IMG/VR virus record: IMGVR_UViG_3300047557_003946
Span: 1 to 32,600 of that record
DNA from: a virus
Strand: one strand, 5' to 3'
Length of the DNA stretch: 32,600 nucleotides
Shown here: one piece after another, positions 1 through 32,600 of the stretch
Position numbering within the stretch: the first letter of the stretch is position 1
Layout: each line of letters starts with the position of its first letter
Program-made: the position numbers and the translations under genes
The notes under the pieces: generated by a model
The model's database searches: none
What the model saw: only the letters and a program-made list of their open reading frames with translations
What the model was told of the DNA's origin: nothing

Positions 1-204
1 TATGCAAACTTTCCACCAACCATTGCTGATACAATTTGTGGAGCATCCAACTACCCCACACTCTCATCAGTGCAAAAAAACACAGATGCAACTTTAACTG
101 GATGGACAACAACTGTAACAGCTGGTGATATTATATTATTCAATGTAATATCTGCAACCACAGTAACAAGAGTAAACTTAATTGTAAACGTAGTTAAAAC
201 ATAA
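1..204 (+). CDS. C-terminal end of a phage structural (probably tail fibre) protein, partial
   Basis: Reading frame 1 is open from the first base to a TAA at 202-204, giving 67 residues of a protein whose start lies outside the window. The visible part contains a DTICGASNYP segment and then a Thr/Val-rich beta-type tail (GDIILFNV, ATTVTRVNLIVNVVKT). This pattern resembles the C-terminal receptor-facing domains of phage fibre and appendage proteins, but that is by impression rather than a search. The next gene starts four bases after the stop, so it heads or continues a structural operon. Function is inferred from style and position only. Confidence 0.6.
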   Translation, partial: YANFPPTIADTICGASNYPTLSSVQKNTDATLTGWTTTVTAGDIILFNVISATTVTRVNLIVNVVKT

Positions 205-207
205 CAT

Positions 208-477
208 ATGGCAACATTAGCAGGAGGATCAACTTACACTATTTTATCAACTCGTCAAGAGGAGAATCTACTATTCACAACAGTGGAATATGATTTTAGT
301 GGCACTATCGTAAAGGTAGAAGTACCGCATTTTGCACCACAATCAGTACAAGAGGTTGAGCAGGGTATTATTAATCGAGGAATTACAGAATTAAAAAAGA
401 TTGAGGACGCAAGAATAATTGCTCAACTATCAGGCAACTTACCAATATCAACTCCACAAGAATTACCAGTAGAGTAA
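208..477 (+). CDS. Small phage protein of unknown function
   Basis: 89 residues beginning at ATG 208, four bases after the preceding stop and two bases before the next start, so it is almost certainly co-translated with its neighbours. The N-terminal half is beta-prone (TYTILSTRQEENLLFTTVEY, then TIVKVEVPHF) and the second half is a predicted helix (VQEVEQGIINRGITELKKIE). No signal peptide, membrane segment or catalytic motif is visible. Its place between two fibre/adhesin-like genes suggests a virion accessory protein or fibre chaperone, but I do not recognise the family. Confidence 0.7.
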   Translation: MATLAGGSTYTILSTRQEENLLFTTVEYDFSGTIVKVEVPHFAPQSVQEVEQGIINRGITELKKIEDARIIAQLSGNLPISTPQELPVE

Positions 478-478
478 T

Positions 479-1939
479 ATGGCAACTAAGACAGTTTCAA
501 CTACAGGTGGTAACTGGAACGCAGCTGCTACTTGGGCTCCATCAGGAGTTCCAGCTACAACCGATGATGTTATATTTTCACCTACATCAAGTTTTTTAAA
601 TGTTAACGTAGCTAGTACTTGCGCAACTATAAATTTTACAAATTATACTAACGCCATCACAATGAGTGCCGCATTAACAGTTAATGGTAATGTAACTTTT
701 ATTGCTGGATTAAGAGTTGGAGGTACAAATCAATTAACAATAGGAGCAGCTTCTACATTAACGTCTAATGGATTTGAATGGCCTAATACCTTAAACATTG
801 GAACTGGTACTTTTACGGTTACATTATCAGGAAATGCTCGTGTATCAGGTAGCTTAACATTAGCAGCTGCAGGTGCTGCTACTATGAATAGTAATACAAT
901 ATTTGTTAGTGGTGGTCTTACAGCTGGTAGATCAATATCTGGTACTACTACCATACAGCTAGTTGGAACCGGTACTTGGTCAGGTGCAGGTACTGTAACA
1001 AACGCACTAACAGTAAACACTACTGGAACAATAACTTTATCTGGTACCGTACTCAAGGGCACTGGAACACTCACCTGGACTGCAGGATCTCTTAATGCAG
1101 CAGGCAGTACACTCAGCTTAGCAGGAACGACTATAGCTGCAAGTGCAGTTACATGGAACAATGTTACGCTAGCAGGTGGAACTGCTACATTATCGGAAAA
1201 TCTCAATGTAGGAGGATCATTAGCTGTAAACACTACTAACACTGTTAATGGTTTGTTTACAATTGATGTAGCTGGTAATTACGCACTAAATACAGGAAAC
1301 TTAGCTGGAACCAGCACTTTAAGATTATCAGGTACCGGCAATATAACACAAGGCTTAAATTATACGACTCAAGTAGCGATGATTTTGAGTGGGTCTGGTG
1401 ATTACGAACTCAAACAATCCCCAGCTGTAAATGAAACTAGAGCACTTACTAAAACTAGTAATCCACTCACTTATGAACGAGGCACACTTTCCGGAACCGG
1501 CTCAATTCAAATAGGAGCTGCTGGTGGTACACCAATGACAATGAGCCTCCTAAACTCAATGAGCTTTGATAGGCTAATTGTAGCAAATCCAATAACATGG
1601 TTTTCTGGATCCGGAGGTTTTAATGTTAATCACTTTACTGGCTCAGCTGCAGGAAGTAGAATCATACTCCAATCTGGAAGCAGATATACAGTTACTTCAA
1701 GCTTACAACTTCTAGGCACTGCAGCATCAAACATGATATTTACTACATCACTCGCTAACAGCTCTTCAATTTTTACACTTAAACAAGGAGCAGCGCAGGA
1801 TGTAGAATATGTTATAGCAACTGACATAAATAGTGGTGAAGGACAAACAATTTGGGATTTTGGTGGAACTTTAACAAGAACAGTGAATTGGAATATACTC
1901 ACAGCACCGCAAGGTGTAGCCTATACTTGGGTATCGTGA
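479..1939 (+). CDS. Thr/Ser/Gly-rich beta-solenoid-like adhesin or tail fibre protein
   Basis: 486 residues of very biased composition (Thr, Ser, Gly, Ala, Asn) with almost no charged residues through the middle. The N-terminus (GGNWNAAATWAPSGVPATTDD) resembles the NW..ATW..GVPT..DDV module that opens many Bacteroidota surface proteins. The body is a chain of short degenerate beta-strand repeats such as GTLTWTAGSLNAAGSTLSL and VTWNNVTLAGGTATLS, typical of right-handed beta-helices. No catalytic lyase or hydrolase motif is evident. The gene starts one base after the previous stop and sits next to other fibre-like genes, so a host-recognition or surface-decoration role is likely. The long antisense open frame here is a by-product of the composition. 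Confidence 0.75.
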   Translation: MATKTVSTTGGNWNAAATWAPSGVPATTDDVIFSPTSSFLNVNVASTCATINFTNYTNAITMSAALTVNGNVTFIAGLRVGGTNQLTIGAASTLTSNGFEWPNTLNIGTGTFTVTLSGNARVSGSLTLAAAGAATMNSNTIFVSGGLTAGRSISGTTTIQLVGTGTWSGAGTVTNALTVNTTGTITLSGTVLKGTGTLTWTAGSLNAAGSTLSLAGTTIAASAVTWNNVTLAGGTATLSENLNVGGSLAVNTTNTVNGLFTIDVAGNYALNTGNLAGTSTLRLSGTGNITQGLNYTTQVAMILSGSGDYELKQSPAVNETRALTKTSNPLTYERGTLSGTGSIQIGAAGGTPMTMSLLNSMSFDRLIVANPITWFSGSGGFNVNHFTGSAAGSRIILQSGSRYTVTSSLQLLGTAASNMIFTTSLANSSSIFTLKQGAAQDVEYVIATDINSGEGQTIWDFGGTLTRTVNWNILTAPQGVAYTWVS

Positions 1940-1948
1940 TATTTATAT
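1938..1948 (+). promoter_or_regulatory. Variant of the recurrent TATTTAT promoter-like motif
   Basis: GATATTTATAT overlaps the stop codon of the adhesin gene and lies 24 bases before the next ATG (1973). It keeps the TATTTATA core of the exact motif found at 2274 and elsewhere. Confidence 0.4.
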
Positions 1949-1972
1949 AAAACAACTAATAGTTATTAACAA

Positions 1973-2245
1973 ATGGAAAAAACAGTTTTTACAACAGAAG
2001 AGTTATCACAAATTAAAACTCTACAAGAAAAGTACAACTTGCTAGGTATTCAACTTGTACAACTTAAACTAGCACAAAAGAATGCTAAAGAGTATGCCGA
2101 ATCGCTGGATGAGCAGGAAAAACAACTTACTACACAAATTATTGAAACCAACGGTGAAGAAAAAATCTTAGCAGAAAGCTTAGATAAAAAATATGGTGAA
2201 GGTTCGTTGGATCTCCAATCTGGTGAATTTACACCTAAAAAATAG
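1973..2245 (+). CDS. Small coiled-coil protein of unknown function
   Basis: 90 residues, strongly helical and charged: residues 8-75 form a probable coiled coil (LSQIKTLQEKYNLLGIQLVQ and onwards, with Leu/Ile heptad spacing), followed by a short GEGSLDLQSGEFTPKK tail. No cysteine, signal peptide or enzyme motif. It lies between the adhesin and the sheath gene with promoter-like motifs on both sides, so it may be made on its own. Small coiled-coil proteins at this position occur in other marine T4-like phages, but no function is established that I know of. Confidence 0.7.
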   Translation: MEKTVFTTEELSQIKTLQEKYNLLGIQLVQLKLAQKNAKEYAESLDEQEKQLTTQIIETNGEEKILAESLDKKYGEGSLDLQSGEFTPKK

Positions 2246-2273
2246 CAAAATAAAACAGTTTCGAGTTATGTTG

Positions 2274-2284
2274 GACTATTTATA
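2274..2284 (+). promoter_or_regulatory. Exact copy of phage motif GACTATTTATA, candidate promoter of the sheath-tube unit
   Basis: GACTATTTATA ends 25 bases before the sheath ATG. The same 11-mer recurs exactly at 17036, 24608, 30240 and 31897, always just upstream of a gene start. Position and spacing suit a -10-like promoter element with a short leader. Confidence 0.6.
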
Positions 2285-2309
2285 TCAAACAACAACATAA
2301 TCTATCAAC

Positions 2310-4700
2310 ATGGCCGAAAGAATAGTATCACCTGGAGTCTTTACAAACGAAAAAGACCTTTCGTTTTTACCAACCGGTATATCCGAGATTGGAGCTGCAA
2401 TCATTGGTCCTACCTTAAAGGGACCAGCTTTTGTACCAACAGTAATTCGAAACTTTAATGATTTTATTGTAAAATTTGGTGGTTTAAGTGAAACTACCTA
2501 CGTTCCTTATGCTGTTAAGAGCTACTTACAAGCAGCTGGAACAGTGACTGTGGTTCGAGTTCTGCAAGAAGGTGGATATGCTGGCAACATTATACAAATT
2601 GTTGTGTCTAGTAGCTTTGGCGAAAAACTTGTATCTACGCTAAGACCAACTACTACTGTAGGCCAAGCTTCAGGAAGCAGCTACACTAATTCAGATTTTT
2701 CATCAATGATTGGACAATCTGTAACTGGCTCTTTTGGTGTAGTTATTTCTGGTTCATCAGCACCAAGTGCATCACGAGTAACCGCTTCTCTTCAACCATC
2801 AAAACCAGCCTTCATTAGTAAGGTAGTTGGTGCTGGAGTAGTAAACTCAAATCCAGTATACGCTACTAGCACTTTTACAAACTTCTTAACGACAGTCTCT
2901 GCCTTATCTGGTTCAATTGTGTCAACGGTCTTAACCTCTTCGGCCGCTTTTGCAAACTACTCACAATCAACAGCAGGTCTTTATCAGGCAGCTAGAACTT
3001 CCTACATCACATCTCAGATTCTTGGAGGCCAACAACTATCACTATTTAAGTTTCATACTCTGGCAGACGGAACCGATACCAATAAATTTGTAAAAATAAG
3101 TATCATCAACAACTCCTTACCTGGAACTGTGCAAGGTACTGATTACGGTTTGTTTACCGTATTAGTTCGCGACTTCGCCGACACAGATCAGCAACCACTC
3201 GTACTCGAAACATATAACAACTTGACCTTGGACCCAGATTCACCAAACTACATATCTCGCCGAATTGGTGATAGATATTATAGGGTGAGTGATGCGGGGG
3301 TTCTAACTCTTTTGGGAGATTATGATAATGTTTCAAAGTATGTTCGTGTAGAAGTTGTTGATGATGTAAAAAACAAAGCAATTTCACCAAGTGTAAAACC
3401 TTTTGGTTTTGAAACTTTCATTCAACCAATTTCATCAAGCTACCGTATTCCAACTGCCTCTTACGTAATTCAAGACACTATTATTAATGGTGCTTACAAT
3501 AAAAAAGCATATTACGGCTGGAATTTTGGTGAGACTGACAATGATATCTATCTTGAACCACTAACCTATAATTCGTTCCAGAACGGTACTAATTTTAATC
3601 TAGACACAAGTTTTGTACATCCTAGTGCATCCGCTGCTAGTGCTAACTCAGTATTTGTAGGTGGTGCAAGCATCTCTGGATCCACTTTTTCAGGTGTTGA
3701 TGTTTCAAACATACTTAAATTCACTGTACCATTCCAGGGTGGATTTGACGGAATGGATCCAGCCATACCTAAAAACGTAGGTGCAAACATTCTTCCAGAA
3801 AACTTATTTGGAATGAACTGCTCAAACGCATCAAAAGCTGGAGCAAAAGCTTATATAAAAGCACTGAATGTGATTGCTGACGCTGAATCCTTTGATTTGA
3901 ATTTGATTGCAGTACCTGGAGCTACCATTGCCGATCACTCAGCGATTGTGACTAAAGCTATTGAAGTAGCAGAAGATCGTGGAGATTGTTTTGTGATAGC
4001 TGACCCAGTAGTACAAGGAAGTTCTGTAGCAGCTGCAATATCAGCTTTGGATATTAACCCAATCGACTCTAACTACGTAGGTGTATACTGGCCTTGGATT
4101 AAAATACTTGATACTGATAGAAATAAACCAGTTTGGGTACCACCTTCTGTAGTTGTTCCTAGAGTATTTGCTTATAATGACTCAGTAGCTTTTGAGTGGT
4201 TTGCACCTGCAGGATTGAATAGAGGTGGCATTGCAGAAGCAATAGATGCAGAGATCAGATTAACACAAGCTGATCGTGACGATCTATATGAAAAGCGAAT
4301 CAACCCAATCGCAACATTCCCAGCACAAGGTATATGTATCTGGGGTCAGAAGACGCTACAAGTTAAGCCTTCCGCTCTAGATAGAATCAACGTACGAAGA
4401 CTATTAATAACTCTGAAAAAGTTCATTGCCAGTGCTTCGAGATACTTAGTGTTTGAAAACAATACTGCTGAAACTAGGCTAAGATTTGTAAACATCGTAA
4501 CACCTTATTTGGATGGTGTAAAATCTCGTCAAGGTCTTTACGCTTTCCGAGTGGTAATGGACGAAACAAACAACACACCAGACGTAATTGACAGAAATAT
4601 CATGTACGGTCAGATATACTTACAACCTGCAAAAACAGCTGAGTTTATTATTCTTGACTTTAATATTCTACCAACTGGTGCAACATTTACTAACGCTTAA
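2310..4700 (+). CDS. 18: Tail sheath protein (T4 gp18-like)
   Basis: 796 residues. It opens with MAERIVSPGVFTNEKDLSF, the classic contractile-sheath N-terminus (SPGVyxxExDxS), followed by an Ile/Gly-rich stretch (IGAAIIGPTLKGPAFVPT) and FNDFIVKFGG. The C-terminal part carries the conserved sheath core: NPIATFPAQGICIWGQKTLQ, DRINVRRLLITLKKFI and RGDCFVIADPVV upstream of it. It polymerises around the tail tube and contracts at infection. It is longer than T4 gp18 (about 660 residues); the extra length lies in the variable, surface-exposed middle region (about residues 100-450), which is Ser/Thr-rich. It is followed 20 bases later by the tube gene, the normal T4-type order. Confidence 0.95.
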   Translation: MAERIVSPGVFTNEKDLSFLPTGISEIGAAIIGPTLKGPAFVPTVIRNFNDFIVKFGGLSETTYVPYAVKSYLQAAGTVTVVRVLQEGGYAGNIIQIVVSSSFGEKLVSTLRPTTTVGQASGSSYTNSDFSSMIGQSVTGSFGVVISGSSAPSASRVTASLQPSKPAFISKVVGAGVVNSNPVYATSTFTNFLTTVSALSGSIVSTVLTSSAAFANYSQSTAGLYQAARTSYITSQILGGQQLSLFKFHTLADGTDTNKFVKISIINNSLPGTVQGTDYGLFTVLVRDFADTDQQPLVLETYNNLTLDPDSPNYISRRIGDRYYRVSDAGVLTLLGDYDNVSKYVRVEVVDDVKNKAISPSVKPFGFETFIQPISSSYRIPTASYVIQDTIINGAYNKKAYYGWNFGETDNDIYLEPLTYNSFQNGTNFNLDTSFVHPSASAASANSVFVGGASISGSTFSGVDVSNILKFTVPFQGGFDGMDPAIPKNVGANILPENLFGMNCSNASKAGAKAYIKALNVIADAESFDLNLIAVPGATIADHSAIVTKAIEVAEDRGDCFVIADPVVQGSSVAAAISALDINPIDSNYVGVYWPWIKILDTDRNKPVWVPPSVVVPRVFAYNDSVAFEWFAPAGLNRGGIAEAIDAEIRLTQADRDDLYEKRINPIATFPAQGICIWGQKTLQVKPSALDRINVRRLLITLKKFIASASRYLVFENNTAETRLRFVNIVTPYLDGVKSRQGLYAFRVVMDETNNTPDVIDRNIMYGQIYLQPAKTAEFIILDFNILPTGATFTNA

Positions 4701-4710
4701 TACTTATATA
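4701..4710 (+). promoter_or_regulatory. Weak A/T element between sheath and tube genes
   Basis: TACTTATATA directly after the sheath stop resembles the recurrent motif only loosely and lies 10 bases before the tube ATG. It could raise tube expression or be a translation-start A/T-rich stretch; support is weak. Confidence 0.2.
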
Positions 4711-4720
4711 AAAACACACT

Positions 4721-5212
4721 ATGGCCAATTTATTAGACGATAGCCAAATATTTTTTACCAAGTACGAACCAAAAGTTCAGAACAGATTTTACTTGGTAAA
4801 CACAGCAGGGATACCATCCTTCATTATTAAGAAAGTAACCCGTCCCCAACTCGAATGTGGTGAGGTTGTTTTGGATCACATTAACATTATCCGTAAGCTA
4901 AAAGGAAAGTGTAAATGGCAGGACATGACTATGACACTGTATGATCCAATTGTTCCTTCAGGAGCTCAATCAGTAATGGAATGGGTCAGAACCTCACACG
5001 AATCTGTAACTGGTCGTGATGGATACGCAGATTTTTACAAGCAAACTTTAGACATATTTACACTCGGTCCTGTGGGTGATAAAATTGAGCAATGGACTAT
5101 TGTTGGTGCTTATGTAAAAACTGCTAATTTTGGTGACTTGGATTGGTCAACTGAAACTCAAGTTGAAATTCAGCTTACTATCGGATACGATTACGCAGTA
5201 CTTAACTACTAA
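4721..5212 (+). CDS. 19: Tail tube protein (T4 gp19-like)
   Basis: 163 residues, the same length as T4 gp19, immediately downstream of the sheath gene. Features include the N-terminal helix/turn (DSQIFFTKYEPKVQNRFYL), the IPSFIIKKVTRPQLE strand region, LKGKCKWQDMTMTLYDPIVP and a C-terminal WTIVGAYVKTANFGDLDWS...VEIQLTIGYDYAVLNY. This is the conserved pattern of the gp19/Hcp-like tube fold. The protein stacks as hexameric rings inside the sheath and forms the DNA channel. A strong terminator follows the stop codon, closing the sheath-tube unit. Confidence 0.95.
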   Translation: MANLLDDSQIFFTKYEPKVQNRFYLVNTAGIPSFIIKKVTRPQLECGEVVLDHINIIRKLKGKCKWQDMTMTLYDPIVPSGAQSVMEWVRTSHESVTGRDGYADFYKQTLDIFTLGPVGDKIEQWTIVGAYVKTANFGDLDWSTETQVEIQLTIGYDYAVLNY

Positions 5213-5233
5213 TTTTAGAGAGAACGAAAGAGG

Positions 5234-5265
5234 AAAGGCCAACCAAAAGTTGGCTTTTTCTTTTT
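5234..5265 (+). terminator. Intrinsic terminator after the tail tube gene
   Basis: A perfect six-pair GCCAAC/GTTGGC stem (5238-5243 with 5249-5254), extendable by A-T pairs, with a CAAAA loop and followed by TTTTTCTTTTT. It lies 21 bases after the tube stop. Confidence 0.9.
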
Positions 5266-5272
5266 AATTTAT

Positions 5273-5283
5273 GTATATTTATT
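5273..5283 (+). promoter_or_regulatory. Variant of the recurrent TATTTAT motif after the terminator
   Basis: GTATATTTATT contains the TATTTAT core and lies between the terminator and the ATG at 5295, where a new transcription unit must begin. Confidence 0.45.
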
Positions 5284-5294
5284 AAAAAGAGATT

Positions 5295-6056
5295 ATGATG
5301 CCGTTTCTAAACTGGCCTGAGTTTGCAGGTCTTCCTTACAACAGAGGACTAACCACTGAACAAATAAGACAACGCTACATGTGGTACTTGACCGAACAAA
5401 CAGCAATAGTAGAGGGGGCAGGAGTAACATCAGCAGCTGCATCAGCTGGAGGAGGGGGTGGAGCTCCATCAGGTCCACTAGTGTATAAGTATCTGTTTGT
5501 AACTTCCCTAGATAATTTTGATCAATGGCGTATAGATGGAGTAACCCCAGATCCAACAGGAACTCAAAATTACTCAAGCATACAAGCTCTAGGATACAAT
5601 ACGTACGCAGCTTTACCAGCACCGGGTCAGTCAGTTTATTTGTGGTTACTTACACCAGACCTAACTAAATCGGTTGAAGTGTATGATTTTGATGGAAACA
5701 CTATTACAAACACTCCAATGCGTGTAATGGGTAATCAACTTCAACCATCCCTAACCACAGAAACTTTCGAAGTGACTGATCCAACAGCTGCATATGTAAG
5801 TAAAATAACTATACGAAATAGCGATATCAACTTTAGCCCAGCACAATTACCATTGTCTGATGCTAGTTTTGCTACATCTTTTAACACCTTTGTACAAGCA
5901 ATCTTTGGATCTCAAGCAACAGGAACAGCTGCATTGGATGGTACTATGGTTGGCTTCACATTAACAAACACCTATTTTGTTGACTTAGTAACAAACTCAA
6001 TAACACTCACTGTACAAGATCCTGATCTTGGAGCTATATTGTATACTTTCTCTTAA
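5295..6056 (+). CDS. Unknown phage protein, probably a virion component
   Basis: 253 residues; two adjacent ATGs (5295 and 5298) can serve as start. The N-terminus contains LTTEQIRQRYMWYLTEQTAI, then a flexible Ala/Gly linker (SAAASAGGGGGAPSG, about residues 46-60). A mostly beta C-terminal part of about 190 residues follows, with segments VYDFDGNTITNTPMRVMG and SKITIRNSDINF. No enzymatic motif, membrane segment or signal peptide. It lies between the tube and the gp26-like gene, inside the tail-assembly cluster, so a structural role is likely. A glycine linker between a helical anchor and a beta domain is common in virion decoration or baseplate proteins. Confidence 0.7.
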   Translation: MMPFLNWPEFAGLPYNRGLTTEQIRQRYMWYLTEQTAIVEGAGVTSAAASAGGGGGAPSGPLVYKYLFVTSLDNFDQWRIDGVTPDPTGTQNYSSIQALGYNTYAALPAPGQSVYLWLLTPDLTKSVEVYDFDGNTITNTPMRVMGNQLQPSLTTETFEVTDPTAAYVSKITIRNSDINFSPAQLPLSDASFATSFNTFVQAIFGSQATGTAALDGTMVGFTLTNTYFVDLVTNSITLTVQDPDLGAILYTFS

Positions 6057-6072
6057 CAGTTTTCATTATCGT

Positions 6073-6083
6073 TACTATTTATA
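6073..6083 (+). promoter_or_regulatory. Near-exact copy (TACTATTTATA) of the phage promoter-like motif
   Basis: Ten of eleven bases match GACTATTTATA; it ends 34 bases before the ATG of the gp26-like gene. Confidence 0.5.
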
Positions 6084-6117
6084 ATAGAACAAGGTCACAA
6101 ATTATAAGTTTTAAATT

Positions 6118-6987
6118 ATGTCAAAAGTTGTAAACGACAATTATCCAGTAGCTCGCCCAATCTCAAACGAGGAGCTTATTGCCAAACTCACTGCAGGTGC
6201 TTCAGAGGAAGCAACCCCAGCACCTAAACAGTCAAACATTCCAACAGAGGTCATTGAATTACCCTCTCAAGGATATTTCTATCCAGAAGGTCATCCACTC
6301 AGTGGTGGTACGATTGAAATGCGATACATGACTGCCAAAGAAGAGGATATTTTAGCATCACAAAACCTAATCAAACAGGGAGTAGTTATTGATAAACTAC
6401 TACAATCATTGATCGTCACAAAAGTACCTTTCAACGACATACTCACTGTAGACAAGAATGCTATTTTTTTAGCAGCCCGTATATTAGCATACGGAGCTGA
6501 TTATCAGGTTGAGGTTGTCTGTCCAAACTGCAACGCAAAGTCAATACACAATATAGATTTGCAAAGTTTTGATACTAAAAACATAGACTGGTCAAGATTT
6601 CAAAAAGGAAAGTGTGTACATGAATTTACTACACCTATTGGAAAGAACACACTTGAGTTGAAGTTTTTGACTCATGGTGACGAAAAACTTATAGAAGAAG
6701 ATTTAAAGGGTTATAGAAAATTCAACAAAATTACTGGTATCGATGCAGAACTCACTACAAGACTTAAACATCTAATTGTTAGTGTTGATGGTGACGCAAC
6801 TAAGAGAACCATTAGTAACTTTGTCGACAGCATGTTGTCAAGGGACTCTCTAGCACTCAGAACATACCTCAAAGAGGTAACTCCAGAAGTAGACACGACG
6901 TTTGCGTTTACTTGCCCGCACTGCGATTACGAACAAGAAAAGATGGTGGTGCCCATCAATGTCCAGTTTTTTTGGCCTAGCCTCTAG
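6118..6987 (+). CDS. 26: Baseplate hub assembly protein (T4 gp26-like)
   Basis: 289 residues. The core LPSQGYFYPEGHP, GGTIEMRYMTAKEEDIL, IDKLLQSLIVTKVPFNDIL and KNAIFLAARILAYGADYQ matches the T4 baseplate family that includes gp26 of T4-like phages. Two CxxC knuckles, C135-C138 (CPNC) and C266-C269 (CPHC), look like a split zinc ribbon. T4 gp26 acts in baseplate hub assembly in the cytoplasm. The C-terminus overlaps the next gene in the +1 frame over a run of seven T. Position just upstream of the tape measure is where other tailed phages keep tail assembly chaperones, so a chaperone role is also possible. Confidence 0.8.
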   Translation: MSKVVNDNYPVARPISNEELIAKLTAGASEEATPAPKQSNIPTEVIELPSQGYFYPEGHPLSGGTIEMRYMTAKEEDILASQNLIKQGVVIDKLLQSLIVTKVPFNDILTVDKNAIFLAARILAYGADYQVEVVCPNCNAKSIHNIDLQSFDTKNIDWSRFQKGKCVHEFTTPIGKNTLELKFLTHGDEKLIEEDLKGYRKFNKITGIDAELTTRLKHLIVSVDGDATKRTISNFVDSMLSRDSLALRTYLKEVTPEVDTTFAFTCPHCDYEQEKMVVPINVQFFWPSL

Positions 6988-7183
6988 TTATAGAGGCATT
7001 CTGCAAGACGAGATCTTTGATCTCATGTACTATGGGAAGATGGGCTTTACCTATAATGATCTATGGAACCTACCAACTCATATTAGGCGATACTTTTATC
7101 TAAAACTTGTTGACATTAAAAAGAAAGAGCATGAGGCAGAACAAAAAGAAGCAGATCGAATAAAAAGTTCGATAAAAAGATAG
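6959..7183 (+). CDS. Small protein overlapping gp26, baseplate/tail assembly (possibly gp51 or frameshift partner)
   Basis: 74 residues from ATG 6959; it overlaps the end of the gp26-like gene by 29 bases in the +1 frame. The frame stays open upstream to about 6902, but that part has only a TTG start and looks like a shadow of gp26. The sequence (ILQDEIFDLMYYGKMGFTYN, LPTHIRRYFYLKL, then a charged Lys/Glu helix) resembles small proteins following gp26 in marine T4-like phages. In T4, gene 51 follows gene 26, but it is much longer. Either translational coupling or a +1/-2 ribosomal frameshift at the T run could express it. A terminator overlaps its stop codon. Confidence 0.7.
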   Translation: MSSFFGLASSYRGILQDEIFDLMYYGKMGFTYNDLWNLPTHIRRYFYLKLVDIKKKEHEAEQKEADRIKSSIKR

Positions 7184-7212
7184 CTGGCAATTTAATAGCC
7201 AGCTTTTTCTTT
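7182..7212 (+). terminator. Intrinsic terminator overlapping the stop codon of the 74-residue gene
   Basis: Perfect seven-pair stem AGCTGGC/GCCAGCT (7182-7188 with 7198-7204), loop of nine bases, then TTTTCTTTG. The stem begins inside the TAG stop codon. Confidence 0.9.
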
Positions 7213-7216
7213 GTTT

Positions 7217-7227
7217 GCATATTTATT
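7217..7227 (+). promoter_or_regulatory. Variant of the recurrent TATTTAT motif after the terminator
   Basis: GCATATTTATT carries the TATTTAT core immediately after a terminator and 18 bases before the ATG at 7246. Confidence 0.45.
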
Positions 7228-7245
7228 AGAAACTAGGTAGCTATT

Positions 7246-7581
7246 ATGAATAAAAAGCCACGGAAAATCACCAAGGAAGAAATTCAGCAAATGATTCGTG
7301 AGGAATATAAAAACCACATCATTACAGAGGGGATTTTAGGTTGGATAGTTGACAAAGTAGCTGATGGCCTTAATCGATATGTTAATAAAAGAGCTGATTA
7401 CCAATATGATGCTCTATTTAACGACAAAAGTTTCAAGAGTCTAGCATCCAGATATGGATATAAAAACGAGGAGGAGTGGGTAAAAAAAGCCAAAGAGCTT
7501 GTAAAAAAAGATCCTCAGAAGTTTGCAGACACTTTGGCTTACGATGTAAGAAAGGGTGATTTTGGTAAATACTTTAAGTAA
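7246..7581 (+). CDS. Small basic protein with a capsid-targeting-like N-terminus
   Basis: 111 residues. The N-terminus (KITKEEIQQMIREE, residues 7-20) is an amphipathic basic/acidic helix resembling those of the proteins at 30279 and 30764. It is followed by IITE-G at residues 25-29, a good fit to the [LI]xE site cut by the T4 prohead protease. The remainder is a charged helical domain (WIVDKVADGLNRYVNKRADY; EEWVKKAKELVKKDPQKFAD). No enzyme motif is visible. It lies directly before the tape measure gene (two bases between stop and start). It may be a head-internal protein or a tail component; the targeting interpretation is inference. Confidence 0.7.
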   Translation: MNKKPRKITKEEIQQMIREEYKNHIITEGILGWIVDKVADGLNRYVNKRADYQYDALFNDKSFKSLASRYGYKNEEEWVKKAKELVKKDPQKFADTLAYDVRKGDFGKYFK

Positions 7582-7583
7582 TA

Positions 7584-9920
7584 ATGGCTAAACAAAAACC
7601 TCAAGCAGACGACTTTATACCTCAGGACTTAGCTGCACAGATAGCTAGTGCTATTGCTGAGGGCATAAAGAAAGGAGCTAAAAAAGGGTTTACAGCTGGA
7701 AACTTTTTACAAGATCTTCAAGGCCAGATGACCGACTTTGTAAAGAGTCAAGAGGCTTTAAAAGTTAATGAGCGTGTTAAAAATCTAGTAACACAACAAG
7801 GTCTTGATATACGAGAAGCAGAACTTAAAGTGATGGCTGATTTAGCCAAAAAGGAAAATGACATTTTAATAAAACAAAAAGAAGCAAACATAGCCCAGCT
7901 TGCAGCCTTAGCTCAGACTGAATCTCTCAACGGTAATTACAGTCGTGCAACACAACTTCTACAGAAGAAAGATAAGATGGAGAAGGATGTGACGGGCTTA
8001 AAAAAGCAAAGTGAATTTATTGAAAAAGCTACAAAGCAGCGTGAAAAGCAACTTAAAAATCAAATTGATTTAGAGAAAAAGCAAAAAGAAGAGCTTAGAG
8101 TACAGCAGAAAATAAAAGAGATTGAAGAGCAGAGAAATCAAGCACTTGAAAAAATAGGAGTTAATACTAAATTAATTAAAGATTTCTTGGAGGGTGGAGC
8201 TGCAAGAACACTTGTGTTGATAGGCTTAGCGAATAAACTAGGTGATGCTTTCTCCGAGGCTTATAAAACTGCAAAAGCTGAAGGACTCTCCGTAGGACAA
8301 GCAGCCGACAAAACTTTTAGAACTTTTGGACAATCACTATCTACAGGTTTTTTAATTGCCGCAAAAGATATACGAGCAGCTGAAAGTGCTATCATGGAAA
8401 CAGGAGGTACTTTAGCAAATGCAGCTGCGATGGGAAAAGATGCAGCAGAGATGGCTACTTTGTTTGGTGGATCAGCTGAAGAAGCTGGTAAAGCGATAGG
8501 TAATTTATCCAAACTTCCTGGCATGACAAAAGAGGCTGCTGTAAATAGTGCAAAATTTGCATCAGGCCTTGCAAAAGCAGCAGGAGTACCAGCCGCTACT
8601 GTAACTAAGGAGATGGCAAAAAACATGGATGCGGTTGCACTAGCAGGTACTAAAAATATTGTAAATCTACAAAAAGCAGTAATTAATTCTCAAAAAATGG
8701 GAGTTGAGTTCAATCAAATTGTATCTGCTGCAGATAAGCTACTTGATTTTGAAAACAGTATAAACTCACAAATGGAAGCTTCAGTTTTACTTGGTAGGCA
8801 GATTAATCTTGACCAAGCTCGAGAAGCTGCTTTACAAGGAGATTTTTTAACTGTTCAACAAGAATTGCTAAAAAATCTAGGATCGGAAGCTGAGTTTAAT
8901 CAAATGAACTATCTCCAAAAGAAAAAGCTTGCAGAAGCGATGGGGGTCAGTGTAGCTGATATGGCTAAGATGATTAAAGGACAGGGTGAACAGACAGAAC
9001 TTGCAAAAGAAATGGGAGTAGCCTTAGATGAACAACCAAGCAAACTCCAATTGATTGGAAATAAGATAATGGAGAATGCTGGAGCAATTGGTTCATTAGT
9101 CGTTTCACTAGCGGGAGCAGCGATTCAGTATGGAACTTTAAATACATTAAAAAAGTTAAATACTACGCTGACAGGAATGAATACAGGAACCTTAGGAACC
9201 AACACAGGAGCTCAAAACGCTAACTCTGCAGCAACTGCTCGAAGTGGAACAGCTGCTGCAGGAGCTGCAACTAGCATGCTAGCCTTTGGAGCAGCAGCAC
9301 TTATGGTTGGAGCTGGTGTAGCATTAGCAGCATTAGGCATAGCTGAATTAGCTAAGTCACTCAAAGGACTCAGCCCAGCAGAGTTGTTAACTTTAGTTGG
9401 AGTGTTGGTTTTATTTGGTATTGGTCTTTTTGCTTTATCAAAAATAGGTGAAGCATCTGCTATTGGATTACTTATTGTAGGCGGTGCCTTGCTATTAATG
9501 GGAGCTGGAATCATGATGGTAGGACAGGGCATTAAACTTGCTTCAGAAGGATTTAAAACACTACTTCAAACAGCAGCAACAATGCCTCAACTATTTGGTA
9601 CTCTTATTTCTCAAGTTGGTGGTTTGTTAGAGGTCGGCGCTGCTTTATTAGCAATAGGAGCTGGCTTATCGCTCATAGCCACAATGGGCACACTAGCATT
9701 ACCGGTTATATTTGGACTTACAGCTTTAGCAACTGCTGGAATGGCATTAGGTGCAATGGGTGGATCCGAAAGTGGAGCACAAGCTCAAGAGAGCGAGGGC
9801 GAGAAAAAAATTGTTGCAGCTATTAATGAGCTGAAAACAGCTATTCAAGGTATGAAAATTGTACTTGAACCTGGAAAAGTTGTAGAAGCTGGAATGGTTG
9901 AATTACAAGGTAGAAGATAA
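7584..9920 (+). CDS. Tail tape measure protein (functional equivalent of T4 gp29)
   Basis: 778 residues. Residues about 60-190 are an almost uninterrupted Lys/Glu/Gln-rich coiled coil (KQREKQLKNQIDLEKKQKEE). Residues about 200-500 are Ala-rich helical segments. Residues about 505-735 are strongly hydrophobic Gly/Ala/Leu stretches (LLTLVGVLVLFGIGLFALS, GLLIVGGALLLMGAGIMMVG), followed by a short hydrophilic end (KKIVAAINELKTAIQGMKIV). This coiled-coil plus hydrophobic-patch architecture, and the place in the tail cluster, identify a tape measure that sets tail length and may insert into the host membrane at DNA ejection. No lysozyme or peptidase domain is visible. The next gene follows after five bases. 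Confidence 0.85.
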   Translation: MAKQKPQADDFIPQDLAAQIASAIAEGIKKGAKKGFTAGNFLQDLQGQMTDFVKSQEALKVNERVKNLVTQQGLDIREAELKVMADLAKKENDILIKQKEANIAQLAALAQTESLNGNYSRATQLLQKKDKMEKDVTGLKKQSEFIEKATKQREKQLKNQIDLEKKQKEELRVQQKIKEIEEQRNQALEKIGVNTKLIKDFLEGGAARTLVLIGLANKLGDAFSEAYKTAKAEGLSVGQAADKTFRTFGQSLSTGFLIAAKDIRAAESAIMETGGTLANAAAMGKDAAEMATLFGGSAEEAGKAIGNLSKLPGMTKEAAVNSAKFASGLAKAAGVPAATVTKEMAKNMDAVALAGTKNIVNLQKAVINSQKMGVEFNQIVSAADKLLDFENSINSQMEASVLLGRQINLDQAREAALQGDFLTVQQELLKNLGSEAEFNQMNYLQKKKLAEAMGVSVADMAKMIKGQGEQTELAKEMGVALDEQPSKLQLIGNKIMENAGAIGSLVVSLAGAAIQYGTLNTLKKLNTTLTGMNTGTLGTNTGAQNANSAATARSGTAAAGAATSMLAFGAAALMVGAGVALAALGIAELAKSLKGLSPAELLTLVGVLVLFGIGLFALSKIGEASAIGLLIVGGALLLMGAGIMMVGQGIKLASEGFKTLLQTAATMPQLFGTLISQVGGLLEVGAALLAIGAGLSLIATMGTLALPVIFGLTALATAGMALGAMGGSESGAQAQESEGEKKIVAAINELKTAIQGMKIVLEPGKVVEAGMVELQGRR

Positions 9921-9925
9921 TAGGT

Positions 9926-12685
9926 ATGGCACAAATATTTAAAACAATAAGTTTGGAGGAGAGGCTAAAAAATAGTCCGTACGCAAATCTTCCTACAAAA
10001 CCCAAATTAGTGCAAATGCCAGGTGAAAGTCCACCTAGCACACCTAAAAGAACTCCGCTAGCAAAAACTAGTAAAGTACAAATAACACCATTTGGAATAT
10101 TTGATCACACCAGCACTATCCAAGTCCAGCAGTTTGGCGTATACCAACACACAAGTCCCACACAAATTGTTTTACCAACAAGCACTTTAAATCAAGGTGG
10201 CATTACTTTGCAGCAGTATAATTACCAACCAAATCAGGGAAGTATTGCCATAGGACCTTATTCTTACACACCAAGCCAAGGCGGATTACTTCCAATACTT
10301 GTAAATTTTGTACCAAACCAAGGAGGTGTTCAACCTGCATTAGTAGACTTCATACCAAACCAAGGAAGTACCACATTAGGACCTTATTCTTACATACCAA
10401 GTCAAGGATCTATACTACTACCAAATTGGCCTTTTCAACCAAATCATGGAAGTACAACTCTAGCACCATATTTATTTTTACCAAATCAAGGAGAGGCAAT
10501 TTTAGCTCCCTACGCATTTATACCTAATCAAGGTAGCACAAGTTTACCATTATACTTTTTTGTACCAAATCAGGGTAGCCTTGTTTTAAGACCTTACGAT
10601 TTTAAACCAAATCAAGGCTTACAAACTCCAATTCTAGCAGGACCAACACCCTTCCAAGGTATAACAATAGTAGCACCATACAACTATACACCCAACCAAG
10701 GATCACTATTTTTAATGAATAGGCCGGTTGATGTAGAGCAGGGAGGTGTAGATCTACCGCCATACAGCTTTTTTCCAATTCAAGGAAGCACCACTCCAGA
10801 ACCTTGGACCGGTGCTGGGGGTTTGGGTTCAATTACAACTCAAGATGGTGGTGTACAACAATCCACAGAAAGTTCTCTAGCACCACAAATACAACAAGGT
10901 TATTGGGGTATACGAGAAGTTGAGTTCAGAACTAAGCCAACATCAAAGCACGGTTCAGCAGTACTAGAATTACTTCGTTACTCAGCTGATAGAGCCTTAG
11001 CTTTAACAGTTCCACGAGCAAAGCATGGAAGTGCAACAGTAGAAGACACTGACTATCTTTTAGAAATTAGTGAAGCGGGTAAACGAGAATCCATAGACAT
11101 CACTCCTGTTGAGCAGCGTAATTTAATATACACTAATGCAACCAACAAAGAAAGACTGGAAGCGTATTATAATGCGTGGGATTCTGGGTTTAATAGAAGT
11201 TCAAGATTTGGGGGTACCACTGGAGCGAGACTCAATCAGCTGAAAGAGCAAATAGAAAATCCAGAACCATTTCCAGGTTATACTGAATTACAGAATAGTA
11301 TAGCTGTAGCCGCAGACCCATCACAACTCGGTGGTAACTTGATAGCAAGTACTCCCACTAGTAAATCTATTGATACGGTAAGGCTAGTTAACCTATCAAC
11401 TAAAAATCCAACACATTACCCGTCAGCACACGGAAAAACTGGATCCTTTGATCCATTTGACGACTTTACAACTTTAAAAATTAGCTCAAAAACCCAAACA
11501 AAGAAGACGATTCAATTTAGAGCTTACCTTACTTCCTTTAATGATAACATAACAGTAAACTGGAATGACGTCAATTATATTGGTAGACAAGAAACCTTAA
11601 AAACTTTTAAAGGAATGTCTCGTGGTTTTAGCTTAGGATTTAAGGTAGCTGCCACTGGCCCCGAAGACATGAGAGCAATATACGAAAAACTGAACGCTCT
11701 CATGCAAATAGCAGCTGTAGGTAGTGTTACAAAAGAAACCTATCTAGTTGGCCCAGTTTGCAACTTAACAGTGGGAAATTGGTTTACTGATACTGTAGTA
11801 ATTTTCAACTCTGTTAAATATGACACACAACCAACTGAATATCCTTGGGATATAGGACATCAACCAGGTCCCGACCTTTCTGGGGGTGCAGTAGTCTCCG
11901 GAGCACCAGGCCTATTTAATACTACCCTAGACGCAGCTCAACGACTCGCAGCAGATAGTAATAGGCGACCTTTTCATTTGCCCACAATCATTGACGTATC
12001 TTTAGATGGGATAGTACTATTAGGAAACGTCGACAATCAAAACTTAAATTCGGACAAGCGGATGATAAAGGCTCAGAATCTAAACATGGATGATAGTCGT
12101 GGTTTTGTAAACAATCAGCAACAAGCATCTGCAGCTGCCGCAGCTACGCCAGGAGCTCAACCAAACCAATCGCAGGTAGATGACTACGATGTAGACAAAG
12201 ATTCTGAGATATCAAAAAAAGCACTTAGAAAAAGTATTAGAGAAGAAAGGAGACAAAGAAGAAGAACTAGTAGAGAACAAAGAAGACAAGATAGACGAGA
12301 TAGAAGGCGTGTTATGGATGGAGAAGGACCACCAACCGAGCTCAAAACAATTGTTGAGCCATCCGGCCAATACCTCACCCAGATCGAAGTTTATTCACAG
12401 ACAGAGGGGCTCATCAGGAGAGGTCAGCTTGTACCCGACGAATTTTCAGAGGTTAATACAAATTACAACTATCTTAGGTCTCTTAATAACATTGTCCCTG
12501 AAGATAGAAATTATAGAAATTTACGACTGTACGAGCAGGATATATTTGACAGAATTCATCTTACTAAACAAGGAGGTAACATCCCAGATCCATATGATGA
12601 CAGTGGTTTTCCTACACTTCCCGATAGATCACTATCCGAGAATGCACCACCTTTTCCACCACTACCTGATGATTATTGGTGGTAA
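9926..12685 (+). CDS. Large baseplate protein (gp48/gp54-like core) with an N-terminal 14-residue repeat array
   Basis: 919 residues in four parts. Residues 1-60 are Pro/Lys-rich. Residues 61-298 are 17 tandem 14-residue repeats (consensus NQGSxxLxPYxFxP). Residues about 500-720 contain a conserved baseplate/tube-cap-like domain: TKKTIQFRAYLTSFNDNI, WNDVNYIGRQE, SLGFKVAATGPEDM, LVGPVCNLTVGNWFTD and LPTIIDVSLDGIVLLG, a pattern seen in gp48/gp54-type proteins of marine T4-like phages. Residues 764-795 are an extreme Arg-rich stretch, and the protein ends PPFPPLPDDYWW. It probably caps the tube or joins wedge and hub. The precise T4 counterpart is uncertain, and the repeat array is additional to the family. 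Confidence 0.7.
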   Translation: MAQIFKTISLEERLKNSPYANLPTKPKLVQMPGESPPSTPKRTPLAKTSKVQITPFGIFDHTSTIQVQQFGVYQHTSPTQIVLPTSTLNQGGITLQQYNYQPNQGSIAIGPYSYTPSQGGLLPILVNFVPNQGGVQPALVDFIPNQGSTTLGPYSYIPSQGSILLPNWPFQPNHGSTTLAPYLFLPNQGEAILAPYAFIPNQGSTSLPLYFFVPNQGSLVLRPYDFKPNQGLQTPILAGPTPFQGITIVAPYNYTPNQGSLFLMNRPVDVEQGGVDLPPYSFFPIQGSTTPEPWTGAGGLGSITTQDGGVQQSTESSLAPQIQQGYWGIREVEFRTKPTSKHGSAVLELLRYSADRALALTVPRAKHGSATVEDTDYLLEISEAGKRESIDITPVEQRNLIYTNATNKERLEAYYNAWDSGFNRSSRFGGTTGARLNQLKEQIENPEPFPGYTELQNSIAVAADPSQLGGNLIASTPTSKSIDTVRLVNLSTKNPTHYPSAHGKTGSFDPFDDFTTLKISSKTQTKKTIQFRAYLTSFNDNITVNWNDVNYIGRQETLKTFKGMSRGFSLGFKVAATGPEDMRAIYEKLNALMQIAAVGSVTKETYLVGPVCNLTVGNWFTDTVVIFNSVKYDTQPTEYPWDIGHQPGPDLSGGAVVSGAPGLFNTTLDAAQRLAADSNRRPFHLPTIIDVSLDGIVLLGNVDNQNLNSDKRMIKAQNLNMDDSRGFVNNQQQASAAAAATPGAQPNQSQVDDYDVDKDSEISKKALRKSIREERRQRRRTSREQRRQDRRDRRRVMDGEGPPTELKTIVEPSGQYLTQIEVYSQTEGLIRRGQLVPDEFSEVNTNYNYLRSLNNIVPEDRNYRNLRLYEQDIFDRIHLTKQGGNIPDPYDDSGFPTLPDRSLSENAPPFPPLPDDYWW
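10106..10819 (+). repeat. Seventeen tandem 42-base coding repeats (14-residue units)
   Basis: Residues 61-298 of the baseplate protein fall into an exact 14-residue register with no insertions: two divergent HTS-starting units (61, 75), then fifteen starting at residues 89, 103, 117 and so on to 285, mostly N/S-Q/H-G. Well-conserved units are NQGSTTLGPYSYIP, NQGSTSLPLYFFVP and NHGSTTLAPYLFLP. Conserved Gly, Pro-Tyr and terminal Pro with alternating hydrophobics suggest a beta-solenoid or beta-prism coil. The DNA copies are diverged, so the array is old and under protein-level selection. Confidence 0.9.
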
Positions 12686-12703
12686 CATTAACTTTTAAAA
12701 TAT

Positions 12704-13003
12704 ATGCGATACTCACAACAACCTATCAAACAAAACTCACAAGGTAAACTAGTGACTACTATTGTCCACTATCCAAGCATCCCTACAAGTGTTGATGATA
12801 TCTACATTGAAACCAAAAGAGGTGATAGACTGGATAATTTAGCTTATATTTACTACGATAATCCACGATATGCTTGGGTTCTAGCATTAGCAAATAACTT
12901 AGGCAAAGGCACATATGCAGTACCATCAGGAATTAGACTTCGAATTCCAGCAGATCTTGAGGATATCTTAGCTGATTTTATAGAACTAAATTCTAATCCA
13001 TAA
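12704..13003 (+). CDS. 53: LysM-like baseplate wedge protein (T4 gp53-like)
   Basis: 99 residues with a LysM/gpX-like segment at about 33-82: IYIETKRGDRLDNLAYIYYD, then NPRYAWVLALANNLG and a final VPSGIRLRIP. This is the pattern of small baseplate proteins that carry a LysM-type fold (gp53 in T4, gpX in P2). T4 gp53 is longer, so this is a reduced version or a gpX analogue. In a baseplate the domain makes protein contacts rather than binding peptidoglycan. It sits between the large baseplate protein and the hub candidate, with four bases to the next start. Confidence 0.75.
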   Translation: MRYSQQPIKQNSQGKLVTTIVHYPSIPTSVDDIYIETKRGDRLDNLAYIYYDNPRYAWVLALANNLGKGTYAVPSGIRLRIPADLEDILADFIELNSNP

Positions 13004-13007
13004 ATTT

Positions 13008-15080
13008 ATGTCAGTTTTCAATTTAACCCAAGTTCCAGTCACAACCCAAAACGAACTTGAAAAAAGGACTAAAACCGCTGGAATAGTTTGGGCTTCTGAA
13101 CGTAGTCCGTGGTTTAATCTTATTAGCATGTGCGAGGCATGCAAGGCAAACCAAGAAGATGAAATTGGTATAGCTAGCTGGGGATATAAGTCAGGTTATC
13201 AGCGACCAGAGATTACCGTAACACAAATACAAATTAAAAAACAAGGTGAGTTAGGGACAACAAGAAAAGCTATCGTAACTATGAAGGCTTACACAGATGA
13301 TGACCTTATAAGACTCCAAAAATGCTTTTTTATTCCAGGAATGAGTGTTAGATTGCAGTGGGGGTGGTCAGAATCGTGTCTTGGAAATCCTCCACCTGGA
13401 CTTGTTACTGACCGAGGGCTAACAGATAATGACGCAAATTGCCAAATAAAAACTAAAACTGATCAATCACCTGTATACGATGGCCTCCAAGGCCTTGTCG
13501 CCAATTTTAATTACAGTCTTGATGCAGATGGAAACTGGGACTGTACTTTGGAGATTATAGCTCCATCTTCCGTAGGTTTAGATACCAAAGTACAATATGC
13601 TTGTTGTGAAAAGTGTAAAACTAGTGTCTCTGATACAAGTTTGCTTTCAGACATTTTAAGAACTTTTAATGTTAACGAATCCCCCGATCCAAAAGATTAT
13701 GAACAGAATAAGGGAGCTTTATTTGGAGCCTTGCTTAAGTTAGCAGATAATCAAGACGCAGCCATTCAGCAAAACAATATCAAGAAATTGATTAATAAAA
13801 TTCGAAGCTATGGGTATGACCAGGCTGACAGCATGATTTATTACTACGAGGGGGCAGATCGTTTACCATCTGGTGGAGATGATCAAAGTTTTTGGAGCTT
13901 TGGTAATTATGGTACTAGTGAGAGTTACATCACTTGGCATATGCTAGAGGGTATGGTTACTTTATTTTCTTTTCCAAGTGACAATAACGGTAAAGCATCT
14001 TTAGCGAATATAAAAACTTCAGATCCCGTAGAGATAGTGTACCCTAAAGGAAATTATTGGGTTGAATCAGCAGATCCAAGAATATGTCTTCTGCCCGGTA
14101 GTCCTGCTTTTGAAGGTACAGGTGGAGTTTCTGGACCAATGCACGATAATAATGGTGACTTGTATCGCCACGATATTGTAGGTAAGGCTGTCCGCACTAG
14201 TGGTGGTAGGTACATAGTAAGTTGGCGTAGCATTATGATAAACACAACATTTCTATTAACAGAATTAGATGCAACATTACAAGCGGATGGAACGGTAGAT
14301 ACTTTTTTAAGAAGTGTGATGCGAAAGGTGAATGAGTGCATAGGTTCAGTGGCAAGTTTAGATATAATAGCCTTAGATGCTGCAGGCTGTGCTACTTCTA
14401 AAGATACACCATCGACACTTTCTTTAATTGAATTAAAACAAAATCAGACGTCAGTTGCACCGTATATTATAAAAGCTACACCTGGTGACTCCTCTACGCG
14501 TAACGTAACATTAGATCTTAAACTCACAGAGGCAATGAAAGCTCAGGCACTGTACTCTAATGCTGATGGTGGTGGTCAAACAGATAATACTTGCAACGCA
14601 AATTCTGACCCATGTACCAACTACGCTTTTAAACCATTTACGCTAGCAAAAAACAGTACAAGTCAAAACAGAGCTGCCAGAACTGCTAGTATGTCAAAAG
14701 CCTGCAAGGATTGTGAGGATTTAGGATCTAAAGTTCCTGCCAAACCAGCAACAGCTTATGTAGAGTATGTAAATAATCTTATTGATGTTGTTAGCGATGA
14801 AATTTGTGATGCACTAAAAACAAAGCAAATTAAAGAAATACGTGACGCAACTGTTGCTGATGCAAACACAACATGCAAAGACGTAATGCTTCCATTCAAT
14901 TTTAGCTTTACTGTAGATGGAGTTAGTGGATTCCGATGGGGACAGGCAGTCACTTGTAATAGGATACCATCGGCAGTGAGATTGGGTTTTACTTGGCAAA
15001 TCACAGCAGTTGAACACACCCTGACACACAACGATTGGACAACTACAGTTCAAACAGTTGCTAGATGGACAGGTAAATAA
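13008..15080 (+). CDS. Cysteine-rich baseplate hub candidate
   Basis: 690 residues. Residues 100-121 (LIRLQKCFFIPGMSVRLQWG) and the C-terminal end (VRLGFTWQITAVEHTLTHND, then TTTVQTVARW) match the style of hub proteins of contractile tails, where the last strands form the gp27-type ring. Nineteen cysteines are present, including CEAC (42-45), CCEKC (199-203) and CKDC near residue 565, unusual for a virion protein assembled in the cytoplasm; metal binding is plausible. It follows the LysM-like gene by four bases. I see no lysozyme domain. Assignment as the gp27 counterpart is inferred from position and the end motif. Confidence 0.6.
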   Translation: MSVFNLTQVPVTTQNELEKRTKTAGIVWASERSPWFNLISMCEACKANQEDEIGIASWGYKSGYQRPEITVTQIQIKKQGELGTTRKAIVTMKAYTDDDLIRLQKCFFIPGMSVRLQWGWSESCLGNPPPGLVTDRGLTDNDANCQIKTKTDQSPVYDGLQGLVANFNYSLDADGNWDCTLEIIAPSSVGLDTKVQYACCEKCKTSVSDTSLLSDILRTFNVNESPDPKDYEQNKGALFGALLKLADNQDAAIQQNNIKKLINKIRSYGYDQADSMIYYYEGADRLPSGGDDQSFWSFGNYGTSESYITWHMLEGMVTLFSFPSDNNGKASLANIKTSDPVEIVYPKGNYWVESADPRICLLPGSPAFEGTGGVSGPMHDNNGDLYRHDIVGKAVRTSGGRYIVSWRSIMINTTFLLTELDATLQADGTVDTFLRSVMRKVNECIGSVASLDIIALDAAGCATSKDTPSTLSLIELKQNQTSVAPYIIKATPGDSSTRNVTLDLKLTEAMKAQALYSNADGGGQTDNTCNANSDPCTNYAFKPFTLAKNSTSQNRAARTASMSKACKDCEDLGSKVPAKPATAYVEYVNNLIDVVSDEICDALKTKQIKEIRDATVADANTTCKDVMLPFNFSFTVDGVSGFRWGQAVTCNRIPSAVRLGFTWQITAVEHTLTHNDWTTTVQTVARWTGK

Positions 15081-15094
15081 TAATGGTGTAAACA

Positions 15095-15700
15095 ATGAAT
15101 AGCAATCGACCAATTATCACGTCCCGTAGATCAAGGGTACGAATTAGTCCACAGTCACCGCGTAGTCGTGAACAGACTTATTTCTATACAAAAGGATATG
15201 AGTTTAGTTTGAATGGAGAAAACTACATTGGTGAATATCACTACAACAACGGAGTACCTATGACAGGGCCCAGCTATCAAAAGCAACAATCACAAGTGCT
15301 AAGGAGATACTATACAAACTCTGATCATTACGTATATGAGCGTCTAAAAAATTTCAATTTAAAAGAGTCAAACTCAGTACAACCAATTCCCTACCTATAT
15401 AAACCAACTACAGGTGCGTATGCTATTGGTTATGACACTCGATATTTTGTTGAAAAAATAAACGATCATCTAAGTTACGCATTAGAAATAGATCAGCGAC
15501 AGTTTGGAAAGATAGGGTCCTTAGGTGGTATAGATTCAAGTCTGTATCATTATGTTTCCATAATATGGACGCTAACAGGAAAGAGAGATAGTATTATAAC
15601 GGCAAACGAAAAAGCATTGCTAGATGCATCAGCGATAGTTCCTAGTATTCAGTATGGTGTAAGAAACTACTTGGAATTTGCTCAAATAACTTTAGTTTGA
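15095..15700 (+). CDS. Unknown structural protein, probably baseplate or neck
   Basis: 201 residues. A basic, Arg/Ser-rich N-terminus (ITSRRSRVRISPQSPRSREQ) precedes two small beta hairpins (FYTKGYEFSLNGENYIGEYH; HYNNGVPMTG). A C-terminal domain follows with TRYFVEKINDHLSYALEIDQ, SLYHYVSIIWTLTGKRDSI and NYLEFAQITL. Similar domain endings occur in unknown virion proteins of marine T4-like phages. No enzymatic motif. It is the last gene of the tail/baseplate run; the motif before the next gene starts a replication unit. Confidence 0.7.
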   Translation: MNSNRPIITSRRSRVRISPQSPRSREQTYFYTKGYEFSLNGENYIGEYHYNNGVPMTGPSYQKQQSQVLRRYYTNSDHYVYERLKNFNLKESNSVQPIPYLYKPTTGAYAIGYDTRYFVEKINDHLSYALEIDQRQFGKIGSLGGIDSSLYHYVSIIWTLTGKRDSIITANEKALLDASAIVPSIQYGVRNYLEFAQITLV

Positions 15701-15708
15701 TTATTTAG

Positions 15709-15719
15709 TTTTATTTATT
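15709..15719 (+). promoter_or_regulatory. Variant of the recurrent TATTTAT motif upstream of the polymerase
   Basis: TTTTATTTATT contains the TATTTAT core and ends 11 bases before the polymerase ATG, in the gap that separates the tail genes from the replication genes. Confidence 0.35.
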
Positions 15720-15730
15720 ATAGTTAGGCT

Positions 15731-17032
15731 ATGATTATTGATTATCAAAGCCAACTTGACTATTTTAGGGGAAGAAAGGTCTTTCTATATCCCGTTCTTG
15801 AGGATAGTAGATTGCACATGGTGGCTAATAAGATAATTGCGTTCGTTCTTGTTGATGTTGAAAATAAGCAAACTTATTCCATAAGTAAGGAACATCCGGA
15901 TGGTATATATCACCACTCAAATTTAGATTTTCTAGAGGAATCCACTGTTTATTGCTACGACATAGCTTTCTTTAAACAAGAAGGATACGATACAACTAAA
16001 TTCATTGACGTCCAGTTTCAATACTATTTGAAAACAAATCAAGCTTGTAATTTTGAAACTCCTCAGATCCTCAAACACTATGCTCGTTATTTTCCAAAAT
16101 GTGAAAAGTCAGGTGTATTAGTGAGCTTACAAAAGCATGAAGAAATTGCTTTTAATTTATTTAGAGAGGTCTTTGTAGAGGAACTACAATCTGGATTAGC
16201 TTTTTATCAAAGTAAATTACTAAACGTTTTTACAGCTATCGAAAAGAATGGACTCAAGATAGATGAAAAAAGCTTTACAGAAAGATTTGGTGAAACCTTT
16301 TCAAAGCGAAAAGACTTTTGCTATACACACTACAACTTTTATACTACAACCGGAAGACCGAGTAATCGATTTGGTGGAATTAATTTCGCAGCTCTAAACA
16401 AAGAGGATGATACAAGAGAGTGCTTTATTTCTCGATATGGAGAAGATGGTACTCTTGTAGAGATTGACTTTAACTCCTACCACCCACGACTAATAGCTGC
16501 GATGCTAGAGTATGATTTTAACGGTGAGAATGTCTATGAGCATTTAGCAAAGCATTTTAACCAAACTCAAACTCCAACACAAGAGCAGATTGGAGAAGCT
16601 AAGGAGTTAACTTTTAGACAATTATATGGTGGTGTGCAAAAGCAATATATGCATGTTCCTTTTCTTAATGCAACAAACAGCTTGGCTTATTTGTTATGGA
16701 AAGAAGCAAATGAGACTGGATACATACAAAGTCCTATATCAGAGAGGAAGCTGATACTCAGTAATTATCAGGATATAAACTGCTATACACTGTTTAACTA
16801 CTATATTCAAATGTTTGAAACTGAGACTAATGTTCTCATTCTTGAAAAGCTTCTTGAACAATTAGTTGAAAGAAAGTGCTTACCTATACTTTATACCTAT
16901 GATAGTATCTTGTTTGACGTACACAAAACGGAAATAGACTATCTTTTGCAGCACGTTTTACCCACTGTTATTGACCAAAAACAGTTTCCAATCAAGACAA
17001 AAACTGGTGTAAATTACAGAGTTTTGAAATAA
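15731..17032 (+). CDS. Divergent short family A DNA polymerase
   Basis: 433 residues. Polymerase landmarks are in order: TTTGRPSNRFGGINFAAL (205-222, the TGR motif); motif A VEIDFNSYHPRL with Asp246; motif B AKELTFRQLYGG with Lys291, Phe295, Tyr299 at the family's four-residue spacing; motif C LYTYDSILFD with Asp391. Both metal-binding aspartates are kept. The O-helix arginine is Ile287, the usual motif A Glu is His251, and motif C HDE is YDS. The first about 150 residues may be a decayed exonuclease domain. T4-like phages normally use a family B enzyme (gp43), so this is either a replacement or an extra polymerase. It opens the replication cluster. Confidence 0.8.
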   Translation: MIIDYQSQLDYFRGRKVFLYPVLEDSRLHMVANKIIAFVLVDVENKQTYSISKEHPDGIYHHSNLDFLEESTVYCYDIAFFKQEGYDTTKFIDVQFQYYLKTNQACNFETPQILKHYARYFPKCEKSGVLVSLQKHEEIAFNLFREVFVEELQSGLAFYQSKLLNVFTAIEKNGLKIDEKSFTERFGETFSKRKDFCYTHYNFYTTTGRPSNRFGGINFAALNKEDDTRECFISRYGEDGTLVEIDFNSYHPRLIAAMLEYDFNGENVYEHLAKHFNQTQTPTQEQIGEAKELTFRQLYGGVQKQYMHVPFLNATNSLAYLLWKEANETGYIQSPISERKLILSNYQDINCYTLFNYYIQMFETETNVLILEKLLEQLVERKCLPILYTYDSILFDVHKTEIDYLLQHVLPTVIDQKQFPIKTKTGVNYRVLK

Positions 17033-17035
17033 GTT

Positions 17036-17046
17036 GACTATTTATA
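17036..17046 (+). promoter_or_regulatory. Exact copy of phage motif GACTATTTATA
   Basis: Lies three bases after the polymerase stop and 29 bases before the next ATG (17076). Confidence 0.6.
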
Positions 17047-17075
17047 CAAGAGCTGAATGCTTGTTTAAATAATTA

Positions 17076-17456
17076 ATGAAACAACAATTACTTTGTACTT
17101 TTACGTATATTGACAAGTTACACACTAGCCTTGCCCAGATCTACAAGACATATAGCATAGACGGTGTAAAAAATATGCAGTGCTATCATTACACAGTAGC
17201 ACCAAATAATGTGATTTGCGTATATAACGTTGATATCAACGAAAAGAGGTTAAAAGATACAATAACTATCAATCGAAAAAAACAAACAAACACGCTCTAT
17301 AGTATAAACGCTCTTAATAGTTTGATTAAGTTTCTTAACAATGGAGTACTTGATAAGACGTTTGTAGTAAACTGGGAAGATTATTCTAACTCACTTTTAC
17401 TATCAGACAATGTGAACGGGTACAAAATTGTAGATATAAAAGAACTATCTTATTAG
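17076..17456 (+). CDS. Conserved phage protein of unknown function
   Basis: 126 residues, compact alpha/beta with no recognisable catalytic motif. It starts QLLCTFTYIDKLHTSLAQIY and contains a striking conserved-looking core ITINRKKQTNTLYSINALNS (residues 66-85), followed by FVVNWEDYSNSLLL. I associate this core with a small protein found widely in marine T4-like phages near replication genes, but no function is known to me. It sits between the polymerase and the SSB gene with its own promoter-like motif. Its small size and core rich in Lys, Arg, Asn and Thr would fit an RNA or DNA binder; that is speculation. Confidence 0.75.
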   Translation: MKQQLLCTFTYIDKLHTSLAQIYKTYSIDGVKNMQCYHYTVAPNNVICVYNVDINEKRLKDTITINRKKQTNTLYSINALNSLIKFLNNGVLDKTFVVNWEDYSNSLLLSDNVNGYKIVDIKELSY

Positions 17457-17597
17457 TGTTGCCTAGCCGTAAAAAAGTTAGTAAGTTTAGTAGACTAGTT
17501 TTAGGGTAGAATCCAATTTAAGCACTGTGTTGCTAGTTAAGGAAATAAACCCTATATTAGTTAAGTCAAGTAAAACAATTTAAAAACAACAAAAATC
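17457..17597 (+). promoter_or_regulatory. 141-base leader of the ssDNA-binding protein gene, possible autoregulatory element
   Basis: The longest gap in the replication cluster precedes the SSB gene. It contains a potential long-range TAGGGT/ACCCTA pairing (about 17502-17507 with 17549-17554) enclosing a small AGCA/TGCT hairpin, then an unstructured A-rich stretch up to the ATG. T4 gene 32 mRNA has a pseudoknot plus an unstructured A/U-rich leader bound by gp32 for autoregulation; this leader could do the same job. No GACTATTTATA copy is present here. Confidence 0.3.
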
Positions 17598-18368
17598 ATG
17601 GCAATTAACTTAGACCAGATCAGACAGAAGTTGCAACAGATGCAACAAACAAACACAGGTGGAGCAAAGTCAAGCGACTTTATTTGGAAGCCACCAGTAG
17701 GAAAATCACAAGTACGTATTGTACCCTACGCTCACGACAAAAACAATCCTTTTATTGAAATGTATTTTCACTACGAGATCGCTAAGCGAACTATGGTGTC
17801 ACCTATCACCTTTGGTAAGCCTGATCCGATTGTTGAATTTGCAGAAAAACTTAAGAAGTCTGGTGACAAGGATGATTGGAAATTGGGTAAGAAAATTGAG
17901 CCTAAGTTCCGTGTCTATGTTCCAGTAATCGTTCGCGGTCAGGAACACGAAGGTGTAAAGTTTTGGAGCTTTGGTAAACAAATCTACACCGAGCTACTTT
18001 CTGTTATCGCAGACCCCGACTATGGTGATATCACAGATCTTATGAACGGTCGTGACTTGACTGTAGAACATATCGCAGCAGAAAAAGAAGGAGCTTTCCC
18101 TCAGTTTACTGTACGAGTAAAGCCTAACACAACTCCAGCAACTACCGATAAAGAAATTGCTGATATGATTGTAAATAAGCAAAAAGCAATCACTGATCTC
18201 TTTAGTGAGTCTACTTACGAAGAGATGACAGATGCCTTAGCGAAGTGGCTTGATCCTTCTAAGGATGACGGTAAGCAAGCTGCACCAGCTAAGTCAATCA
18301 CTAGCGCACCAACAGCAACTAAATCAGACGACATTTCTTCCGCTTTCGACTCACTTTTTAATTCCTAA
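17598..18368 (+). CDS. 32: Single-stranded DNA-binding protein (T4 gp32-like)
   Basis: 256 residues. The N-terminal basic/Gln-rich helix (INLDQIRQKLQQMQQ) is followed by the OB core: SDFIWKPPVGKSQVRIVPYA, then PFIEMYFHYEI, FRVYVPVIVRG and GVKFWSFGKQIYTELL. The C-terminus is a low-complexity linker ending in the acidic-aromatic tail SDDISSAFDSLFNS, comparable to the T4 gp32 tail that recruits replication proteins. It coats ssDNA in replication and recombination. The protein has no cysteine, so the structural zinc site of T4 gp32 (one His, three Cys) is absent; the matching stretch reads SPITFGKPDPIVEF. The UvsX gene follows after five bases. Confidence 0.9.
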   Translation: MAINLDQIRQKLQQMQQTNTGGAKSSDFIWKPPVGKSQVRIVPYAHDKNNPFIEMYFHYEIAKRTMVSPITFGKPDPIVEFAEKLKKSGDKDDWKLGKKIEPKFRVYVPVIVRGQEHEGVKFWSFGKQIYTELLSVIADPDYGDITDLMNGRDLTVEHIAAEKEGAFPQFTVRVKPNTTPATTDKEIADMIVNKQKAITDLFSESTYEEMTDALAKWLDPSKDDGKQAAPAKSITSAPTATKSDDISSAFDSLFNS

Positions 18369-18373
18369 GAGTT

Positions 18374-19516
18374 ATGGCAAAGCAGAAAGTTGTACCCGAT
18401 GAAATATTGGGAAGGGACGAGCTGGCTTCACAACTAGCCGATAGCTTAAATAAAAAGTTTAAAGACTTTAAAGCTGCTCATTTCCTCAACGGACTGGAAG
18501 AAACGCCAACCGATCTAACAGAGTGGGTCTCAACGGGATCCTCTCTGCTAGATTTGGCAATCTCCAATAGACCGGATGGTGGATTTCCAGTTGGAAGAAT
18601 AGTTGAATTGCAGGGTATGGAAGCTTCAGGTAAAAGCTTGATTATGGCTCACGTACTAGCAAACACTCAAAAGAAGGGTGGACTAGCTGTGTATATTGAT
18701 ACTGAAAATGCTTTGAGTGAAGAATTTCTACGAGCAATTGGTGTTGATGTTAATAACATGCTTTATATTCCACTTGAAACTATTGAGGATATCTTTGAAG
18801 CTGTTGAAAACATTATTGAGACTATTCGTAAAAGCTCTAAAGATAGACTAGTAACAATTGTTATCGACTCTGTCTCAGCTGCAACTACAAAAGTTGAGCA
18901 GGATGCTGATTATGAAAAGGATGGATGGGCAACTGCAAAAGCAATTATCATGTCTAAAGCTATGCGCAAAATTACAAATGTAATCGGTAAACAAAGAGTG
19001 TTGTTACTGTGTGCATCACAGCTCCGTGAGAAAATGGGTGTAATGTTTGGTGACAAATATACAACCTCAGGAGGGAAAGCTTTAGGATTTCATGCCAGCT
19101 GCAGAGTAAGACTAAAAGGTGTTGGTAAGCTTAAAAGTGGATCAGGTAAGACTGAGCAGATTATTGGAGTTCAAACAGAAGCTCAAGTAATTAAGAACCG
19201 AATGGGACCTCCTTTCAAGAAAGCTACTTTTGATATCTATTTCAACTCCGGTATTGATGATTACAATAGTTGGTTGGTATTGCTTAAGGATTATGGTGCT
19301 ATAAAGCAAGCGGGAGCATACTACACTTTAGTAAATGAAGAAACAGGAGAAGAAACTCGCTTCATGTCAAAAGACTGGAGAAACATGCTTAACCAAGATG
19401 AGCAACTAAGGCAGCTTTGCTATAAGAAAATTTGTGAGATATTCATTATGAAATACAAATCGCAGGACATGATTGATCCCGATTCAGTTACAGTTGACGA
19501 TGAATTACCCGAATAA
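18374..19516 (+). CDS. uvsX: RecA-like recombinase UvsX
   Basis: 380 residues, close to T4 UvsX in length. Walker A is GMEASGKS (81-88) in the context GRIVELQGMEASGKSLIMAH; Walker B is VTIVIDSVSA with Asp165; the catalytic region YIDTENALSEEFLRAIGV follows the RecA pattern; a LLCASQLREKMGV segment matches the L2-adjacent strand. UvsX forms filaments on ssDNA displacing gp32, drives strand exchange and primes recombination-dependent replication. It directly follows the SSB gene and overlaps the 5' nuclease gene by 17 bases. Confidence 0.95.
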   Translation: MAKQKVVPDEILGRDELASQLADSLNKKFKDFKAAHFLNGLEETPTDLTEWVSTGSSLLDLAISNRPDGGFPVGRIVELQGMEASGKSLIMAHVLANTQKKGGLAVYIDTENALSEEFLRAIGVDVNNMLYIPLETIEDIFEAVENIIETIRKSSKDRLVTIVIDSVSAATTKVEQDADYEKDGWATAKAIIMSKAMRKITNVIGKQRVLLLCASQLREKMGVMFGDKYTTSGGKALGFHASCRVRLKGVGKLKSGSGKTEQIIGVQTEAQVIKNRMGPPFKKATFDIYFNSGIDDYNSWLVLLKDYGAIKQAGAYYTLVNEETGEETRFMSKDWRNMLNQDEQLRQLCYKKICEIFIMKYKSQDMIDPDSVTVDDELPE

Positions 19517-20543
19517 GTATTTAGCATTGCTCAATGAGTTACGAGCAAGAGGACCCGAAAACGATCAGCACCTTAATTCTAGGGTGTTGATCGTAGACGG
19601 TCTCAATACGTTTATACGCAGCTACTCTGCAAGTCCAGTTACAAATAACGATGGTGAACATGTTGGTGGCATCTCAGGAACCTTACTAAGCATAGGTCAT
19701 GCAATTAAGAGTATCAATCCAACACGAGTTATTGTTGTTTTTGATGGAAAGGATGGAGCAGCAAAGCGAAGACAAATATACCCAGAGTATAAAGCAAACC
19801 GAAAGTTTAAGATTAGACTTAACAGATCCGAAGTAGTTGATAAGCAAGACAATCAGTTGCAGCAACTACTCAGACTAGTAAGTTACTTGGAGGTTTTACC
19901 CTTTACAACAATCCTAGCAGATGGTGCTGAAGCAGATGATGTGATTGCTTATATAGCTAATGACTATCTTCAAAATAAAGACAGTCAAACTTTTATCATG
20001 TCTTCTGACAAAGATTTCTACCAACTTGTTAGTGATCGTATTCACGTGTGGAGTCCAACAAAAAAGAAGTATTATTACACCGAAGATGTGTTTGATGAGT
20101 TTGGTATATACCCTAACAACTTTGCTTTATACAGAGCTTTGTTGGGTGACAAGAGTGATAACATAAATGGTGTTGATGGCATTGGTGACAAAACAATCCA
20201 CAAACGATTTGGACTTCTTACAGAAAATAGAACAATTACAGCCGAGGAGTTAGTAAACTTTGCAGCTACACAGAATCCTAGCGCAAAAATATATCAGCAG
20301 CTTGTTAATAATAAAGAACTCTTAGACAGAAACATACAGCTTATGCAACTCTCAGAGAGTAACTTAAACATGGCTGTAAAGATGCGTATTATTGATACTC
20401 TACAACAGAAAGGTACAAGATGCAACAAAATTGCTATTCATCGAATGCTCATTGAGGATAGGATGACAGCAGCTATTAAAAATGTTGATCTTTGGCTTCG
20501 AGACATTACTCAAAAATTAGATACTTTTGTTTTGCAAGATTGA
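19500..20543 (+). CDS. rnh: 5'-3' exonuclease / RNase H of the FEN family (T4 Rnh-like)
   Basis: 347 residues from ATG 19500 (an ATG at 19473 would add nine residues deeper inside uvsX; I prefer 19500). FEN-family acidic motifs are present: VLIVDGLNTFIR (Asp33), VIVVFDGKDGAAKRRQIYPE (Asp82), ADGAEADDVIAYIA, MSSDKDFYQL and the helix-hairpin-helix region LGDKSDNINGVDGIGDKT. T4 RNase H of this family removes RNA primers and flaps from lagging-strand fragments and works with gp32, encoded two genes upstream. The C-terminal about 90 residues are helical and may carry partner contacts. Confidence 0.9.
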   Translation: MNYPNKYLALLNELRARGPENDQHLNSRVLIVDGLNTFIRSYSASPVTNNDGEHVGGISGTLLSIGHAIKSINPTRVIVVFDGKDGAAKRRQIYPEYKANRKFKIRLNRSEVVDKQDNQLQQLLRLVSYLEVLPFTTILADGAEADDVIAYIANDYLQNKDSQTFIMSSDKDFYQLVSDRIHVWSPTKKKYYYTEDVFDEFGIYPNNFALYRALLGDKSDNINGVDGIGDKTIHKRFGLLTENRTITAEELVNFAATQNPSAKIYQQLVNNKELLDRNIQLMQLSESNLNMAVKMRIIDTLQQKGTRCNKIAIHRMLIEDRMTAAIKNVDLWLRDITQKLDTFVLQD

Positions 20544-20566
20544 TATTATTTTAGTATTGTTATATT

Positions 20567-21937
20567 ATGCAAAACCACGATACCCTACAATTTTATGGCA
20601 CAAACTTTCAAAACAAAGTACTAGCTGCTTTGATGAAAGATAGAGCCTTTTTGCAGCAGATACACGACATTATAGATCCCAAATATTTCTCTTCTGATTC
20701 CTCACAGTGGATCACAAAAACAACATTAGCTCACTTCACTCAATACAAAACACCACCAACACTTGAAGTGCTTAAGGTGCATATAGATGAGATTGATGTT
20801 GACCTGCTAAAAACTGCAGTTGTTGAGAACATTAAGGATATTTTACGATTTGTTGACTCTGACGATTTGTCTTTTATAAAAGATAAAACAATCGAGTTTT
20901 GTAAAAATCAGAAGATAAAAGCAGCAATCTTGCAATCAGTCCAATTGCTATCAGCTGGAAAGTATGACGAAATAAAGCATGCTATAGATGAAGCAATGAA
21001 AGCAGGTACCGATAGAAATATTGGACATGAGTATGCAACCGATATTGCAGCACGCTTTACAGAAAATAAAAGAAGCACAATACCAACACCTTGGGATATT
21101 ATCAATGAGATAATGGACGGAGGTTTAGGTGTAGGAGAGATGGGAGTGTTTGTAGCTCCTGCAGGTATTGGTAAATCTATGGCATTGGTGAACATTGCTG
21201 CAGATGCTGTTAAAAAAGGAATGAATGTCATTTACTACACCTTGGAATTATCTGAGACTTATGTAGGTGCTCGATTTGATTCCTACTATACCGGAATACC
21301 CTCTCAAGACTTAAAGTACCATCAAGAGGAAGCTGAAGAAGCAATTAAAAAACTCAAAGGTAAATTAGTTATTAAACAATACCCAACCAAAACAGCAACC
21401 GTTAATACACTATCAGCACACATTGATAAGTGCATAATGCAGGGTTTTAAACCGGATATTGTTATTGTTGACTATGCTGATTTGCTACGAGACACAGGAC
21501 AAAAAGGAGCAGTTCGTAATGACATCATGCTAGGAAACATCTACGAAGATCTTAGAGGCCTAGCTGGAACCTATCAGATACCATTATACACAGCTTCTCA
21601 AGCAAACAGGTCAGCTTTGGAGGAAGATATTATCGAAGCAGATAAGATTGCAGAAGCTTATTCCAAGGTGATGGTTGCTGACTTTGTAGTTTCTTTATCA
21701 CGAAAGGTTTCAGATAAAATAAGTGGAACTGGAAGGTGGCACGTAATTAAAAATCGTTTTGGACCTGATGGATTAACTTTCCCAAGTAAGATGAATATGG
21801 CTGTGTCAAAGATTGATATATTCTCTGAAAATACTATATTAGGAAAAGAGGCAAAAGGAATGATGCAAAATGACGAAGAGGTCATTAGAAAAGCTCTGGC
21901 AAATAAATTTGCAGAACTTAATGGATTAATCAAGTAA
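20567..21937 (+). CDS. 41: Replicative DNA helicase (T4 gp41 / DnaB-like)
   Basis: 456 residues. The N-terminal domain (about 1-150) is helical. The RecA-like C-terminal domain contains GVGEMGVFVAPAGIGKSMAL (Walker A APAGIGKS, 197-204), YYTLELSETYVGARFDSYYT (DnaB motif 1a), PDIVIVDYADLLR (Walker B Asp302), IPLYTASQANRSAL (motif 3, Gln598-like sensor) and GRWHVIKNRFGPDGLTFP (motif 4 with the Arg finger). It unwinds the fork 5'-3' on the lagging-strand template. It follows the 5' nuclease by 23 bases. No primase gene is visible in this window. Confidence 0.93.
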   Translation: MQNHDTLQFYGTNFQNKVLAALMKDRAFLQQIHDIIDPKYFSSDSSQWITKTTLAHFTQYKTPPTLEVLKVHIDEIDVDLLKTAVVENIKDILRFVDSDDLSFIKDKTIEFCKNQKIKAAILQSVQLLSAGKYDEIKHAIDEAMKAGTDRNIGHEYATDIAARFTENKRSTIPTPWDIINEIMDGGLGVGEMGVFVAPAGIGKSMALVNIAADAVKKGMNVIYYTLELSETYVGARFDSYYTGIPSQDLKYHQEEAEEAIKKLKGKLVIKQYPTKTATVNTLSAHIDKCIMQGFKPDIVIVDYADLLRDTGQKGAVRNDIMLGNIYEDLRGLAGTYQIPLYTASQANRSALEEDIIEADKIAEAYSKVMVADFVVSLSRKVSDKISGTGRWHVIKNRFGPDGLTFPSKMNMAVSKIDIFSENTILGKEAKGMMQNDEEVIRKALANKFAELNGLIK

Positions 21938-21940
21938 AGA

Positions 21941-21951
21941 AACTATTTATT
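21941..21951 (+). promoter_or_regulatory. Near-exact copy (AACTATTTATT) of the phage promoter-like motif
   Basis: Nine of eleven bases match GACTATTTATA; it starts four bases after the helicase stop and ends 33 bases before the reductase ATG. Confidence 0.5.
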
Positions 21952-21984
21952 ACTACAAACATTGTTTATAAAAATTACCAATCT

Positions 21985-23844
21985 ATGATGACTGTTTCAA
22001 ATGAGATCTTGAGTGAGATCACCGTTTTCCTAAAGTATGCAAAATACTTACCCAACGAACAAAGACGTGAAACTTGGGAAGAACTAGTAACAAGAAATAA
22101 AGAGATGCACCTCAAGAAGTATCCTCAGTTGCGTGAGGAGATTGAAAAGGCTTATGAGCTGGTGTACGCTAAGAAAGTTCTTCCATCAATGCGTAGCATG
22201 CAGTTTGCTGGGAAACCTATTGAGATCTCTCCAAACAGAATCTACAACTGTGCTTACGCACCTGTAGACGATCTAAGAGTGTTTGGTGAAATTATGTTTC
22301 TCTTGTTAGGAGGAACCGGTGTAGGGTACTCAGTACAAAAGCACCATATTGAAAAACTACCAGAGATTAAGAAACCAAACACAAATAGGAAAAAGAGGTA
22401 TCTAATAGCTGATAGCATTGAAGGTTGGGCTGATGCTGTTAAGGTATTAGTTAAGTCCTACTTCACAGGTGGATCTACTTTAGATTTTGACTTCTCAGAC
22501 ATTCGTCCAAAAGGAGCAAGACTTATCACTTCAGGTGGAAAAGCTCCAGGACCACAGCCTTTGAAAGAGTGTTTGCTAAAGATTCAAGGAATTCTAGATG
22601 CGAAAGAAAATGGTGAAAAACTATCACCAATCGAAGTACACGACCTTGTATGTCATATTGCAGATGCAGTATTAGCAGGTGGTATCCGTCGAGCAGCTTT
22701 AATTAGTTTATTCTCAGCTGATGACGATGAAATGATTTCTTGTAAGTCAGGTAACTGGTGGGAAATGAATCCACAAAGGGGTCGTGCAAACAACTCAGCC
22801 GTACTACTTCGACATAAGGTAACTAAAGAGTTTTTCTTAGACCTGTGGAAGCGTGTAGAACTGAGTGGTGCAGGTGAACCTGGAATTTATTTAACTAACG
22901 ATAAAGATTGGGGAACTAACCCATGTTGCGAAATTGCTCTTCGTCCATTCCAGTTCTGTAATCTTTGTGAAGTAAATGTTTCTGATATTGAATCACAAGA
23001 AGACTTGAACAACCGAGTGAAAGTAGCATCCTTTATTGGAACTCTCCAAGCTGGATACACAAACTTCCACTATCTGAGAGAAGTGTGGAAGCGTACAACT
23101 GAAAAAGATGCTTTGATTGGTGTTTCTATGACAGGCATTGGATCTGGCACTGTACTTGGATACAATATGGTAGAAGCTGCGGATGTAGTGAAAAAAGAGA
23201 ATGAGCGTGTAGCTGAATTAATTGGTATCAATAAAGCAGCTCGTTGCACCACTGTAAAACCTGCAGGTACAACTTCACTTACTCTTGGAACTTCCTCAGG
23301 AATCCATGCATGGCATAATGACTACTATGTTCGTAGAATTAGAGTTGGTAAAAACGAAGCAATTTACAGCTATCTAGCTATCAACCATCCTGAGCTGATA
23401 GAAGACGAATATTTCCGTCCTCACGATACAGCTGTGATCTCAATTCCACAAAAAGCTCCTGAAGGTGCAATCCTAAGAACAGAGTCACCTTTCCAACTTT
23501 TGGAGCGTATCAAGAGAGTTCATTTAGAGTGGGTTAAGAATGGCCACAGAAGCGGTAACAATACTCATAACGTATCGGCTACAGTATCTTTGAAAGCAGA
23601 TGAGTGGGAAATGGCTGGTGAGTGGATGTGGAATAATAGGGAGCACTACAATGGTCTTTCAGTACTTCCATACGATGGAGGATCTTATACTCAAGCACCT
23701 TTTGAAGATTGTACTCAAGAAACTTACGAACAAATGATGAAGCACCTACACGCTGTAGACCTTTCCAAAGTAGTTGAGATGGATGATAACACAGACTTGA
23801 AAGGAGAAGCTGCTTGCGCAGGTGGTGCATGTGAAATAAAATGA
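21985..23844 (+). CDS. nrdJ: Adenosylcobalamin-dependent (class II) ribonucleotide reductase
   Basis: 619 residues, a little shorter than the monomeric Lactobacillus-type enzyme (about 740). Landmarks: VLPSMRSMQFAGKPIEISPN then NRIYNCAY with Cys89 (first redox Cys); LLLGGTGVGYSVQ; radical-site NPCCEIALRPFQFC with Cys314, Glu316 and Cys325 spaced as the radical Cys, Glu and second redox Cys of the family; TVKPAGTTSLTLGTSSGIHA, typical of class II; C-terminal relay cysteines CAGGAC (611, 616). It reduces ribonucleotides using B12, so infection depends on host cobalamin. T4 itself uses class I NrdAB. The stop overlaps the next start (ATGA), implying coupling with the peptidoglycan-binding protein. 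Confidence 0.92.
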   Translation: MMTVSNEILSEITVFLKYAKYLPNEQRRETWEELVTRNKEMHLKKYPQLREEIEKAYELVYAKKVLPSMRSMQFAGKPIEISPNRIYNCAYAPVDDLRVFGEIMFLLLGGTGVGYSVQKHHIEKLPEIKKPNTNRKKRYLIADSIEGWADAVKVLVKSYFTGGSTLDFDFSDIRPKGARLITSGGKAPGPQPLKECLLKIQGILDAKENGEKLSPIEVHDLVCHIADAVLAGGIRRAALISLFSADDDEMISCKSGNWWEMNPQRGRANNSAVLLRHKVTKEFFLDLWKRVELSGAGEPGIYLTNDKDWGTNPCCEIALRPFQFCNLCEVNVSDIESQEDLNNRVKVASFIGTLQAGYTNFHYLREVWKRTTEKDALIGVSMTGIGSGTVLGYNMVEAADVVKKENERVAELIGINKAARCTTVKPAGTTSLTLGTSSGIHAWHNDYYVRRIRVGKNEAIYSYLAINHPELIEDEYFRPHDTAVISIPQKAPEGAILRTESPFQLLERIKRVHLEWVKNGHRSGNNTHNVSATVSLKADEWEMAGEWMWNNREHYNGLSVLPYDGGSYTQAPFEDCTQETYEQMMKHLHAVDLSKVVEMDDNTDLKGEAACAGGACEIK

Positions 23845-24182
23845 AGCACTTAAACCAAGACTGGGTTTACCAGCTTTACGTTAAAGAACAAATAACATCA
23901 AATATGAATTATAAACTGGGATCAAGAGGGCCTGATGTAAGGCAGGTACAAAGCAGACTAGGGGCATTGGTAACAGGTGTTTTTGACACCGATACACACA
24001 GACGAGTGGTTGCTTTTCAACAACAAAATGGATTGGATGTTAGTGGAATTGTGTGTGATAAAACTTGGCTTGCTTTGTTCCCACCTCCACCAGCACCTCA
24101 AGTACAAGAGGTGATTGTGGAACCTACACCAGAGCCAACTGAAGAGCCAACAACAGAAATACCAACTACAAAAAAGAAATAA
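23841..24182 (+). CDS. Peptidoglycan-binding domain protein without a catalytic domain
   Basis: 113 residues. Residues about 24-80 form a PG_binding_1-type domain: YKLGSRGPDVRQVQSRLG, then VTGVFDTDTHRRVVAFQQQN and VSGIVCDKTWLALF. Residues 81-113 are a Pro/Glu/Thr-rich tail ending TTKKK. No amidase, muramidase or peptidase domain and no signal peptide are present. ATG 23841 overlaps the reductase stop; an internal ATG at 23904 would give almost exactly the domain alone. Possible roles are a lysis auxiliary, a virion cell-wall anchor or a targeting subunit for a separate endolysin. The dUTPase start overlaps its stop by one base. Confidence 0.8.
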   Translation: MKHLNQDWVYQLYVKEQITSNMNYKLGSRGPDVRQVQSRLGALVTGVFDTDTHRRVVAFQQQNGLDVSGIVCDKTWLALFPPPPAPQVQEVIVEPTPEPTEEPTTEIPTTKKK

Positions 24183-24607
24183 TGAAAGTAGGAGTTAAAA
24201 AGTTACATCCAAACGCAGTTATACCTACATATGCAAAACCAGGAGATGCTGGTTTAGACTTAACTGCAGTAGAAATTATCAATAGTGAAGGGTTTCAAAT
24301 TACTTACAAAACAGGACTAGCTTTTGAAATACCACTAGGTTACGTAGGACTTATTTTTCCAAGAAGCTCAGTTAGAAACTATGCAATCAGTTTATCAAAC
24401 TGCGTAGGAGTAGTTGACTCTGGCTACAGAGGTGAAATACAGTTTACCTTCAACAAACTTGCCGGTATTCCGTCCAAAGCCTATAAAGTTGGGGACAGAA
24501 TAGGTCAGCTAATTATCATGCCGTATCCTCAGATTGAACTGCTTGAGATGGAAACTTTGTCTGAAACAGAAAGAGGTGAAGGTGGGTTTGGATCTTCAGG
24601 AAATTGA
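24182..24607 (+). CDS. dut: dUTPase (deoxyuridine 5'-triphosphate nucleotidohydrolase)
   Basis: 141 residues with all five motifs of the homotrimeric dUTPase family: I, PGDAGLDL (20-27); II, PRSSV (60-64); III, GVVDSGYRGEI (76-86) with the catalytic Asp79 and Tyr82; IV, GDRIGQLI (104-111); V, RGEGGFGSSG (131-140). It hydrolyses dUTP to dUMP, keeping uracil out of DNA and feeding dTMP synthesis. It is coupled to the preceding gene by a TAATG overlap and sits in the nucleotide-metabolism run after the ribonucleotide reductase. Confidence 0.95.
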   Translation: MKVGVKKLHPNAVIPTYAKPGDAGLDLTAVEIINSEGFQITYKTGLAFEIPLGYVGLIFPRSSVRNYAISLSNCVGVVDSGYRGEIQFTFNKLAGIPSKAYKVGDRIGQLIIMPYPQIELLEMETLSETERGEGGFGSSGN

Positions 24608-24618
24608 GACTATTTATA
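24608..24618 (+). promoter_or_regulatory. Exact copy of phage motif GACTATTTATA upstream of the ferritin gene
   Basis: Starts one base after the dUTPase stop and ends 16 bases before the ferritin ATG. Confidence 0.6.
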
Positions 24619-24634
24619 AGAAACAATAAAGCAT

Positions 24635-25177
24635 ATGGATTTACCTAAATCAACAGTACAAAATGTAGTTGCAGAGCAGTCTTCCGTACTGCTTCCACGC
24701 ACTCTCACACCAGAAATCGTAGATATGATCAATAGTGCAATTGCAGAAGAATATACTGCACATTATTTTTATCGGGGAGCATCAAACTGGTGTCAAGGAG
24801 TTGCCTACTTTAAAGCAGCTGCTTTCTTTGCAGCAGAAGCAAATGCTGAACTAGAGCACGCTGAAAAATTACAAAAGTATCTAGTTGATTGGAATGCAAC
24901 ACCAGTACTACCATCAGTAAAATTCTCAGGTAACTTTAATAGTTTGATTGATGTAGTAAATAAAAGCTATGCAATTGAATACACATTAGGTGATAAATAT
25001 ATGGGCTGGGCATCGGAAATGTTTAGTAAGCATTTGATGACTTTTAACTTTTTGCAAGGGTTTGTTGATATTCAAAACGAGTCTATAGCTGAAATGTCTG
25101 ATAAACTTAATGCAGCTCAATTAGTTGACGTTAGCAATAAACTCGATCTTTTGCATTACGAAGAAAGGTATTTCTAA
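24635..25177 (+). CDS. Ferritin-like iron-storage protein
   Basis: 180 residues, the length of bacterial ferritins (E. coli FtnA 165). It aligns by eye along most of FtnA: INSAIAEEYTAHYFYRGASN matches helix A, and AAAFFAAEANAELEHAEKLQ matches helix B with the ExxH pair Glu72-His75. SYAIEYTLGDKY gives helix C Glu115, and FNFLQGFVDIQNES gives helix D Gln147. With Glu38/39 these are the ferroxidase-centre positions (Glu17, Glu50, His53, Glu94, Gln127 in FtnA). It should assemble a cage that oxidises and stores iron. An 18-residue N-terminal extension precedes helix A. It has its own promoter-like motif, suggesting strong or timed expression. Confidence 0.88.
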   Translation: MDLPKSTVQNVVAEQSSVLLPRTLTPEIVDMINSAIAEEYTAHYFYRGASNWCQGVAYFKAAAFFAAEANAELEHAEKLQKYLVDWNATPVLPSVKFSGNFNSLIDVVNKSYAIEYTLGDKYMGWASEMFSKHLMTFNFLQGFVDIQNESIAEMSDKLNAAQLVDVSNKLDLLHYEERYF

Positions 25178-25182
25178 ATCCT

Positions 25183-26994
25183 ATGGAACAAAAAGAAATT
25201 GATCTTGATCAGCTACTAGCAACTCAAAACAACGAGGATGTAAAGGATGTAGCGTCTTCACAGCCAATATCCAATCCTATCAATATAGACGAAATTCTAA
25301 CTGAGTGGTCTTTTCGTTGCCCAAAAGGATATCCTACTATAGTTGATGGTGTGTTTACTGAGGTGGAGGAGCTTCAAATACTTAATGAAATCTTGGAAGA
25401 AAGAGGATTTAAAAGTGTCGATCTACCTTTAGAAGCTGTAAAAATACAATCTCAGATACAGAGACCAAGCACAGGAAACGACACCTCTCTTAAAGAAGGG
25501 TTGGTATGTTTGTTTTATGACTTATATAAGAATAAAACCTTAGTACCAACCTTCGAGCAGCTCCACAAACAAGCTTTGGATAAAAAAGCAGTAGTTGACG
25601 AAAAGACCATTCGCACTTTTAAAAAGCAATTAAATGCACTCTACACCAGCAACAACTCCTTTTATGGAGCAGGAAAATCCATGCCTCAAAATTTAGATGC
25701 ATATGTTATATATACATTACAATCTAAACAAGAATTAGATACACTAACCAACGCCGCTTCCGCAGCACAAACGATACACCAGAACATATCATCTCAGGGT
25801 AGGATTATTAGAGATCAAACATTTGATAATATCAGAGCACTAGCTACTAAATTAGTAAAAGAGGAGTTTAATATAACACTGCTCCCCGATAATTGGTGTC
25901 CTGGAGATGTTTACCTTGTTGTTAATTCTGGAGCCGATAAAAAGGCCTTAGCAGCAAAAACCCTGAATATAGGAAAGGATAGTCTAAATGCACAGTTCAA
26001 ACGGAACGCAGATATTGTAGCTGTATCTCTAAAAGAAGAAAAGGCACAGGCAGGGAAAGCAACAACTTTTGCAGACACTGTTTTTACAAATACGTTTCAA
26101 GCAAGCGTATCTCCAGATCTTAAATACGGTACTTCAAACAACAAAGATTTAGCAAAACTTTCCGCAAAAATAAGTAGATTTGAAGACTACTTCACTGGAA
26201 AAAAAGGAGGAAGAAGGCCACAAAGCTTCATTAATGCTGTATCAAAGGACGGAAAAATTCACGGTTCCATTAATACTATTCTTCAAGCAGTTAATCTACC
26301 AACAAAAAAAACAACAGATATCAAGTTTGTGAAAGGAGAGGCAGCTTTTTATAGGGCAAACAAAACCTTGTTTGACGATTTACAAAAAGCAATAGCAAAG
26401 ATTAAGAAGCAAATTGGAGGAGCTGATTCACTTAAAAAGACACAGGATACTTTTGTAAAAGCAAGAAAAGAATTTTTGCAGAATGTTGCTAAGTACAAGG
26501 TAGAAGTCGCTGCCGAGGATAGTACTAAGTTTGCCAAGGCTGTAGCTAGTGAAAACGAAGAACCCGTATCCGTGCTGTCAAAAAAACAAGCTGCTTATGA
26601 GCTGGCCATGGTGATTATGAGTCGATGGGCAGACAAAAACGCAAAAATATCCCCAGCTTACAAAAAAATACAAGCCATATCAAATCCTTTTGCAGCGCTT
26701 ACAGCATTTGCAATTGCACAAGCTGGAGTGTCACCAAGTTTTTGGAAAGCTGTTGGAAGTGCTCGTAATTTAGCTGGAGGGCATGCTGATTTCTTTGACG
26801 CTAAAATGGCTGTCGACATCGACACAAAAACATCAAAGATACAGCTCATAGACTCAGTAAAGCAAGCGGGATTTTATTTAGCCTACACTACTTTGATGGG
26901 CAAAAAAAGGTACTCTACAAAGTTGGTTTTCCGATTCTCTGGATCAGAAATTCGAATTGAAGTTCAAGAATTAAAAGAGTCTAAACCAATCTAA
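25183..26994 (+). CDS. Large Lys-rich protein of unknown function, possible nuclease-like core
   Basis: 603 residues starting five bases after the ferritin stop. The N-terminus is acidic; INIDEILTEWSFRCPKGYP (33-51) resembles a short leader motif seen in several marine phage proteins. Residues 232-292 contain LLPDNWCPGDVYLV and then DIVAVSLKEEKAQAGKA: an Asp (242) followed about 40 residues later by S-L-K (282-284) is reminiscent of a PD-(D/E)xK metal site. The C-terminal half is helical and basic (KKIQAISNPFAALTAFAIAQ; then a beta end KRYSTKLVFRFSGSEIRIEV). No signal peptide or membrane segment. I do not recognise the family; nuclease identity is a hypothesis only. Confidence 0.7.
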   Translation: MEQKEIDLDQLLATQNNEDVKDVASSQPISNPINIDEILTEWSFRCPKGYPTIVDGVFTEVEELQILNEILEERGFKSVDLPLEAVKIQSQIQRPSTGNDTSLKEGLVCLFYDLYKNKTLVPTFEQLHKQALDKKAVVDEKTIRTFKKQLNALYTSNNSFYGAGKSMPQNLDAYVIYTLQSKQELDTLTNAASAAQTIHQNISSQGRIIRDQTFDNIRALATKLVKEEFNITLLPDNWCPGDVYLVVNSGADKKALAAKTLNIGKDSLNAQFKRNADIVAVSLKEEKAQAGKATTFADTVFTNTFQASVSPDLKYGTSNNKDLAKLSAKISRFEDYFTGKKGGRRPQSFINAVSKDGKIHGSINTILQAVNLPTKKTTDIKFVKGEAAFYRANKTLFDDLQKAIAKIKKQIGGADSLKKTQDTFVKARKEFLQNVAKYKVEVAAEDSTKFAKAVASENEEPVSVLSKKQAAYELAMVIMSRWADKNAKISPAYKKIQAISNPFAALTAFAIAQAGVSPSFWKAVGSARNLAGGHADFFDAKMAVDIDTKTSKIQLIDSVKQAGFYLAYTTLMGKKRYSTKLVFRFSGSEIRIEVQELKESKPI

Positions 26995-27002
26995 TTTTAA
27001 AG

Positions 27003-27037
27003 TGCATTCAAAGTAGTGCAAATGTAAGCCTTTTTTT
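27003..27037 (+). terminator. Imperfect terminator-like element ending in a T7 run
   Basis: The sequence ends GTAAGCCTTTTTTTGTA, identical over 17 bases to the 3' half of the strong terminator at 30713. The matching 5' arm (GGCTTAC there) is GTAGTGC here and pairs poorly; an alternative TGCATT/AATGTA stem with a 12-base loop is possible. It is probably a weak or decayed terminator after the 603-residue gene. Confidence 0.35.
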
Positions 27038-27038
27038 G

Positions 27039-27046
27039 TATCTTTA
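27039..27046 (+). promoter_or_regulatory. Bacteroidota-like -7 element (TATCTTTA)
   Basis: TATCTTTA matches seven of eight positions of the Bacteroidota -7 consensus TAnnTTTG and ends four bases before ATG 27051. No clear TTG is present about 20 bases upstream, so the call is tentative. Confidence 0.3.
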
Positions 27047-27050
27047 TTCT

Positions 27051-27257
27051 ATGTTTATAGGAACACAAGTTATAACCTTTGATGACAAACTATTTCAAGT
27101 AGTTAGAGTTTTTCGAGAACGTGAAAACTTTCCAATCACAGAGTGTAAAGAGTATTATCGTTGTGACACAACTTTAAAGAAGGATGGGTCACTGTATTTC
27201 TGTAGACTGATACCTGAAGTAGAAATTTTAGAAGAAAGTTACAATGGGGAAATTTAA
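27051..27257 (+). CDS. Small protein of unknown function
   Basis: 68 residues from ATG 27051; an in-frame TTG 15 bases upstream lies inside the promoter-like element and is unlikely to be the start. The protein looks like a small beta-barrel (FIGTQVITFDDKLFQVVRVF; GSLYFCRLIPEVEILEE) with two cysteines in ITECKEYYRCDT. No known motif. Its end overlaps the next gene by 14 bases, so the two are coupled. It starts a run of short accessory genes after the 603-residue protein. Confidence 0.65.
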   Translation: MFIGTQVITFDDKLFQVVRVFRERENFPITECKEYYRCDTTLKKDGSLYFCRLIPEVEILEESYNGEI

Positions 27258-27690
27258 TTGGTGGCGTAGAAGCAAAAAGAAAAAGCCGTTAGCTAAAAAT
27301 CAAATGTTTAAAGGCAAGTCTATTGTGCTCCAAAAGATAGAGCATGGTGACTATGACTATTCTGACTACTATAATCAAGCTCAACAAGAGTTAGTGTATT
27401 GTAAGCAGGATCAAACTAAAACTTCACAGAAATGGAAGGGATTTGCTGACAGCTTAAACTACGCTCTTCGAGATATTGAGAAGAAATACAGAAAGCGTTA
27501 TAACAAACTAATGGAAGATCATTTGGTTGAAGAGCAGCGACTACTCCTCAGACTGAAAGAAGACTTAGCTCAAGAGTTTAAAGTAGATGTGTGGGATGAA
27601 GCTTTAGAATTAGCAACAAATAAGAATCTGCTTGAGTTTTATGAGCTTTATAAAATATTAGCACAAGAAAAATATGATAACAAAATTTAA
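27244..27690 (+). CDS. Basic helical protein of unknown function
   Basis: 148 residues. It begins with a very basic patch (FNWWRRSKKKKPLAKNQMFK). The central and C-terminal parts are charged helices (FADSLNYALRDIEKKYRKRY; LVEEQRLLLRLKEDLAQEFK) likely to form a coiled coil. No transmembrane segment or catalytic motif. It overlaps the preceding gene by 14 bases and the following membrane-protein gene by 17, so the three are probably translated together. The basic aromatic N-terminus could contact nucleic acid or membrane; no family recognised. Confidence 0.65.
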   Translation: MGKFNWWRRSKKKKPLAKNQMFKGKSIVLQKIEHGDYDYSDYYNQAQQELVYCKQDQTKTSQKWKGFADSLNYALRDIEKKYRKRYNKLMEDHLVEEQRLLLRLKEDLAQEFKVDVWDEALELATNKNLLEFYELYKILAQEKYDNKI

Positions 27691-27883
27691 AAACTGGAAT
27701 TGGAAACGTGTAGGAGTATATCATTTCAAATGGCAAATAAGCTTTATAATACTATGGCCATGTCTTGAGTTAAGCAACAACATACTGCATTTAAGCACTT
27801 TACCAGCTCTAATACTTAGTAATTTTATTGGAGCTCTGTTGTTTTATCCAATTGATTTACTTATCTTTAATAAAAAACAATAA
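27674..27883 (+). CDS. Small integral membrane protein
   Basis: 69 residues with two hydrophobic segments: WQISFIILWPCLELSNN (about 20-36) and STLPALILSNFIGALLFYPI (about 41-60). A Trp/Lys-rich N-terminus (KFKNWNWKRVGVYHF) and a basic end (NKKQ) flank a short loop, suggesting a hairpin in the inner membrane with both ends cytoplasmic. Similar small two-helix proteins with a WKRVGVYH-type start occur in marine phages, function unknown. It could be a holin by size and topology, but no endolysin is adjacent, so I do not call it one. Confidence 0.65.
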   Translation: MITKFKNWNWKRVGVYHFKWQISFIILWPCLELSNNILHLSTLPALILSNFIGALLFYPIDLLIFNKKQ

Positions 27884-27885
27884 AA

Positions 27886-28347
27886 ATGAAGTTTCAATCG
27901 ACAAAATTATTTGACGGATACTCAACTTGTTTCCGTCAGTGGAAAGCAGAAGGAACACACTGCAAATATCTGCACGGTTATGCCATATCATTCAGAGTGT
28001 GGTTTGAGGGTGAGTTGGATGAAAGAAATTGGGTTTTTGATTTTGGTGGAATGAAAAGAGCTAAAACAGAAATCAATCACATGCAGCCAAGAGAGTTTTT
28101 TAACTGGTTGCTAGATCACACAACCATAATAGCTCAAGATGATCCATATCTAGAAACATTCAGACAAATGAACAAAGATGGTATTATTCAACTTAGAGTG
28201 CTTCCAGCAACTGGATGTGAGCAATTTGCAAAATACCTTTTTGAAGTTATTAACACCTTCTTAAAAAAAGAAACTGAAGGTAGAGTACGAGCAATCAAAG
28301 TAGAAGTATATGAACACGAAAAAAACGCAGCAAGTTATGGAGAATAA
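27886..28347 (+). CDS. QueD-like / 6-pyruvoyl-tetrahydropterin synthase-family protein with altered zinc site
   Basis: 153 residues of the T-fold family: THCKYLHGYAISFRVWF aligns with the Cys...LHGH segment of QueD, NWVFDFGGMKRAK with the DF.xLK strand, LLDHTTI with the LDH motif, and the C-terminal IKVEVYEHEKNA with the terminal Glu strand. Cys26, Asp77 and His78 are retained. Of the three zinc histidines of E. coli QueD (16, 31, 33), only the middle one (His30) is seen; the others are Phe16 and Tyr32. The pathway, if intact, makes carboxytetrahydropterin for 7-deazaguanine synthesis, and QueE is encoded two genes downstream. The loss of zinc ligands makes the exact reaction uncertain. Confidence 0.75.
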   Translation: MKFQSTKLFDGYSTCFRQWKAEGTHCKYLHGYAISFRVWFEGELDERNWVFDFGGMKRAKTEINHMQPREFFNWLLDHTTIIAQDDPYLETFRQMNKDGIIQLRVLPATGCEQFAKYLFEVINTFLKKETEGRVRAIKVEVYEHEKNAASYGE

Positions 28348-28351
28348 TGAA

Positions 28352-28558
28352 ATGAAATCCCTATATGAGTATTTGGGGAAAGCAGCAGGACCTGAACTAG
28401 GAAAAGCAGTTGCACAAGCAGCAACAAGAGCAGGAGTAAAAATCGATTCACAAGAAGTTAGTAATCCTAAGTATGTAGGAAGTATTTTAAAATATCCAAT
28501 ATCCTTCTTGAACGAATATTTTGGAGCTCACACACCTGACCTACTAAAAAAGAAATAA
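28352..28558 (+). CDS. Small protein of unknown function between queD-like and queE genes
   Basis: 68 residues from ATG 28352, which gives MKSLYEYLGKAAGPELGKAV; earlier in-frame ATGs at 28337 and 28310 overlap the queD-like gene and give less protein-like starts. The N-terminal half is an Ala/Gly-rich helix. The second half contains VSNPKYVGSILKYPISFLNE and ends DLLKKK. The MK.LYEYL start is reminiscent of short phage proteins and loosely of the T4 capsid-targeting leader, but there is no [LI]xE site close by. Two bases separate it from queE. Function unknown. Confidence 0.6.
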   Translation: MKSLYEYLGKAAGPELGKAVAQAATRAGVKIDSQEVSNPKYVGSILKYPISFLNEYFGAHTPDLLKKK

Positions 28559-28560
28559 AC

Positions 28561-29448
28561 ATGGATAGAAATAAATTATTAATTAGTTCTGATTTTTACT
28601 CAGTGCAAGGTGAAGGCAAATCCTCAGGAGTGCCTTCTTATTTTGTAAGATTAGGTACTTGCAATTTAACTTGCGGTATGAGTAGATTATTTACCAACAA
28701 GCTTTTAAAAGAAAAATCTCTTGAAGATGGAGAAATCTTCGTAGGCGATTTACAAGCTGAGGGGAAAGCAACTTGGACTTGTGATAGTACATCTCAGTGG
28801 TTATGGAGAGGTGAAGAGAAAGACTTTCAATATTTAATTGATCGTTGGAAGGAGCAGGGTATCTACGAAGATATTAAAAATGGTACTATTCATATCATTT
28901 GGACTGGTGGTGAACCTACAATTAAAGGACATCAAGAAGCTATTGTTAACTTTTTTAAGTATTGGGCTAAGTATGTTATTAAGGAAGAGATGAAGTTGAT
29001 CCCTAGAAACGATACCGAGATTGATATGGATTTGAGTTTTGTGAGAAATATCCGTACGTTTAATGAGATAGAAACCAACGGTACTGTTTTTATTGAAGAT
29101 GATCTATTCCGCTCTATTCACCAAATCAACTGCTCACCTAAACTAGCCAACTCAGGTATGACTGAGAAACAACGTATCAATCCTGATGCTATTAAACGTA
29201 TAATGGAACATTCCAATTATCAGTTCAAGTTTGTTGTTAGCATAGAAGATGACATCAAAGAGATTTTTAGAGACTTTATTGAGCCGTTTAACATTCCATT
29301 AAAGAATGTAGTGATAATGCCTGGAATGGATAGTCAAGAAGACTTCCACGAAAGAACACAATTCAGCCTAGAGATGGCAAAGAAGTACAAGCTGAGAGGT
29401 TTAACAAGGTTACACATAAGTGGATGGGATAAAACATTAAATGTATAA
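28561..29448 (+). CDS. queE: QueE-like radical SAM enzyme, 7-carboxy-7-deazaguanine synthase
   Basis: 295 residues. The N-terminus ISSDFYSVQGEGKSSGVPSY, then FVRLGTCNLTC, is diagnostic of QueE (SxQGEG..G.P..FvRl..CNL.C). Cluster cysteines are Cys34, Cys38 and most likely Cys74 (ATWTCDS), giving an unusual CX3CX35C spacing. WTGGEPTI (114-121) is the radical-SAM SAM-binding motif, and FNEIETNGT and HQINCSPKLANSG match later QueE segments. It converts carboxytetrahydropterin to 7-carboxy-7-deazaguanine, the precursor of preQ0 for tRNA queuosine or for modified phage DNA. QueC, FolE and a DNA-inserting transglycosylase are not in this window. Confidence 0.88.
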   Translation: MDRNKLLISSDFYSVQGEGKSSGVPSYFVRLGTCNLTCGMSRLFTNKLLKEKSLEDGEIFVGDLQAEGKATWTCDSTSQWLWRGEEKDFQYLIDRWKEQGIYEDIKNGTIHIIWTGGEPTIKGHQEAIVNFFKYWAKYVIKEEMKLIPRNDTEIDMDLSFVRNIRTFNEIETNGTVFIEDDLFRSIHQINCSPKLANSGMTEKQRINPDAIKRIMEHSNYQFKFVVSIEDDIKEIFRDFIEPFNIPLKNVVIMPGMDSQEDFHERTQFSLEMAKKYKLRGLTRLHISGWDKTLNV

Positions 29449-29449
29449 T

Positions 29450-29611
29450 ATGACGCAAATAGAACAAAAACAATCGGAACTAATAGATATACTAAAAGAG
29501 CAGGTAACTCAACTTAGTATTATGTCTAAAATAGAACTCGGTGATGACGTCATCTTTGCTATTAGAGATCTTCAAGATCAAATTGAGCATCTTAAAACAT
29601 TAAACGTATAG
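29450..29611 (+). CDS. 53-residue coiled-coil protein
   Basis: ATG 29450 to TAG 29609-29611, starting one base after the queE stop. The sequence is a helix with Leu/Ile heptads (TQIEQKQSELIDILKEQVTQ; then DVIFAIRDLQDQIEHLKTL), so a small coiled-coil dimer is likely. No other motif. It is supported by tight packing between queE and the next small gene rather than by homology. Confidence 0.55.
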   Translation: MTQIEQKQSELIDILKEQVTQLSIMSKIELGDDVIFAIRDLQDQIEHLKTLNV

Positions 29612-29615
29612 CAAC

Positions 29616-29777
29616 ATGCACGAACTAATTCACATAGTAGGACTTTGTCCTGACAGCTTGTTTCACACAGATTTACTTGATTTTGTTGTTGCAAATTACA
29701 ACAATATTATAGATATTAACTTTAATCAAATTAAAACATATGTTACTAAACGCAAACCAAGTCATACAGTTTCTTAA
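29616..29777 (+). CDS. 53-residue protein of unknown function overlapping the deaminase-like gene
   Basis: ATG 29616 to TAA 29775-29777, four bases after the previous stop. It reads MHELIHIVGLCPDSLFHTDL and continues with DFVVANYNNIIDINFNQIKT and a basic end. The MHE..xIVGLCPDS opening resembles short proteins I associate with marine T4-like phages. It overlaps the next gene by 38 bases in a different frame, which is long for this genome; either it is genuine with strong coupling or it is chance. Moderate support. Confidence 0.5.
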   Translation: MHELIHIVGLCPDSLFHTDLLDFVVANYNNIIDINFNQIKTYVTKRKPSHTVS

Positions 29778-30222
29778 TACAAGAGGATTGGGAGCAAAGG
29801 CTCAAGTTGGATATGATCTAACTATTAAAGAAGTAAAACGTATTAACGGTGGAATGGTCTTAGCAGATAAAACTGTTGTGGAAGATTACACACCAGTGTT
29901 ACCAACACAAACTCCAACCGGAAAAATAATCTTTAAATTAGAGCCTGATACCTATTCTATTACTTTTGAGCAAGGGATCAAACTAGACTTAAACCACTCA
30001 GCCTTTATCAGACATAGGAGCTCTGTGTTGAGAAATGGTGGAATTATCACCTCAGGTGTCTATGATCCAAATTTTGAAGTAGAGGAAATGGGTGCAATAC
30101 TTGTTGCAACCAAGCCGTTGAGTATTGAGAAAGGTGCTAGAGTGGCTCAGGTAGTGATTTTTGAAAACTATCTTTCCGAGGCTTACAACGGTCAGTTTCA
30201 AAAAAGTGGGGATATAAAGTAG
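29740..30222 (+). CDS. dCTP deaminase / dUTPase-superfamily protein
   Basis: 160 residues with the DCD/dUTPase layout: VGYDLTIKEV (23-32, the sYDl strand), FKLEPDTYSITFEQGIKLDL, the phosphate-binding AFIRHRSSVLRNG (88-100), GVYDPNFEVEEMGAILV (106-122), GARVAQVVIFE (132-142) and YNGQFQ (149-154, like the Y.G.YQ tail of dCTP deaminases). These features favour dCTP deaminase-like over a second dUTPase, with product dUTP (or dUMP if bifunctional). It would feed the dUTPase encoded at 24182. The expected catalytic Glu in the GVYDP region is plausible (Glu113, 115 or 116) but not assignable by eye. Confidence 0.75.
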   Translation: MLLNANQVIQFLNTRGLGAKAQVGYDLTIKEVKRINGGMVLADKTVVEDYTPVLPTQTPTGKIIFKLEPDTYSITFEQGIKLDLNHSAFIRHRSSVLRNGGIITSGVYDPNFEVEEMGAILVATKPLSIEKGARVAQVVIFENYLSEAYNGQFQKSGDIK

Positions 30223-30239
30223 TTTTTTTACTAACACGA

Positions 30240-30250
30240 GACTATTTATA
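30240..30250 (+). promoter_or_regulatory. Exact copy of phage motif GACTATTTATA
   Basis: Lies in the gap after the deaminase-like gene and ends 28 bases before the ATG at 30279. Confidence 0.6.
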
Positions 30251-30278
30251 GTAAATTAACCCTTTTTTTAAAAATAAA

Positions 30279-30692
30279 ATGAAAGTAACTGAATTTAGAA
30301 AACTTATTCGTGAAGAAATTCGTAAAGTCTTAAAAGAAGAAGACCAACGTAAGCTAGTAACTGTACAAATTGCCGATCAATCAGATAATTTTTACGCAGA
30401 TCCTCAAAACTACAGCTTACCATCAGCAATTCAAGCAAAAGTAGGTAAGCCGACCTTTTCTCTTGAAGCAGAATATGATCAAGATATATACGAAGATGAA
30501 ATAAACAAGTATGTAAGAAAAGTTGAAGAAGTCTTATTGGCTCTTGGGAGGACAGTAGTACCTAGCTTGGCCTCCTTCACAATGGAAGATGGTGGCATAG
30601 TCTTCGAGATTAACGGTCCTGTCTCACCTGACACAAAAGCAAAACTGCAGCAGGTTTTTAAAGGTGCTAAAGCAGTAGAGTTTAGTTTCTAA
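30279..30692 (+). CDS. Putative head-internal protein with capsid-targeting leader, paralogue of the next gene
   Basis: 137 residues. Residues 1-20 (MKVTEFRKLIREEIRKVLKE) form an amphipathic helix ending in LKE, followed by an acidic EDQ, similar to the T4 capsid-targeting leaders that end at an [LI]xE site cut by the prohead protease. Residues about 24-137 align by eye with the C-terminal 110 residues of the protein at 30764 (VTVQIADQSDNFYADPQNYS against VLVQIAPSSRYYSFEDGEYG; SPDTKAKLQQVFKGAKAVEF against TTQQKSKLKSLLKGALNIKF). No enzyme motif. It lies between a promoter-like motif and a strong terminator, so it is a single-gene unit. Confidence 0.75.
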   Translation: MKVTEFRKLIREEIRKVLKEEDQRKLVTVQIADQSDNFYADPQNYSLPSAIQAKVGKPTFSLEAEYDQDIYEDEINKYVRKVEEVLLALGRTVVPSLASFTMEDGGIVFEINGPVSPDTKAKLQQVFKGAKAVEFSF

Positions 30693-30712
30693 CAAGATTG
30701 TATTAATACTGT

Positions 30713-30741
30713 AAAAGGCTTACAAACGTAAGCCTTTTTTT
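30713..30741 (+). terminator. Strong intrinsic terminator
   Basis: Perfect stem AGGCTTAC/GTAAGCCT with a four-base loop, extended by A-T pairs to about eleven pairs, followed by a run of T. It lies 20 bases after the stop of the 137-residue gene. Confidence 0.93.
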
Positions 30742-30763
30742 GTAAAAAAGATTATAAAGCAAC

Positions 30764-31531
30764 ATGATGAAACTGATTCAGCTCAAACAAATCATAAAAG
30801 AAGAGATTAAAAAAGCGCTAAAAGAAGCCCAGGGAACTTACGAGAATGGTATCTGGACTGGACTAATAACATTAGACGAGCTTGAGCCATCAATGCTCCC
30901 ACAAATAAATCTAAAATTTAAAAACCTTATAAAGGTAACTGGACCAATAGAAGGCTACAGGGTACCAGCAACTATCAACATAAAAAATTTAATCAAAGCT
31001 CAGCAATCTGGTAGATTTGCATCACTGCAGGTTTTTGAAAATATAGGTTCGATAATGATTGAATTACGAGATAGTGATATAGTTGGTAGCGCTGATAATA
31101 ATTTCATAAAACTTACACGACCAGGCTCAGAAGTTATGAAAGCCCTTAAACCTTATGAAACCAAAGAGCCTATAACTCACTACGTCCTTGTACAGATAGC
31201 ACCTTCTAGCAGATATTATAGTTTTGAAGATGGAGAGTATGGTTTAACCAAAGACTACAAAATCCCTACAATTCTCAAAAACAAGCTAGTAGGCAAGCGT
31301 CCATCTCGAAACGCGAGCGATGCAGATATGCGTCGATATATCCTTCAAATACAAAACGAGCTTACACCCATAATTAAAACAGCAATTCCAAATGCTAAAT
31401 TTTCAGGTATGGGTGTAGGAGCACTTGAGTATGAGCTGGTTGAAGAACCTACCACACAGCAGAAATCTAAATTAAAAAGTTTATTAAAAGGAGCTCTAAA
31501 TATAAAGTTTACAAAAACTGGAGATTTTTAA
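30764..31531 (+). CDS. Putative head-internal protein with capsid-targeting leader, longer paralogue
   Basis: 255 residues; ATGs at 30764 and 30767 are both usable. The leader LIQLKQIIKEEIKKALKE ends in LKE followed by Ala22, which fits the T4 protease rule ([LI]xE before a small residue). Residues about 25-145 are a domain not found in the neighbouring paralogue (GLITLDELEPSMLPQINLKF; LQVFENIGSIMIELRDSDIV). Residues about 147-255 match the shared C-terminal domain of the protein at 30279. No catalytic motif recognised. It follows a terminator without a recognisable GACTATTTATA copy. Confidence 0.75.
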   Translation: MMKLIQLKQIIKEEIKKALKEAQGTYENGIWTGLITLDELEPSMLPQINLKFKNLIKVTGPIEGYRVPATINIKNLIKAQQSGRFASLQVFENIGSIMIELRDSDIVGSADNNFIKLTRPGSEVMKALKPYETKEPITHYVLVQIAPSSRYYSFEDGEYGLTKDYKIPTILKNKLVGKRPSRNASDADMRRYILQIQNELTPIIKTAIPNAKFSGMGVGALEYELVEEPTTQQKSKLKSLLKGALNIKFTKTGDF

Positions 31532-31541
31532 TAAATTTTTG

Positions 31542-31549
31542 TATCTTAT
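31542..31549 (+). promoter_or_regulatory. Bacteroidota-like -7 element (TATCTTAT)
   Basis: Preceded by TTTTTG as at 27033, it ends four bases before ATG 31554. It matches TAnnTTTG at six of eight positions. No convincing upstream TTG is seen, so support is low. Confidence 0.25.
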
Positions 31550-31553
31550 AGTT

Positions 31554-31895
31554 ATGAAAAAATACATAGAAATAAAACTAGAAGTGGAAGGACTTCATGC
31601 ATGGGAAACTTGCAATATCGAAGAAGTTGAATACTTAAAATATCCACACAGACACACCTTTGTTTTCTACTGCAGAGCAGAAGTTTCACATGGAGATAGG
31701 GACATTGAGTTTATTGAGTTCAAGCATAAAATAAAGCAGTATATTGGTGCTAAATATTACGATAAAAAATACAAATGCTGTAACTTTATTGGTCAATCGT
31801 GCGAAACACTAGCCGAAGAGCTTCTAAGAGAGTTCAATCTTTGTAGATGTGCAGTATCAGAAGATAATGAGTTTTGGGGGATTGTTGAGATCTAG
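31554..31895 (+). CDS. T-fold (6-pyruvoyl-tetrahydropterin synthase-like) small protein with complete zinc triad
   Basis: 113 residues from ATG 31554; an in-frame TTG at 31539 sits in the promoter-like element. The layout follows the PTPS/QueD fold: VEGLHAWETC (His15), YLKYPHRHTFVFYCRAEV (His32, His34, like LHGH), DRDIEFIEFKHKI (like the DF..LK strand), SCETLAEELLREF (like PTxExLA) and a final CAVSEDNEFWGIVE (like the Glu strand). His15, His32 and His34 match the zinc triad spacing of E. coli QueD (16, 31, 33). The catalytic Cys and the Asp-His pair are not seen. The reaction is unknown. It complements the residues missing from the QueD-like protein at 27886. Confidence 0.65.
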   Translation: MKKYIEIKLEVEGLHAWETCNIEEVEYLKYPHRHTFVFYCRAEVSHGDRDIEFIEFKHKIKQYIGAKYYDKKYKCCNFIGQSCETLAEELLREFNLCRCAVSEDNEFWGIVEI

Positions 31896-31896
31896 T

Positions 31897-31907
31897 GACT
31901 ATTTATA
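31897..31907 (+). promoter_or_regulatory. Exact copy of phage motif GACTATTTATA, three bases before a start codon
   Basis: It begins one base after the T-fold stop and ends only three bases before ATG 31911. If it is a -10-like element, transcription would begin at or next to the start codon, producing a leaderless message. Confidence 0.55.
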
Positions 31908-31910
31908 AGC

Positions 31911-32306
31911 ATGATAAAGCTTAAAGATTTACTAAGCGAGGATGCTACAATGTCCTACCTCTTATCCGTAATGCCTTACAAAATAAAAGATGAGGGAATG
32001 TTTAAAGCGGCTTATTTTGGTAAAAGCGCAATCAGATACAGGACTAAAAAATACCCCGACATCAATGGTGGAGAACCAGTATATGAAATGCATTTAGACT
32101 TGCACCCTTCAGATCAAGGAAAGGGATTAGCAAAGGACATGATAAAAGTCTTTCTGTATAAAGAAGGTGGAGTAGCTTATTTTAGTCATGGAAGAATAAT
32201 TAATCCACAAATGTACAAAGTCCTAGATAAAATAAAAGAAGATCCAAAGTGGCTTGTACAAGATGTAGGTGACGGTATTACCGTTGAGGACGTTGAGGAA
32301 AAATAA
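31911..32306 (+). CDS. GNAT-like N-acetyltransferase with a capsid-targeting-like N-terminus
   Basis: 131 residues. VYEMHLDLHPSDQGKGLAKD (57-76) contains the acetyl-CoA-binding signature of the GNAT fold (QGKGLA, residues 69-74) on the expected strand-loop-helix, followed by MIKVFLYKEGGVAYFSHGRI and the family-like MYKVLDKI helix. The fold looks short but complete from strand 4 onward; the N-terminal half is less clear. The first ten residues, MIKLKDLLSE, end in an LxE site before Asp11 and resemble the T4 internal-protein leader (MK.Y.EF..E). Substrate unknown. It may be packaged in the head and injected, by analogy with T4 Alt, which is an inference. Confidence 0.65.
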   Translation: MIKLKDLLSEDATMSYLLSVMPYKIKDEGMFKAAYFGKSAIRYRTKKYPDINGGEPVYEMHLDLHPSDQGKGLAKDMIKVFLYKEGGVAYFSHGRIINPQMYKVLDKIKEDPKWLVQDVGDGITVEDVEEK

Positions 32307-32308
32307 AG

Positions 32309-32339
32309 TTGTAACTTTCAATTATTTTTCTTACATTTA
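32309..32339 (+). promoter_or_regulatory. Bacteroidota-like promoter (TTG, 20 bases, TACATTTA)
   Basis: TTG at 32309-32311, a 20-base spacer and TACATTTA at 32332-32339 match the -33 TTG and -7 TAnnTTTG consensus of Bacteroidota at ten of eleven positions. It ends four bases before ATG 32344, so the message would have a very short leader. Confidence 0.5.
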
Positions 32340-32343
32340 GGTT

Positions 32344-32600
32344 ATGATAAATACAAATAGAATAGTACTACTATTTGGAAAAATATGTAGTGGAAAAAGT
32401 ACATACGCACACGCACTTTGTTATATTACAAAAGCACAAAGAATCACAGTATCAGACATTGTAAAAAGAGTATCAGGTAAAGCATCTCGTAGTGAGCTAC
32501 AGAATACAGCTCATATGGATCAAGATATCTGCTATGAGCTTTGTCAGGAAATCAACAAATATGACAAAGTAGTGATTGATGGTATTAGACAATATACCAT
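32344..32600 (+). CDS. P-loop nucleotide kinase (possibly dNMP kinase, T4 gp1-like), partial
   Basis: 85 complete codons are visible before the window ends. Walker A is GKICSGKST (12-20) right after a hydrophobic strand (RIVLLF). RITVSDIVKRVSG and SELQNTAHMDQDICYELCQE follow, then YDKVVIDGIRQ, which looks like the Walker-B-type strand of small nucleotide or dephospho-CoA kinases. Phage proteins of this pattern are usually labelled deoxynucleoside monophosphate kinase. That role would fit the ribonucleotide reductase, dUTPase and deaminase-like genes upstream. The 3' end and the LID region are outside the window. Confidence 0.75.
   Translation, partial: MINTNRIVLLFGKICSGKSTYAHALCYITKAQRITVSDIVKRVSGKASRSELQNTAHMDQDICYELCQEINKYDKVVIDGIRQYT

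Follow-up and report, generated by a model that had tools for sequence, protein, structure and literature searches.

A gene of the window, as we call the whole 32,600-nt stretch of viral DNA analysed here, encodes a genuine ferritin of the non-haem Ftn type and is carried by a tailed phage (Table 1). It belongs to a separate, essentially virus-only lineage, and in the near clade of this lineage, which includes the window, it is coupled to an uncharacterised partner gene. The mechanism of the protein is ordinary, its carrier uncommon. While phage ferritins have been reported before and a role against Fenton damage and ROS has been proposed for them, the viral lineage and the partner coupling are new.

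Table 1 Features of the window discussed in the text
Feature	Position	Strand	Basis or context
Ferritin gene, 180 aa, ATG start	24635..25177	+	ORF, profile, alignment and model
Predicted ferritin helices	residues 26-55, 59-85, 104-132, 134-161; helix E 169-179		AlphaFold2 model
Uncharacterised partner gene, 603 aa	25183..26994	+	immediately 3' of ferritin
dUTPase gene	24182..24607	+	upstream neighbour of ferritin; cassette 'site B' follows
'Site A', 43-nt gap	17033..17075	+	between DNA polymerase gene (15731-17032) and gene 17076-17456
Promoter-like motif CTATTTATAAG	24610..24620	+	14 nt 5' of ferritin ATG
CTATTTATA motif	2276..2284	+	before tail sheath gene (2310)
Further exact CTATTTATA copies	6075, 17038, 30242, 31899	+	motif scan

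Ligands and predicted fold of the phage ferritin

The first-pass annotation had called the reading frame a ferritin, and this is confirmed by its match to the Pfam Ferritin profile PF00210 (E 3.9e-20, 72.7 bits; curated cut-off 24.5) and to solved bacterial non-haem ferritins, among them 1krq (E 1.8e-14) and the FtnA structures 4xgs and 1eum. It had also been claimed that Glu39, Glu72, His75, Glu115 and Gln147 match positions of E. coli FtnA. All five are present and align with FtnA E17, E50, H53, E94 and Q127, while Y46 aligns with Y24. None of these six residues is substituted in an alignment of 70 homologues from viral contigs (68-70 letters at each position, the remainder being gaps from truncated rows), over which identity spans 86% down to 44%. 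The alignment held the 70 phage sequences together with E. coli FtnA and the human H-chain; the aligned part of FtnA agrees with the PDB alignment.

The likeness to FtnA stands for the di-iron ferroxidase ligands and fails for the third-iron site C and Glu130. FtnA E49, E126 and E130 are replaced by A71, I146 and S150, and these losses are family-wide (mainly A/N/S, I/G/L and S). E129 corresponds to E149, at a position that varies across the family, and Trp122 is likewise lost throughout the 70-sequence alignment. The site C ligand set of FtnA (E49, E126, E129, E130) is therefore incomplete in the phage ferritin, and one B-site ligand, Glu130, is missing as well. With the other A- and B-site ligands kept, the centre reads as a complete two-iron ligand set of the H-chain type, lacking the bacterial third site.

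The human H-chain has the same ligand set (E27, Y34, E62, H65, E107, Q141), also without the bacterial Glu130, and its A144 sits at the position of phage S150. However, sequence identity to the vertebrate H-chain is low, H-chain E61 is A/N/S in the phage family, and in the PDB comparison the vertebrate H-chain ranks below bacterial ferritins. With the bacterial FtnA group (E. coli 1eum, V. cholerae 3qz3, C. jejuni 1krq) the phage protein shares the A/B ligands and Tyr24 and, in the predicted model, the fold over the full length, helix E included. It differs from this group not only in the lost site C (E49, E126), Glu130 and Trp122, but also by an identity of only ~25-31%, an N-terminal extension of ~20 aa and a family-specific LQKYLVDWN motif.

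The AlphaFold2 model, built from 40 homologues, has a pLDDT of 94.2 and predicts a ferritin-type four-helix bundle with a short helix E. Its closest solved structures are the ferritins of V. cholerae, E. coli and C. jejuni (TM 0.81-0.84, rmsd 1.1-1.5 Å, 158-161 columns), with TM 0.84 and rmsd 1.1 Å for 3qz3 and TM 0.82 for 1eum. By its short last helix the protein is more likely a classical ferritin than Dps; together with the intra-subunit ligands this helix rules against a Dps mini-ferritin, and phage Dps models rank far lower. A haem bacterioferritin was excluded, Q147 and S150 standing at the equivalents of the E127/H130-type ligands in helix D, the positions of the second His/Glu ligands. 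The four-helix fold alone is no proof of a 24-mer.

Lineage and distribution

That the ferritin is phage-borne had been proposed as well, and homologues on viral contigs bear this out. The first scan of IMG/VR gave 69 ferritin loci and the second 132 confirmed ones, so that the viral loci number at least 132; the neighbourhood counts below use 99 of them, 40 in the near clade (window included) and 59 in the far clade. Among 84,980 species genomes a single relative was detected, although the scan patterns were strict and remoter cellular relatives would escape them. It lies on the 3.2-kb contig WLOB01000499.1 of an actinobacterial MAG in GTDB. Since its neighbours are a dUTPase and a partner gene, as in the phages, this contig is probably a misbinned phage fragment. 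None of 50,697 phage records or 72,556 plasmids yielded a relative with the ferritin as query, and FtnA as query matched no more than five 'phage' contigs, all either unverified or lacking annotation.

In a tree whose other sequences were limited to Actinomycetota and five reference ferritins, the 40 phage ferritins group together (support 89), separate from all of these. Phylogeny had been suggested as the means to tell host capture from a viral lineage, and within this sampling its answer is viral; recent host capture was rejected because of the monophyletic phage clade in this limited tree and the phage neighbours of the sole cellular relative detected. The median dN/dS of near-clade ferritins is 0.11 (range 0.01-0.24, 469 pairs), and the gene is thus under purifying selection.

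By tail sheath and RNR, the closest isolated phage is Microcystis phage Mel-JY01. Since this phage has no detectable ferritin, we regard the gene as accessory. The UniProt entry A0A6J5MFB8, a 'Ftn ferritin-like protein' of an uncultured Caudovirales phage, is a fragment with 67% identity and TMt 0.93, a similarity that places it in the same lineage; we found no published study of it. The tail sheath of the window (2310-4700) is unusually long with 796 aa and is closest to those of Mel-JY01 and of Flavobacterium phages. At the gene starts of the window a Shine-Dalgarno-like match occurs in 3 of 30 cases and an A at -3 in 18 of 30, as in Bacteroidota phages.

Partner gene and promoter-like motif

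Of the near-clade loci, 38 have a gene downstream of the ferritin, and in 37 of these the partner follows directly. The sole exception (L017) has in the usual place of the partner an ORF for a GIY-YIG-like homing endonuclease (4364-4891), after which the contig ends. In most relatives the two genes overlap, with the partner starting 20 or 23 nt before the ferritin gene ends. In the window this overlapping start now reads ACG, and the partner follows the ferritin gene at a distance of 5 nt. The N-terminal region carries the conserved motif W-x-[YF]-R-x-[PD]-K-G-Y(P/A), whereas the C-terminal part is highly variable and the mean column identity over the full length is 19%. Signatures such as GxGE..D..EVK in the C-terminal part suggest a PD-(D/E)XK-like nuclease. 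The partner had no match in Pfam, in PHROG or among phages, and none with E <0.001 in a fold search of the PDB. Homologues with the W-x-YR-x-PKGYP region and a variable nuclease-like C-terminus occur in loci L002, L004, L066 and L084, and eight far-clade loci encode a KFPKGYP-motif protein 1-3 genes 5' of the ferritin.

The ferritin-partner pair occupies two sites, following the DNA polymerase gene in 19 loci and the RNR/dUTPase genes in 20. Site A, the cassette site of the 19 relatives, is empty in the window, and it is also empty in Mel-JY01, where its two flanking genes are adjacent. Ferritin and partner therefore travel together. The surroundings of near-clade ferritins are replication and nucleotide genes, and the neighbouring RNR of the window is of the B12-dependent class, without need for iron. 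The window also carries QueD and QueE genes of the 7-deazaguanine pathway (27886-29448), suggesting that the phage DNA is modified.

An own promoter-like motif had been ascribed to the ferritin gene, and the exact CTATTTATAAG is indeed found there. The six copies of CTATTTATA in the window are all intergenic, on the coding strand and 3-34 nt 5' of a start codon, and the genes behind them include those for tail sheath, baseplate hub and ferritin. Likewise, all seven copies of CTATTTAT on the + strand are intergenic, in a window with an intergenic share of 3.7%. Taken with the variant TATTTATA, there are eight such sites between 1940 and 31909, exclusively intergenic and on the coding strand, before the tail sheath, baseplate, RNR, ferritin and other genes. 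We consider CTATTTAT/TATTTATA a probable phage promoter unlike sigma-70; the count of sigma-70 promoters is no higher than expected by chance. Upstream DNA is readable at 39 near-clade loci, and 36 of them keep TATTTAT within 60 nt 5' of the ferritin. The promoter-like motif of the ferritin is thus real, and structural genes have it too.

Proposed iron storage and rival readings

With a probability of about two in three, we propose that the gene encodes a functional ferritin that oxidises and stores iron in the infected cell, with its own promoter and a co-translated partner. The protein would form the usual 24-subunit cage, in which the two-iron centre of the H-chain type would oxidise Fe(II), and Fe(III) would be stored. 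Iron freed by the phage takeover would thereby be withheld from Fenton reactions that threaten replicating phage DNA and proteins, and it might also serve as a reserve. The gene, accessory in its viral lineage, would have a phage promoter of its own, from which the partner would be expressed as well. The most likely function would be iron sequestration against Fenton damage during infection. The suggestion that such a protein could store iron or protect from Fenton damage fits these data, and protection from ROS was proposed earlier for freshwater phages, where ferritin was counted among the ROS-defence genes (Kavagutti 2019, PMC6802176). The main text of that study mentions ferritin once, and we found no site analysis, lineage or partner gene there. 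The first-pass annotation had pointed to iron limitation in the sea; this published precedent is from freshwater. For the ferritin of giant viruses (NCLDV), which is likewise virus-encoded but belongs to viruses of eukaryotes, a role in nutrient control was proposed (PMC7136201). Our literature search found no experimentally studied phage ferritin. Some points speak against iron storage by this protein: a protein lacking site C and an equivalent of Glu130 may turn over iron and form its core differently from FtnA, nothing in the context indicates iron metabolism, and the partner is not recognisable as an iron protein.

Packaging of the ferritin in the head is possible and a fair rival, although we hold it to be unlikely that the protein is a part of the virion, made late, head-packaged or used in head or tail assembly and possibly carrying iron. 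Far-clade copies lie in late modules, with genes for scaffold-like proteins (8 loci), major capsid protein (7), prohead protease (6), tail tube (7), baseplate hub (6) and endolysin (13), and the motif of the window also stands 5' of the tail sheath. Leaders resembling the capsid-targeting leader of T4, e.g. MKKVKLFEQFIEEA or MIKLKDILKES, were counted in 89 of 812 genes neighbouring far-clade ferritins, against 11 +/- 3.4 with shuffled N-termini; in T4 such a leader is the only feature common to the internal proteins (PMC3012670). A protease of the T4 gp21 type was present in 10 of the 12 ferritin phages tested, and a short extension that ends in LxE is seen on some of the far-clade ferritins. 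However, the leader is inconstant in the ferritin itself, the shortest members having no extension and the near clade no conserved LxE, and leader-bearing genes are also found elsewhere in the same genomes. Moreover, the near-clade gene sits among replication and nucleotide genes, the very diverse far-clade neighbourhoods fit an accessory gene inserted at many sites, and a cage, once folded, could not fit through the tail. A capsid-targeting leader on the ferritin of the window was dropped as a candidate, as it is not conserved. As a separate observation, runs of adjacent genes with near-identical leaders of this kind (MKKVKLFEQ[YF]I.E[AG], MDNFNLKKFLVENKLTYNSR) occur in L034 (7329-11281), L043 (158-1746) and L053 (9256-11275) and are a candidate reservoir of packaged, ejected proteins.

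The constancy of the pair in the near clade, the overlap of start and stop in most relatives, its joint movement between two sites and the KFPKGYP-motif proteins of the far clade would also agree with ferritin and partner acting as one unit, for instance a nuclease-like counter-defence or host-takeover protein that needs the ferritin for activity or metal supply. We regard this as rather unlikely, since most far-clade loci have no partner near the ferritin and sharing an operon can be plain co-transfer, while the nuclease identity is our reading of variable C-termini in a protein with no profile or fold match. That the two form a module of iron cage and nuclease-like effector, allied to or within the head-packaged delivered proteins and serving host takeover or counter-defence instead of housekeeping storage, seems to us quite improbable. 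The family-wide loss of site C, Glu130 and Trp122 could be taken to mean that the ferritin fold no longer handles iron and has a structural or regulatory use only, yet all A/B-site ligands of the H-chain-type centre are unvaried over deep divergence, which makes this very improbable. It is hardly credible that the ferritin supplies the tails with iron by which they dock on siderophore receptors (Ferrojan Horse), the relevance that the first-pass annotation had seen in it. Some far-clade copies do adjoin tail tube and baseplate genes, but in the window's own clade the gene lies outside the tail module, no tail ORF of the window contains an HxH iron motif, and the Ferrojan Horse hypothesis is about iron held by tail fibres, for which no ferritin is needed.

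If the ferritin were nevertheless part of the virion, the particles of these phages would contain an enzyme that handles iron, a point of relevance to viral iron in water. Under the preferred reading of intracellular iron storage, the full retention of a two-iron centre in a sizeable, essentially virus-only lineage implies that iron control in infected cells has been under long selection, and the fixed coupling to an uncharacterised protein provides a concrete partner to test.
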